From a virus: a stretch of 44,647 nucleotides of DNA. The stretch is taken from positions 1-44,647 of the IMG/VR virus record IMGVR_UViG_3300040801_005932; one strand, written 5' to 3'. The translations under genes were made by a program, and so were the position numbers. Of this stretch, positions 1 through 44,647 are shown piece after piece; the stretch's first letter is position 1; every line of letters begins with the position of its first letter. The notes beneath the pieces were generated by a model, which had not been told where the DNA came from, made no database searches, and saw nothing but the letters and a program-made list of their open reading frames with translations.

Positions 1-1778
1 CACCGCCTCCAACCGCGGGTCGTGAAGGCAACGAACCGCCGGAGGGCGACATACGCGAACGCGAAAGCGACGTTCTGGACGACGAAACCAAAGCGGCGCG
101 ACCGCCGCGTGACCAACTAGCGTACGCGCGCGAACGCCACGAACTGCAAGACCGGTGGATCACGCGGATGCAACGCGAAGCCGCGCGCATCCTCACCACG
201 CAAGTCAAACGCATCACCGACCGCGTAGACGACGACACGACACCGGACGGCCTGTTGGCGTTGATTGACGACGCCGTGCTCGACACCGATTGGGAGTCGT
301 TTGTGCCCGTGTGGATGGCGGCGATGGTCGCCGGTGGTCGTGACGCGCTATCTCGCATCCGATCCGACGATGACGAGAAGCGTCACCGCGCGCGCGTGAA
401 GGCAGGCGTCGAGGACTCGCTCATCACCGTCGCCGCGGAAACGTTCGGGCTGTTGGCGGAACAGACGTTGGCGTTCGCGTTGGCGCACGCGGCGGACTTG
501 GTGCAGGAAGTCAACATGACCATGCGCGCGCAACTCAAGCATCACATCGTCGATGGCATCAACGGTGGCGAGAGCATCCCGGACATCGCGCGACGCTTGG
601 ACTCGGAGATGCTCGACCCGATCATCCCGAACCGGTCGGTGGTCATCGCGCGCACCGAAGCCATCCGCGCCAGCAACTACGGCAGCCAGCAAGCCGCCAA
701 AGGCACCGGGTTGGACCTGGTGAAGGTGTGGCTCGCCACGCCGGACGAACGCACGCGTGTCACGCACGCGCAAGCCAACGGTCAAACCGTACCGATTGAC
801 GCGGCGTACACCGTCGGTGGGTACTCGCTGAAGTTCCCCGGCGACCCGGACGGTCCGGCGCACGAAACCATCCAATGCCGGTGCACCGAGTACTACGTCG
901 AAGCCGTCAACGGGCAGCCGGACCCGTACTTGTCGCCGCAGGTGCCGGAGCCGGTGCCGGCCCCTGGCCCGAAGCCGACCAAGCCGAAACCGCGTCCGCC
1001 TGCGACGCGTCCGGCACGCCGGTCGGATGGCGTGGGTCCGCCGCTGCTGCCGCCGGTCACCAGCATCACCGAAGTCGAAACGTGGTTGGCGGGCGTGCTC
1101 GGCATGGACGAAGCGGACGTGAAGCTCAAGCACATGACGTTGCCGCACGCGGAGATGTTCGCGAACACGTGGGCCGAGTTGACGCACCACTACGAAACGC
1201 TCGCGCCGGACCTCATCAGCAACATCAGCGACAACCACACGTGGCACGGCGATCCGATGGCGGGCATGAGCGGCGCGGACCAGGACACGTTGGCGTACAT
1301 GCGGATGTCGTGGGACAAGAGCGTGAAGAACCCGACGTTCCGGCACACGTTCGCGTACCACGACACGAAGTGGGGCGCGATGGCGGACATGAACGAGATT
1401 GTGGAACGCATGGAACTCAGCGAGTTCACGAAGCAAGCCAGCGCGCGCGGGTTCATCATCCACGAGTTCGCGCACTACCTCGATCACCTCGTGCACGAGA
1501 TGTGGTTGCGCGACCATGACAGCGTGGAGTTGGTGCCCGAGTTCCGCGGCATGGCCGACCTCAACGGTGCGATGGTCGATTGGATCGAGGACAACATCAC
1601 CGGCGGGTCACGGTCCGAACGCGCGATGTTCCTTGAGTCGTTCGCCAAGTACGCCGGGGACTACGGTGCGTCGTCACCTGCCGAGATGTTCGCGGAGGCG
1701 TTCCGGCTGTACTACCAAGGGATTGTGCCGCCCGAACTGACGTGGATCGAGGACTTCTTCAAGGAGATTGGCCTATGA
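1..1778 (+). CDS. Portal-MuF-metallopeptidase fusion, C-terminal part (continues from 43504-44647)
   Basis: This frame is open from base 3 and joins in frame with the gene cut at the right end; base 44647 plus bases 1-2 make the missing codon. The joined protein is about 973 residues. This part starts with a Pro/Glu-rich linker, followed by a Mu gpF / SPP1 gp7-type head morphogenesis domain (about residues 420-680) that ends in the typical HETIQCRC motif (H669). After a second Pro-rich linker (about 685-730) comes a C-terminal domain with HEFAH (His869, Glu870, His873) and a downstream SPAEMFAE segment (Glu943), which resembles a gluzincin-type zinc peptidase site. MuF proteins are minor capsid proteins that can be carried into the cell and often bear C-terminal effector domains. 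An internal start at 168 is possible but cuts the MuF domain. The stop overlaps the next start. Domain calls are by motif only; the peptidase activity is inferred. Confidence 0.85.
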   Translation, partial: PPPTAGREGNEPPEGDIRERESDVLDDETKAARPPRDQLAYARERHELQDRWITRMQREAARILTTQVKRITDRVDDDTTPDGLLALIDDAVLDTDWESFVPVWMAAMVAGGRDALSRIRSDDDEKRHRARVKAGVEDSLITVAAETFGLLAEQTLAFALAHAADLVQEVNMTMRAQLKHHIVDGINGGESIPDIARRLDSEMLDPIIPNRSVVIARTEAIRASNYGSQQAAKGTGLDLVKVWLATPDERTRVTHAQANGQTVPIDAAYTVGGYSLKFPGDPDGPAHETIQCRCTEYYVEAVNGQPDPYLSPQVPEPVPAPGPKPTKPKPRPPATRPARRSDGVGPPLLPPVTSITEVETWLAGVLGMDEADVKLKHMTLPHAEMFANTWAELTHHYETLAPDLISNISDNHTWHGDPMAGMSGADQDTLAYMRMSWDKSVKNPTFRHTFAYHDTKWGAMADMNEIVERMELSEFTKQASARGFIIHEFAHYLDHLVHEMWLRDHDSVELVPEFRGMADLNGAMVDWIEDNITGGSRSERAMFLESFAKYAGDYGASSPAEMFAEAFRLYYQGIVPPELTWIEDFFKEIGL

Positions 1779-1963
1779 CGAACCTCCAATGCGTGATGTG
1801 CGCGCACTACGAAGGCCACAAGCGGTGCCTCGCGTTCCCGGATGGCATCCCGAACAGCATTTGGTACACGCCCGGCAGCCACCGGGAACCGGTCGAAGGC
1901 GACCACGGGTACCAATACACCCCGCTCGACGCGGCAGCGCCCGCGAAGGAGGCAACACGATGA
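1775..1963 (+). CDS. Small Cys-containing conserved phage protein
   Basis: This 62-residue protein starts at an ATG that overlaps the stop of the portal fusion, with AAGGAG eight bases upstream, so the two are translationally coupled. A CxxC pair (CVMC) near the N-terminus is followed by a third Cys in RCLAFPDGIP and a late HREPVEGDHGYQY segment. Small proteins with this CAHY...CLAFP...IP...GDHG layout are common between portal/MuF genes and the capsid protease in other phages, but I know no assigned function. The Cys and His residues could bind a metal, though that is only a guess. A longer reading from 1742 would lie inside the portal gene and has no ribosome site of its own. Confidence 0.75.
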   Translation: MTNLQCVMCAHYEGHKRCLAFPDGIPNSIWYTPGSHREPVEGDHGYQYTPLDAAAPAKEATR

Positions 1964-2706
1964 AACGATCCGCTCCGTCCGGTCGCATCACCAAGGACTT
2001 CTCGTTCGACATCAAGACCGTCACCGACGCCGGTGTCATCGAGGGGTACGCCAGCGTGTTCGGGAACGTGGACTCGCAAGGCGATGTCATCGCGCCCGGC
2101 GCGTTCTCGCGGACGCTCAGCGCGTGGAAAGCCAAAGGCGCGAAGGGCCTTCGCATCCCCGTCCTGTGGCAGCACGACGCGTTCACGCCCATCGGCGTCA
2201 CCGAAGCCATCACCGAGGACGAGCACGGCTTGCGCGTCAAAGCCAAGTTGGTGATGGACGTGCAACTCGCGAAGGAAGCGTTCGCGCTCGCGCGTGAAGG
2301 CGCGCTTGGTGGGTTGAGCATCGGCTTCAGCGTTCCGGCGTTGGCGTCCGATGGGCAATCCGCCATCGCGTACGACGAGGAACGCAACGCGCGCGTGTTC
2401 CGCGAAGTCCGCCTGTGGGAATACTCGCTGGTGACGTTCCCCGCGAACGAGGAAGCCACCATCCAATCCGTCAAGGCCGATTGGCAGGTGGAACTGTTGG
2501 CGACGATGCGTGACATCCGCGCGTTGGTCGCCGCGGGCAACGCCGCGCACACGATGACGGTGCGCCCGAGTAGCATGGACATGACCGCCGTACCCTCCGT
2601 CGGTGCGACGACCACCGCGGGCATCGCTCTGGCCGATGCTCTCGCTCAGGCACGCGAGATGCTCAAGGAGTTCGACTCGCACACCAACGAAGGAGAAGGC
2701 GAATGA
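1960..2706 (+). CDS. Prohead maturation protease (HK97 gp4-like)
   Basis: This 248-residue serine protease is expected to cleave the capsid scaffold or delta domain during prohead maturation. The N-terminal half carries the family signature EGYASVFGNVDSQGDVIAPG (about residues 28-47). It also shows the two recognisable active-site regions, His72 in WQHDAFTPIG and Ser120 in GGLSIGFSV. Length is normal for the caudovirus prohead protease family. The ATG at 1960 was chosen because AAGGAGG lies seven bases upstream and the family homology begins soon after it. An upstream in-frame extension would only read the preceding gene in another frame. The stop overlaps the capsid start (ATGA), as expected for a protease-capsid pair. 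Confidence 0.93.
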   Translation: MKRSAPSGRITKDFSFDIKTVTDAGVIEGYASVFGNVDSQGDVIAPGAFSRTLSAWKAKGAKGLRIPVLWQHDAFTPIGVTEAITEDEHGLRVKAKLVMDVQLAKEAFALAREGALGGLSIGFSVPALASDGQSAIAYDEERNARVFREVRLWEYSLVTFPANEEATIQSVKADWQVELLATMRDIRALVAAGNAAHTMTVRPSSMDMTAVPSVGATTTAGIALADALAQAREMLKEFDSHTNEGEGE

Positions 2707-3938
2707 ACGAAACCGAGAACACCACGTCCATCGACATGGGCGCGACGAAGGCGGTGGAACGCGAACTGCGCGAAACCGTCGCGTTGCTCCAACAGAAGGC
2801 CAAGGAGTTCGGGGACTGGCGATCCGCGGACGCGATGACCAAGGAAGCGTTCACCAAGATGAACGCGCGCATCGACGAGCTTCAGGACACGCTCAAGGAC
2901 GTGACCAAGCGCGCCATGCGAACCGGCAACGGTGGCGACACCATCACCGACAAGGCGAACGATGTCGCGCGTGCCGCGCTCGTGAAGTACCTGCGTCGCG
3001 GTGAGCAGCGCCTGACGAGCGATGAACGCGAAGCGCTCGAAGGCATGCAGAAGGCGCTCAGCGTGGACAGCGACCCGGACGGCGGGTTCGTGGTCACGCC
3101 CGCCATGAGCGCGCGCATCTCGTCGATCATCTACGAGACCAGCCCCGTCCGGCAGATTGCCACCGTCGAGACCATCAGCACCGACGCGCTGGAAGGCCTG
3201 TTCGACGGTGATGAAGTCAGCGCCTCGTGGGTCACCGAAACCGGCACGCGCGCCGAGACGGACACCCCGGAACTCGGCATGTGGCGCATCCCGACGCACG
3301 AACTGTACGCCAAGCCGAAGGCCACGCAGAAGCTGCTCGACGACGCCAGCGTGGACATCGAAGCGTGGTTGCAGCGCAAGGTCGCGGACAAGATGGCACG
3401 CACCGAGAACGCCGCGTTCGTCAGCGGCACCGGCGTCGGTCAGCCGCGCGGGTTCACCACGTACGCGGACGGTTCGACGCGCGGCACGATCACGCGGCTG
3501 CCTTCGTTGGCGGCGGCGACCATCGCGCCCGAAGCGATCATCAACATGGTGTATCACATCAAACCGGCGTACCGCGCTGGTGCGGTGTGGGCCATGAACC
3601 GCGCGACCGTCGGCGTCATCCGCACGCTGCGTGACGACAGCGGCGGCGCGGGCACCGGCCAGTTCTTCTGGCAGCCGGGGTTCGGCACGCAACCCGCGAG
3701 CCTCGCCGGGTACCCCATCACCGAGCTTGAGGACATGGATGACGTGAGCGCCGGGAACATCGTCGCGGCGTTCGGGAACTTCCGTGCGGCGTACACCATC
3801 GTGGATCGGCAAGGCACGCGCGTGCTGCGTGACCCGTACAGCGCCAAGCCGTACGTGGAGTTCTACACCACGCGGCGCGTCGGCGGCGATGTCATCAACT
3901 TCGAGGCCATCGTCCTCATGGACATCGCGGCGAGCTAA
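2703..3938 (+). CDS. Major capsid protein, HK97 fold
   Basis: This 411-residue protein forms the icosahedral shell. The first ~110 residues are charged and coiled-coil-like, as in the delta/scaffold domain that the preceding protease removes. The HK97-fold part begins near GGFVVTPAMSARISSIIYE and includes the conserved ETGTRAETDTPELGMWRIP and ELYAKPKATQKLLDDA segments. A C-terminal VGGDVINFEAIVLMDIA strand closes the domain. It has its own AAGGAG site and overlaps the protease by four bases. No separate scaffold gene lies nearby, which fits an in-cis scaffold. Position and length match HK97-type capsid proteins; the identity is firm. Confidence 0.95.
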   Translation: MNETENTTSIDMGATKAVERELRETVALLQQKAKEFGDWRSADAMTKEAFTKMNARIDELQDTLKDVTKRAMRTGNGGDTITDKANDVARAALVKYLRRGEQRLTSDEREALEGMQKALSVDSDPDGGFVVTPAMSARISSIIYETSPVRQIATVETISTDALEGLFDGDEVSASWVTETGTRAETDTPELGMWRIPTHELYAKPKATQKLLDDASVDIEAWLQRKVADKMARTENAAFVSGTGVGQPRGFTTYADGSTRGTITRLPSLAAATIAPEAIINMVYHIKPAYRAGAVWAMNRATVGVIRTLRDDSGGAGTGQFFWQPGFGTQPASLAGYPITELEDMDDVSAGNIVAAFGNFRAAYTIVDRQGTRVLRDPYSAKPYVEFYTTRRVGGDVINFEAIVLMDIAAS

Positions 3939-3952
3939 GGAGAGGATGAGCC

Positions 3953-4414
3953 ATGCCTAACCGTGAGACGTACAACACCAAGTCCGTCGTGACGCTGCGC
4001 CCGCCGACCGCGATCACCGCGACCGGCACCAGCAACTACGTGGACACCATCGGGTTCGATAGCGTCCTGCTGCTCGTCAGCGTGGGCGACCTCGGCAGCG
4101 TGGACGCGAGCAACCTGCTCACCTTTGAGGTGCAGGAAGCCACCGCCACGCCCGCCAGCGCGTCCAGCTACTCGCAGGTTGCCGCGGCGGAACTCGACGG
4201 TGACATCGACACCAACGGCGAGGTCGTCATCGACGCCGCCGGGGACGAAAGCAAGACGTACGCCATCGCGTACCTCGGTGACGCGCGGTACCTCCGCGTG
4301 GTGTACACCGAGACCGGCACCATCAGCGGGAACGTCGCCGTCATCGGCGTGCTTGAGAACAGCAGCCGCGAACCGGCGTCCGGCATCACCCCGACGACGG
4401 GCACGGTGTCGTAA
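3953..4414 (+). CDS. Putative capsid decoration or minor head protein
   Basis: This 153-residue protein is encoded just after the capsid gene, with a strong site (AAGGAG) before the ATG. It is acidic, rich in Thr, Ser, Val and Gly, and lacks Cys, which is typical of an all-beta virion protein. Segments such as DSVLLLVSVGDLGS and ARYLRVVYTET look like strands of a jelly roll. Decoration or head-stabilising proteins are often found at this position. I do not recognise a specific family, so the role rests on position and composition. The stop overlaps the start of the next gene. Confidence 0.6.
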   Translation: MPNRETYNTKSVVTLRPPTAITATGTSNYVDTIGFDSVLLLVSVGDLGSVDASNLLTFEVQEATATPASASSYSQVAAAELDGDIDTNGEVVIDAAGDESKTYAIAYLGDARYLRVVYTETGTISGNVAVIGVLENSSREPASGITPTTGTVS

Positions 4415-4677
4415 TGACCGTCCGGGTGCTGGTGGATTGCACGTGGTCGCCGGATGGCGCTGCGCTGTTCCACTTCGCGCCCGGTGAGGTCGTCACGGAT
4501 CGTGACCCGCGATCCGGCAACGGGTTCATGGAGGTCGCCGTGCGGCGCGGTTGGGTGGAGGTCATCTCCGATCCGATTGCGTCACCGGCGACCACCGTGA
4601 TGAGTCCAACCAAACCGCGGCGTTCGCCCGGTCGCGCGAAGCGCACCGCGCCACGCAGGAAGGACGGTAGCGCATGA
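4414..4677 (+). CDS. Small basic-tailed head-region protein, unknown
   Basis: This 87-residue protein is translationally coupled to the genes on both sides (overlaps at 4414 and 4674-4677). The first ~50 residues form a compact-looking domain with alternating hydrophobic residues. The last ~30 are Pro, Arg and Lys rich (TKPRRSPGRAKR), suggesting a flexible nucleic-acid- or protein-binding tail. Small proteins of this kind often lie between capsid and connector genes, but I recognise no family. It could be a head-tail assembly accessory. The function is unknown. Confidence 0.65.
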   Translation: MTVRVLVDCTWSPDGAALFHFAPGEVVTDRDPRSGNGFMEVAVRRGWVEVISDPIASPATTVMSPTKPRRSPGRAKRTAPRRKDGSA

Positions 4678-5411
4678 GCACGTACGTTCCTCGCTCACAG
4701 TTGCGCGTCACCGTCGCGCCCGCCATCGAACCGGTCACGGTGGACGAAGTGAAAGCCGAACTCGGCGTCACCGACCACACCAGCGACGCGCGCATCGCGC
4801 GGCTCATCACGAGCGCGCGGTTGCTCGCGGAGGCGTTCACGAACCGTGCGCTCATCACGCAGACGTTGGTGTTCGCGTTGGATCGGTTCCCTCCGGCGGC
4901 GTTGCCGTGGTGGGATGGCGTGCGTCACGCCAGCATCCACACGTGGGCGGGCACCGGGCCAATCGTGCTGCCGCGCCCGCCAATCCAGACGCTGACGAGC
5001 ATCGTGTACTACGACGAGAGCAACACCGAAGCGACGTTCGACTCGTCGAACTACTACTTGGATGACATCAGCGAACCCGCGCGCGTGGTGCTCAACTACG
5101 GGCGCGCATGGCCGGTCGGCGTGCGAACGCAACAGGCCGTCAAGGTCACGTACGTCGCCGGTTATGGCGCGAACCCCGCGAGCGTGCCGAGCGCGTTCGT
5201 GGACGCGATCATGGCGCACGTGACGGACGCGTACACGCGTCCGAACGCCAGCGTCACCAGCGAAACCATCGACAACGCAAGCGTCACCTACGCATACGGT
5301 GGCGTCACCGGTGGCACCGCTCAGTCCGGTGCTCAACGTCTTGGTGGAGGGTTGCGCGCGGAAGCCGCCGCGATCCTCGCGCCGTACCGCGTGATGGACT
5401 TGGGGATGTGA
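4674..5411 (+). CDS. Head-tail connector, gp6-like (phiE125 gp8 type)
   Basis: This 245-residue protein probably forms the ring below the portal. The N-terminal PVTVDEVKAELGVTD followed by DARIARLITSARLLAEAFTN is the helical signature of HK97 gp6 / SPP1 gp15-type connectors and of the longer phiE125 gp8-like family. The middle contains the strand-rich RPPIQTLTSIVYYDESN segment characteristic of the long form, and the C-terminus returns to helices (AVKVTYVAGYG, then VDAIMAHVTDAYT). Order (capsid, connector, closure, gp10-like, terminator) is canonical. The start overlaps the preceding stop and has GGACGG as a modest ribosome site. Confidence 0.85.
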   Translation: MSTYVPRSQLRVTVAPAIEPVTVDEVKAELGVTDHTSDARIARLITSARLLAEAFTNRALITQTLVFALDRFPPAALPWWDGVRHASIHTWAGTGPIVLPRPPIQTLTSIVYYDESNTEATFDSSNYYLDDISEPARVVLNYGRAWPVGVRTQQAVKVTYVAGYGANPASVPSAFVDAIMAHVTDAYTRPNASVTSETIDNASVTYAYGGVTGGTAQSGAQRLGGGLRAEAAAILAPYRVMDLGM

Positions 5412-5414
5412 CCC

Positions 5415-5720
5415 ATGGATGTCGCGCGGTTCATGAAGCAAACCGCGGTGCTTGAGCGTCGCACCGCCACGGACGCGTACGACGGCACCACGTACGCGAC
5501 GGGGGTCACCGTGAACGTGCGGTGGTTCACCGAAGCGACCGTCGTTCGCACGCGTGACGCGCGCGAGGTCATCAGCAGCGCGCACGTCAGCCTCAAGGAC
5601 ACCATCACCGAAGGCGACCGCATCACCGACGAAAGCGGTCGCGCCCGCGAGGTCGTCATGGTTCGGAAGAACCGCGACACGCGCGGGACGTTCTCGCACT
5701 ACGTCGCGTACCTCGCATGA
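5415..5720 (+). CDS. Head closure / head-tail joining protein
   Basis: This 101-residue protein matches the small beta-rich head-closure family (SPP1 gp16, HK97 gp7). Typical features are an N-terminal AVLERRTATDAYDGTTY segment, an EVISSAHVSLKDTI strand, and the EGDRITDESGRAREVVMV motif in which a parameter is set and then reported. It is expected to plug or close the connector after DNA packaging. It starts three bases after the connector gene, with only a weak ribosome site (GGGGATGTG), so coupling is likely. The stop overlaps the following gene. Confidence 0.82.
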   Translation: MDVARFMKQTAVLERRTATDAYDGTTYATGVTVNVRWFTEATVVRTRDAREVISSAHVSLKDTITEGDRITDESGRAREVVMVRKNRDTRGTFSHYVAYLA

Positions 5721-6298
5721 GTCCGGTCACGCAACCCACGATCAACTTCCCGCGCATGAACGTGCGGCAGACCAAGACGCTCGGCGTGCCGAACCAACGG
5801 CTGTCGTTCACGTTGGAGCACACGCCACCGGAAGGCGCGATGGATGAAGCCATCCAACGTGCGCTCAACCGGATTGGCGTTCGGTGGCAGGCGGGCGCGA
5901 AGCTCGCCGCGCCGGTGGACAGCGGTCGGTTGCGGTCGTCGATCACGTTCTGCACGCCGACCACGCGTGCGTTGCACACGACCGTGTGGAAGGGTGGCGT
6001 CGAGTCGTACATGCCGCCGATGGCGCGGAAGAACAGCGTGCACGTCGGCACGAACGTCGATTACGCGCGAGCGGTGCACGAAGGCGTGATGGCGCACATG
6101 GAAACCGTCCTGCCGCACACCGTTCGCGCGCACAAGCGCAAGACCAAGCACGGCGTCGTGACGGTGCGCGCGCACTACCGGGGCATGCACTCGCGGCGTG
6201 TGCCGTACCGCGCGCCCAACAAGTTCATCGAGAAGCCCGCGATCAGCCTGATGCGTGACTTCCGAAAGATCTTCGAGCAAGAGTTCGGAGGCATCTAA
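5717..6298 (+). CDS. HK97 gp10-like neck / tail-completion protein
   Basis: This 193-residue protein carries the HK97 gp10-like core: a helix RALNRIGVRWQAGAKLAAPV, then DSGRLRSSI, then GTNVDYARAVHEG and a distal PNKFIEKPAI segment. The family sits at the head-tail joint and is needed for tail completion. The first ~40 residues precede the core and are probably strands; the central KRKTKHGVV stretch is basic. The gene overlaps the closure gene by four bases and is followed immediately by the terminator gene. Confidence 0.82.
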   Translation: MSPVTQPTINFPRMNVRQTKTLGVPNQRLSFTLEHTPPEGAMDEAIQRALNRIGVRWQAGAKLAAPVDSGRLRSSITFCTPTTRALHTTVWKGGVESYMPPMARKNSVHVGTNVDYARAVHEGVMAHMETVLPHTVRAHKRKTKHGVVTVRAHYRGMHSRRVPYRAPNKFIEKPAISLMRDFRKIFEQEFGGI

Positions 6299-6299
6299 C

Positions 6300-6731
6300 A
6301 TGGCGAACGGCATGCTGGCCGACATGCGGCAGCGGTTGGCGGACGTTGGGTTCGTGGACGCGCCCGTCGCGACCGGTCGGTTGCCGGACACGCCGGATGC
6401 GGTGCTCGCGTTGATCGAGTACGAGAGCTTGCCGCCGTTGGACTTCGATGCGACGAACCTGCCGGTGCTTGAGCGCATGAGCTTGCAGGTCATCGCGCGC
6501 GTCGGCAAGGACGCGGGCATCGGTGCCGCGGAAGCGCTCGCGTGGGACGCGTACGCGCGCCTCAGCGGACGGCACGTGGAAGTCACGCCCGCGTCGGGCA
6601 TCACGAACCGGTACGACTTCATCCGCGCGAACCACACGCCCGCTCATGTCGGGTACGACGACAACGACCGCCCGTTGGTGGTGGTGAACTTCAGCCTGCA
6701 ACGGTGGGGTGACATGGAGGTGCCAACGTGA
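6300..6731 (+). CDS. Tail terminator / minor capsid protein 3-like
   Basis: This 143-residue protein has the order expected for a tail terminator: an N-terminal helix (MLADMRQRLADVG), a short acidic region, ERMSLQVIARVGKDAGIGAAEALAWDAY, and a C-terminal DDNDRPLVVVNFSLQRWGD strand. This fits the minor-capsid-3 / tail-terminator family that caps the tail tube. The ATG at 6300, two bases after the previous stop, has CGGAGG upstream and was chosen over an earlier start inside the gp10-like gene. The stop overlaps the first glycosyltransferase-like gene, which is unusual; the tube protein normally follows here. Confidence 0.75.
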   Translation: MANGMLADMRQRLADVGFVDAPVATGRLPDTPDAVLALIEYESLPPLDFDATNLPVLERMSLQVIARVGKDAGIGAAEALAWDAYARLSGRHVEVTPASGITNRYDFIRANHTPAHVGYDDNDRPLVVVNFSLQRWGDMEVPT

Positions 6732-7414
6732 ACGTCCACACCGGAACGGTGGTGGTGATGTTCTCGCACGAAAGCCGCGCGCTCGCGCGCGTCGAGACCA
6801 TCGAAGCGTTCGCTCGTGTTGGCGCGCCGGTCGCGCACGTGCACGTGCAGCACGAACGCCCGAAGCAAGCGCACAACCGCCGGTCCGCATGGCAAGCGCT
6901 CAAAGCCGGGGTCGAACTGATTGCGCCGCGCGTGGACGCCGCAGGGGTGCTCGTCATCGAGGATGACGTGGACCCGGCGAGCACGCTGGTGGATTGGTTG
7001 CGGTACCTGGAAGCGCACGAGGAACGCCCGGTGACGCTGTACTTGGCGAACGCGTGCCGCCGGTGCGCGCCGGTCGCGTACGAACGCGTCGCCGCCGGAC
7101 GCGAGGTCGAACCGCACGTGGCGTCGCTGGTGCAACCGCACTTGTGGTGGGGTTCGCAAGCCGTGTGGTTCCCGTACCACGTCGCGCGCGCGGTGGTGGC
7201 GGATCAACGCCTGCAAGCGTTCGAGCACGGGCTTGGCCCGTGGGACCACGCGTTGCGGGTCATCTTCCAAGAGCAAGGTGCTACCCTCGGGGTAGCGGTA
7301 CCGAACGTGGTGCAGCATCGCGGGTTGCGGAACGTCATCCTCCCGCGGAAGGGCGTCCACCGTTCGGAAGCCTTTGACGGAGCGGCACCCGCTCCGACGC
7401 CGAAGGAGGCGTAA
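6728..7414 (+). CDS. Glycosyltransferase-like protein 1 (EDD motif)
   Basis: This 228-residue protein has a Rossmann-like start (TVVVMFSHESR, about residues 7-17), an HNRRSAWQAL helix (49-58) and a VLVIEDDVDP motif (Glu78-Asp79-Asp80). The motif follows a hydrophobic strand in the way that the metal and nucleotide-sugar binding DxD of GT-A transferases does. Two further genes (13061, 19733) share the same order, so this is a phage-encoded family. It starts at a GTG overlapping the terminator stop, with TGGAGG upstream, and so is expressed with the structural genes. Likely roles are glycosylation of virion proteins or trimming of a host glycan. The fold is inferred from motifs; no acceptor can be deduced. 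A short perfect hairpin (7379-7395) ends the gene. Confidence 0.65.
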   Translation: MNVHTGTVVVMFSHESRALARVETIEAFARVGAPVAHVHVQHERPKQAHNRRSAWQALKAGVELIAPRVDAAGVLVIEDDVDPASTLVDWLRYLEAHEERPVTLYLANACRRCAPVAYERVAAGREVEPHVASLVQPHLWWGSQAVWFPYHVARAVVADQRLQAFEHGLGPWDHALRVIFQEQGATLGVAVPNVVQHRGLRNVILPRKGVHRSEAFDGAAPAPTPKEA

Positions 7415-7416
7415 TC

Positions 7417-8019
7417 ATGCCGCAAGGACGTTCTGGACTGACTTCGCTCACCGCGCCGAACATGGTGCTGGACGCGGGCAGCGTGTACCTCAACATCGAC
7501 CTGACCGCGCTTGAGGACGCGAGCGCATCCGATCCGTGGGCGGACGCCATCGCTGGCAGCACGGTCATCAGCCTCGGTGGAACGCGTGGCGGCAACGTGT
7601 ACCGCGCGAACCGCACTATCCGCCAGATGCCCGTCGATGGAGCCATCGGCCCGGTCAAGGGCTTCGCTCGCCGCCAGACGGTCGCGCCGACGCTGACGAC
7701 GAACCTTGTCGAGGTCACCGACGACAACCTCATCCGGTCGCTGGCGGGCGCGAACTCGTCCGTGGTCGGGTCGTTCACCAAGGTCACCGGTGGCGAAATC
7801 GAGGACACGGACTACATCACGAACGTGGCGCTGGCGACGACGCTGAAGGGCGCGGACCAACCGTTCGTGATCGTGCTTCAGAACTGCCTGGTGCTTGAGT
7901 CGCCGGAGATGAGCTTCACCGACGAGAACGAGTTGGTGATGGCGGTGACGTTCACCGCGCACGTGCTGAGCACCGCACCGAACACGGAAGCGGCGTTCAT
8001 CTACCACCCGACCGTCTGA
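7417..8019 (+). CDS. Major tail (tube) protein
   Basis: This 200-residue protein is identified as the tail tube subunit by its place before the tail chaperones and tape measure, and by its sequence pattern. It has an N-terminal LDAGSVYLNIDLTALED strand pair and a core with VKGFARRQTVAPTLTTNLVE. A C-terminal half follows with EIEDTDYITNVAL and the late ENELVMAVTFTAHVLS strand, typical of gpV-like tube folds. The ribosome site AAGGAGG is very strong, as expected for an abundant structural protein. A strong terminator follows at 8051, so it may also be expressed above its neighbours. Confidence 0.85.
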   Translation: MPQGRSGLTSLTAPNMVLDAGSVYLNIDLTALEDASASDPWADAIAGSTVISLGGTRGGNVYRANRTIRQMPVDGAIGPVKGFARRQTVAPTLTTNLVEVTDDNLIRSLAGANSSVVGSFTKVTGGEIEDTDYITNVALATTLKGADQPFVIVLQNCLVLESPEMSFTDENELVMAVTFTAHVLSTAPNTEAAFIYHPTV

Positions 8020-8050
8020 TAGACTACGCGCGTCTCCAGGTGGACGCGAA

Positions 8051-8079
8051 CGACCCCCGACCACAACGGTTGGGGGTCG
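8051..8079 (+). terminator. Intrinsic-type terminator after the tail tube gene
   Basis: A 12-bp stem (8051-8062 with 8068-8079, one G-T pair) closes a five-base loop and is followed by CTCGTTTG. It lies 31 bases after the tube stop. A terminator here would reduce transcription into the chaperone and tape-measure genes, a known way to keep tube protein in excess. Confidence 0.7.
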
Positions 8080-8159
8080 CTCGTTTGCCGCGCATGCAAG
8101 CCGAAACCACCCCCCGGTGAGTTGATGTACTTGGGGCGCGGCAGACCGAGTGTACTAGG

Positions 8160-8190
8160 ATGGGGTAGCGCGATGGAGGCGCTACCCCAT
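8160..8190 (+). promoter_or_regulatory. RBS-enclosing hairpin before the tail chaperone
   Basis: A perfect 12-bp inverted repeat (8160-8171 and 8179-8190) has a seven-base loop. The GGAGG ribosome site (8175-8179) lies mainly in the loop, and the first two bases of the ATG at 8189 are the last bases of the right arm. In the mRNA this would hold the start codon in a stem while presenting the ribosome site, so it probably sets or controls the translation rate of the chaperone. Confidence 0.7.
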
Positions 8191-8608
8191 GGCAAAGGCT
8201 ACCAACTCGGCACCCGCGTTCGATCCGGTGATGGCGGAACCGCCGACCGTGATGATTGCGGGCAAACGGTACACGTTCCGGCGGTTGGGCATGCGCGACG
8301 TGTTCACCGTGTCGCGCATCCTCGGGCGCGGCGTGAGCGTCCTGGCGAACGCGGGGAACGTCAACCCCGGCACGGTGCTTCAGGTGTTCGTCGCGAGCAT
8401 GGCCGACAACGAGGATGCGGTGTTGGACCTGTTGGCGTCGCTGTTGCGGGTGACGCGCGATGAACTCGATGACCCGGAGCGGTTCCCGATGGACGCCATC
8501 GTCGAGGTGCTCACCGCGTTGTCGCGGCACCCGGACCTTGCGAGTTTCATGAAGCGCGTGCAGGACGCGACGGCGAACCTGCCGGAGCCGGAGACCACGA
8601 CTCCGTAG
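8189..8608 (+). CDS. Tail assembly chaperone, gpG-like
   Basis: This 139-residue protein lies between the tube gene and the tape measure, the invariable place of the tail chaperone pair. After a short N-terminal tail it has the strand pair TVMIAGKRYTFRRLGMRDVF. A helical domain follows, with DNEDAVLDLLASLLRVTRDEL and PMDAIVEVLTALSRH, as in gpG-like proteins. The chaperones coat the tape measure before tube polymerisation and are not part of the virion. The start codon sits in the stem of the hairpin at 8160-8190. The last ~45 codons overlap another open frame that encodes the T-like extension. Confidence 0.75.
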   Translation: MAKATNSAPAFDPVMAEPPTVMIAGKRYTFRRLGMRDVFTVSRILGRGVSVLANAGNVNPGTVLQVFVASMADNEDAVLDLLASLLRVTRDELDDPERFPMDAIVEVLTALSRHPDLASFMKRVQDATANLPEPETTTP

Positions 8609-8625
8609 GGCGCGCGTTCCACCTG

Positions 8626-8985
8626 TTGCGAACGCACGGCGGGTACGCAGGCGTCAGCGACGAGGAACTACTGAGCATCCCCTACGCGCGTTTGCTGCAA
8701 GCCGTCCGGTTGGCAAGCGAGTCCGCCACGCGTGCCGAACGCACCGAGTACCAACGCGCCGCGTTCGTCGGGTGGCAGTTGCGGTCGTTGGTGATCGGCA
8801 TGTTCGGTGACCACAAGCGACCGACGCCGTTCGGCACGTACCTCCGCGAGTTGGGGTTGGCGGACCCGGCGTCGCCCGGCACGAGCCGTGGCATGCGGTC
8901 CGAGTTGGCTCGCGCGAAGGAGACCGAGGAACGTCTGCGACGCGCGTTCCGCGAGCGAGGCGTCACGCGCATGGGCGCGCGCTAG
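8626..8985 (+). CDS. Tail chaperone gpT-like extension (probable -1 frameshift product)
   Basis: This frame is open from 8470, so it overlaps the gpG-like gene by ~140 bases in the -1 frame. The overlap matches the lambda G/GT arrangement, in which a programmed -1 shift makes a G-T fusion. The encoded part includes GVSDEELLSIPYARLLQAVRLA and RAAFVGWQLRSLV, which resemble the C-terminal chaperone half. The end is a basic helix. No canonical slippery heptamer is visible in the overlap. If it is translated on its own, TTG at 8626 is a possible start, but it has no good ribosome site. The tape measure begins ten bases later. Confidence 0.6.
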   Translation: MRTHGGYAGVSDEELLSIPYARLLQAVRLASESATRAERTEYQRAAFVGWQLRSLVIGMFGDHKRPTPFGTYLRELGLADPASPGTSRGMRSELARAKETEERLRRAFRERGVTRMGAR

Positions 8986-8994
8986 GATAGGCGC

Positions 8995-11900
8995 GTGGAG
9001 GTCTTCACGCTCCTTGGCACGTTGACGCTCAGCGCCGAGTCGTTCGAGAAGGCGTTGGAGGACGTCAAGCGTCGCACGGAGCAAACCGCCACCAAGATGT
9101 CGTCCGACATGGACGCGGGCGCGAAGGCCATCGAGAAGCGCCTTGAGAACCTTGGGCACTCGATGCAGAAGTTCGGCCTTCGGTGGTCGTTGGCGGTGTC
9201 GCTGCCGCTGAAGGCGTTGGGCATCGCGAGCATCAAAGCCGCGTCGGACGCCGAGGAAACCGCATCCAAGTTCGGTGTCGTGTACCGGTCCGTCACCGCG
9301 GACGCGAACCGGATGGCGGACACGCTCGTCGAGTCGTACGGTCAATCGCGTCGCGGCGCGCAGCAACTGCTGGCGGACACGGGCGACCTGCTGACCGGGT
9401 TCGGGTTCACCGGCGAAGCGGCGCTTGAGTTGGCGGGCCGTGTCGCCACGTTGGGCACGGACCTCGCGTCGTTCACGAACTACTCGGGTGGCGCGGAGGG
9501 TGCCGCGCAAGCGTTGACGCGCGCGCTGTTGGGTGAACGCGAGTCCCTCAAGAGTCTTGGCATCGCCATCAGCGAGGCGGATGTCGAAGCGAAGGTGCTG
9601 GAACTCACGCAGCGCGGGTTGACGTTCGAGACCGAACGGCAAGCGAAGGCGTACGCGACGCTTGAGTTGGCGACCGAGCAATCGAAGAACGCCGTTGGTG
9701 ACTTCCAGCGCACCAGCGCCGGGTTCGCGAACCAACTGCGGATCATGACCAACCGGTTCGAGGACGTGCGTGTCGCCATCGGTGAGGTGCTGCTGCCGGT
9801 GGTGACGCGGTTGGTGGGTTGGTTGACGCGGGTGATGGACTCGTTCCTGAACTTGAGTCCAGCCATGCGAACCGTCGTCATCATCATCGGCGCGGTCGCG
9901 GTCGCGTTGGGTCCGTTGGTGACGCTGTTCGGGACGCTGTTGACGATGTTGCCGCTGATGAAGGCCGGGTTCATCGCGTTGCGTGCTGCCGTCGCGCCGT
10001 TGACGTTGCCGTTGGTGCTCATCACGGCAGCGATTGGGTTGCTGGTGCTCGCGTGGAAGCGCGATTGGTTCGGCATCCAAGACTTCACCAAGCGCGCGGT
10101 CGCGTACATCACCGAGCGCATCTCGTTCATCGTTCGTGCCGGTCGGTCCGTGATCGAGAACTGGGAAACCGTCCAGTTCACGTGGGGCCAAATCCTTGAG
10201 AGCATGGGCTACATCGCGGGGCACGCGGGCGAAGCCGTCGCCGCCGCATGGGAAGTCAGCACCTTGTCCGTCAAGCGCGTGTTCACGGTCATGTTCGCCT
10301 TCATCGAGGAAAACATGGCGAAGATGGTGAACGGCGTCGTGAGTGGCGTCAACGCCGTCATCCGCGGGATCAACTCGGTGCTGGGCACGAACATGCGCGA
10401 GCTAGAAGGCATCGTCATGGACGCGTGGGACATCATCGACACGGAAACCGCGGCGGCGGTCGAGTCCGCCATGGGGCGCGTGGCGGATGCCCAGTCGGAC
10501 TTGCGTGCGGAAGTGCGGTTCATCCAAGCCACCGTCGCGACCGCGTTGGACATCATCCGGTTGGGGATGGAGGACACCGAGGAAGGCGTCAACGCCGTCG
10601 CGGAAGCCGCCGAAGCCGCCGGGATGGATGTCGATGCGGTGCTGGCGTTGCTTGAGACGGACGCCAATGCGGTCGCGGAAGTGCTCGAAGGCGTCGGTGA
10701 CGACCTGGACGACTTGGCGGCGAAGGCGCGCGAGGCGTTCATGGCGGTGGCGGCGGCGGCACGTGCGGCGCGCGTGTACGGCGGTTCGCGGCGTGATGCG
10801 CCTGCTGCGCCGGTCGGTTCGACGCGCGACAACCCGTTCGTTGGGGGGGACGTGCCAACCGCGCCGGACGCGTTGGCGGCGTTCATCGGTGCCGAGGCGG
10901 AACGCCGGTTCCAGGAGGCATGGGACGCCAGCGTCGCCGCCGCGGAAGCCGCCGCGGAAGACGCCGAGAAGATGGCGGCGCTGCTGTCGGACGCGCACAA
11001 CCGCGTGGTGGACATGCAAATGGACATCGCCGCGGATCGTGCGGCGTTGGCGCAGTATCACGCGCGGATGATTGGCGATCCGCAAACGCCAGGGCGAAAC
11101 GTGCTGCCGGACGTGGGGTTGGCCGTCGAGCCAGCGCGGTCGGTGGCGATGACGCCCGAGTTGTGGGTGGAGCCGCTGAAGCGCATCGCGATCCCGTTCG
11201 TGACGGCGGTGGCGGACCTTGACCGGATGGCGGCGGAAGCCGCGCGCGAGCAGCGGCAAGCGAACGACCGGCAACGCCAAGCGGACGTGTTGCGGTACGG
11301 CACGTACGGTGCCGAGTTCACGAACCGTGCGGTGAACGATCCGCGGTCGCCCGCTCGTCCGATGCCGGTGCCGAACGTGGCGGTGACGCTGCCGAAGGAA
11401 GCGACCGCGTTCGAGAAGTGGCTTGAGGACGCGAACGACGCGCTCAAGTCGTTCGGTGACGGTGTGCTCGCCATCGCCAAGGAGAAGGTTCCCGCGCTCG
11501 GTGCCGCCATCGAAGGGTTCGCGAACGGCGGACCGATGGGCGCGCTCGCGGCGGTGTTCACGCAACTGCTTGGTGAGTCCGAAGTGTTCGGCGCGATCCT
11601 TGAGCGCGTGAACGGCATCCTCACGCCGGTGATGAACGCGTTGGATGCGGTGCTGGAAGCGTTGTGGCCGATCATCGACGTGGCGATTGCGTTGGTGGAA
11701 GGCGCGTTGCAACCGTTGGCGTTCATCCTTGAGCACGTGGTCGCGCCGGTGTTCGAGTTCGTCGCGCGGATCATCGTGGGCATCTGGAACGCCATCGTGA
11801 CGGCGATCAACTGGGCGCTTGGTTGGTTGGGCGTGAACTTGCGGAAGATCGAACTCAACACCGAGAGTCCGCAGCGGGAGCAGGACCGCGAGGACGAGGA

Positions 11901-12483
11901 ACAGCGCAAGCGCGACGAGGCGTTGGCGAACCCGGCGGCGTTCGACACGTACGAGGAATGGTTGGCTGCCGCGTACGGTGGTGACGCCGCGAAGCTCGGC
12001 ATCCTTGAGAAGTTGCAAACCGAGCAGGACTACTGGCAGGCGAAACTCAATGCGGCGCGCACCGAAGCGGAAGTGGCAACCGCGAACTTGGAGCTTGCGC
12101 GGATCGACACCGAGTTCGCGCGATTGCGGGCGCTTGGGTTCCCGGTCGATGACGTGCCATCCGAAACGCCGGAGGACGAGCGCGAGCGCATCGAGCAGAC
12201 GTTCGGTGGTGTTCCACAGTCCGTGCAGTTCGCTGTCGCGACGCCGTTGGTGGAAGCGTCGGATGGGATGTTGGAAGCCGCCACCATGATGCGTGATGCG
12301 TTGGCGGCGTTCACCGGCGGTGGTGAAGCGGACTTCCGCGTGTTGCCGCCGTTCACGACGGCCATCGCGAACTTGACGCCGGTGCTTGAGCGCATGTTGG
12401 CCGAGGGGGTGAACGTGCGCGTGGCGGTGCCGACGCAACCGAACCCGTGGGTGCCGACGTTCGGTGCGTTGAGGTACATGTGA
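8995..12483 (+). CDS. Tail tape measure protein
   Basis: At 1162 residues this is the second-largest protein wholly inside the window. It sets tail length and is released during DNA entry. The N-terminal ~250 residues fit the phage minor-tail/tape-measure domain (EKRLENLGHSMQKFGLRWS, then FTNYSGGAEGAAQALTRALL). A hydrophobic region at about residues 290-355 (TVVIIIGAVAVALGPLV and LVLITAAIGLLVLAW) gives probable membrane-inserting segments. The middle is Ala-rich and coiled-coil-like, a second hydrophobic region lies at about residues 880-950, and the C-terminus has charged helices. At about 1.5 angstrom per residue the tail would be near 170 nm. The start is GTG at 8995 with AGGATAGG upstream. 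No lytic transglycosylase or peptidase motif was seen. Confidence 0.92.
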   Translation: MEVFTLLGTLTLSAESFEKALEDVKRRTEQTATKMSSDMDAGAKAIEKRLENLGHSMQKFGLRWSLAVSLPLKALGIASIKAASDAEETASKFGVVYRSVTADANRMADTLVESYGQSRRGAQQLLADTGDLLTGFGFTGEAALELAGRVATLGTDLASFTNYSGGAEGAAQALTRALLGERESLKSLGIAISEADVEAKVLELTQRGLTFETERQAKAYATLELATEQSKNAVGDFQRTSAGFANQLRIMTNRFEDVRVAIGEVLLPVVTRLVGWLTRVMDSFLNLSPAMRTVVIIIGAVAVALGPLVTLFGTLLTMLPLMKAGFIALRAAVAPLTLPLVLITAAIGLLVLAWKRDWFGIQDFTKRAVAYITERISFIVRAGRSVIENWETVQFTWGQILESMGYIAGHAGEAVAAAWEVSTLSVKRVFTVMFAFIEENMAKMVNGVVSGVNAVIRGINSVLGTNMRELEGIVMDAWDIIDTETAAAVESAMGRVADAQSDLRAEVRFIQATVATALDIIRLGMEDTEEGVNAVAEAAEAAGMDVDAVLALLETDANAVAEVLEGVGDDLDDLAAKAREAFMAVAAAARAARVYGGSRRDAPAAPVGSTRDNPFVGGDVPTAPDALAAFIGAEAERRFQEAWDASVAAAEAAAEDAEKMAALLSDAHNRVVDMQMDIAADRAALAQYHARMIGDPQTPGRNVLPDVGLAVEPARSVAMTPELWVEPLKRIAIPFVTAVADLDRMAAEAAREQRQANDRQRQADVLRYGTYGAEFTNRAVNDPRSPARPMPVPNVAVTLPKEATAFEKWLEDANDALKSFGDGVLAIAKEKVPALGAAIEGFANGGPMGALAAVFTQLLGESEVFGAILERVNGILTPVMNALDAVLEALWPIIDVAIALVEGALQPLAFILEHVVAPVFEFVARIIVGIWNAIVTAINWALGWLGVNLRKIELNTESPQREQDREDEEQRKRDEALANPAAFDTYEEWLAAAYGGDAAKLGILEKLQTEQDYWQAKLNAARTEAEVATANLELARIDTEFARLRALGFPVDDVPSETPEDERERIEQTFGGVPQSVQFAVATPLVEASDGMLEAATMMRDALAAFTGGGEADFRVLPPFTTAIANLTPVLERMLAEGVNVRVAVPTQPNPWVPTFGALRYM

Positions 12484-13064
12484 TGGAGTGGCGTCCGCTG
12501 TCGCGTGAGAACGATCCGAACCCGTGGGACGCCGGGTGTCGCGAACCGGAGCGGTACCACATCCGTGCGGCGGGCACGACGGAGCAGGAGGTGGGGGACT
12601 TCCTGTGGGGTCTCGTGCGGGTGCTGCAACCTCGCATCGTGGTGGAAACCGGCACCGCGGACGGTGACACCACCGAACGGATTGGGCAAGCCCTCGTTGC
12701 GAACGGGCACGGGCGGTGCGTCACGGTGGAGCGCGGTCCACAGAGGGCGGCGCGCGCGCGGCGGCGGCTTGTGGGCCTTCCAGTAACCGCGTTATGCGAT
12801 GACGTGTTGGTGCTCGATTGGGCGCGGGTCATCCCGATGAACCGCCAGGTGGACATGGCGTTCATCGACGCCAGCACCGAACGCGCACGCGAGTTCATGT
12901 GGTTGCGCCCGTTCCTCGCGCCGGGCGCGTTCGTGGCGTTCCACGACACCGGAAACGGCCTCGCGGTCGGTGATGACGTGCGGAAGCTCGCGCGCGACGG
13001 AGTGCTCATCGAGACGGTGCACATCCCTTGCCCGCGCGGGCTGACGGTAGGGAGGGTCGCGTGA
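12483..13064 (+). CDS. SAM-dependent class I methyltransferase
   Basis: This 193-residue protein has the class I methyltransferase elements in order. VVETGTADGDTT (motif I, about 53-64) binds AdoMet, CVTVE (79-83) supplies the acidic residue of motif II, VDMAFIDAS (123-131) is the next strand, and GAFVAFHDTG (148-157) is a late strand with an FHDTG end. This order resembles small-molecule or sugar methyltransferases of the Methyltransf_24 / cephalosporin-hydroxylase type, not DNA methylases (no (D/N)PPY). It overlaps the tape-measure stop and is coupled by GTGA to glycosyltransferase-like protein 2. A sensible guess is methylation of the sugar added by that enzyme. A rare TTA codon occurs at 12793. 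Confidence 0.72.
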   Translation: MEWRPLSRENDPNPWDAGCREPERYHIRAAGTTEQEVGDFLWGLVRVLQPRIVVETGTADGDTTERIGQALVANGHGRCVTVERGPQRAARARRRLVGLPVTALCDDVLVLDWARVIPMNRQVDMAFIDASTERAREFMWLRPFLAPGAFVAFHDTGNGLAVGDDVRKLARDGVLIETVHIPCPRGLTVGRVA

Positions 13065-13711
13065 ACCCAACGGTCGTCATGGTCAGCCACGTCAGTCGCG
13101 CCACCACGGTGCGCGCGCGCACGCTCGCGGCGTTCGTTGCGATGGGCGCGCGCGTGCACGTCCAGGAGTCCACCGTCGAGGTCGGCAGCGACGTGGAAGT
13201 CAAGCGCATGGCGTGGCACGCGCTCGCGCACGCCAGCCGCAACCGCGACGGGTGCGTGTACGTGGAGGACGACATCCTCATCGACCCGGACGGGTGGGCG
13301 TGGGCGATGCGGCAACCGTGGCCGCGCGACCGGTACGACCTCATCACGTTGGGGTTGATCCGCACGACGCTGTTGGCGGATGACCGGCGGCACGTGACGC
13401 CTGGAACGCCGTGGCGGGTGGTGCCGATGATGCTCGGGTCGTTCCACGCGTTCCGCGGGTTCCACGGCACGCAAGGCGTGTGGCTGGCGGCGTCGCTGGT
13501 GGACCGCGCGTTGGCGCACCCCGAGCAGTTCATGAACGCGGACGGAACGCACCTGACGGAACCGCAGCATCCCGCCGAACGCGAACGCCGGAAACCGTGC
13601 GGGTTCGACTTCTGGCTGAAGGACTACGCGCAGCGCCCCGCAGCGGTCGTGCCGAACGTGGTGACGCACGATGACACCGTGCCGAGCACCATCCCACGGG
13701 GGGCATCATGA
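13061..13711 (+). CDS. Glycosyltransferase-like protein 2 (EDD motif)
   Basis: This 216-residue paralogue of the protein at 6728 has VVMVSHVSR (5-13), TLAAFVAMGARVHVQE (21-36), KRMAWHALAHA (48-58) and CVYVEDDILID (65-75, Glu69-Asp70-Asp71). The C-terminal half has AFRGFHGTQGVWLAASLVDR and FDFWLKDYAQRPAAVVPNVV. The last segment corresponds to ATLGVAVPNVVQHRG in paralogue 1. GTG at 13061 is used, overlapping the methyltransferase stop, with GGAGGG eight bases upstream; an earlier in-frame start at 13028 lies in the methyltransferase and is not supported. The pairing with a methyltransferase suggests a two-step sugar modification. The acceptor is unknown. Confidence 0.65.
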   Translation: MNPTVVMVSHVSRATTVRARTLAAFVAMGARVHVQESTVEVGSDVEVKRMAWHALAHASRNRDGCVYVEDDILIDPDGWAWAMRQPWPRDRYDLITLGLIRTTLLADDRRHVTPGTPWRVVPMMLGSFHAFRGFHGTQGVWLAASLVDRALAHPEQFMNADGTHLTEPQHPAERERRKPCGFDFWLKDYAQRPAAVVPNVVTHDDTVPSTIPRGAS

Positions 13712-15339
13712 GCATCAGCCCGAACACCGAGTGGTACTTGGTCGTTCGCACCAGCGCGTACGTGACGCGCGCCACGTACGCCAGCGGCAGCGCGCGCGGC
13801 ATCGTCGCGTTCGACAGCATCAGCGTGGACACGGCGGGCGTGTGCTTGGAGATGGCGTTCCGTGCCGTGCCGAAACGCGTGAACATCCAACTTCACGACA
13901 TCGTGCAGATGTACGTGCGTGAAGACCCCGGTGACAACTACACGGCGGTGTTCTACGGCGTCATGACGCAGATCGGCAACCCGCGGTCGTACGACGCGCA
14001 ACCGTACGTGGCGGTCGGCATGAAACAGCGGTACTACGACCGCGTGTGCGCGTTGACGCTGGTCGAGGGCGACGACGTGGCGGACATGGTGTACGCGTTG
14101 GTGTTGGATGCGGACTTCACGGCGGTGTACCCGCACCTCGTCGCGTCCGTGCCGATGCAGTTCGAGCAAGGCGACCTCGTGCCAGCGTTCGACACGTACG
14201 GCAACCTGATCGACCGGTTGGTCGCAAGCGTCGGCTCGTTCACGGTGCCGACCGGCGAAACGTACTCGTACCGGGGTGTCACGTACACCGTGGGTGAAAC
14301 CGTGCCGCCGAGCGTGTGGGGCGTGAACGCCAAGAACCAAGCCATCCTCACGCGACCGAACGGCACGCCGGTTGCGTTGAGCGAGTCGCAAGACGACGTG
14401 GATGTCGAGTGGCGCGCCATGAGCGCCGAGGACACCATCGACGCCGTGCGGTTGCTGTTCGCGACGGCGTTGGACTTGTCGAGCATCGCCAGCGCAACCT
14501 GGTCGGATTACGTGACGCCCGTCGCGTACGACCTCAACCGGTTGCCCATCGAGCCGGTCGCGCGCGCGTACGGCAACACGAACGGCGACACCGCACGCGA
14601 ACGGCCCGCGCTCGTCGAAGGGCCGTTGGACTTCATGACGACCGGCACCGTCACGTCCGGCGGATCGAGCGAGTGGACGAGCGTCTCAAGCGCGTACGAC
14701 GGCAGCAGCGCCACGTACGCCAGCAGCACCAGCGACGACAACGCCATCACGTTCTCGTGCGCGGACCAGACCGGCACCGGCATCTGGCGCGTGCGCGGTC
14801 GCGGCACGACGTTGGCGGCGCACTTGGACATCTTGGTGATCGGCGTCGAGGGTTCGTTCTCGTACCGGCACCTGCTGCCGATGGAGAACGCCGGGGAAGA
14901 CTTCGACGTGTACGTCGTCGCGCCACGGTGCGCGTACGGTCCGGCGACCATCACGAGCCAAGCCATCAGCGTGTCGCTGCCGAGCGACAGCGGCGACGGC
15001 GGCACGGCATCACGCATCTACGAGGTCGAATACTACGTGCCGGACAGCGACGTGAACGACATCAACGCCAGCGAGATGCTTGCCGGGTCGTTCATGAACG
15101 CCGCACCGACCGAAGTCGCCAGCATCACGTACTACGGGTTCCTCGATGCGCCGGAGTACGTCACGTTGACGACCGTCACCGGCGCGGACATCACCGAACG
15201 CGTCGAACGCACGGAGTACGTGTTGACGCCCGACCAAGGGTTGCTGACGCGGTTCCACATCGGCCAGGCGTACCAATCGCAGGACGAGGCGTACCGCGCG
15301 GTGATCGAACGCCTTGCGAAGCACTCGGAGGGAAGCTGA
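13708..15339 (+). CDS. Tail-tip / baseplate hub-like protein
   Basis: This 543-residue protein is the first large structural gene after the tape measure. Its N-terminal half has the pattern of hub proteins: strand-rich SISVDTAGVCLEMAFR, a HDIVQMYVREDPGDNYTAVF segment where a field is defined in local coordinates, and YDRVCALTLVEGDDVADMV. The middle (about residues 300-420) is Ser/Thr/Gly rich and looks like an inserted beta domain. The C-terminal ~120 residues return to strands plus a closing helix (AYRAVIERLAKH). Position and pattern suggest the ring below the tube (gp27/gpL-like). I cannot assign a family with certainty. It overlaps glycosyltransferase-like gene 2 by four bases. Confidence 0.6.
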   Translation: MSISPNTEWYLVVRTSAYVTRATYASGSARGIVAFDSISVDTAGVCLEMAFRAVPKRVNIQLHDIVQMYVREDPGDNYTAVFYGVMTQIGNPRSYDAQPYVAVGMKQRYYDRVCALTLVEGDDVADMVYALVLDADFTAVYPHLVASVPMQFEQGDLVPAFDTYGNLIDRLVASVGSFTVPTGETYSYRGVTYTVGETVPPSVWGVNAKNQAILTRPNGTPVALSESQDDVDVEWRAMSAEDTIDAVRLLFATALDLSSIASATWSDYVTPVAYDLNRLPIEPVARAYGNTNGDTARERPALVEGPLDFMTTGTVTSGGSSEWTSVSSAYDGSSATYASSTSDDNAITFSCADQTGTGIWRVRGRGTTLAAHLDILVIGVEGSFSYRHLLPMENAGEDFDVYVVAPRCAYGPATITSQAISVSLPSDSGDGGTASRIYEVEYYVPDSDVNDINASEMLAGSFMNAAPTEVASITYYGFLDAPEYVTLTTVTGADITERVERTEYVLTPDQGLLTRFHIGQAYQSQDEAYRAVIERLAKHSEGS

Positions 15340-15716
15340 TGGCGTACCCGTTGGCGGTCAGCGGTTCGGCGGGCGTGTACGAAACGTACGCGTACGAAGC
15401 CATCCCCGGCGCGCGCGAGGTCGCGTTCGATGTCGTCACGCGCCGGTACGACATCGGTCCGACCGTGCGGGGCGATGGCCGGTGGCAACCGGCACCGTGG
15501 ACGTTCCGCGTGCACATCGACGAGGGGAGCATGCCGCAAAGCATCACCGCCATGTACGCGTTCGTGCGCGTGTGCGAGAACGCCACCAACGTCGTCGCGA
15601 ACGAAGGGTACCGAGTCGTCACCGGGTTGACCGAGTGGTCGATGACGCCCATCGGCACCGGCGTGAACGTGCGCGTGTCGTTCGCTCCGGCGTCACCGAC
15701 GATCAACGTCCCATGA
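15339..15716 (+). CDS. Small tail-tip protein, unknown
   Basis: This 125-residue protein starts at an ATG overlapping the preceding stop, with GGAGGGAAG as ribosome site. It contains YDIGPTVRGDGRWQPAPWTF followed by RVHIDEG and a C-terminal VNVRVSFAPASPTINVP. This layout is reminiscent of short tail-tip components that form a beta collar between hub and fibre. The adjoining gene at 15730 begins with a similar strand order (DRRLYRPPFSDLWSYEGDG), so the two may be related ring proteins. The function is inferred from place only. Confidence 0.6.
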   Translation: MAYPLAVSGSAGVYETYAYEAIPGAREVAFDVVTRRYDIGPTVRGDGRWQPAPWTFRVHIDEGSMPQSITAMYAFVRVCENATNVVANEGYRVVTGLTEWSMTPIGTGVNVRVSFAPASPTINVP

Positions 15717-15729
15717 AGGAGGTCGCCGC

Positions 15730-16809
15730 ATGCCCGTAACGTTCGGCACCATCGCCATCACGGACTCGACGGGCGCGGTCACGTCGTACACGCCCGCGAA
15801 CGTTCGGATGGAACCGGTCACGTACGACCGGCGGCTGTACCGGCCACCGTTCTCGGACTTGTGGTCGTACGAGGGTGACGGCAGCCGCGGCGTGGAAGCG
15901 TTCACGCTGCGGTTCCAAGTCGCAGGCGCAACGGACTTGGCGAGCGCGGCACAACCGTTGTCGGACTTGCTCACGAACCTGAAGGACGCCGAGGTGATCG
16001 AAACGTGGTTCGGTCGGTTCACGGTCGCCGCGTTGCAGCGCGTGGACATCACCGTGATGGCGGACACGTACGAAGTCGAAGCGGCGTTCGCCAGCATGTC
16101 CGGGTTGCGCGCACCGTTGCTGTTCATCGCGGCGAACGTCGTGTCGCTCAACCAGGTGGACGCGTACTACGTGGACCTGTTCGATGCCGCGGGGTACGCC
16201 GTCACGGTGGTGGAGGACGGCATCCTTCCTGCGGGTGTGGACTTGACGCGGTTTGATGCGGTCATCATCGGGTACGGCACCAGCGTGGACTCGTCGTGGG
16301 CGAACGTCAGCGCGAACATGCTCTTGCTGGACAGCGATGACGCGGTGACGTTCCTGTTGACGGATGGCGCGTGGTCGTATACGGATCGCCCGCCTAACTC
16401 GTGGAGCATCACGAGCGAAGCGGAAGGCACCGACCTGGCGGACGGCAACACGGGCACGGTGGACGTGTACGCAAACGCCTCAACCAGTTGGTTCGTGTTC
16501 GGGGAAAGTGCCGTCATCGGTGGGGACTACCCGTCGTGGGCGGTGTTGGAAGGCACCGCGATTGACGGTACGAAGGTCATGTGGATTGCACGCGAGTTCG
16601 TGGACGGCACGCGGCGCGTGGCGTTGCCGACGCAGATTGGGTACGCCAGCCACCCCGGCGACATGAACGAGTACAACGCCACCGGCGAGAGCATGGTGGT
16701 CGCATCGTTGGGTTGGGTGCTCGGGGACGCCAGCACCGAGTACCTTGCAGGCACGACAAGCGTGATGGCGGGCACCACCGACGTGCTTGCGGGTCGCACG
16801 GCCCCATAG
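15730..16809 (+). CDS. Tail-tip protein with glutamine-amidotransferase-like insert
   Basis: This 359-residue protein has a very strong ribosome site (AAGGAGG). The N-terminal ~130 residues resemble a distal tail component (EAFTLRFQVAGATDL, ETWFGRFTV). From about residue 131 there is a Rossmann-like part: APLLFIAANV, DLFDAAGYAVTVVEDG, FDAVIIGYGTSVD, and later RRVALPTQIGYASHPGDMNE and ESMVVASLGWVLG. This order looks like a class I glutamine amidotransferase / ThuA-type fold used as a structural or binding module. I see no clear catalytic Cys, so it is probably not an active amidotransferase. The C-terminus has a repeated GTTSVMAG / GTTDVLAG tail. Confidence 0.62.
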   Translation: MPVTFGTIAITDSTGAVTSYTPANVRMEPVTYDRRLYRPPFSDLWSYEGDGSRGVEAFTLRFQVAGATDLASAAQPLSDLLTNLKDAEVIETWFGRFTVAALQRVDITVMADTYEVEAAFASMSGLRAPLLFIAANVVSLNQVDAYYVDLFDAAGYAVTVVEDGILPAGVDLTRFDAVIIGYGTSVDSSWANVSANMLLLDSDDAVTFLLTDGAWSYTDRPPNSWSITSEAEGTDLADGNTGTVDVYANASTSWFVFGESAVIGGDYPSWAVLEGTAIDGTKVMWIAREFVDGTRRVALPTQIGYASHPGDMNEYNATGESMVVASLGWVLGDASTEYLAGTTSVMAGTTDVLAGRTAP

Positions 16810-16818
16810 GAGGACGGC

Positions 16819-17574
16819 ATGGCGTTGACGCAGGTTGACCTTGGTACCAGCCCCACCGGAGCCGGAGGGGACACGCTACGCGAAGCGTTCACCACCGTAA
16901 ACGCCGCGATTGCGGACTTGGACGTGGCGCACACCACCACCAAGTCCAGCGCGTTCACCATCGCGGAAGCCGACAACCGCGGAACGTTCACGTGCACCGG
17001 CACGTTCGCGGTGACGTTCCCGACGGGGTGCTCGGTCGGTCATTCGGTGATGCTGCTCAACGTCGGCACGGGCGTCATCACGCCGCAAGCCGGGTCCGGC
17101 GCGAGCCTCACGCCGACCGGCATCGTGCTCGACAACTCGACGGGCTTGCCGCTGACGGGGGCCGTGTTCACGCACGAGGGTTCCGGCGTGTGGCGCGTCG
17201 TTGGGCCGAGCGCCGAGACCGTGTGCTTCATCGTCAGCGTGTCCGACGAGACGACCGCGTTGACGACCGGGACCGGGAAGGTGCGGTTCCGCGCGCCGTT
17301 CGCGTTCGTGCTCACGGAAGTGCGCGCGAGCGTCACGACCGCGCCGACCGGTAGCCCGTTGACGGTGGACATCAACGAGAGCGGCACCAGCGTCCTCAGC
17401 ACGAAACTCACCATCGACGCGGGGGAGAAGACCAGCACCACCGCTGCAACGCCCGCGGTCATCAGCGACGACGCCATCGCGGACGATGCCGAGTTGACGT
17501 TCGACATCGACGGCGTGGGTTCCACCGTTGCGGGCGCGGGCCTCAAGGTGACGCTGTTCGGGTACCGCACGTGA
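16819..17574 (+). CDS. Tail fibre-type structural protein
   Basis: This 251-residue protein has a short N-terminal helix (DTLREAFTTVNAAIADLDV), common in fibre proteins as a trimerisation or attachment segment. A beta-rich domain follows (about 40-135, TFAVTFPTGCSVGHSVMLLN). A C-terminal domain has RFRAPFAFVLTEVRASVTTA and LTIDAGEKTSTTAATPAVIS, a sequence type I recall from many phage tail and fibre proteins. It likely forms part of the adhesion apparatus. It has an AGGAGG site, and its stop overlaps the next gene (GTGA). Confidence 0.65.
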   Translation: MALTQVDLGTSPTGAGGDTLREAFTTVNAAIADLDVAHTTTKSSAFTIAEADNRGTFTCTGTFAVTFPTGCSVGHSVMLLNVGTGVITPQAGSGASLTPTGIVLDNSTGLPLTGAVFTHEGSGVWRVVGPSAETVCFIVSVSDETTALTTGTGKVRFRAPFAFVLTEVRASVTTAPTGSPLTVDINESGTSVLSTKLTIDAGEKTSTTAATPAVISDDAIADDAELTFDIDGVGSTVAGAGLKVTLFGYRT

Positions 17575-18272
17575 ACGCCATCGTCGTCAACCCGTTCTTG
17601 ACGCCTGCCGCGCCGGTGTCCGGCACCGTGCAAGCGAGCGTTGGCAGCGTCACCGTTGCCGGGTTGACGCCTACCGTTGGTGCGAGCGCCAGTTCGTACG
17701 TCAGCGTCCGCACGGCTGCCGACAATGATGTCGCGCAGTTCGATCACGGCACCAACGCCTTCAACCGCGGGTGGGACACGATGTTCCCGCTGGAGATTTC
17801 GGCAAGCCAGTACGGGTGCCACGTGCGGTGGCAACTCAACGTGCCGCAAGGCGCGACCATCACGAGCGTCACCGTGTCGTTCTACGAAGCGCAACTCAAC
17901 GGGGAGTACAGCAGCGGTGACGCGTTGGAAACCGTCGGGTTCGCCGCGAGCGACAACCTCGCGCAGTTGGCGAGCAGCACGGACTACCTGACCGCGTACA
18001 ACAGCATGCCGACCACGACCACCATGAGCATGAGCGTCGTCACGGGTGGGGACGCGTACGACACGCGCGCGCAGAACACGTTGGTGGCAGCGTGGTCGTT
18101 GCCGGTCGCGGTGTTGCAGCACGTCGTCAGTCGCGCCGGATGGTCGAGCGGGAACTACGTTGGGTTCTTCATGCGCACGTCCGGGTCCGATGCGTACATC
18201 GCTCAATGGCAAGCGCACGCGACGCGAAGCGCGTCGTACACGCCGATGCTGGAAGTGGAGTACACGACATGA
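17571..18272 (+). CDS. Fibre protein with DNRLRE-like carbohydrate-binding domain
   Basis: This 233-residue protein starts at GTG overlapping the preceding stop. After one unit of the genome's 22/24-residue repeat (GSVTVAGLTPTV, about residues 24-35) it has a domain of ~190 residues: VRTAADNDVAQFDHG, VRWQLNVPQGATITSVTVSF, LETVGFAASDNLAQL, RAGWSSGNYVGFFMRTSGSD and a closing strand. The same domain occurs again in the proteins from 20476 and 22556. The pattern (rule on non-random stacking of strands, then RAGWxSGxY) resembles DNRLRE / CBM96-like carbohydrate-binding modules. It would give the virion a sugar-binding appendage; the ligand is unknown. Confidence 0.62.
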   Translation: MNAIVVNPFLTPAAPVSGTVQASVGSVTVAGLTPTVGASASSYVSVRTAADNDVAQFDHGTNAFNRGWDTMFPLEISASQYGCHVRWQLNVPQGATITSVTVSFYEAQLNGEYSSGDALETVGFAASDNLAQLASSTDYLTAYNSMPTTTTMSMSVVTGGDAYDTRAQNTLVAAWSLPVAVLQHVVSRAGWSSGNYVGFFMRTSGSDAYIAQWQAHATRSASYTPMLEVEYTT

Positions 18273-19639
18273 GTCGGTTCTTCCGCATGATGGGTTGGTT
18301 GTGCAACCGGAAGCAACCTCAACCGAACCCGGACCCGCTGCCGGGCACGGAAGACGTCACCGTCACCGCCAACCTTGGTGCGGCCACGGGTGCAGGGTTG
18401 ACGCCCACCGTCGATGCGCCCGGCGCGCTCACGCTGCTGGGTGTCGGATCGCCCGACAACAGCCTCACCGCGTACCCCAAGGAGTCGAACGTCACGACTG
18501 GCGACTGGTACGTGGACGGCAGCGTCAGCAGCAGCGGTGATGGCACGAGCCTCGGCACGGCCTTCAAGACCATCGCGGAAGGCTTGAGTGCGCTGTCGAG
18601 CGGTGACGTGCTCGTCATCAAGGGCGGCACGTACTACATCAGCAGCACCATCTACCGGAGCACGTCGTGGGGGTCCGTCACGAAGGTCACGCGGTACGGC
18701 GCGGATGAAGTCATCATCGACGGCAGCGGACTTGCGTACGACGCGTTCGGCATCCAGTTCGCCGGAAGCGTCAACGAGCATTGGCACGGCATCCATCTGA
18801 AGAACGTGCCCGGCCCGGAGGACCAGTACGATTACAACGGCCAGACGTGGGCGTTCACCGATGGCGCGCACGATTGCAAGCTCACGTTCTGTTACGCGAG
18901 CCACAGCGGCCAAACGGGCTTCTACGGGTACACCGCGTACAACATCCAACTCCACGATTGCGCTGCGTGGCGGTTGGGTGACGGCAGCAGCACCGACACG
19001 AACGTCCCGGACGGGTTCGCGATGACCGGCAACGTGAACGGTGGCTACACCGGCATCAAGTACGTGCGGTGCGTCGCTGCGAACTGCCCGGATGACGGGT
19101 TCGACAACTACCGCAACTACGGCGCGCAGCACTACGACTGCGTTGCCATCGAGTGTGGGTACTACTGGAACGGCAACCCTGGCGGCACCAGCACCGGTGA
19201 CAACCACGGCTTCAAGATGGGCAGCACCGAGAGCAACACCGGGAACAACCAGGCCATCGGGTGCTTCGCGATTGGGTGCCGCGTCAGCGGGTTCGATGAC
19301 AACGCCGACGACAACGACGTGACGATGCTGCGGTGCACCAGCGTGGGCAACGGCTATTACGGGTTCCAGATGGGGTCCAGCGCGAACGCGACCATCCACG
19401 ACAACATCGCGTACGGCAACGGCGACACGGACGGGAAGGATTGGGGCGGCACGCCGGACACGTACAACACGTGGAACCTTGGCATCACCGACCCCGAGTT
19501 TGAGAGTCCCGGTACGTACGATTACTCGGTGGACTCCGGTAGCGATTGCGTTGGCGCGGGCATCAGCGGCGGCAACCTGGGCGCGAGCACGACCGCGTTG
19601 CTGATCGCGAAGGAATGGCTGGCGAAGGACTTGACGTGA
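18269..19639 (+). CDS. PL9-like right-handed beta-helix polysaccharide lyase (tail spike)
   Basis: This 456-residue protein has a short N-terminal part with one repeat unit (VTVTANLGAATGAGLTPTV). A beta-helix domain follows: WYVDGSVSSSGDGTSLGTAF, SSGDVLVIKGGTYYISSTIY, then coils rich in Asp and Asn. The segments DDGFDNYRNYGAQHYDCVAI and DNHGFKMGSTES and VSGFDDNADDNDVTMLRCTS match family 9 pectate-lyase patterns. There the Lys of GFK (here Lys316) acts as base and nearby Asp residues bind calcium. It probably degrades an acidic polysaccharide on the host surface as a depolymerase. The ATG overlaps the preceding stop. The first ten residues include a Cys and several Arg, and no signal peptide is likely. 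Confidence 0.8.
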   Translation: MSRFFRMMGWLCNRKQPQPNPDPLPGTEDVTVTANLGAATGAGLTPTVDAPGALTLLGVGSPDNSLTAYPKESNVTTGDWYVDGSVSSSGDGTSLGTAFKTIAEGLSALSSGDVLVIKGGTYYISSTIYRSTSWGSVTKVTRYGADEVIIDGSGLAYDAFGIQFAGSVNEHWHGIHLKNVPGPEDQYDYNGQTWAFTDGAHDCKLTFCYASHSGQTGFYGYTAYNIQLHDCAAWRLGDGSSTDTNVPDGFAMTGNVNGGYTGIKYVRCVAANCPDDGFDNYRNYGAQHYDCVAIECGYYWNGNPGGTSTGDNHGFKMGSTESNTGNNQAIGCFAIGCRVSGFDDNADDNDVTMLRCTSVGNGYYGFQMGSSANATIHDNIAYGNGDTDGKDWGGTPDTYNTWNLGITDPEFESPGTYDYSVDSGSDCVGAGISGGNLGASTTALLIAKEWLAKDLT

Positions 19640-19732
19640 TGCACCGATGGTGAACCGCGTAGGCTAGAGGCATGCGTGAGGTGACGCCGGTGATGTGCTC
19701 GTGCGCGGTTCGCGAGGAAGCGCGCGAGCACG

Positions 19733-20476
19733 TTGCCGCAGTTGGCGCGGCACGGCGTCACGCCGGAAGTGTTCCTCAGCCCGTGCAACCCAGCCGGGCC
19801 AACGCACAACCGCGAGGTCGCGTACCGCGCGCTGTCGTGGGCGGCATCGTTCGCGCGTCCGGTCCTGTTCGTCGAGGATGACATCGACGTGGGGCCGGAC
19901 TTCGCGTGGCATGTGGATGTCGCGGTGGGGTTGGATGCGCTGACGTACCTGTACCTCAACGATACGGTGTCGCGGTTGCGCGCGCATCACGGGCGCGAAC
20001 TCGCGGAGCGCATCACGAACCGCGCGCGGATCGAACGTGGCGCGTACGCCGTGCGAGAGCGCGCGGCGCTGTTTGGCACCCAATGCGTTGTCATTCCCGC
20101 GCGGTTGGTGCCGGTCATGATCGAGCGGTTGAGCAGCGACGAAGCCGCACGCGGCGAGCACCCGACGGATGGGGTGCTTCACGTGTGGGCACGGCGGCAT
20201 CCGCACGAGGGCGTGTACGTGATGCTGCCGCATCCGGTGCAACACCGCCAAGTCCGCACGGGCCGGTCGCCGTTGCATCGCACGTTGCGGAGCATGTCGT
20301 TCGGCATGCCGTGGGTGGACACGCGCGAGTCGGACGGTGTGGTCGAGGCGTTCGTGCCGCGCACCGTGCGAAGCGAGGACGTGCGCGCGCACTACGAAGC
20401 CGTGTTGCGTGAGCGCGCGCGAGCGCGGCGTGCCGCGCGGTTGGCACGGTTGGCTGGGGATCGGGCGGGCGGCTGA
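19733..20476 (+). CDS. Glycosyltransferase-like protein 3 (EDD motif), N-terminus uncertain
   Basis: This third member reads THNREVAYRALSWAASF (about 24-40) and VLFVEDDIDVG (44-54, Glu48-Asp49-Asp50) from a TTG at 19733. A C-terminal half holds LFGTQCVVIPARLVP and a very basic tail (RERARARRAARLARLAG). The expected first strand (like VVMVSHVSR in paralogue 2) is missing here but appears in another frame from ATG 19672 as VTPVMCSCAVREEAR. So the gene probably begins at 19672 and carries a one-base frameshift, or a sequence error, between about 19700 and 19733. As written, the protein lacks the nucleotide-binding first strand and might be inactive. It follows the lyase gene and precedes the fibre genes. 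Confidence 0.6.
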   Translation: MPQLARHGVTPEVFLSPCNPAGPTHNREVAYRALSWAASFARPVLFVEDDIDVGPDFAWHVDVAVGLDALTYLYLNDTVSRLRAHHGRELAERITNRARIERGAYAVRERAALFGTQCVVIPARLVPVMIERLSSDEAARGEHPTDGVLHVWARRHPHEGVYVMLPHPVQHRQVRTGRSPLHRTLRSMSFGMPWVDTRESDGVVEAFVPRTVRSEDVRAHYEAVLRERARARRAARLARLAGDRAGG

Positions 20477-22554
20477 TGGCGACCCTCGTTCTCGACACGT
20501 TCACGGATACCAACAGCACCAGCTTGCTGAGTCACACGCCGGACACGGACGTGGAAGCGGGCGGTTGGGTTGGCCCATCGTCGGTGTTCACCATCCAATC
20601 GAACCAGTTGCAGTTCACTTCGGGCAGCGGGTACGACTGGTGGGCAAGCATCGACGCAGGGTCGAACGATGACGTGGTGCTCACGGTCACGCACGTGTCC
20701 AGCACGGGCGATTGGAACGGCATCTACGTGGGGGGCACGAGCGCACCCACCACCGGTGGTACCGGCAACTGGCCGACCGGCGGGGGGGGCATCGAAGCCG
20801 ACATCGGGCTCGCGTACACGCTGTACGAGCGGCACTCGGGTGGCAACACGCAGCGGGACATCAACACGAGCGTCATCCCCACCAGCGGTTCGGAAGCGTG
20901 GAAGGTCGAAGTCACCACCACCAGCATCACGTTCTACGTCGATGACGAGGAAGTGCTGTCGTACTCGCCGGGTGGCAGCCTGACGTTCGACGGAACGCAT
21001 TACGGCATCAAGATTGGCTCTGCGGGCACGTCGGTGTTCGACAACTTCCAAGTCGCGGAAGCGGACGCAGGCAGCAACATCACCGCCACCAAAGGCAGCA
21101 TCACCGTGGCGGGCCTCACGCCGACCGTCACGAACACCGGCGCATCGTCCGGCAGCATCGACGTTCGCACCGCTGCCGACAACGACGTGGCGTTCTACAA
21201 CCACACGACCACGAGCTACTTCCAGGGTGGCGACACGATGTACACCCTGGAGCAGACCGCAACTCAGTACGGCAACGCCGTGCGGTGGCAACTCAACGTC
21301 CCGAAGAACGCCACCATCACGTCGGTCACGCTCACGTTCTACGAGTCCCAATCGGTAGGCGCGTACGACGAGGATGACGTGATTGAGACGGTCGGGTTTG
21401 AGCAGACCGACAACGCTGCGCAGTTCAGCAGCGGGTCCGATTACGCGACGCGGTACGCGAACCTCGGCACGACCGACACCATCGACATGGTGGAACTCAG
21501 CGACGTGTACACGCCGACGACGGACTGGCCGTTGGTGGGTGAACCGCTGACGTTCACGCTCAGCCCCACGCTCATCCAGGAGGTCGTCAACCGCAGCGGG
21601 TGGGCGAGCGGCCAGTACGTGATGCTGTTCATGCGGACGAGCGGCTCCGACACGGAGATTGCCCAATGGCAGGGGCACTACAACCGCACGTCCCCGTACT
21701 GGCCGCGGTTGCAGGTCGGGTACACGGTCAACGGGAACCTCGGCGCAACCGCGCAGTTGGGGCAAGCCACCGTCGCGGGGTTGACCGCCACCGTCAGCGT
21801 CACCGACAACGAGACGGTCACCGCTGCGTTGGGGCAAGCGACCGTCACGGGGTACACCGCCGAGGTCGAAGCGACCACCGTCGAACCGATCAACGTGACG
21901 GCGAACGCTGGTGCGGTCACGACCGCGGGGTTCACGCCGACGATTGAGAACGACGTGAGCGTGACGGCAGCGTTGGGCACCGCAACCGTGGCGGGCCTCA
22001 CGGCGACGGTCGAGAACGACGTGAGCATCACCGCCGCGGCGGGTGCCGCGACCGCTGCGGGGTTGACCGCCACCGTGACCGCCACCGCCGACGTGCCGTT
22101 GACCGCCACGCTGGGTCAAGCAACGGTGGCGGGTTTGACGGCCACCGTGTCGTTCACGGCGGATGTGCCGCTCACGGCAACGCTTGCGGAAGCGACGGTG
22201 GCGGGTCTGACCGCGACCGTGACGGCTACCGCGAACGTGCCGGTGACCGCTGGGTTGGGAGCCGTCACCGGTGCGGCGTTGACCGCCACGGTGGGTCAGA
22301 CCGCGTACGAGACGGTGGCGCTGACGCCCACCGCGGATGTTGCGCGGGATGGCATCGTCACGGAAACGGACGCGACCACGAACCTGTACGCATCGGTGGA
22401 TGACGTGTGGGGCACGCCGGATGACGACACGACGTACCTCAAGAACGCGAGTCGCGCGAGCGGCACCGCGACGCTAGCGTTGTCGGACCTCAACCCGAAC
22501 ATGGCTCCGTTGTCGCTGGTGCGCGTCCGCATCCGCGCGAAGCGGGTGGTGTGA
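20476..22554 (+). CDS. Fibre/adhesin protein with lectin-like domain and repeats
   Basis: This 692-residue protein has four regions. Residues ~1-198 look like a concanavalin/LamG-type jelly roll (LVLDTFTDTNSTSLLSH, then WKVEVTTTSITFYVDDEEVL, then GTHYGIKIGSAGTSVFDNF). After one repeat unit, residues ~220-415 are the DNRLRE-like domain shared with 17571. Residues ~420-610 hold eight more units of the 22/24-residue repeat, for example ATVAGLTATVTATADVPLTA. The C-terminal ~80 residues (LYASVDDVWGTPDDDTTYL) resemble the N-terminus of the next protein, suggesting a duplicated joint. It probably extends from the tail tip and binds glycans. The ATG overlaps the stop of glycosyltransferase-like gene 3. 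Confidence 0.7.
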   Translation: MATLVLDTFTDTNSTSLLSHTPDTDVEAGGWVGPSSVFTIQSNQLQFTSGSGYDWWASIDAGSNDDVVLTVTHVSSTGDWNGIYVGGTSAPTTGGTGNWPTGGGGIEADIGLAYTLYERHSGGNTQRDINTSVIPTSGSEAWKVEVTTTSITFYVDDEEVLSYSPGGSLTFDGTHYGIKIGSAGTSVFDNFQVAEADAGSNITATKGSITVAGLTPTVTNTGASSGSIDVRTAADNDVAFYNHTTTSYFQGGDTMYTLEQTATQYGNAVRWQLNVPKNATITSVTLTFYESQSVGAYDEDDVIETVGFEQTDNAAQFSSGSDYATRYANLGTTDTIDMVELSDVYTPTTDWPLVGEPLTFTLSPTLIQEVVNRSGWASGQYVMLFMRTSGSDTEIAQWQGHYNRTSPYWPRLQVGYTVNGNLGATAQLGQATVAGLTATVSVTDNETVTAALGQATVTGYTAEVEATTVEPINVTANAGAVTTAGFTPTIENDVSVTAALGTATVAGLTATVENDVSITAAAGAATAAGLTATVTATADVPLTATLGQATVAGLTATVSFTADVPLTATLAEATVAGLTATVTATANVPVTAGLGAVTGAALTATVGQTAYETVALTPTADVARDGIVTETDATTNLYASVDDVWGTPDDDTTYLKNASRASGTATLALSDLNPNMAPLSLVRVRIRAKRVV
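21735..22310 (+). repeat. 22/24-codon repeat array, gene at 20476
   Basis: Eight in-frame units of about 66 or 72 bases encode variants of ATVAGLTATVTATADVPLTA. Units keep the GxATVAGLTATV core and vary in the linker between cores. Isolated units also occur near 17640, 18358 and 21090. Confidence 0.8.
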
Positions 22555-22555
22555 C

Positions 22556-25500
22556 GTGGCTCAGTACCTTCGGCCTGATGCGGACGTAACGACTGGCTCG
22601 TGGACGACGACGCCGTTGTGGTCGAAGGTCGATGAGGTCACCGCGGCTGACGGCGATTACATCGTCGCTCCGAACACCGTCCTGACCACCTGCGAGCTTG
22701 GGCTGACGAGCGGTGATGACCCCGGCGTTGGTACGGGTCACGTCGTTCGGTACCGGTGCTTGCGAACCAAGACGAACAAGGACACCAGCATCGTGGTGTC
22801 GCTCATCCAGGGCACCACCGTCATTGCGTCGTGGACGACTACGAACCCGCCGGACGTGTTCACGACGTACTCGCAGACGCTCACTACCACGCAAGCGAAC
22901 AGCATCACGGACTACACGGACTTGCGGGTGCGGCTGTACCAGAGCGTCAGTCAATCGGGTGGCGGCGACCTGGAAGTGTCGTGGGTGGAAGTCGAACTCC
23001 CCGACAACCCAAACATCACGGTTGACGCGAACGTCGGTGCGGCAACCGCGGCGGGTCTCACCGCAGCATCCGTCACCGTTTCGGACAACCAGACCGTCAC
23101 CGCGAACGTTGGCGCTGCGACGGTGGCGGGCTTCACGCCGCACTTGCAGCGGACCATCACCGCGAACGTTGGTGCGGTCAGCATCACGGGCCTCACGGCG
23201 ACCGTCACGGTGACGGAGGACGTGAGCGTCACCGCGAACGTCGGCAGCATCACGGTCACGGGGCACACTGGAAGCATTGGTTACGGCATCACCACGACCG
23301 CGGCGGTCACTGCGAGTGGTGATGACCGGTCCGGTCGCCTCAACGACGTGGGTGAACGGACCATCAACCTGCTCCAAAGCTCAACCACTACCGAGTTGAG
23401 GTTAGGTGCGCTGTATGGGTTCTATCTGCGGATGCCGCTTGCGGTGCCGCAGGGCGCGGTTGTAACGGCGGCAGTGTTGGAGTGGTACAACGCCACCTCG
23501 TCAGGGCTGCCTCCAATCCCGCTACGGGTCGAAGCGCACGACGTGGACACCGCGCCCGCGATGACGACCACGACGGTGTGGAACGACGCAGCGCTTGAGC
23601 GCACGACGGCAAGCGTAATCGTCTCGCTAGCTGCGTCGAACCCGAACGCCTACGTGACGTTTGGCGATGTTGGCAGCGTGGTGCAGGAAGTCATTGACCG
23701 CGCTGGGTGGGAGAGCGGGAACTACATTGGCTTGTACGTTGAGCCGAGCGCGGCCAGCGACGCGTACTTCGTCGCCGCCTGGGACCACCTCACGTACAAC
23801 GAGCCACGCTTGCACGTCTGGTACGAGATTACTGACGTTACGGTGAACGCGAACGCTGGCGCGGTAACGGTTGGCGGGTACGCAGCGACGGTCGGAACGA
23901 CCGCGGACCTCACGGTCACCGCTGAGCTTGGCGCGCTCACGGTCGCGGGCTTGACCGCGACCATCACCGCCACCGACGACCAAGCCATCGAAGCGAACAC
24001 CGCAGGCGCAACCGTAGCGGGCCTCACGCCGACGCTCACGACGACCATCACCGCGAACGCGGGAGCCATCACGGTCGCGGGCTTCACGGCGGACGTGACG
24101 AGCGGGTCGCGCGACACGATTGACCTCTACGCGCAAGTGTTCGCGAGCGACAACACCACGCCGTTGACGGACCGGGTGCTGGTCGCATCCGACGTGAGCT
24201 TGACGGACGAGTACCAGGACTTCGACGTGTCGTTCACCATCCAAGGCACGCCGACGGTGGCGGATTGGAACGGCGCGCGCGTCAAGGTCGAGTGGGACAT
24301 CACCCAAGAGGCGTTCGTCAGCACCGTGCGCGTGACGACCGTCAGCCTGTTGGGTAGCGCGCTCACGACCGACAACGTGAACATCGTCGCAACCGCTGGT
24401 GCGGTGGCGGTGGCGGGCTTGACGCCGACGGTGACGGCTACCGCGAACCAGACCATCACCGCCGCGCTTGGTGAGGCGACGGTTGCCGGGTTGACCGCGA
24501 CGGTCGAGAACGACGTGACCGTCACGAGTGGGGTTGGCGCGGCAACCGTGGCGGGCTTCACGCCCACCATCGAGAACGACGTGACCGTCACGAGCGGCAT
24601 CGGCGCGGTGACGGCGGCGGGCCTCACGGCGACGGTCAACGCCACGGCGAACGTGCCGCTGACGGCTGACATTGGCGCGGTCGAGGTTGCGGGTGCCACC
24701 GCCACGGTGACCGCCACCGCGGACGTTCCGTTGACCGCGACGGTTGGTGCGGTGACGGTCGCTGGACTCACGGCGACGGTGACCGCTACCGCGGACGTGC
24801 CGATCACCGCAAACGCTGGGGTCGTCACGGTCGATGGGTTCACGCCCACCGTCGAAAACGACGTGCTGGTCACCGCGAACGCGGGCGCGGTCGAAGCGAC
24901 CGGGCACACGGTCACCATCGACAACGACGTGACCATCACGGCAGCGGTCGGCGCAGTCGAAGCGACCGGGTTCACGCCGACCGTCACCGCGACGGCGAAC
25001 GTGCCGGTCATCGCCAGCGTGGGCGAAGCAACCGTGGCGGGCTACACGCCGACGGTCACGAGCACCGCAGATGCGCCCATCACCGCGGGTGTTGGTGAGG
25101 TCGTCGTTGCTGGCCTGACGCCCACCGTGACCGCCACCGCGAACGTGCCACTCGTCGCGGGCGTTGGTGCCGTCACGATTGCGGGCTTCACGCCGACGGT
25201 AATGAACGACGTGACGGTCGTCGCGGCGGTCGGCAGCATCACCGCTGCCGGGTTGACCGCCACCATCGACAACGACGTGCTCGTCACGGCGGGTGTCGGT
25301 GAGGTCGAAGCGGTCGGGTACACCGCCACCATCACCGCCACCGCGGACGTGCCGATCACCGCAGAAGCGGGCAGCATCACGGTGGCGGCGTTCGATGCCA
25401 CCGTCACCACCACCGCGGACGTGCCCGTCACGGCAGGTGTTGGTGCCGTCACGGTTGCCGGTTACACCGCCACCGTCGAGCAGACGAACGACGTGCTCGT

Positions 25501-26815
25501 CACCGCGAACGCTGGGGTCATCAGCGTCGCGGGGTACGCGGCATCGCTCGACAACGACGTGCTCGTGACCGCGAACGCTGGCAGCGTCACGCTCGCCGGG
25601 TTGACGGTCACGGTCGAGAACGACCGGACCGTCACCGCGAGCGTGGGTGCGGCGACGATGGCCGGGTTCACGCCCGTCATCGAGAACGACGTGCTCATCA
25701 CGAGCGCCACGGGTGCCGTCACGGTCGCCGGGTACACGGCTACGGTCACGGCGACGGCGGACGTGCCGGTGGTCGCGGAGGTCGGCACCGTCACGGTGGC
25801 CGGTTGGGATGCCACGGTCACCGCCACGGCGGACGTGCCCATCACCGCAGGTGTCGCGCAAGCGAACGTCGGCGGATTGACGGCAACCGTCACGGCCACC
25901 GCGGACGTGCCGATCACGGCGAGCACCGGCGAGGTCGAAGCGGTTGGCTTGACGCCCACGTTGGACGTGACGACGAACGCCATCCTCACGCCCGCCGTGG
26001 GTGCCGTCACGGTTGTCGGGTACGTGCCGGTGCTGCTCAGCACGAACGACAAGCTCATCGACGCGAACGTTGGCACGGCGGTCGTTGCGGGCGCGACCGC
26101 GACGGTCACGCAAACGCAGCACGTGCCGGTCACGGCGAACGCGGGTGCGGTCACCGTCGAGGGGTTCACGCCGTCGGTCGTCACGCCGGTGGTCGTCACC
26201 GCGACCGCAGGTGCCATCACCGCGGCGGGGTTGACGCCCATCGTGGCGGGCAGCGCAGACGTGCCGCTCACCGCGACCACCGGTGCCGTCACCGTCGCCG
26301 GGTTGACGCCGACGGTGGCCGCGACCGCGAACGTGCCGGTGCTGGCAAACGCTGGGGTCGTCACCGTCGATGGGTACGACACGAGCATCAGCACCACCGC
26401 CGATGCGGTCGTGCGTCCGCTGCCGGGGGCTGTCACGCTCACGGGCATCACGCCTATCGTCGTCGCAGGCGCGAACGTCACCATCGACGCGCTCGCGGGT
26501 GCACTCAACATGGCGGGGTTCACCGCGACGTTGACCGTCACCGAGGACGTGACCGTCGATGCGGACGTGGGCACCGCCACCGCGAGCGGGTTGCTGGCGA
26601 GCGTTGCGTGGACGGCGGACCATCTGGTGCGGCCTGGCACGGGTGTGGTCGAGGTGCGCGGCAGCCCAGCCAGCGTGTCGTGGACGAACACGCACGTGTT
26701 GGCTCCGTCGCCTCGGTTGGTGATCGTCAACGCGGATGCGCGTTCGCTCTCGGTTCCCTCGCGCGATGCGACGGTCATCGTGCATGATGACGGCAGGGCC
26801 GTCGAGACGACATAG
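22556..26815 (+). CDS. Giant repeat fibre protein (1419 residues)
   Basis: This is the largest gene wholly inside the window. It starts at GTG 22556, one base after the previous stop. Residues 1-150 form a beta domain resembling the C-terminus of the preceding protein. Four repeat units follow, then a DNRLRE-like domain (about 240-425; VPQGAVVTAAVLEWYN, then VIDRAGWESGNYIGLYVEPS), four more units, a short insert with RDTIDLYAQVFASDNTTPL, and from about residue 607 some 33 consecutive units of 22 or 24 residues. A unit reads like VTATADVPITANAGAVTVAG; the 22-residue form has ENDV or DNDV in place of TATADV. The array probably forms a long beta-solenoid or stalk. No catalytic motif was seen. 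Confidence 0.75.
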   Translation: MAQYLRPDADVTTGSWTTTPLWSKVDEVTAADGDYIVAPNTVLTTCELGLTSGDDPGVGTGHVVRYRCLRTKTNKDTSIVVSLIQGTTVIASWTTTNPPDVFTTYSQTLTTTQANSITDYTDLRVRLYQSVSQSGGGDLEVSWVEVELPDNPNITVDANVGAATAAGLTAASVTVSDNQTVTANVGAATVAGFTPHLQRTITANVGAVSITGLTATVTVTEDVSVTANVGSITVTGHTGSIGYGITTTAAVTASGDDRSGRLNDVGERTINLLQSSTTTELRLGALYGFYLRMPLAVPQGAVVTAAVLEWYNATSSGLPPIPLRVEAHDVDTAPAMTTTTVWNDAALERTTASVIVSLAASNPNAYVTFGDVGSVVQEVIDRAGWESGNYIGLYVEPSAASDAYFVAAWDHLTYNEPRLHVWYEITDVTVNANAGAVTVGGYAATVGTTADLTVTAELGALTVAGLTATITATDDQAIEANTAGATVAGLTPTLTTTITANAGAITVAGFTADVTSGSRDTIDLYAQVFASDNTTPLTDRVLVASDVSLTDEYQDFDVSFTIQGTPTVADWNGARVKVEWDITQEAFVSTVRVTTVSLLGSALTTDNVNIVATAGAVAVAGLTPTVTATANQTITAALGEATVAGLTATVENDVTVTSGVGAATVAGFTPTIENDVTVTSGIGAVTAAGLTATVNATANVPLTADIGAVEVAGATATVTATADVPLTATVGAVTVAGLTATVTATADVPITANAGVVTVDGFTPTVENDVLVTANAGAVEATGHTVTIDNDVTITAAVGAVEATGFTPTVTATANVPVIASVGEATVAGYTPTVTSTADAPITAGVGEVVVAGLTPTVTATANVPLVAGVGAVTIAGFTPTVMNDVTVVAAVGSITAAGLTATIDNDVLVTAGVGEVEAVGYTATITATADVPITAEAGSITVAAFDATVTTTADVPVTAGVGAVTVAGYTATVEQTNDVLVTANAGVISVAGYAASLDNDVLVTANAGSVTLAGLTVTVENDRTVTASVGAATMAGFTPVIENDVLITSATGAVTVAGYTATVTATADVPVVAEVGTVTVAGWDATVTATADVPITAGVAQANVGGLTATVTATADVPITASTGEVEAVGLTPTLDVTTNAILTPAVGAVTVVGYVPVLLSTNDKLIDANVGTAVVAGATATVTQTQHVPVTANAGAVTVEGFTPSVVTPVVVTATAGAITAAGLTPIVAGSADVPLTATTGAVTVAGLTPTVAATANVPVLANAGVVTVDGYDTSISTTADAVVRPLPGAVTLTGITPIVVAGANVTIDALAGALNMAGFTATLTVTEDVTVDADVGTATASGLLASVAWTADHLVRPGTGVVEVRGSPASVSWTNTHVLAPSPRLVIVNADARSLSVPSRDATVIVHDDGRAVETT
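23011..26700 (+). repeat. 22/24-codon repeat arrays, gene at 22556
   Basis: About 41 units lie in three blocks: four at roughly 23011-23276, four at 23838-24105, and about 33 from 24375 to 26700. Units have diverged in sequence but hold length at 22 or 24 codons. The two-codon difference falls in the linker (TVENDV versus TVTATADV). The last four or five units are the most diverged. The array also makes long spurious open frames on the other strand. Confidence 0.8.
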
Positions 26816-26823
26816 GAGGTTCC

Positions 26824-27096
26824 GTGTACGACGCAGTTCTCACGAAAGACCCGAACGCGGTCATCGACTTCTCGCGTGACTGGTCGCCGTGGCTCGGCAC
26901 GGACACCATCGCAACCTCGACGTGGGTGGTGGCGACGGGATTGACCGCCGTCACCACCACGTACGACGACACCAGCACGACCGTGTGGCTGTCCGGCGGT
27001 ACCGCCAACACGGACTACGAAGCAACGAACCGCATTACGACCGATGGTGGGCGCACGGCGGATCGCACGTGGCTCATCCAGGTCAGGGAGAGGTAA
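26824..27096 (+). CDS. Fibre-tail adaptor-like protein
   Basis: This 90-residue protein starts at GTG with AGGAGG upstream. It has the layout of the phage fibre-tail adaptor family: KDPNAVIDFSRDWSPWLG, then DTIATSTWVVATGLT, then TTVWLSGGTANTDYEATNRI and a final GRTADRTWLIQV. The family is a small beta sandwich found at fibre or tail junctions of many phages. Its place directly after the giant fibre gene fits a role in attaching or capping it. Confidence 0.78.
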   Translation: MYDAVLTKDPNAVIDFSRDWSPWLGTDTIATSTWVVATGLTAVTTTYDDTSTTVWLSGGTANTDYEATNRITTDGGRTADRTWLIQVRER

Positions 27097-27099
27097 ATC

Positions 27100-27543
27100 A
27101 TGGCCGCAGGACCGATGACCTTCTACGACAAGTTCGCTGAGTCGATTGGCGACGGCACGATTGACCTGGACAACGACACCCTCAAGGTGGCGCTGTTCAC
27201 GTCCTCGTACACCCCGAACGACGACACGGACGTGTCGTACTCGGCGCTGACGAACGAAGTCGCGAACCAGTACGGGTACACCACGGGCGGGTACACCCTC
27301 ACCGGCGTGACGTGGGCTGAAACGGCTGGCGTGGCGACGCTGGACGCAGCGGATGCGTCGTGGACCGCTTCGGGTGGCAGCATCGTTGCGCGGCACGCGG
27401 TGCTGTACTCGTCCACCGCTGGCACGAACAACCTCATCGCGCACTTCCTGCTCGACTCGACGCCCGCGGACGTGACGGTGACGGACACGAACACCCTCAC
27501 GATTGCGTGGAACGGCTCGGGCATCCTCACGCTGACGGTGTGA
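27100..27543 (+). CDS. Tail/fibre-associated structural protein
   Basis: This 147-residue beta-rich protein has LDNDTLKVALFTSSYTPNDD and YSALTNEVANQYGYTTGGY near the start and a late NTLTIAWNGSGILTLTV strand. I recall this sequence type, which places a small sandwich domain beside fibre or adaptor genes in many phages, usually annotated only as hypothetical. It begins four bases after the adaptor stop, with GGGAGAGG as ribosome site. The function is not known; a place at the fibre base is likely. Confidence 0.68.
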   Translation: MAAGPMTFYDKFAESIGDGTIDLDNDTLKVALFTSSYTPNDDTDVSYSALTNEVANQYGYTTGGYTLTGVTWAETAGVATLDAADASWTASGGSIVARHAVLYSSTAGTNNLIAHFLLDSTPADVTVTDTNTLTIAWNGSGILTLTV

Positions 27544-27561
27544 CCGAGGGGAGGTAACGGC

Positions 27562-27657
27562 ATGACGTGGGATTGGATGACGTACCTGATTGGTGTTGCA
27601 TCCGGCCTCGTCCTGGCGACCGCGTTCGCGGTTGCACGCCCGAAGCGGAAGAAGTAA
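27562..27657 (+). CDS. 31-residue single-pass membrane peptide (possible holin component)
   Basis: This short gene has a very strong ribosome site (GGGGAGG seven bases before the ATG). The product is almost only a membrane span (YLIGVASGLVLATAFAVA) followed by a basic end (RPKRKK), so the C-terminus should face the cytoplasm. It lies directly before the endolysin candidate, where small holins or holin regulators are common. It is too short for usual gene callers. The role is inferred from place and shape. Confidence 0.6.
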   Translation: MTWDWMTYLIGVASGLVLATAFAVARPKRKK

Positions 27658-27661
27658 CGCC

Positions 27662-28192
27662 GTGGACGCCCGCGCGCGCATCGTGCAAGCCGCGTACGAA
27701 GTCGTGACGGGCGAACTGACGAACGCACCCACCAGCGCGGGGTTATGCCTCGCGCTGGTGCGCGTTGTGATCGAGCGCGCGTTCGACATGCGCCCGTACG
27801 GGTTCTACGCGTGGCGCACGCATCCGGTCGAGCGTGAGGACACCACCGTGCCGTGGGCGCGGGACATGGAACGCTCGTTGGCGCGCGCGGGCATGGATGT
27901 CATCACGCACCGGTACGGACCGGCGGGTGATCCGATGCGGTACGCGCGCGTGGAGGACGCGCATCCGGGTGAACTGCTGTTCCGATGGGACGCGGGGCGC
28001 ACGCCCGATGGCGTGTACGTTGGGCACGTGGGCATCCTGTTGGATCGCGGGTTGGTGCTTGAGAACGTGGACCCGCGGTACCGCAAGAGCACCCGCGGCA
28101 TGTGGCGCGGATCGAACCGGTTGACGCCCGTCGGCCAATGGCCCGTCACGAGCGTGGTGGCGTTCGACCCTTCGGTCGCACCCGCCGCATGA
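27662..28192 (+). CDS. Endolysin candidate, NlpC/P60-like Cys-His hydrolase
   Basis: This 176-residue protein shows the NlpC/P60 or CHAP pattern: a Cys at the start of a helix (SAGLCLALVR, Cys29), then AHPGELLFRWD (100-110) and VGHVGILL with His122. In this family the Cys attacks a peptide bond of the peptidoglycan stem and the His activates it. No signal peptide or membrane span is visible, so a holin would be needed for release. No separate wall-binding domain can be seen. GTG at 27662 is chosen over an earlier start that would overlap the membrane peptide. Confidence 0.72.
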   Translation: MDARARIVQAAYEVVTGELTNAPTSAGLCLALVRVVIERAFDMRPYGFYAWRTHPVEREDTTVPWARDMERSLARAGMDVITHRYGPAGDPMRYARVEDAHPGELLFRWDAGRTPDGVYVGHVGILLDRGLVLENVDPRYRKSTRGMWRGSNRLTPVGQWPVTSVVAFDPSVAPAA

Positions 28193-28263
28193 GCAAGCGT
28201 TGGTTCGCGTACTTGCGGCGACGGCGCATGAGGCGCACGCCGCGGTCGGGGAAGGGGAAGTAG
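28189..28263 (+). CDS. 24-residue very basic peptide (uncertain)
   Basis: An ATG overlapping the endolysin stop opens a 24-residue frame in which about half the residues are Arg or Lys (YLRRRRMRRTPRSGKGK). The overlap suggests coupled translation. It could be a small lysis or regulatory peptide, or simply a translational bridge. There is no independent support. Confidence 0.3.
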   Translation: MSKRWFAYLRRRRMRRTPRSGKGK

Positions 28264-28266
28264 GAC

Positions 28267-28353
28267 GTGCAACCCATCATCATGACGCTCGCTCACGATG
28301 GGAGGTGGTCCGACATCTCGACCTTGGACTCGCTCACCAGGAGGTTCGCATGA
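28267..28353 (+). CDS. 28-residue peptide coupled to the next gene (uncertain)
   Basis: A GTG at 28267 opens a 28-residue frame ending at TGA 28351-28353, which overlaps the next ATG. GGGGAAG lies upstream. The product (IIMTLAHDGRWSDISTLDSL in its middle) is not recognised. It may serve as a leader that couples translation across the gap between the endolysin and the gene at 28350. Confidence 0.3.
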   Translation: MQPIIMTLAHDGRWSDISTLDSLTRRFA

Positions 28354-28760
28354 ACGTGTTTCATTGGCTCGGCCTTGCGCTCAAGTGGGGACCGCACGTC
28401 ATCAGCGCGGTGTACCTGATTGAGTCGCTGTTCGGTGGGACCATGACCGGCCCCGAGAAGAAGGAAGCGGTGCTCGCGTGGTTGCGTGAGCGGAAGGATC
28501 AGCTTGCCGCGAACGGCATCAACTTGCCGTGGGGTGATGCGGTCATCGAGGTCATCAGCAACTTGATCGACACGGTGGTCGGGTTGCTCAACCTGTTGCG
28601 GGTGTTCCGCCGGAAGGACGAGGAAGCGAACGATGCGACGGCGGTCGCGGCGGCGGAAGCCGTGAACGAAGCCGTGAACGGTGCCGGTCGCGCGAACGTC
28701 ATGGCGGTCATCGACGCGGACCCGGAGTTGACCGCGTTCGTGGAACGGACTCGGCGGTAG
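28350..28760 (+). CDS. Lysis-region membrane-associated protein, unknown
   Basis: This 136-residue protein has an N-terminal amphipathic or membrane helix (HWLGLALKWGPHVISAVYLI), then FGGTMTGPEKKEAVLAWLRE, a second hydrophobic helix (VIEVISNLIDTVVGLLNLL) and an acidic Ala-rich end. It has a clear site (AGGAGG) before the ATG. Its place in the lysis block and its two hydrophobic helices suggest a holin-like or holin-associated protein, but no family was recognised. Confidence 0.6.
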   Translation: MNVFHWLGLALKWGPHVISAVYLIESLFGGTMTGPEKKEAVLAWLRERKDQLAANGINLPWGDAVIEVISNLIDTVVGLLNLLRVFRRKDEEANDATAVAAAEAVNEAVNGAGRANVMAVIDADPELTAFVERTRR

Positions 28761-28763
28761 GAC

Positions 28764-29099
28764 GTGGACCCCGTGGCTGAGCACGCGCATGAAAACTTTG
28801 ACTCGCGCATCCGTCGTCTTGAGAAGGTCGTGCTCGGCAACGGGGAGGAAGGCTTGTGCGACGTTGCGCGGCACACGCGCGATGACGTGAAGAAGAACAC
28901 CATCACGCTGGGTGAGGTCAAGGTGAAGGTGGACGAGTTGGTCATCCAACGAAAGTTGGAGGCCGCACGGAAGGACGGCCAGAAGCAGGCGCTCGCGCAG
29001 GTGCGCGCGCTGGTGGGTGTCAGCCTCGTCCTCGGTCTAGCGCAAGTGCTCGGGTTGGACCTGTCCACGTGGGTGCACGCGCTGCTCAACCTGCCGTGA
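28764..29099 (+). CDS. XhlA-like holin/haemolysin candidate
   Basis: This 111-residue protein has an N-terminal charged coiled coil (DSRIRRLEKVVLGNGEEG, later KVKVDELVIQRKLEAARKDG). One C-terminal membrane span follows (LVGVSLVLGLAQVLGL, about 88-103) with a short hydrophobic end. This order matches XhlA-type accessory holins, which work with a partner membrane protein to release the endolysin. It is the last rightward late gene and is followed by a strong terminator. GTG at 28764 lies three bases after the previous stop. Confidence 0.6.
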   Translation: MDPVAEHAHENFDSRIRRLEKVVLGNGEEGLCDVARHTRDDVKKNTITLGEVKVKVDELVIQRKLEAARKDGQKQALAQVRALVGVSLVLGLAQVLGLDLSTWVHALLNLP

Positions 29100-29102
29100 G
29101 CG

Positions 29103-29119
29103 CATAACAGCGTTACCAG
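29103..29119 (+). repeat. 17-bp operator-like motif, copy A
   Basis: CATAACAGCGTTACCAG occurs here, four bases after the last late gene, and in the opposite orientation at 36038-36054. It contains the near-palindrome TAAC-AGC-GTTA and is AT-rich for this genome. Both copies lie at the 3' end of an operon next to a terminator. Confidence 0.55.
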
Positions 29120-29145
29120 CGCCTCAGCAGCACACCAAAAGGAAC

Positions 29146-29169
29146 GGGCCGGTGTTCGTACACCGGCCC
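29146..29169. terminator. Bidirectional terminator between late genes and leftward genes
   Basis: A perfect 9-bp GC-rich stem (29146-29154 with 29161-29169) closes a six-base loop (TTCGTA). It lies between the convergent ends at 29099 (rightward) and 29197 (leftward), so it can stop transcription from both sides. The U-tract is poor on both strands. Confidence 0.75.
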
Positions 29170-29196
29170 GCTCGTCGTGCGTGGTTCCTGTGTTGG

Positions 29197-29892
29197 TCAG
29201 CCGTCGTCGCTCCACTTCCCGAACAGCGACACCGGGATGACCAAGCCGTCGCTGCGGATCATGATGGGCGCGCGCGTGCTGATGAACCCGTTGCTGTTGC
29301 CCGCGGGGTTGCCCGGCGGGTAATACTTCACGGGTTCACCCCACATCACGGACAGCGTGTGCACGTCGTTCCACGACAGGCCGTGGATGCACGGGTCGCC
29401 GCTGAGTCCTTCGTCGGTGGCAGCGGCAGCGACGCGCGCGCTGTCGCGGATGATCGCGTGCAACCGGTCAAGCCGCGCGCGCCAAATGGCGTGCTCGTCC
29501 TCGTCCGGTTCCGTGATGCTGAGCATGTGCGGCAAGCGGATCGGGCCGTCGCCGCTCGGGTCGAGACCGCTGTCGTCGTCGTCGTACCGCATGCCGGTGA
29601 ACGCGTCGCGTTGCACGCGGATGATGCCGGTGCCGTTGCATGCGTCGCACGGGAAGATGTCCTCGTCCGGTTCCCACATGCCGCCTTGCGCGTACGGGTT
29701 CCATCGTCCGCCGCGGACTTCGACGGCGTGTTCACCGTCGCCCGCGCAGACGGGGCACGCTTCCCAGGCGGTGATGACCAGCATGCGGGGAGGGGTGAAG
29801 CCGACCTCGCGGATGGTGGGGGCGGTGACGTTGGTCTTGGGCGTCGTCGGGTACACGAAGCGCGGTCGGTCGATGATGGTCGTGATGCTCAT
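29197..29892 (-). CDS. DnaJ-type zinc-motif protein
   Basis: This 231-residue protein has two CxxCxGxG-like motifs (CPVCAGDG at about 46-53 and CDACNGTG at about 82-89) separated by ~30 residues. They could together bind one zinc ion, as in half of a DnaJ cysteine-rich domain. The rest is not recognised and includes an acidic stretch (YDDDDSGLDPSGDG) and a helix (IWRARLDRLHAIIRDSARV). There is no J domain, so it is not a DnaJ co-chaperone. It has its own promoter (29914-29942) and a strong site (GAAGGAGG). It is the last gene of the leftward block. Confidence 0.65.
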   Translation of the reverse strand: MSITTIIDRPRFVYPTTPKTNVTAPTIREVGFTPPRMLVITAWEACPVCAGDGEHAVEVRGGRWNPYAQGGMWEPDEDIFPCDACNGTGIIRVQRDAFTGMRYDDDDSGLDPSGDGPIRLPHMLSITEPDEDEHAIWRARLDRLHAIIRDSARVAAAATDEGLSGDPCIHGLSWNDVHTLSVMWGEPVKYYPPGNPAGNSNGFISTRAPIMIRSDGLVIPVSLFGKWSDDG

Positions 29893-29913
29893 GGTGGTTC
29901 CTCCTTCACCAAC

Positions 29914-29942
29914 ATCATGCCAAACGTGTACGTGCGTGTCAA
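29914..29942 (-). promoter_or_regulatory. Sigma70-type early promoter for the gene at 29892
   Basis: On the minus strand TTGACA (29942-29937) and CATGAT (29919-29914) are 17 bases apart. They are followed within 21 bases by GAAGGAGGAACCACCATGAGC. The -35 element and leader match those upstream of 38477, including CCCCCACGC before TTGACA. Confidence 0.75.
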
Positions 29943-30193
29943 GCGTGGGGGTTCACCAACCACGCACCCCGATGCGACACCGCACGCCGCGCCAACCCTG
30001 CATCCTCAAGCACTCGCAACGCGTTCCGCACATCATCCCGGTCGAACCCCGTCAGCAACGACAAGTCCATCGTCGTCAACGGATCATCCGACAACGCCTC
30101 CAACAGCAACCGCGCGCACCGACGCCGCTTCGACGTGCCACGCAACGTGTCCTTCACCGCCTCCGGCAACCGAGCAAACCGCGTGTCACGCAT
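29939..30193 (-). CDS. Winged-helix DNA-binding protein
   Basis: This 84-residue protein is mostly one winged helix-turn-helix: a basic lead (RGTSKRRRCARLLLEAL), then DDPLTTMDLSLLTGFDRDDV as the turn and recognition helix, then NALRVLEDAGLARRAV and a short wing. MarR/ArsR-like small regulators have this shape. ATG at 30193 was chosen because GGAGG is six bases upstream; another ATG at 30199 is too close to it. It overlaps the upstream gene by eight bases and is probably a transcription regulator of the phage. Confidence 0.68.
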   Translation of the reverse strand: MRDTRFARLPEAVKDTLRGTSKRRRCARLLLEALSDDPLTTMDLSLLTGFDRDDVRNALRVLEDAGLARRAVSHRGAWLVNPHA

Positions 30194-30512
30194 CGTCATC
30201 CTCCACGACCTTGCTCGCACGGCAGCACCACGCCGCATCCGCTGGGAGAGCTTCCGCGACGGCCTTGCGGACCTCAAGCATGATGCCTTCCGCTTCGGTC
30301 TGGCACGAAGCCTCGACGCTGACGGTGATGTGCATGTCGAACCAACGGTCGTCGTCAGGGTCGGGCACGCGCCGTTCCAGGCTGGCGCGCACGTACTCGA
30401 CATCATCCGGTCCCTGACGGTCCGGCGACCACGTGACCTCATCCAAGTACGGGTCGGGCGCACCGGGGAGTTCCTCGCCCCATTGGAGGTACACGCGTTT
30501 GGGTGCGCTCAT
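30186..30512 (-). CDS. Unknown 108-residue protein
   Basis: The protein begins SAPKRVYLQWGEELPGAPDP, has an acidic middle (RVPDPDDDRWFDMHITVSVE) and ends with a helix containing two adjacent Cys (ADAAWCCRASKVVEDDD). No family was recognised. The ATG overlaps the stop of the upstream membrane protein (ATGA), so translation is probably coupled, and the ribosome site is weak. It lies between two-span membrane proteins and a winged-helix protein in the leftward operon. Confidence 0.6.
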   Translation of the reverse strand: MSAPKRVYLQWGEELPGAPDPYLDEVTWSPDRQGPDDVEYVRASLERRVPDPDDDRWFDMHITVSVEASCQTEAEGIMLEVRKAVAEALPADAAWCCRASKVVEDDDA

Positions 30513-30682
30513 GGCGCACCGTTCCGTCGCACAAGGTTCGCCACCACCGCCACCAACGCGGGCAACGCCACGACCAACGCGCTGACTGGCTCGTTCGCGG
30601 CGAGGAACCCGACGCTCATCACGGCACCGAACGCGGCGACCATGCGGAACCAACTACGCACGAAGTCATGACCCCCGCGCAT
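30509..30682 (-). CDS. Small two-span membrane protein A
   Basis: This 57-residue protein has two likely membrane helices (MVAAFGAVMSVGFLAAN and VSALVVALPALVAVVANLV) joined by a short acidic turn, with basic ends (MRGGHDFVRSWFR and VRRNGAP) that place both termini inside. GGGGAGG lies six bases before the ATG. It is followed by overlap with the next gene. Such small hairpin proteins can be holin-like or superinfection-exclusion factors; neither is shown. Confidence 0.6.
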   Translation of the reverse strand: MRGGHDFVRSWFRMVAAFGAVMSVGFLAANEPVSALVVALPALVAVVANLVRRNGAP

Positions 30683-30854
30683 GATCGTCCTCCCCCGAGG
30701 CGGCACGCCGGTCCAGGTATCGGGCGAGCGCGGCCAGCGCAACGATGCCGAACACGACGAGCGGGTACCGGAACGTGGCGAGCACCAGCACCAGCGCCAG
30801 CACGAACGTCAGCACGAGGTACACCGGGTCGCCGCCCTTCATCCGCTTAGCCAT
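30666..30854 (-). CDS. Small two-span membrane protein B
   Basis: This 62-residue protein has two likely membrane helices (PVYLVLTFVLALVLVLATF and LVVFGIVALAALARYL) with a very short turn, a basic N-terminus (AKRMKGG) and a hydrophilic C-terminus. The ATG has GGAGG eight bases upstream and overlaps the upstream stop. It overlaps membrane protein A by 17 bases, so they are made together and may form one membrane complex. No family was recognised. Confidence 0.6.
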   Translation of the reverse strand: MAKRMKGGDPVYLVLTFVLALVLVLATFRYPLVVFGIVALAALARYLDRRAASGEDDHARGS

Positions 30855-31263
30855 CAGCGTCCTCCGCATCCAAATGCACCGCGTACTCGTTCGCCAACGC
30901 GACCACCGCGCGGCGGCGTTCACGCGCGATGCTCGCGCGCCGTTCGGCATGATCCACGCTGTCGTTCGCGCGCGCCACCGCACGCCGCACCGCATCGTCC
31001 AAACTCACGTCGCTCACGGCGAGGATGCCGACGGCGGACTTCGGTACGTTGCCCGCGCGCACGTCATCACGCAAGAACCGCGCGACGTACCCGGTCGTGC
31101 TTGATGGCGGCACCCGGTACAACCGGTCGGTCGCGTACGCCAGCACGCGCGTGACGGTGGCGACGCCGTTGTATGCGCCGACGCGTTCACCGTCGCTGGT
31201 CACGAACCACAACGGCACGCGCTCGCGCGCGTCACCAGGGTCCATCATCGCGTCAACCGTCAT
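30847..31263 (-). CDS. Unknown 138-residue protein of the recombination operon
   Basis: The protein has a strand-rich first half (VPLWFVTSDGERVGAYNGVA, then YATDRLYRVPPSSTTGYVAR) and a long charged helix at the C-terminal end (AVRRAVARANDSVDHAERRA, then ARERRRAVVALANEYAVHL). No family was recognised. It overlaps the end of the RecT gene. ATG at 31263 is preferred, though GTG at 31275 is possible; the upstream AAGGTGG site does not decide between them. Confidence 0.58.
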   Translation of the reverse strand: MTVDAMMDPGDARERVPLWFVTSDGERVGAYNGVATVTRVLAYATDRLYRVPPSSTTGYVARFLRDDVRAGNVPKSAVGILAVSDVSLDDAVRRAVARANDSVDHAERRASIARERRRAVVALANEYAVHLDAEDADG

Positions 31264-31942
31264 CGCCACCACCACCTTCGTTCGGCGTCAACGCCGCCAA
31301 CATCGCGTCCGTCCGTGACACCGGCGCGGTCGCGTCGGCGGGCATGTCTTGCGCTTCTTCCGCGAGCATGAACCCGCCAAGCGCATCCGGCACCGCATCA
31401 CGCAACGCGAACCCGCGCGCGCGCATCGCCAGCATCCGGTCCGGGTAGTTCGACCACGGGCCAGCGTTGCCCCACAACCCGGCCTTCTTCGCGTCCGCCA
31501 CGGAGAACGTTCGCGTCACCGGGTTCGTCATGCCCCGCCGTTCGACGGTGCACACGGCGGTGCGTTGGTCGCCTTCGCCCATGACTTGCTCGTCGATGTT
31601 CACGATGAGGCCACGACGGAACGCCAACGCCAACAGCGCATCACCCCAGATGGTTGGTTTGCCTCGGATGACGGCGATGTTCTTGAGCGCCGTCATGGGC
31701 GGCAACCCGACCTCCGCGCCCATCTGCAACGCGATCATCACCATCGCGGGCGTCATGCGTTCGCCGGTCTTGGCGTTGAGGATCGGTGCCATGCCCGCGC
31801 GGACGATGGAGGTCGCCATCGTCCAGTAGTCCGCCAGCGTCGCCAGTTGCACGCCCATCGGTCCGGCACCAATCTGCGCCAAGCGGTCGGCACCCTTCTC
31901 GGTGGCGGTCGGCATCACGTCAAGGTCGGTTTGGTCGCTCAT
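31253..31942 (-). CDS. recT: RecT-family single-strand annealing protein
   Basis: This 229-residue protein has the RecT core: MVMIALQMGAEVGLPPMTAL, then KNIAVIRGKPTIWGDALLAL, and the late signature WSNYPDRMLAMRARGFALRD with DALGGFMLAEEA. RecT anneals complementary single strands made by a partner exonuclease, which here is the YqaJ protein encoded upstream in the same operon. The acidic, Gly-rich C-terminus is typical of flexible SSB-like tails. AAGGAG precedes the ATG, which overlaps the upstream stop. The family assignment is good; the action in recombination or replication of this phage is inferred. Confidence 0.87.
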   Translation of the reverse strand: MSDQTDLDVMPTATEKGADRLAQIGAGPMGVQLATLADYWTMATSIVRAGMAPILNAKTGERMTPAMVMIALQMGAEVGLPPMTALKNIAVIRGKPTIWGDALLALAFRRGLIVNIDEQVMGEGDQRTAVCTVERRGMTNPVTRTFSVADAKKAGLWGNAGPWSNYPDRMLAMRARGFALRDAVPDALGGFMLAEEAQDMPADATAPVSRTDAMLAALTPNEGGGGDDG

Positions 31943-32409
31943 GCGGTGGCTCCTTCGGTCGCGTGGTACGGCGTGAGTTCGTCAAGGTTGACGGCGAGTT
32001 TGCTGATCCCCATGCCGATGCTGTACTCGATGCGGTACGTGCCAACGGTCGGCGTTCCGTCGGCGTTCGCGGTGACCTCGTACCCGATGACGCGCGCGGG
32101 CACGTGCACGATGTCGCCGTCGCGTTCGGCGTCGTACATGACCCAATCACCGATGCCGTACGGCGCGGTGACCTCGATGCCGCGCGCGCCGTCGATGGCG
32201 GTCAAGTCCTTCGGTGGAACCGCCATCATGTGCGGACCGTTCGGCCCGTGCCACATGACGGCGTACTCGTCCTCCATCGGCATGCCGGTGGACGGTTCCG
32301 TCATCACCGTCAGCGCCACCACGACCGCGCGAACGGCGGTCGCGTCCGGCGTCGGTAGGGTCAACCGAACGGCTTGGTGCGGTGCGAACTTGGTGGTGAT
32401 GGTAGGCAT
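31939..32409 (-). CDS. Unknown 156-residue beta-rich protein
   Basis: The protein looks strand-rich, with HQAVRLTLPTPDATAVRAVV near the start. A central PYGIGDWVMYDAERDGDIVH segment could be an SH3-like turn, and a final helix (GMGISKLAVNLDEL) closes it. No family was recognised. It has an excellent ribosome site (GGAGGG) and overlaps recT by four bases, so it may help recombination, but no evidence goes beyond place. Confidence 0.6.
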   Translation of the reverse strand: MPTITTKFAPHQAVRLTLPTPDATAVRAVVVALTVMTEPSTGMPMEDEYAVMWHGPNGPHMMAVPPKDLTAIDGARGIEVTAPYGIGDWVMYDAERDGDIVHVPARVIGYEVTANADGTPTVGTYRIEYSIGMGISKLAVNLDELTPYHATEGATA

Positions 32410-32410
32410 G

Positions 32411-32686
32411 TCAGCCCTCCGGGTTGTACGCGAGCGTGGCGAGGTGCTTCGGGCACGACAGGAACGTGTACCGGACGCCTTGCGTGATGTCGCCGTACCG
32501 GTTCGGCGCGACGAACCGCGCGCGATGGAACACGACGCCTTCGGCCTCAAGCTCACCGATCCGGGACGCCAGTTCGTAGCACCCGACTTCGGTGGCGGCA
32601 TCCAACCGGGTGAACCCGTGTCCGGCGCGGTCCATCGCCAGACGCAACACCCGGTACCGTTGCGGAACGCGTTTGGTGTTGCTCAC
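32411..32686 (-). CDS. Putative winged-helix protein
   Basis: This 91-residue protein has the likely helix-turn-helix RAGHGFTRLDAATEVGCYEL, followed by ASRIGELEAEGVVFHRARFV as recognition helix and wing. GTG at 32686 is chosen because it overlaps the upstream stop (GTGA); an earlier in-frame GTG at 32695 is possible. It resembles small phage HTH proteins that sense cell state, but its binding site is unknown. Confidence 0.6.
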   Translation of the reverse strand: MSNTKRVPQRYRVLRLAMDRAGHGFTRLDAATEVGCYELASRIGELEAEGVVFHRARFVAPNRYGDITQGVRYTFLSCPKHLATLAYNPEG

Positions 32687-32922
32687 GCGTACCACCAGTC
32701 CCTTCGGAGTTCGTCGTACTTGACCGCGAGCGTCGCAAGCGTCAACGCGGTGGCGTCATCCGGCATGTGCGACGCGAGCAGCCGCACCACGTCGGCCATG
32801 ATGGTGTCGCCTGCCGCGTGCGCGCCTTCGGTGTCGGTGTCGTTCGCGGTGGCGCACAGGCGGTCGTACGCAACGCCAAGGTCACGAAGCAACAGGCGCG
32901 TGCGTTCGTTCTGGTCGCTCAT
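32683..32922 (-). CDS. Unknown 79-residue helical protein
   Basis: The protein is almost wholly helical, with RTRLLLRDLGVAYDRLCATA and ADVVRLLASHMPDDATALTL segments and an aromatic end (RDWWYA). It has a good site (AAGGGAG) before the ATG. No family was recognised. It lies between the YqaJ and RecT genes and is coupled to its downstream neighbour by GTGA. Confidence 0.6.
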   Translation of the reverse strand: MSDQNERTRLLLRDLGVAYDRLCATANDTDTEGAHAAGDTIMADVVRLLASHMPDDATALTLATLAVKYDELRRDWWYA

Positions 32923-33128
32923 GCTTGCTCTCCCTTCGTGGTGGCGGCGTGCAGTTCGGCACCGCCGACTTCGATGATGGTGGCGGTCGGGAACACCGCG
33001 CGTGCGTCCTCGCGCGTGGCGAACACCGGCATGAACCCGACGCTGTTGTCGGGACCGGTCCACCCTTGCGGCATCCGCATGACGGCATCCCACGGCACGT
33101 ACACCATGGCGATGAACCGGCGGATCAT
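32919..33128 (-). CDS. Unknown 69-residue protein
   Basis: The protein begins IRRFIAMVYVPWDAVMRMPQ and ends in a Gly-Ala-rich tail (VGGAELHAATTKGEQA), with FATREDARAVFPTATIIEV in between. The strand-turn-helix order resembles very small alpha-beta phage proteins. The ATG overlaps the nuclease stop (ATGA) and has only a weak site, so it probably depends on translation of the nuclease gene. No function is known. Confidence 0.55.
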   Translation of the reverse strand: MIRRFIAMVYVPWDAVMRMPQGWTGPDNSVGFMPVFATREDARAVFPTATIIEVGGAELHAATTKGEQA

Positions 33129-33970
33129 GACGGCAACCCGTGGAACCGGAACGTCCGCACGCCACGCGCGTTCGCCCGGTACGAGAACTCCCCGAACGGA
33201 GTGAAGCCAACCTCGGCGTCACCCATCTCCTGCAAGATGGCGCGGCGCGCATCCGCGACGGCGGCGGACACCAACCCCTCTTGCTCCTTGAGGTTGAGCC
33301 ACCGGTCCGGCCAGTCGTGCGTGATTTCGCGCATGCCGTCCGGTTCGCGGATGACGGTCTTGAGCGTGTCCAACGACGCGGGCGCGTCCGGTGGCACGTC
33401 CGCGACCACGTGGTCGGTCCAGAACGCTTCGCATCGACGTTCGACCTCGTGGATCAAGGCGTCGTTCCGCGGCAACGCGTACACGCGAACGCCCATGCCG
33501 TTGCCGAGCAACGCGACGACGTACGCGCGTTCGGCGGTGGCGCATGCCATCTGGAAGTTCACTTGCGCCATGACGTTGTACGGCACTTCGTCGGTGCCGT
33601 CGAGTCCCCAATCGCGTCCATCCCACCGCGGGTTCCACAAGCCGTACGCTTTGGCTTCGACGACGGCGTTGGCTCCTTCGACCCAGCCGTCCATCTGCGC
33701 GCGCATGAACGGGTGCGTCGGGTGGTGCGCGACCAACCCGCGCGTGACGGTGAGGTCGAGCTTCCGGCCTGCCCACTCGATGAGGACCGGTTCGACGGCG
33801 GTGCCGAACTCGGCGGGTTCGCTGGTGGACGGTTCGACGACGGTGCGTCCGGTCTTCTCAAGCCACACGTCCGTGATCGACCGGTACGGGTCGAACCCGA
33901 GGATGGCGGGCACATCGGACGAGCCGATGAACGCGCGGCGTGCTTGGAGTTCTTCGCGGCTCATGCCCAT
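33125..33970 (-). CDS. YqaJ-like viral recombinase exonuclease
   Basis: This 281-residue protein matches the YqaJ / lambda-exonuclease group of PD-(D/E)XK nucleases. It has the start IGSSDVPAILGFDPYRS, the helix FGTAVEPVLIEWAG (Glu60), MRAQMDGWV (Asp94), then VVEAKAYG (Glu105, Lys107) and YNVMAQVNFQMA. It should resect double-strand DNA 5' to 3' and feed RecT. ATG at 33970 is used; a second ATG lies two codons later. The site (GGAG) is weak, and the gene overlaps the end of a 23-residue leader that has a much stronger site. Confidence 0.85.
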   Translation of the reverse strand: MGMSREELQARRAFIGSSDVPAILGFDPYRSITDVWLEKTGRTVVEPSTSEPAEFGTAVEPVLIEWAGRKLDLTVTRGLVAHHPTHPFMRAQMDGWVEGANAVVEAKAYGLWNPRWDGRDWGLDGTDEVPYNVMAQVNFQMACATAERAYVVALLGNGMGVRVYALPRNDALIHEVERRCEAFWTDHVVADVPPDAPASLDTLKTVIREPDGMREITHDWPDRWLNLKEQEGLVSAAVADARRAILQEMGDAEVGFTPFGEFSYRANARGVRTFRFHGLPS

Positions 33971-34032
33971 GGTGGTCGCTCCGTTCCGGTCACTCGCGGA
34001 TGCGTGCGTGCATGGTTGTATGCGGTGCTCAT
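33961..34032 (-). CDS. 23-residue leader peptide before the YqaJ gene
   Basis: An ATG at 34032 with AAGGAGG upstream opens a frame of 23 residues (ending HPRVTGTERPPWA) that stops at 33961, nine bases inside the nuclease gene. The leader has the strong ribosome site and the nuclease a poor one, so coupled translation is likely. It might also be a control peptide. The sequence itself is not recognised. Confidence 0.5.
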   Translation of the reverse strand: MSTAYNHARTHPRVTGTERPPWA

Positions 34033-34067
34033 CGTTCCTCCTTCGTGTCGGGGATGACCGACGACTT

Positions 34068-34095
34068 ACGATAACACGTTACGATCCAAACGCAA
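34068..34095 (-). promoter_or_regulatory. Candidate promoter with overlapping direct repeat before the YqaJ operon
   Basis: On the minus strand TTGCGT (34095-34090) and TATCGT (34073-34068) are 16 bases apart. The -10 region is overlapped by a TTACGAT direct repeat (34066-34072 and 34079-34085, 13-base period). Between the copies, ATAACACGTTAC resembles the core of the 17-bp motif at 29103 and 36038. This suggests a regulated promoter; the -35 is only fair. Confidence 0.45.
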
Positions 34096-34217
34096 CCGCG
34101 CCGTGGACGGATGCCAACGGCGCGGCGCTGAAGGAAGAACACGACCCGCGAGCAACGGGGCGCACGACCAGCATACCAACCGGACGGGTGCCCGCACGTT
34201 GAGCGGTATCATGCGAA

Positions 34218-34239
34218 ACGCCCCCTCGAAAGGGGGCGT
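34218..34239 (+). promoter_or_regulatory. Hairpin in the leader of the replication gene
   Basis: A perfect 9-bp stem (34218-34226 with 34231-34239) closes the four-base loop CGAA. It is followed by GTCACG, without a T-run on the plus strand. It lies about 90 bases before the gene at 34327 and may be an attenuator or a 5'-end stabiliser. The divergent region 34033-34326 holds no convincing gene. Confidence 0.5.
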
Positions 34240-34251
34240 CACGCCGGTCGC

Positions 34252-34296
34252 CTTGGGGGGCAAACAAGCAAGCGAAGCGGGCGCTTCCCCCCGAGG
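34252..34296 (+). promoter_or_regulatory. Second long hairpin in the same leader
   Basis: CCTTGGGGGG (34252-34261) can pair with CCCCCCGAGG (34287-34296), with one G-T pair. The loop contains a smaller stem (AAGCG with CGCTT). With the hairpin at 34218 it makes a strongly folded 5' leader before the replication gene. Confidence 0.45.
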
Positions 34297-34326
34297 ATAC
34301 CAACCGACCGGCGACGGAGCAAGGCC

Positions 34327-35175
34327 ATGAACATCAGGAACCTTCCGAACACGAACTTCACCATCGTCCGCAACGCCGCGATGGATGATCCGCGGTTGTC
34401 ATGGAAGGCCAAGGGGCTGCTGGTCTACATGCGGACGCGCCCCGAACGGTGGACGTTCCACCTCAACCACCTCATCACCGTGAGCACCGACGGGCGTGAC
34501 GCCACGCGCGCGGCGCTGCGCGAACTTGAGGAAGCCGGGTACCTCGCCAGGTACCGGACGCGCGACGAAGCCACCCAAGCGTGGACCGGGTGGGAGTGGA
34601 TCGTGTCCGACGATCCCGAGGCGGTCGCCGCCGTCCTACGGGAAACCCGTAGTACGGCTCACCGGTCCGACGGCGACCCGGCCACTAGTAAGACTGAAGG
34701 TAGTAAGACGGAGAACTACCAAGACGAACACCTCAATCAAAAGCACGTCGAACCGCGCGAACTGTTGAGTGCACCACCCACGAACGGTACGCGGCTGACG
34801 CCGCGGCGCTCGTTCGACCATCAGGTGTTCATGGACGCCTGGAACGACGGATGCGGGATGCTCCCACGCATCAGCACCCTCAACGACAAACGCCGCAAGG
34901 CCATCGACCGCTTCATCCGGGACTTCACCAGCCCGACCGAAGCGGTCGCCGCGTTTGGGTTGGCCGTAGCGAACGTCGCCGCCGATCCATGGTGGCGCGA
35001 GCACGGGTACGGCTTCGACAACCTCACGGTCACCGGTCGCGTACTTGAGCGCGCCGAGAAGCAAGCGGAACTCCTGCGCGCGGACGAACGCAACCGGTCC
35101 GCACGCGAACGGCACCGGCGTGACCTCGACGCGCAAGCGGATGCCATCTTCGGCACGAACGGCGCGCGCGCATGA
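34327..35175 (+). CDS. Replication organiser-like protein with winged-helix start
   Basis: This 282-residue protein starts with FTIVRNAAMDDPRLSWKAKG and LLVYMRTRPERWTFHLNHLI. Then DGRDATRAALRELEEAGYLA follows, the winged-helix type found at the start of phage replication initiators. A linker (about 95-150) is Ser/Thr/Glu rich. The C-terminal part has FMDAWNDGCGMLPRISTLND and VANVAADPWWREHGYGFDNL, similar to O / DnaD-like proteins that recruit the helicase. A very basic tail closes the protein. It probably starts phage replication using host enzymes, as no polymerase or helicase is encoded. GGAGCAAGG lies before the ATG. No iteron cluster is visible inside the gene. Confidence 0.7.
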   Translation: MNIRNLPNTNFTIVRNAAMDDPRLSWKAKGLLVYMRTRPERWTFHLNHLITVSTDGRDATRAALRELEEAGYLARYRTRDEATQAWTGWEWIVSDDPEAVAAVLRETRSTAHRSDGDPATSKTEGSKTENYQDEHLNQKHVEPRELLSAPPTNGTRLTPRRSFDHQVFMDAWNDGCGMLPRISTLNDKRRKAIDRFIRDFTSPTEAVAAFGLAVANVAADPWWREHGYGFDNLTVTGRVLERAEKQAELLRADERNRSARERHRRDLDAQADAIFGTNGARA

Positions 35176-35612
35176 GGCACGCCCTCGACGACGCGAACCG
35201 CGACAAGGACGGACGCATCGTGTTCGGCAACCCGCGCGGGCCAGGGTGCCCGTTCTGCGGCGCGATGGCGACCACCACCAGTTACGACGGCAAGGTCGTG
35301 TGGCACCACGCGGGCACGTCATGTTGCGATGACGCGATCAAGCGCGAACTCACGTGGCGGCGTGATGAACTGAGCGCCATGCGGAACCAGTACCGGCAAG
35401 CCGCCGCGGACATCGAAGCGTACGCGCGCACCGCCGATGACGCCGTGGGTGGCACGCGCAACACCATCCGAGAGGAAGCCGCGCGACGCCGCGCTGGATT
35501 GGCGTTGCGTGCGGAACGCGTGTACAAGCCGAAGGCCGCCGACCTTGAGGACGAGATTGCCGACCTGGAAGCGAAACTCGCGGACCGTCGGCGGTTGCTG
35601 CCACGGCCATGA
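35172..35612 (+). CDS. Zn-motif and coiled-coil protein
   Basis: This 146-residue protein has CPFCG (26-30) followed by HHAGTSCC (45-52), which could form a zinc site. Most of the rest is a long charged coiled coil (TWRRDELSAMRNQYRQAAAD, then ADLEDEIADLEAKLADRRRL). It overlaps the gene before it and the nuclease after it by four bases each. It may be a DNA-binding partner in the replication block. No family was recognised. Confidence 0.6.
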   Translation: MRHALDDANRDKDGRIVFGNPRGPGCPFCGAMATTTSYDGKVVWHHAGTSCCDDAIKRELTWRRDELSAMRNQYRQAAADIEAYARTADDAVGGTRNTIREEAARRRAGLALRAERVYKPKAADLEDEIADLEAKLADRRRLLPRP

Positions 35613-35965
35613 CCGGCACCGCGCGCGTTCCCGAGGCGGCGTTCCAATCGCAGGTCATCGCGTTGGCGCGACGGTTGGGGTGGCGCACGGCGCACTTCCG
35701 GCCCGCGCAGAACCAGCGTGGCGAGTGGCGCACGCCCGTCGCCGGGGACGGCAAGGGGTTCCCGGACCTCGTGTTGGTGCGTGAGCGGATCATCTTCGCG
35801 GAACTCAAGACCGACACCGGTCGGTTGCGCCCGGATCAGACGGCGTGGTTGGACGCGTTAGGTGCCGCGGCGGGCACGAACGTCGAAGTGCACGTGTGGC
35901 GTCCGAAGGACTGGGATGCCATCCACGCGACGCTGGCGAAACCGCGGAACCGCGTCACGACGTAA
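35609..35965 (+). CDS. VRR-NUC domain nuclease
   Basis: This 118-residue protein fits the compact VRR-NUC nucleases of phages: PEAAFQSQVIALARRLGWRT, then GKGFPDLVLVRERIIFAELK (catalytic Asp53, Glu65, Lys67), then TGRLRPDQTAWLDALG and VEVHVWRPKDWDAI. This is a single-domain PD-(D/E)XK enzyme likely to act on branched or damaged DNA such as Holliday junctions before packaging. It is the last rightward gene before a terminator. It starts in an overlap with the gene before it. Confidence 0.87.
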   Translation: MTGTARVPEAAFQSQVIALARRLGWRTAHFRPAQNQRGEWRTPVAGDGKGFPDLVLVRERIIFAELKTDTGRLRPDQTAWLDALGAAAGTNVEVHVWRPKDWDAIHATLAKPRNRVTT

Positions 35966-35989
35966 TGCGCGCGCGCGTTCCATGAAGAA

Positions 35990-36024
35990 CCCCGCCATCA
36001 ACCCTTAGCGGGCGGATGGCGGGG
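35990..36024. terminator. Bidirectional terminator between nuclease and secreted-protein genes
   Basis: A perfect 10-bp stem (35990-35999 with 36015-36024) closes a 15-base loop. It lies between the convergent gene ends at 35965 (rightward) and 36050 (leftward). Outside the stem there is no long T-run. Confidence 0.68.
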
Positions 36025-36037
36025 CCACCACGAGCGT

Positions 36038-36054
36038 CTGGTAACGCTGTTATG
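36038..36054 (-). repeat. 17-bp operator-like motif, copy B
   Basis: CTGGTAACGCTGTTATG is the exact reverse complement of 29103-29119. It overlaps the last two codons or the stop of the leftward gene at 36050. Relative to the operon it ends, it has the same orientation as copy A. Confidence 0.55.
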
Positions 36055-36511
36055 GGGTGACGAACTCGTCCATGCTCGGCGTGCGGAACACCCACACGAC
36101 CGTTCCACCCCGCGCCGTGTACGCGGGCGTCAGCATCAACGAGAACGCTTCGCGACCGGTCTTGGTGTAGAACTCCCGGAACGCCGCGATGTCTTCGTCA
36201 CCGGACGGCGGCGGCAAGTCCGGGATCGGCTCGTCGTACACCGACCACGGCAGCATCCAAGCCATCGAACGGCCCGCCACGTACGGCACCACCATGTCCA
36301 ACATCGTCATGCCGAACCGCACGTCGTACTCGACCTCGAAGCACCACGGAACCAAACCCTCACCCTCAACCGGCAACGGGCACTCGGTGAGCATGATGGC
36401 GTTGAGTTCGTTCGCGAGCATCAGCGCAACGCCCTTCGCTTCGGTTTGCGCGAACGCGCCGGTGGACACCACCAACGCCACGGCCAACACGGTCATCACT
36501 CGTCGGATCAT
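36050..36511 (-). CDS. Secreted or periplasmic phage protein with signal peptide
   Basis: This 153-residue protein begins with a clear signal peptide (basic MIRR, hydrophobic core MTVLAVALVVSTG, then AFAQ with likely cleavage after Ala21). The mature part has two Cys (44 and 57), which could form a disulfide bond, and a Pro-rich middle (IPDLPPPSGDED). No lipobox and no other membrane span are present. It could act outside the membrane, perhaps as a superinfection-exclusion or envelope-modifying factor, but no family was recognised. AAGGGAGG lies eight bases before the ATG. An ORF extended upstream (to 36607) is not supported. Confidence 0.68.
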   Translation of the reverse strand: MIRRVMTVLAVALVVSTGAFAQTEAKGVALMLANELNAIMLTECPLPVEGEGLVPWCFEVEYDVRFGMTMLDMVVPYVAGRSMAWMLPWSVYDEPIPDLPPPSGDEDIAAFREFYTKTGREAFSLMLTPAYTARGGTVVWVFRTPSMDEFVTP

Positions 36512-36524
36512 CACGTGCCTCCCT

Positions 36525-36833
36525 TCAGTACGGCGACCGCACCGCAAGGTGCTGCCGCAGCACGCGCGCGACGTACGCGCTGCGTGACGTGTTCCCGCGC
36601 GCTGCATCCAACAGCGCCACCGTCCGTTCCGACAGGCGAACCGTCACCGGTACCGCGCGGGCTTCGCCGTGGCGCTTGACGCCGATGGCGTTCGCGCGCT
36701 GGCGGATGGCGGGCAGCGTCCGTTCGGGCCGACCGCTCATCGCCAGGTCGTTCGCGACCGCGCGCGCGCCGCCTTCGACGTACAACGCGCGGATGATGGC
36801 GTCGTCCTCGTCCATCCAAGGGGTGTTGTGCAT
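36525..36833 (-). CDS. Myb/SANT-like and ribbon-helix-helix fusion regulator
   Basis: This 102-residue protein joins two DNA-binding modules. Residues ~4-55 (TPWMDEDDAIIRALYVEGGA, then ERTLPAIRQRANAIGVKR) look like a Myb/SANT or GcrA-type tri-helix. Residues ~60-100 (VPVTVRLSERTVALLDAARG, then TSRSAYVARVLRQHL) are a ribbon-helix-helix as in Arc/MetJ. It likely regulates phage genes. ATG 36833 is preferred to the adjacent ATG 36836 because AAGGAGG is otherwise too close. It lies between the secreted-protein gene and the unknown gene at 36844. Confidence 0.68.
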   Translation of the reverse strand: MHNTPWMDEDDAIIRALYVEGGARAVANDLAMSGRPERTLPAIRQRANAIGVKRHGEARAVPVTVRLSERTVALLDAARGNTSRSAYVARVLRQHLAVRSPY

Positions 36834-36843
36834 CATGCCTCCT

Positions 36844-37233
36844 TCACGTGTGGATGCCGAACCGCACGTACCGCGGCGGCGTGTTGCCTTCGACATGGAA
36901 CGTCACGACCAATCCGCCGTGCACCGGCTTGCCATGCGTGTACGTCAACACCACCGGCAGCACCAGGTCAAAGTCGTGCACGCCACCGTTGTGCGAGTGC
37001 ACGTACCAGTCCGCCATGAACTCGGCGTGGTCGCGGTACTTCTCGACGATGCCGACCTCGATGGTCACGTTCCGCACCGCCGCGTGCCGCAGCAAGTCGC
37101 CCGTCAACCGGTTGGCGTCGTCGGTGGACAGGACGTGCATGATGCTCGTCAAGTCCGCCGGGTCCGTTGCGGTGCGTGGTTCCTGCCGACCGTACTCGAT
37201 CCAACCGGTGAACGTCATCGTCTGGTTGCTCAT
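36844..37233 (-). CDS. Unknown 129-residue protein
   Basis: The protein starts SNQTMTFTGWIEYGRQEPRT, has a helical middle (DDANRLTGDLLRHAAVRNVT) and ends in strands (LVVTFHVEGNTPPRYVRFGI). The His-rich stretch YVHSHNGGVHDFD (77-89) is notable and might bind a metal. No family was recognised. AAGGGAG lies nine bases before the ATG, and the gene overlaps its upstream neighbour by four bases. Confidence 0.6.
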   Translation of the reverse strand: MSNQTMTFTGWIEYGRQEPRTATDPADLTSIMHVLSTDDANRLTGDLLRHAAVRNVTIEVGIVEKYRDHAEFMADWYVHSHNGGVHDFDLVLPVVLTYTHGKPVHGGLVVTFHVEGNTPPRYVRFGIHT

Positions 37234-37466
37234 GATGGTTCTCCCTTCAGTTCGTTCATGACCTTGCGAACGTCGCGGCGCAAGTTCGCTGCCGCGCGCG
37301 CGGTGTCGCTTGGGCTCTTGGACATGAACACGCGGCGGATGGTGCCGCGATACTGCATGACCAACGCCCAATGCCCGCCACCGCGTTCTTCGATGTCGGC
37401 GGCGTCGGCTCCTTCGTCCAACGCGATCCGTATGGCGACGCGTCGCCGCTCACCGTGCGTGCTCAT
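37230..37466 (-). CDS. Unknown 78-residue protein
   Basis: The protein has a strand-like start (RRRVAIRIALDEGADAADIE), then HWALVMQYRGTIRRVFMSK and a basic helix (AAANLRRDVRKVMNEL). This alpha-beta order with a basic end might bind DNA or RNA, but no family was recognised. The ATG has a very good site (AAGGAGG) and overlaps its upstream neighbour. Confidence 0.6.
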   Translation of the reverse strand: MSTHGERRRVAIRIALDEGADAADIEERGGGHWALVMQYRGTIRRVFMSKSPSDTARAAANLRRDVRKVMNELKGEPS

Positions 37467-37639
37467 GATGGTGCCTCCTTCGTGCGCGTCAGCGCGTCCA
37501 TCAAGAACGAACCGACCAAGTACCCGAGCGTGAAGAACACGAACGCGTCGGGGCCGCGCGTTCCGGCGGTGAACCCGGCGACCGCGCCGAGCACCACCCA
37601 CACGGCCACCCATGCCCACCGTCCACGCATGTCAGTCAT
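37463..37639 (-). CDS. Small two-span membrane protein C
   Basis: This 58-residue protein has two likely membrane helices (WAWVAVWVVLGAVAGFTAG and AFVFFTLGYLVGSFLMDAL) with a short turn. The start may be 37639, which overlaps the upstream gene, or the second ATG at 37630; the site GAAG is weak for both. It resembles the membrane hairpins encoded at 30509 and 30666 in shape, not in sequence. Confidence 0.55.
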   Translation of the reverse strand: MTDMRGRWAWVAVWVVLGAVAGFTAGTRGPDAFVFFTLGYLVGSFLMDALTRTKEAPS

Positions 37640-37913
37640 CTTCGGACCACCGTTCGCCCGCATCCATCGGGTCGAACCAGGACGGCGGGTTGATCGGCAC
37701 GCGCGCACGCTCAGGCAAGCCGGACTCCGAAGCGTCCGGGTACGCCACCTGCGCTTCCTCGACGGTATCGAAGTCGTCCAGGAACACGCGCTTCGTTTGG
37801 CCCGCAAGCACCGACCAGTCCTCGTAGCGACCGATGCCGTACACGGCAATCGGCTTGCCACCGGTGGTTTCAGCGTGCGGGTTCGCAACGATGATGGTGT
37901 AGTCGCGGTCCAC
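37632..37913 (-). CDS. Unknown 93-residue protein
   Basis: The product has DYTIIVANPHAETTGGKPIA, then YGIGRYEDWSVLAGQTKRVF, then LDDFDTVEEAQVAYPDASES, an alpha-beta order in which a helix tracks along a sheet. The end is acidic and aromatic (PPSWFDPMDAGERWSEDD). GTG at 37913 is chosen because GGAGG lies seven bases upstream; an earlier GTG at 37919 would touch the site. I recall similar small proteins in actinophage-like genomes, with no function. Confidence 0.58.
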   Translation of the reverse strand: MDRDYTIIVANPHAETTGGKPIAVYGIGRYEDWSVLAGQTKRVFLDDFDTVEEAQVAYPDASESGLPERARVPINPPSWFDPMDAGERWSEDD

Positions 37914-37915
37914 GG

Positions 37916-38176
37916 TCACACCTCCAATGCGGCGGCGGCAATCTCGCGCCAGTTCACGCGGTGCCACGACACGCTGTCGCCAACGAAGCCGCTGTCGGGC
38001 ACCATGACTTGCAGGTAAGCCGCCAGGATGCGTTCCTGGTCGTCATCGTCGTCGGGGTCGGTGGCGATGGCGCGCTTCGCGGCGTCCATCAACCACGCGT
38101 ACGATCCTTCGTCGTTCGTCAGCCACAAGTTGACGTTCCACGTCTCCCAGTTCGTCCAACCGTTGTAGGCGCTCAT
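37916..38176 (-). CDS. DUF7249-like protein (NGWTNWETWNVNLWL)
   Basis: This 86-residue protein has the widespread motif YNGWTNWETWNVNLWLTNDE at its N-terminus. I recall it from many phage and plasmid proteins of unknown function, some called DUF7249. A helix (AWLMDAAKRAIATD) and an acidic run follow, and the end is a helical VNWREIAAAALEV. GAAGGAGG lies seven bases before the ATG, in the same leader form as genes with promoters. A hairpin lies just upstream (38194-38218). Confidence 0.68.
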   Translation of the reverse strand: MSAYNGWTNWETWNVNLWLTNDEGSYAWLMDAAKRAIATDPDDDDDQERILAAYLQVMVPDSGFVGDSVSWHRVNWREIAAAALEV

Positions 38177-38193
38177 GGTTCCTCCTTCGGGGT

Positions 38194-38218
38194 GGGGCGG
38201 CGGGGTGACCACCGCCCC
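38194..38218 (-). terminator. Hairpin between the genes at 38226 and 38176
   Basis: A 7-bp GC stem (38194-38200 with 38212-38218) closes an eleven-base loop. It lies between a leftward stop at 38226 and the ribosome site of the next gene, with no promoter between them. It may therefore act as a partial terminator or attenuator. Confidence 0.45.
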
Positions 38219-38225
38219 GTTCGGA

Positions 38226-38477
38226 TTAGGACTTCATCGGTTCGCGGTCGGTGACGTTCGGCGTGTCGTTCATGGTGTTCATGGCGTGCTCGACGACGCG
38301 GTTGAGCTTGTCGAGCAGGCGCATGCACTCCATGACGCCGTACGCTTTGACTTCCGCGGGCAGTTCGTCCTCCTTCGCTTGCGCGGTGAGTTCCATGATC
38401 TTCGCCACACCGGACATCAACAGGGCCATGTCCATGGGGGTGACTTCGAGGGCGACGGCTTCGATGGGGTTGCTCAT
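38226..38477 (-). CDS. Unknown 83-residue helical protein
   Basis: The protein is helical throughout: EAVALEVTPMDMALLMSGVA, then KIMELTAQAKEDELPAEVKA, then YGVMECMRLLDKLNRVVEHA. It is rich in Met and acidic residues, with one Cys. It has its own strong promoter (38496-38525) and the common leader GAAGGAGGAACC before the ATG, so it is probably made early and in quantity, as small host-takeover or anti-defence proteins often are. The function is unknown. Confidence 0.6.
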   Translation of the reverse strand: MSNPIEAVALEVTPMDMALLMSGVAKIMELTAQAKEDELPAEVKAYGVMECMRLLDKLNRVVEHAMNTMNDTPNVTDREPMKS

Positions 38478-38495
38478 GGTTCCTCCTTCACGGGC

Positions 38496-38525
38496 ATCAT
38501 ACCAAACCGCATCACATCATGTCAA
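38496..38525 (-). promoter_or_regulatory. Early promoter for the gene at 38477
   Basis: On the minus strand TTGACA (38525-38520) and TATGAT (38501-38496) are 18 bases apart, followed by GAAGGAGGAACC and the start. CCCCCACGC precedes the -35 box, as at 29942. This is close to a consensus sigma70 promoter. Confidence 0.75.
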
Positions 38526-38533
38526 GCGTGGGG

Positions 38534-38560
38534 GTGCGGGAAGCCGCCGCTTCCCGGCAC
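38534..38560 (-). terminator. Terminator after the leftward gene at 38563
   Basis: GTGCGGGAAGC (38534-38544) pairs with GCTTCCCGGCAC (38549-38560) with one bulged base and a four-base loop (CGCC). It follows the leftward stop at 38563 at once and precedes the next promoter. In the leftward direction the run after it is CCCCCACGC. Confidence 0.6.
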
Positions 38561-38562
38561 CG

Positions 38563-39402
38563 TCACTCGCCGTCGATGGCTTGGTTCGCCACCGCCAACA
38601 GGTCAGCGAAGTCCACCAACGTGCCGGACCGCACACCGAACACCCACCGGATGTTGTGGTCGAGGAAGTCGCGGATCGCCGCGAGTTCGGTGTTCTCGAT
38701 CAACGCCGTCATCAGCGACGTGTTCGCCGCCATGTTCCGCGCCAACCGGTCCGCGCGCGCGTCGGCGTCACGCACCGCCATCGCCAACGCGTCAATCCAC
38801 GTGCGGCCTTCGACCGCGGCGTGCGCGCGGATGATCTTCGCCATGTCGCGCAGGAACCCGCGGCCAACCAACGAACCGGCGTGGTACCGCAGCGCCGCCT
38901 CAACCGCGCCACCGGCCAACCGTTCGGCCATGACGCTCGCCTCGGCGTCGTACTCGCCTTCCACGCGGTCACACCACTCGACGACGGTAGCGGCACCGTA
39001 CGGCATCGCGCGTTCGATGGTCTCGCGTTCGACGCCCACACGCGCGCGCGCCGACGCACGCACCATCATCTGTTCGGTGCGCTTGACCTTGCGTTCGCGT
39101 TCGCGTTCGGCTTCGGCGTTGATCTTGCTGTCGAGCACCGCGACGGCTTCGCCAACGCGTTCACCGGCGCGCTTCACGATGGCCGGATCAACGTCCGGCA
39201 CGCCGTCGGAGATGAACTCCGCGATGCGAACGAGCGCGTCGCGGTCCAGGTACACCTCGACCGAGTTCCACACGTACCGGCGTCGCCGGTTGGCTTCCTC
39301 GAACCCGGCGTAGCCGTTGTCGTCGGCCTTGTGGACGTTCGCGGCGGTGAGGGCGTCGTACACCTCGTCAGGGATGCGGACACGTTCGACGTAGTTGCTC
39401 AT
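38563..39402 (-). CDS. Unknown 279-residue early protein with charged coiled coil
   Basis: This is the largest leftward early protein after the YqaJ nuclease. It begins MSNYVERVRIPDEVYDALTA, has a central charged helix (NAEAERERERKVKRTEQMMV, about 106-125) and a C-terminal part with AMAVRDADARADRLARNMAA and ELAAIRDFLDHNIRWVFGVR. No enzyme motif was seen. ATG at 39402 has the common leader; the longer start at 39429 lies in the promoter. It has its own promoter and is bounded by terminators, so it is a one-gene unit, perhaps a host-takeover protein. Confidence 0.62.
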   Translation of the reverse strand: MSNYVERVRIPDEVYDALTAANVHKADDNGYAGFEEANRRRRYVWNSVEVYLDRDALVRIAEFISDGVPDVDPAIVKRAGERVGEAVAVLDSKINAEAERERERKVKRTEQMMVRASARARVGVERETIERAMPYGAATVVEWCDRVEGEYDAEASVMAERLAGGAVEAALRYHAGSLVGRGFLRDMAKIIRAHAAVEGRTWIDALAMAVRDADARADRLARNMAANTSLMTALIENTELAAIRDFLDHNIRWVFGVRSGTLVDFADLLAVANQAIDGE

Positions 39403-39420
39403 GGTTCCTCCTTCATCGAC

Positions 39421-39450
39421 ATCATACACGAATGGTGCGGATGTTGTGAA
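39421..39450 (-). promoter_or_regulatory. Early promoter for the gene at 39402
   Basis: On the minus strand TTCACA (39450-39445) and TATGAT (39426-39421) are 18 bases apart, followed by GATGAAGGAGGAACC. It is the same design as at 38496 and 39759, with a weaker -35 box. A terminator stem (39451-39476) directly precedes it. Confidence 0.65.
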
Positions 39451-39476
39451 GGTGGGGGTGACGAACCACCCCCACC
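39451..39476 (-). terminator. Terminator after the gene at 39484
   Basis: A 10-bp stem (39451-39460 with 39467-39476) closes a six-base loop (ACGAAC). It lies seven bases beyond the leftward stop at 39484 and touches the -35 box of the next promoter. Confidence 0.62.
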
Positions 39477-39483
39477 CTCGCGG

Positions 39484-39738
39484 TCACGCCACCGGCAAGT
39501 CGTGCGCCACGCAGTAGATGCGCCCAAACTCCGGGTCATCCTGATCCGCGCCACGCTCACGACCGAGCGGCATGCCATCCATCAACCCGCCGTACCGCGT
39601 GTCACCACGCGCTTGCACGAACGCGGCGACTTCATCGGCTTCCGCTTCGGTTCGGTACCACGACCGAACGAGCGAGAACCCCACCAGGGTCTTGACGGGC
39701 TTCGGGGACGGCAACGGGAACTTCGCGGTTGCTCTCAT
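39484..39738 (-). CDS. Unknown 84-residue early protein
   Basis: The protein begins with a basic Pro-rich part (RATAKFPLPSPKPVKTLVGF), then a helix (RTEAEADEVAAFVQARGDTR) and an end with IYCVAHDLPVA. The strand-helix order LVGFSLVRSWYRTEAEADEV suggests a small alpha-beta fold. It is the first leftward gene, with its own consensus promoter (39759-39788). Very early phage genes at such divergent junctions often encode takeover or anti-defence proteins; nothing in the sequence proves that. Confidence 0.6.
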   Translation of the reverse strand: MRATAKFPLPSPKPVKTLVGFSLVRSWYRTEAEADEVAAFVQARGDTRYGGLMDGMPLGRERGADQDDPEFGRIYCVAHDLPVA

Positions 39739-39758
39739 GCGGTTCCTCCTTCAGGGTC

Positions 39759-39788
39759 ATCATAACATACCGCATCATCACATGTCAA
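39759..39788 (-). promoter_or_regulatory. Early promoter for the gene at 39738
   Basis: On the minus strand TTGACA (39788-39783) and TATGAT (39764-39759) are 18 bases apart. GAAGGAGGAACC and the start follow. It is back to back with a rightward promoter at 39802, so this is a divergent control region. Confidence 0.75.
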
Positions 39789-39801
39789 GCCGCGGTTACG
39801 C

Positions 39802-39807
39802 TATACT
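39802..39807 (+). promoter_or_regulatory. Candidate rightward promoter -10 (TATACT)
   Basis: TATACT lies 25 bases before the ATG at 39832 with GAAGGGAG between them. No good TTGACA box lies 17 bases upstream; the region there overlaps the leftward -35. It may need an activator. It is the only clear -10 before the rightward ParB-to-terminase genes. Confidence 0.5.
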
Positions 39808-39831
39808 CACACCGAAGGGAGACGCACCACC

Positions 39832-40434
39832 ATGAACACCATCAACCAAACCACCGAAACCATCCCCATCGACGACATCCAACCCCACCCCCGCAACCCA
39901 CGCCGCGGCAACGCCACCGCCATCCACGACTCGATCACCACCAACGGCTTCTACGGCACCATCGTCGCCCAACGCAGCACCGGCCACATCCTCGTCGGCA
40001 ACCACCGCTACGCCGTCGCCAAAGCTGCCGGAGCCACCCACATCCCCGTCACCTGGGTAGACGTAGACGACGACCACGCCCTACGCATCCTCCTGGTAGA
40101 CAACCGCACCAACGACATCGCCGGATACGACGACGACGAACTCATGACCATGCTCACCAGCATCCTCGACGAGTTCGGCACCCTCGACGGCACCGGCTAC
40201 GACGACGACATCTTCACCAGCCTCACGAACGACGACGGCGACGACGAACTCGACCTCAACCCCACCGGCGAGAACACCGACACCGATCACGTGCCATTCC
40301 GGTTCGGGGACTACAACGGACGCGTCCGCACCACCACGTACCGCGCGTTCGTCACCGAGTACACCCGCCACCAAACCGACACCGGCGAACCGATGCTCGA
40401 CGACGTGCTCACCGCCTGGTTGCGCCTCGCATGA
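39832..40434 (+). CDS. ParB/Srx N-terminal domain protein
   Basis: This 200-residue protein has the ParB-like nuclease/CTPase core at residues ~10-100: IPIDDIQPHPRNPRRG, then IHDSITTNGFYGTIV, the signature HILVGNHRYAVAKAAGA (GNHRY at 56-60), and PVTWVDVDDDHALRILLVDN. The C-terminal half is very acidic (DDELMTMLTSILDEFG, DDGDDELDLN) and has no HTH. Stand-alone ParB-like proteins are common beside phage DNA methyltransferases, where they may guide modification or act as nucleases; this pairing fits. The stop overlaps the methyltransferase start. Codons differ from those of virion genes (GCC and CTC where those use GCG and TTG). Confidence 0.8.
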   Translation: MNTINQTTETIPIDDIQPHPRNPRRGNATAIHDSITTNGFYGTIVAQRSTGHILVGNHRYAVAKAAGATHIPVTWVDVDDDHALRILLVDNRTNDIAGYDDDELMTMLTSILDEFGTLDGTGYDDDIFTSLTNDDGDDELDLNPTGENTDTDHVPFRFGDYNGRVRTTTYRAFVTEYTRHQTDTGEPMLDDVLTAWLRLA

Positions 40435-41357
40435 GCGCGTTCACCGAACGCGTCGCCAAATCCCGCGCCGACCGCGCCGCCATGCTCGCCAAGTTCGGCA
40501 TCATCCCCACGAGCATCCTGCGCCTCGCACGCGGCAAAGCCAGCGCCCGCATGTTCACGTACCAGAAGGAAGAACGCGGGCGATCCATCGGCATGCGCTA
40601 CGACGGCACGCAAACCCGCGAAGTCGTCACCGACCGCGCCAAAGAGTCCGACCGCGAACGCGCCAAACTCAAGATGCTCGGCGGCGGACTCGAAACCAAG
40701 AAGTCCGGCAGCCGCGTCCAAGCCAGCATCATGCCCGCCGAACTCGTCGCGTTCTTCGCCAAGTACTACGCCAAACCCGGCGACACGTACCTCGACCCCT
40801 TCATCGGCCAAGGCGTCCAAATGCAAGTCGCCCACGAACTCGGCATGCACTACATCGGCATGGACGCCAGCCGCACGTTCATGGCGTACGTCGAACGCAC
40901 CCGCGACCGCATCGACGACCACACCACCACCATCGACGTACGCCTCGGAGACTCACGCCACCCCACGCACATCCCCGACCACACCGGCGACTTCATGTTC
41001 ACCAGCCCACCCTACTGGGACGTCGAATACTACGGCGACGAACCCGAGCAACTCGGCACCAACCACACCTACGACGAGTTCATGACCGGCATCACCGACG
41101 TGATGCGCGCGTGGCACCCCAAGATGAAACCCGGCGCGTACGCCATCATCAACACCAACGACATCCGCAAAGACGGACGGTTCATCCCGTACCACGCGGA
41201 CTACATCCGCGCCACCACCAACGCCGGATGGACGATGCACGACATGTGGATCATCGACGGACTCGTCGGCGGACTCCCCAAAGCGTTCGGTGTCGCCTTC
41301 AACCTCAAACGCATCGCACCCAAAGTCCACGAGTACGCCCTGGTGTTCCGCGCATGA
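40431..41357 (+). CDS. DNA methyltransferase, N4-cytosine/N6-adenine type
   Basis: This 308-residue protein has the AdoMet-binding motif DPFIGQG (122-128), then MHYIGMDAS (139-147), and the catalytic TSPPYW (191-196) that flips and methylates the exocyclic amino group of C or A. Motif I precedes motif IV. The first ~95 residues are basic and may touch DNA. Later segments include INTNDIRKDGRFIPYHADYI and GLVGGLPKAFGVAFNLK. No paired restriction enzyme is encoded, so it is an orphan enzyme, probably protecting the phage genome from host restriction or changing expression. ATG at 40431 overlaps the ParB stop. The target site cannot be told from the sequence. Confidence 0.87.
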   Translation: MSAFTERVAKSRADRAAMLAKFGIIPTSILRLARGKASARMFTYQKEERGRSIGMRYDGTQTREVVTDRAKESDRERAKLKMLGGGLETKKSGSRVQASIMPAELVAFFAKYYAKPGDTYLDPFIGQGVQMQVAHELGMHYIGMDASRTFMAYVERTRDRIDDHTTTIDVRLGDSRHPTHIPDHTGDFMFTSPPYWDVEYYGDEPEQLGTNHTYDEFMTGITDVMRAWHPKMKPGAYAIINTNDIRKDGRFIPYHADYIRATTNAGWTMHDMWIIDGLVGGLPKAFGVAFNLKRIAPKVHEYALVFRA

Positions 41358-41662
41358 CCGTCCACCTCCCCATCGTCCACACCACCCACCACACCATCCA
41401 CGGTGACTTCACCGACGGCAACCGCACGTGGCTCGCGTTCATCACCGCCGTCAACCACCTCACCGGCATCACCATCCTCACCAGCCAGCGATACGACTTC
41501 CCCGGCGGCGGCATCAGCGGCACCATCATCCTCAGCGAAAGCCACGCCAGCATCCACACCTGGCCCGAGCACAACACCGCCTGGGTCGAACTCGCCACGT
41601 GCGGCGACCCCACCGCACTCGACGAGTTCACCCGACGCACACGCAACCTCGGCACACCATGA
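41354..41662 (+). CDS. speD: S-adenosylmethionine decarboxylase (AdoMetDC)
   Basis: This 102-residue protein matches the short bacterial/archaeal AdoMetDC class. GGGISGTIILSESHASIHTW and WVELATCGDP hold the expected catalytic residues: Ser63 (self-cleaved to the pyruvoyl group after Glu62), Ser55, His68 and Cys83, the same numbers I know for the Thermotoga maritima enzyme. So the active site looks intact. The reaction turns AdoMet into decarboxylated AdoMet, the propylamine donor for spermidine. It overlaps the DNA methyltransferase gene by four bases. It may supply polyamines for packing DNA, or drain AdoMet. The C-terminus is short compared with cellular forms, which usually run ~20-30 residues longer. 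Confidence 0.88.
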   Translation: MTVHLPIVHTTHHTIHGDFTDGNRTWLAFITAVNHLTGITILTSQRYDFPGGGISGTIILSESHASIHTWPEHNTAWVELATCGDPTALDEFTRRTRNLGTP

Positions 41663-41716
41663 GCACCCACCGCATCGCACGCGTGCCACACTAGAAGCAA
41701 GAAGGGAGGCCACCGC

Positions 41717-42109
41717 ATGCCACGCGACGACCGCAGCACCGCCGACCGGCGACGCAAACCACCCACCAAACGCGAGTACCGCGAAGCCATCAAACGGCAC
41801 CACGGCCTCCTGAGCATCGCCGCGCGATCCCTCGGCGTGAACCGCCGCAGCATCTACCGCGCCATCGAACGGTGGCCCGACCTCAAGGACGAGATCGACG
41901 AAGCCCGCGAGTTCACCGTGGACACCGCCGAAGGCAAGCTGTACGCCGCCATCGCCAAAGGCGAAGCGTGGGCCATCCGGTACTTCCTGCAAACCATCGG
42001 CAAGGACCGCGGGTACATCGAAGCCCGCGAGCACCGGCACTCCGGCAGCATCGACCTGCACCAACTGACGGACGAGGAACTAGAGGCCATCGCGCGTGGC
42101 GTCGGCTGA
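41717..42109 (+). CDS. terS: Terminase small subunit
   Basis: This 130-residue protein has a basic N-terminus, an HTH (HHGLLSIAARSLGVNRRSIY, then RAIERWPDLKDEIDEA) and an oligomerisation part with EGKLYAAIAKGEAWAIRYFL and IGKDRGYIEAREH. It lies directly before the large subunit and overlaps it by 14 bases. It should recognise the packaging start site on phage DNA. The ribosome site is AAGGGAGG. Codon choice follows the ParB block more than the virion genes. Confidence 0.83.
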   Translation: MPRDDRSTADRRRKPPTKREYREAIKRHHGLLSIAARSLGVNRRSIYRAIERWPDLKDEIDEAREFTVDTAEGKLYAAIAKGEAWAIRYFLQTIGKDRGYIEAREHRHSGSIDLHQLTDEELEAIARGVG

Positions 42110-43502
42110 AACCATCCGCGCGGACGCGGCACGCATCCTGTTGGCACGCCGTCGCGTGCGGTCGTTCGCGCGGTACGCGGACGATCCGGTGGGGTTCGCG
42201 GTGGACATCCTTGGCCTCACCATGTGGGACCGGTTGGCGGACATCCTCACGGCGTTGCGTGACCACGACCGCGTGGCGATCCGCGCCGGACGCAAGGTCA
42301 GCAAGAGCACCGGCATCGTCGCGGCGGCGTTGTGGCACGCGTTCGCGCGCGACGGCAAGGTCATCATGACCAGCGCGTCGTTCCCGCAGGTCAAAGGCAT
42401 CCTTTGGGCGGAACTCCAAACGATCAACGACCGCGCGCGCCTGTTCACGGACGTGCCACGCGATCCGAACACCGGCATCGCCACCATCAACGGTGGAGCC
42501 ATCCAAGCGCGCACCGCCGCGAAACGCGAGAACATGCAAGGGTACTCCGGCCAATCCGCGATGTACCTCATCGACGAGGCATCCGGCGTCGAACGCGACA
42601 TCGTGGAAGCCATCGAAGGCAACGTCGCCGGTGGCGGCAGCATCGTCCTCACCGGCAACCCGACGCGCATGAGCGGACCGTTCTACGACGCGTTCCACGG
42701 CGGACGGCACGTGTGGACCGGCCTGCACATCAGCAGCCGCGAAAGCCCCAACGTGCAACAGAACCGCATGGTCATCCCTGGCCTCGCGACCACGCGGTTC
42801 ATCGAAGAAGCCGAAGCGCGGTACGGCCCGGACAGCCCGTACGTCAGCGTGCACGTGGACGGCGAGTTCCCCGCGAGTGGCACGAACAACGTCATCCCCC
42901 TCGCGCTCGCGCAAGCCGCCGAGGAACGCTGGGCCGCCACCATCCCCGAAGGGAAGCTCGTGCTCGGTGTGGACCCCGCGCGATCCGGCGGTGACGAGAC
43001 CGTCGTGTACCCCGTGCGTGGCCTGAAGGCGTACCCGCCCATCAGCGCGCGCAACACCGACACGTACGCCACGGTGGACCTCGTGCTGCAAGCGGCACGC
43101 GCGCTCGCCGTTCGTGGCGAGAAGCCACGCGCGCATGTGGACACCATCGGCATCGGCGCAGGCGTCGTGGACGTGCTCATGCACAAGCACGCCAGCGTCA
43201 TCGACACCATCCCCATCAACGTCGCGGAAGTCAGCACCAGCGAGCAACACCGTCGGTTGCGCGATCAGGTGTGGTTCGCGTTGCGCGCGTGGTTGGACGA
43301 GGGCGGCGCGTACCCGCCGGATGACTTCACGCGCGAGGACTTGATTGCGGCGACGTACCGGTTCGACGAACGTGGCCGGTACATGGTCGTGAGCAAGGAC
43401 GAACTCCGCGAAACGCTTGGTCGCTCACCTGACCGCGCGGATGCGCTAGGCTTGGCAGTGTACCGCCCGCCGAGCACCGCGCCGCGAGTAAGGAGCCTGT
43501 GA
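42096..43502 (+). CDS. terL: Terminase large subunit
   Basis: This 468-residue packaging motor has a variant Walker A (RAGRKVSKST, 63-72), a Walker B (MYLIDEASG, 156-164), and the coupling motif VLTGNPTRMSG (184-194). The nuclease part begins with LVLGVDPARSGGDETVV (289-304, Asp293 and Asp300), and THVDTIGIGAGVVD-like residues near 350 form the second acidic strand. It should translocate and cut concatemeric DNA. GTG at 42096 is used, inside the small-subunit gene. Both ends of this genome lie in the portal gene, so the assembly end is not a packaging site by itself. Confidence 0.93.
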   Translation: MASAETIRADAARILLARRRVRSFARYADDPVGFAVDILGLTMWDRLADILTALRDHDRVAIRAGRKVSKSTGIVAAALWHAFARDGKVIMTSASFPQVKGILWAELQTINDRARLFTDVPRDPNTGIATINGGAIQARTAAKRENMQGYSGQSAMYLIDEASGVERDIVEAIEGNVAGGGSIVLTGNPTRMSGPFYDAFHGGRHVWTGLHISSRESPNVQQNRMVIPGLATTRFIEEAEARYGPDSPYVSVHVDGEFPASGTNNVIPLALAQAAEERWAATIPEGKLVLGVDPARSGGDETVVYPVRGLKAYPPISARNTDTYATVDLVLQAARALAVRGEKPRAHVDTIGIGAGVVDVLMHKHASVIDTIPINVAEVSTSEQHRRLRDQVWFALRAWLDEGGAYPPDDFTREDLIAATYRFDERGRYMVVSKDELRETLGRSPDRADALGLAVYRPPSTAPRVRSL

Positions 43503-43503
43503 G

Positions 43504-44647
43504 GTGCCAAGTCTGCTCGAACGCGTGTTCCGACGCAAGGCCAGCGCCACGACCCGGCTTGAGGTGCAAGCGGTTCGTGGCGCGGATGCCGTGTGGACGC
43601 CCCGCCGGTTCGACAAGCTCGTCGAGGAAGGGTACGAACAGGCGGTATGGGCGTACGCGTGCGTGTCGTGGTTGACGCGCCTCGCCAAAGGCGCGCGGTG
43701 GATCATCACCGACGGCGACGACGAGAAGAACGAGCACCCGCTGTTGGACTTGCTGGCGCGACCGAACCCGCACCTGAGCGGCAGCGGGTTCATCGAAAGC
43801 GTCATGGGGTACTGGCTCACGGCGGGCAACGCGTACATCGAACGCGTCGGCTTGCCGAACCGCCCGCCGGAAGAACTGTGGGTGAAACGGCCCGACCGCA
43901 TGCGCGTGGTGCCCGATCCGGTAGACCTCGTGCGCGGGTACGTGTACGAACTCAACGGCGAGAAGGTCACGTTCGACCTGTGGCAAGTCCGGCACCTCAA
44001 GACGTGGGCACCGCTCAACGACTGGTACGGCATGAGTCCCCTGAGCGCCGCCGCGCGCGGCATCGACATCTACAACGCCGGGCAAGCGCACAACCTCGCG
44101 CTGGTGCAGAACGGCGCGCGACCCTCCGGCGCGTGGGTCACCACCGGCACCATGACCGACGACCAGTTCCGCCGGTTGCGCGCGGAGATGGACGAAGCCA
44201 CGCAACTCGGACGGCGTGGACGCCCCATGCTGATCGAGGGCGGCACCACCTGGCAGGAGCTTGGGTTGTCACCGAAGGACTTGGACTTCCTCGCGGGGCA
44301 AGCCGACGCCGCCCGCCAAGTGCACGCCGCGTACGGTGTGCATCCGGTCGTGACCGGCATGCAAGAAGGCACGTACGAGAACCAACAGCAAGCGTTGCGC
44401 GCGCTGATGCTCAATGCGGTGCTGCCGTTCCTCGATTACTTCGTGGGTGAGATGAACGAGTGGCTTGCGCCCGCGTACGGACCGAACGTGACGCTGGCGT
44501 ACGACCGCGACGCGTTCCCGGCGCTGTCGGAGGACCAATCGAGCTTGTGGGAACGCGCGAACGTCGGTTGGACGAGCGGGTTGCTCACGCGCAACGAAGC
44601 GCGCGCCATGGTCGGGTACGACGAACTGCCACCGGACGAGGGCGACG
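43504..44647 (+). CDS. Portal-MuF-metallopeptidase fusion, N-terminal (portal) part
   Basis: This frame holds an HK97-type portal domain: VWAYACVSWLTRLAKGARWI, then HPLLDLLARPNPHLSGSGF, then RVVPDPVDLVRGYVYELNGE and the clip/stem region with MLIEGGTTWQELGLSPKDLD and GVHPVVTGMQEGTYENQQQA. The portal is the ring through which DNA enters and leaves the head. It starts at GTG 43504 with AAGGAG upstream and remains open to the window end. There it continues in frame at base 3 (see 1-1778), so no stop separates the portal from the head-morphogenesis domain. The portal part is slightly shorter than in stand-alone portal proteins. Confidence 0.93.
   Translation, partial: MPSLLERVFRRKASATTRLEVQAVRGADAVWTPRRFDKLVEEGYEQAVWAYACVSWLTRLAKGARWIITDGDDEKNEHPLLDLLARPNPHLSGSGFIESVMGYWLTAGNAYIERVGLPNRPPEELWVKRPDRMRVVPDPVDLVRGYVYELNGEKVTFDLWQVRHLKTWAPLNDWYGMSPLSAAARGIDIYNAGQAHNLALVQNGARPSGAWVTTGTMTDDQFRRLRAEMDEATQLGRRGRPMLIEGGTTWQELGLSPKDLDFLAGQADAARQVHAAYGVHPVVTGMQEGTYENQQQALRALMLNAVLPFLDYFVGEMNEWLAPAYGPNVTLAYDRDAFPALSEDQSSLWERANVGWTSGLLTRNEARAMVGYDELPPDEGD

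Follow-up and report, generated by a model that had tools for sequence, protein, structure and literature searches.

In phage S-B43, CmoA makes carboxy-AdoMet for CmoX, a DNA methyltransferase homologue that often occurs with ParB, and the result is carboxymethylated DNA (PMC12783734). AdoMet decarboxylase (SpeD) has been called the most common polyamine gene in phages and read as part of polyamine metabolism, and the SpeD of Croceibacter phage P2559S (AFM54845) is a proven AdoMet decarboxylase (AdoMetDC) (PMC9992855). The main text of the latter report, in which the word "methyltransferase" does not occur, makes no mention of a cassette context. Motif I of aminopropyltransferases reads GGG(D/E)G (PMC11107197); its Asp, in the spermidine synthase of plants, binds the amino group of decarboxylated AdoMet (dcAdoMet) and is assumed to repel the carboxylate of AdoMet, and a change of this Asp to Ile gives the enzyme a low methyltransferase activity that two further changes raise (PMC3725402).

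Here, a phage speD gene was analyzed in a window of 44,647 nucleotides (the whole stretch of virus DNA under study, IMG/VR record IMGVR_UViG_3300040801_005932), for which no near-identical phage records were found. It is the last gene of a three-gene cassette at the head of the packaging genes:

39832..40434, + strand: ParB-like N-terminal-domain protein, 200 amino acids, first gene of the cassette (Pfam ParB_N, 1.5e-7; PHROG ParB-like partition protein, 2.4e-39)
40431..41357, + strand: class A DNA "methyltransferase," 308 amino acids, amino-methyltransferase type (Pfam N6_N4_Mtase, 2.6e-17)
40794..40820, + strand: AdoMet motif I loop DPFIGQGVQ, methyltransferase residues 122-130 (sequence comparison)
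41004..41015, + strand: catalytic motif IV SPPY, methyltransferase residues 192-195 (sequence motif)
41354..41357, + strand: ATGA shared by the end of the methyltransferase gene and the start of speD (same four-base arrangement in loci L018 and L050)
41354..41662, + strand: SpeD, predicted minimal class 1b AdoMet decarboxylase proenzyme, 102 amino acids, ATG start (Pfam, PHROG, alignment, AlphaFold)
41537..41542, + strand: Glu62-Ser63, predicted site of self-cleavage, at which Ser63 would yield the pyruvoyl group (T. maritima AdoMetDC alignment; kept in 63/63 paired SpeDs)
41555..41557, + strand: His68 of SpeD, processing (T. maritima alignment; conservation in paired SpeDs)
41600..41602, + strand: Cys83 of SpeD, catalysis (T. 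maritima alignment; conservation in paired SpeDs)
41717..42109, + strand: helix-turn-helix protein, probable terminase small subunit, a weak assignment (PHROG E=0.006; precedes the large subunit)
42096..43502, + strand: terminase large subunit (PHROG 5.1e-39)

The preliminary description had named the last cassette gene an AdoMet decarboxylase with Ser55, Glu62-Ser63, His68, and Cys83 all in place and a C terminus shorter than that of cellular enzymes, and these points were borne out. The protein matched Pfam AdoMet_dc (PF02675; E=1.4e-15, 57.9 bits versus a curated cut-off of 25) and the PHROG "S-adenosylmethionine decarboxylase" (5.9e-13), and it scored 55 bits with the NCBIfam equivalog TIGR03330, under the cut-off of 75.7. 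Because its residues 35-86 align gap-free to residues 35-86 of the Thermotoga maritima AdoMetDC (1tlu), the named active-site residues bear identical numbers in both enzymes. The AlphaFold model (mean pLDDT 94.2) is compact, with five strands and two helices, despite missing the last strand at the C terminus, and the closest PDB structures were AdoMetDCs of Aquifex (2iii; TM 0.76, E 7e-7) and Thermotoga (1vr7, 1tlu). Cys83 is followed by 19 residues, versus about 47 in T. maritima. Close relatives were found in the IMG/VR contigs L060 (102 amino acids), L064, L065, L050 (113 amino acids), and L061/L062. The longer protein of L050 had raised a frameshift or sequencing error as the origin of the short end, a reading that was dropped because the proteins of L060, L064, and L065 end alike and 27 of the 63 distinct SpeDs adjoining methyltransferases are equally short (20 or fewer residues after Cys83). 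The short C terminus is a trait of a phage SpeD subfamily.

Window SpeD is very probably a working AdoMet decarboxylase, and AdoMet would be the substrate of exactly this protein. Substrate switches to ornithine (SpeDC, with a diagnostic Gln, Thr, Phe, and Tyr) or to arginine (SpeDA) are common among phage SpeD homologues (PMC9992855, PMC10407285) and are likewise found without spermidine synthase, yet several observations speak against such a switch here. The reported mark of the arginine enzymes is loss of a conserved AdoMetDC proline (PMC10407285), presumably Pro71, and the His-Thr-x-Pro-Glu stretch is intact in window SpeD (HTWPE), with T-x-P-E, Pro71 included, kept in 62 of the 63 paired SpeDs. 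The P2559S protein is a true AdoMetDC, and the nearest bacterial relative of window SpeD, encoded in a Caldilineaceae MAG (L137), is naturally fused to spermidine synthase, which supports AdoMet as substrate. We regard a switched substrate as very improbable. The L137 fusion (7001-8197) was Pfam-confirmed, and a similar-looking SpeD fusion in Pseudonocardia spinosispora (L141:6824-8152) was judged by eye. SpeD homologues with a signal-peptide-like hydrophobic N terminus were observed in the metagenomic virus contigs L001 (6085-6480) and L005 (9830-10231).

The window methyltransferase has the signature of DNA amino-methyltransferases (PF01555), with motif I (DPFIGQG) preceding motif IV (SPPY, of the form [DNS]PP[YFW]). 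The solved sequences closest to it were 2zie, MboIIA, CcrM, and N4-cytosine methyltransferases, and the top matches of its AlphaFold model (pLDDT 75.7) were methyltransferase folds. Its gene overlaps speD by the four bases noted before (ATGA), and the ParB and methyltransferase genes share a four-base overlap too. Elsewhere in the window, three proteins of ~230 to 250 amino acids without a Pfam match (6728-7414, 13028-13711, and 19733-20476) lie scattered among structural genes, the first two having similar N termini. The window begins (1-168) shortly upstream of a Mu F-like head gene and closes (43504-44647) inside a still open ORF, probably portal, downstream of the terminase; its ends look like a cut in a circularly permuted genome.

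Two methyltransferase classes were distinguished in the cassette, class A with a separate ParB gene, as in the window, and class B, a ParB-methyltransferase fusion. We gathered 88 paired loci in which SpeD comes directly after ParB-methyltransferase; their 63 distinct SpeDs all keep ES63, H68, and C83. When the fused methyltransferase alone was used as query, SpeD was present in 64 of the best 80 loci and, with few exceptions, lay no more than about 100 bases from the methyltransferase; class A methyltransferases usually come with SpeD as well. A ParB gene also adjoins the methyltransferase in L018, L050, L060, L064, and L066. The order ParB-methyltransferase-SpeD with the same overlap was found in L018, whose methyltransferase is 55% identical to that of the window, and in L050; chance as the origin of the ATGA overlap was rejected on this ground and because a possible SpeD start lies no later than the last base of the methyltransferase stop codon in 71 of the 88 paired loci. 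The coupling of the two genes, as first proposed from the overlap, holds, and the cassette recurs in phages. Window-type SpeD pairs with class A in L050, L060, and L064 and with class B in L062 and L235; SpeD types do not follow methyltransferase classes, so partners have been exchanged and the pairing itself has been kept.

Outside phages, 398 bacterial genomes of one phylum held a single true class B pair (L283), which lacks SpeD, the other matches read there being ParB halves of other methyltransferases, and 396 genomes of a second phylum held three weak class A matches, all without SpeD. A search for SpeD elsewhere in the records of unpaired methyltransferases found none. ASCH-domain proteins were considered as a cassette part and set aside, being present in only 3 of 20 records. 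In L050, tandem class A methyltransferases (5995-6918 and 7454-8350) lie upstream of a single SpeD.

The usual reading of phage SpeD (PMC9992855) is that host spermidine synthase turns its dcAdoMet into spermidine, which helps translation, replication, or packaging, the methyltransferase being merely a neighbor. This is the main rival to a role in DNA modification, and it draws on the ability of P2559S SpeD to restore spermidine in an Escherichia coli speD deletion strain (PMC9992855) and on the frequent position of the cassette beside terminase genes: a fused ParB-methyltransferase, then SpeD, then terminase genes are found in the AT-rich contigs L034 and L044 (the latter begins inside the methyltransferase gene), in Pseudomonas phage ZRG1, and in P2559S. 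It leaves unexplained, however, why SpeD follows this particular methyltransferase in dozens of lineages, including L018 and L050, where no terminase gene comes after SpeD, which indicates that the link of SpeD is to the methyltransferase and not to packaging. The preliminary description had also stated that no spermidine synthase is encoded; indeed, none was found in the window, nor (as PF01564) in any of 20 cassette virus records, a further point against polyamine supply.

What most separates these readings is the AdoMet pocket of the partner. The class B set comprised 152 enzymes, 61 of them SpeD-paired (L239 was counted as paired, its SpeD lying one gene further on); paired and unpaired enzymes of a first set were contrasted column by column. 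The top-ranked column was a single motif I residue (x), with FAG-D-(T/S)VFG as the motif of paired enzymes and FAG-G as that of most unpaired ones. Over the full 152, residue x was Asp or Glu in 61/61 paired enzymes, whereas the unpaired ones divided into Gly (82), Glu (4), Asp (3), Arg (1), and one unread; at the third position after x, a basic residue occurred in 0/61 paired and 82/90 unpaired enzymes. The rule, found in one set, was then checked on fresh loci gathered with unpaired enzymes as query, where Asp was present in 14/14 new paired and Gly in 73/80 new unpaired class B enzymes. On the tree, six of the seven changes of residue x fall on a branch where SpeD, too, is lost (five cases) or gained (one case, L062), the seventh being off from a SpeD change by one small clade, and a Pagel test of SpeD versus acidic residue x gave LR 38.2 (p about 1e-7). 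Only two of the 93 columns conserved in paired class B enzymes differ in all five independent SpeD losses, namely, residue x and, a short way ahead of motif I, Leu217, which is changed to Phe. Arg was not regained in nested SpeD losses. In the compared enzymes, SpeD of the fused class B cassettes co-evolves with the AdoMet pocket of its partner, which argues against AdoMet as the donor in SpeD-paired class B enzymes and points to dcAdoMet as the partner's cofactor. By motif I register only, residue x of paired class B enzymes falls at the place of the spermidine synthase Asp; profile alignment of class A or class B methyltransferases to spermidine synthase gave no alignment.

Polyamine supply leaves unexplained why loss of SpeD goes with a change in this pocket, and we hold it to be unlikely. 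Less likely still is that SpeD serves as a sink, draining AdoMet or flooding the cell with dcAdoMet and so blunting AdoMet-dependent restriction or methylation by the host. SpeD does act on AdoMet, as does the T3 AdoMet hydrolase by another route, and SAM lyases of other phages disable AdoMet-dependent defence (cited in PMC12783734). AdoMet removal is nevertheless doubted because it would starve a partner in need of AdoMet and because speD stands at the head of the packaging genes, in no visibly early location; moreover, the acidic residue of paired class B enzymes is expected to favor dcAdoMet over AdoMet, the opposite of an adaptation to scarce AdoMet. Polyamine supply for DNA condensation and AdoMet removal were the two purposes offered in the preliminary description; neither is refuted, but neither accounts for the way SpeD tracks the pocket residues of its partner.

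In class A, the window's own kind, the residue between the motif I glycines is Gln, or His in a few enzymes, whether SpeD is present or absent; it is Gln127 in the window, and the acidic motif I residue of aminopropyltransferases is absent. Three positions on (Gln130 in the window), 10/10 paired class A enzymes had Gln, whereas 6/7 unpaired ones had Arg (Fisher p 0.0006, not corrected for kinship; the first methyltransferase of L050, which has Gln and whose SpeD follows the second copy, was omitted). This Arg-to-Gln change, seen in few sequences, would fit loss of a contact to the carboxylate, and in class A it is the sole sequence feature that would support use of dcAdoMet by the partner. The unpaired class A enzyme of L198 has Gln and no SpeD. 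Among class B enzymes, three lineages (L249, L256, and L369) keep Asp without SpeD in the available record, and the four unpaired enzymes with Glu at x have Lys three positions on. All these exceptions may reflect incomplete records or dcAdoMet supplied by the host.

Other genes were observed next to methyltransferases without SpeD. Of 78 class B loci that have the Gly/Arg type and lack SpeD, 15 (L058 and others) encode a pyridoxal-phosphate (PALP) enzyme of ~234 amino acids, and in the loci read it occupies the slot after the methyltransferase (L237:2597-3301, L278:2772-3476, and L279:2231-2935). It was never found together with SpeD or an Asp-type methyltransferase and may be another tailoring enzyme. 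After Glu/Lys-type methyltransferases without SpeD, L331 (2829-3800) encodes a protein with an SGGLDS (PP-loop ATPase-like) motif, and L361 (4121-4609) encodes a small protein resembling that of the next L331 gene (3784-4332), possibly a third cassette variant.

We therefore propose, for cassettes of this kind, that SpeD would cut itself at Glu62-Ser63 and convert AdoMet to dcAdoMet, which the partner methyltransferase would take, in place of AdoMet, as donor; SpeD would be made together with the methyltransferase because the partner uses its product. The partner would then move the aminopropyl group onto an exocyclic base amine of the phage DNA (cytosine N4 or adenine N6), yielding a bulky, positively charged modification just before packaging that could shield the DNA from restriction and partly neutralize it. 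That SpeD makes the dcAdoMet used by its partner is somewhat better supported than the full reading, a widespread phage DNA modification in which SpeD supplies dcAdoMet and the partner is a DNA aminopropyltransferase, to which we give a probability of about 0.5; we infer the transfer of aminopropyl and not methyl, the base that receives it, and the advantage gained by the phage. A partner that uses dcAdoMet yet transfers its methyl group, so that the phage owns an orthogonal methyl donor, would show the same pocket co-evolution, and the sequence leaves the transferred group undecided. Such a donor would bring no obvious gain over AdoMet, and in enzymes known to have the acidic residue, the group transferred is aminopropyl (PMC11107197, PMC3725402); we give this variant little credence.

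The literature searched, without most subscription papers and preprints, contained neither a SpeD-methyltransferase cassette nor dcAdoMet in phage DNA modification. To our knowledge, no DNA system has dcAdoMet as donor or aminopropyl as a DNA modification. Together, our analyses suggest that many phages may put a larger, positively charged group on their DNA instead of methyl, with a sequence rule by which motif I has Asp/Glu where SpeD is present and Gly where it is absent. If this is true for a large share of phage SpeDs, the annotation of these genes will have to be revised and a new DNA base can be searched for directly; such a cationic base would matter for how phages evade restriction and pack their DNA and would be the second case, after carboxy-AdoMet, of phages altering AdoMet for a new DNA mark.

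Compared with the class 1b SpeD/SpeH enzymes of T. maritima (1tlu) and A. aeolicus (2iii), window SpeD shares the fold and the numbering of Ser55, Glu62, Ser63, His68, and Cys83; it differs in its length of 102 amino acids, in lacking the N-terminal G-x-H motif and the last strand, in having Glu79 where Asp is usual, and in adjoining a DNA methyltransferase gene and not a spermidine synthase gene. The P2559S SpeD is likewise short (106 amino acids), has the active-site residues, and lies in the cassette after a ParB-methyltransferase fusion, but it belongs to a different SpeD subtype and its partner is of the fused class B. Spermidine synthase and other aminopropyltransferases resemble the cassette methyltransferases in their methyltransferase-like fold and, by motif register, the paired class B enzymes in the motif I Asp/Glu, which in aminopropyltransferases stands beside dcAdoMet; their substrate is a small amine, whereas that proposed for the cassette partner is DNA, and the cassette methyltransferases have no detectable sequence similarity to them.

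The putrescinyl-thymine base of phage PhiW-14 carries a positive charge. The DNA of this phage is hypermodified (PMC5977210), as the proposed cassette product would be, but by other chemistry, on thymine and not from dcAdoMet. The nearest precedent for the SpeD-methyltransferase cassette would be, by analogy, CmoA-CmoX: there, as proposed here, an AdoMet-altering enzyme feeds a changed cofactor to a DNA methyltransferase homologue in which a cofactor-binding residue is changed, often with ParB nearby. The two differ in that CmoA-CmoX employs carboxy-AdoMet and a C5-cytosine enzyme, whereas the cassette would employ decarboxylated AdoMet and an amino-methyltransferase of the N4/N6 type.
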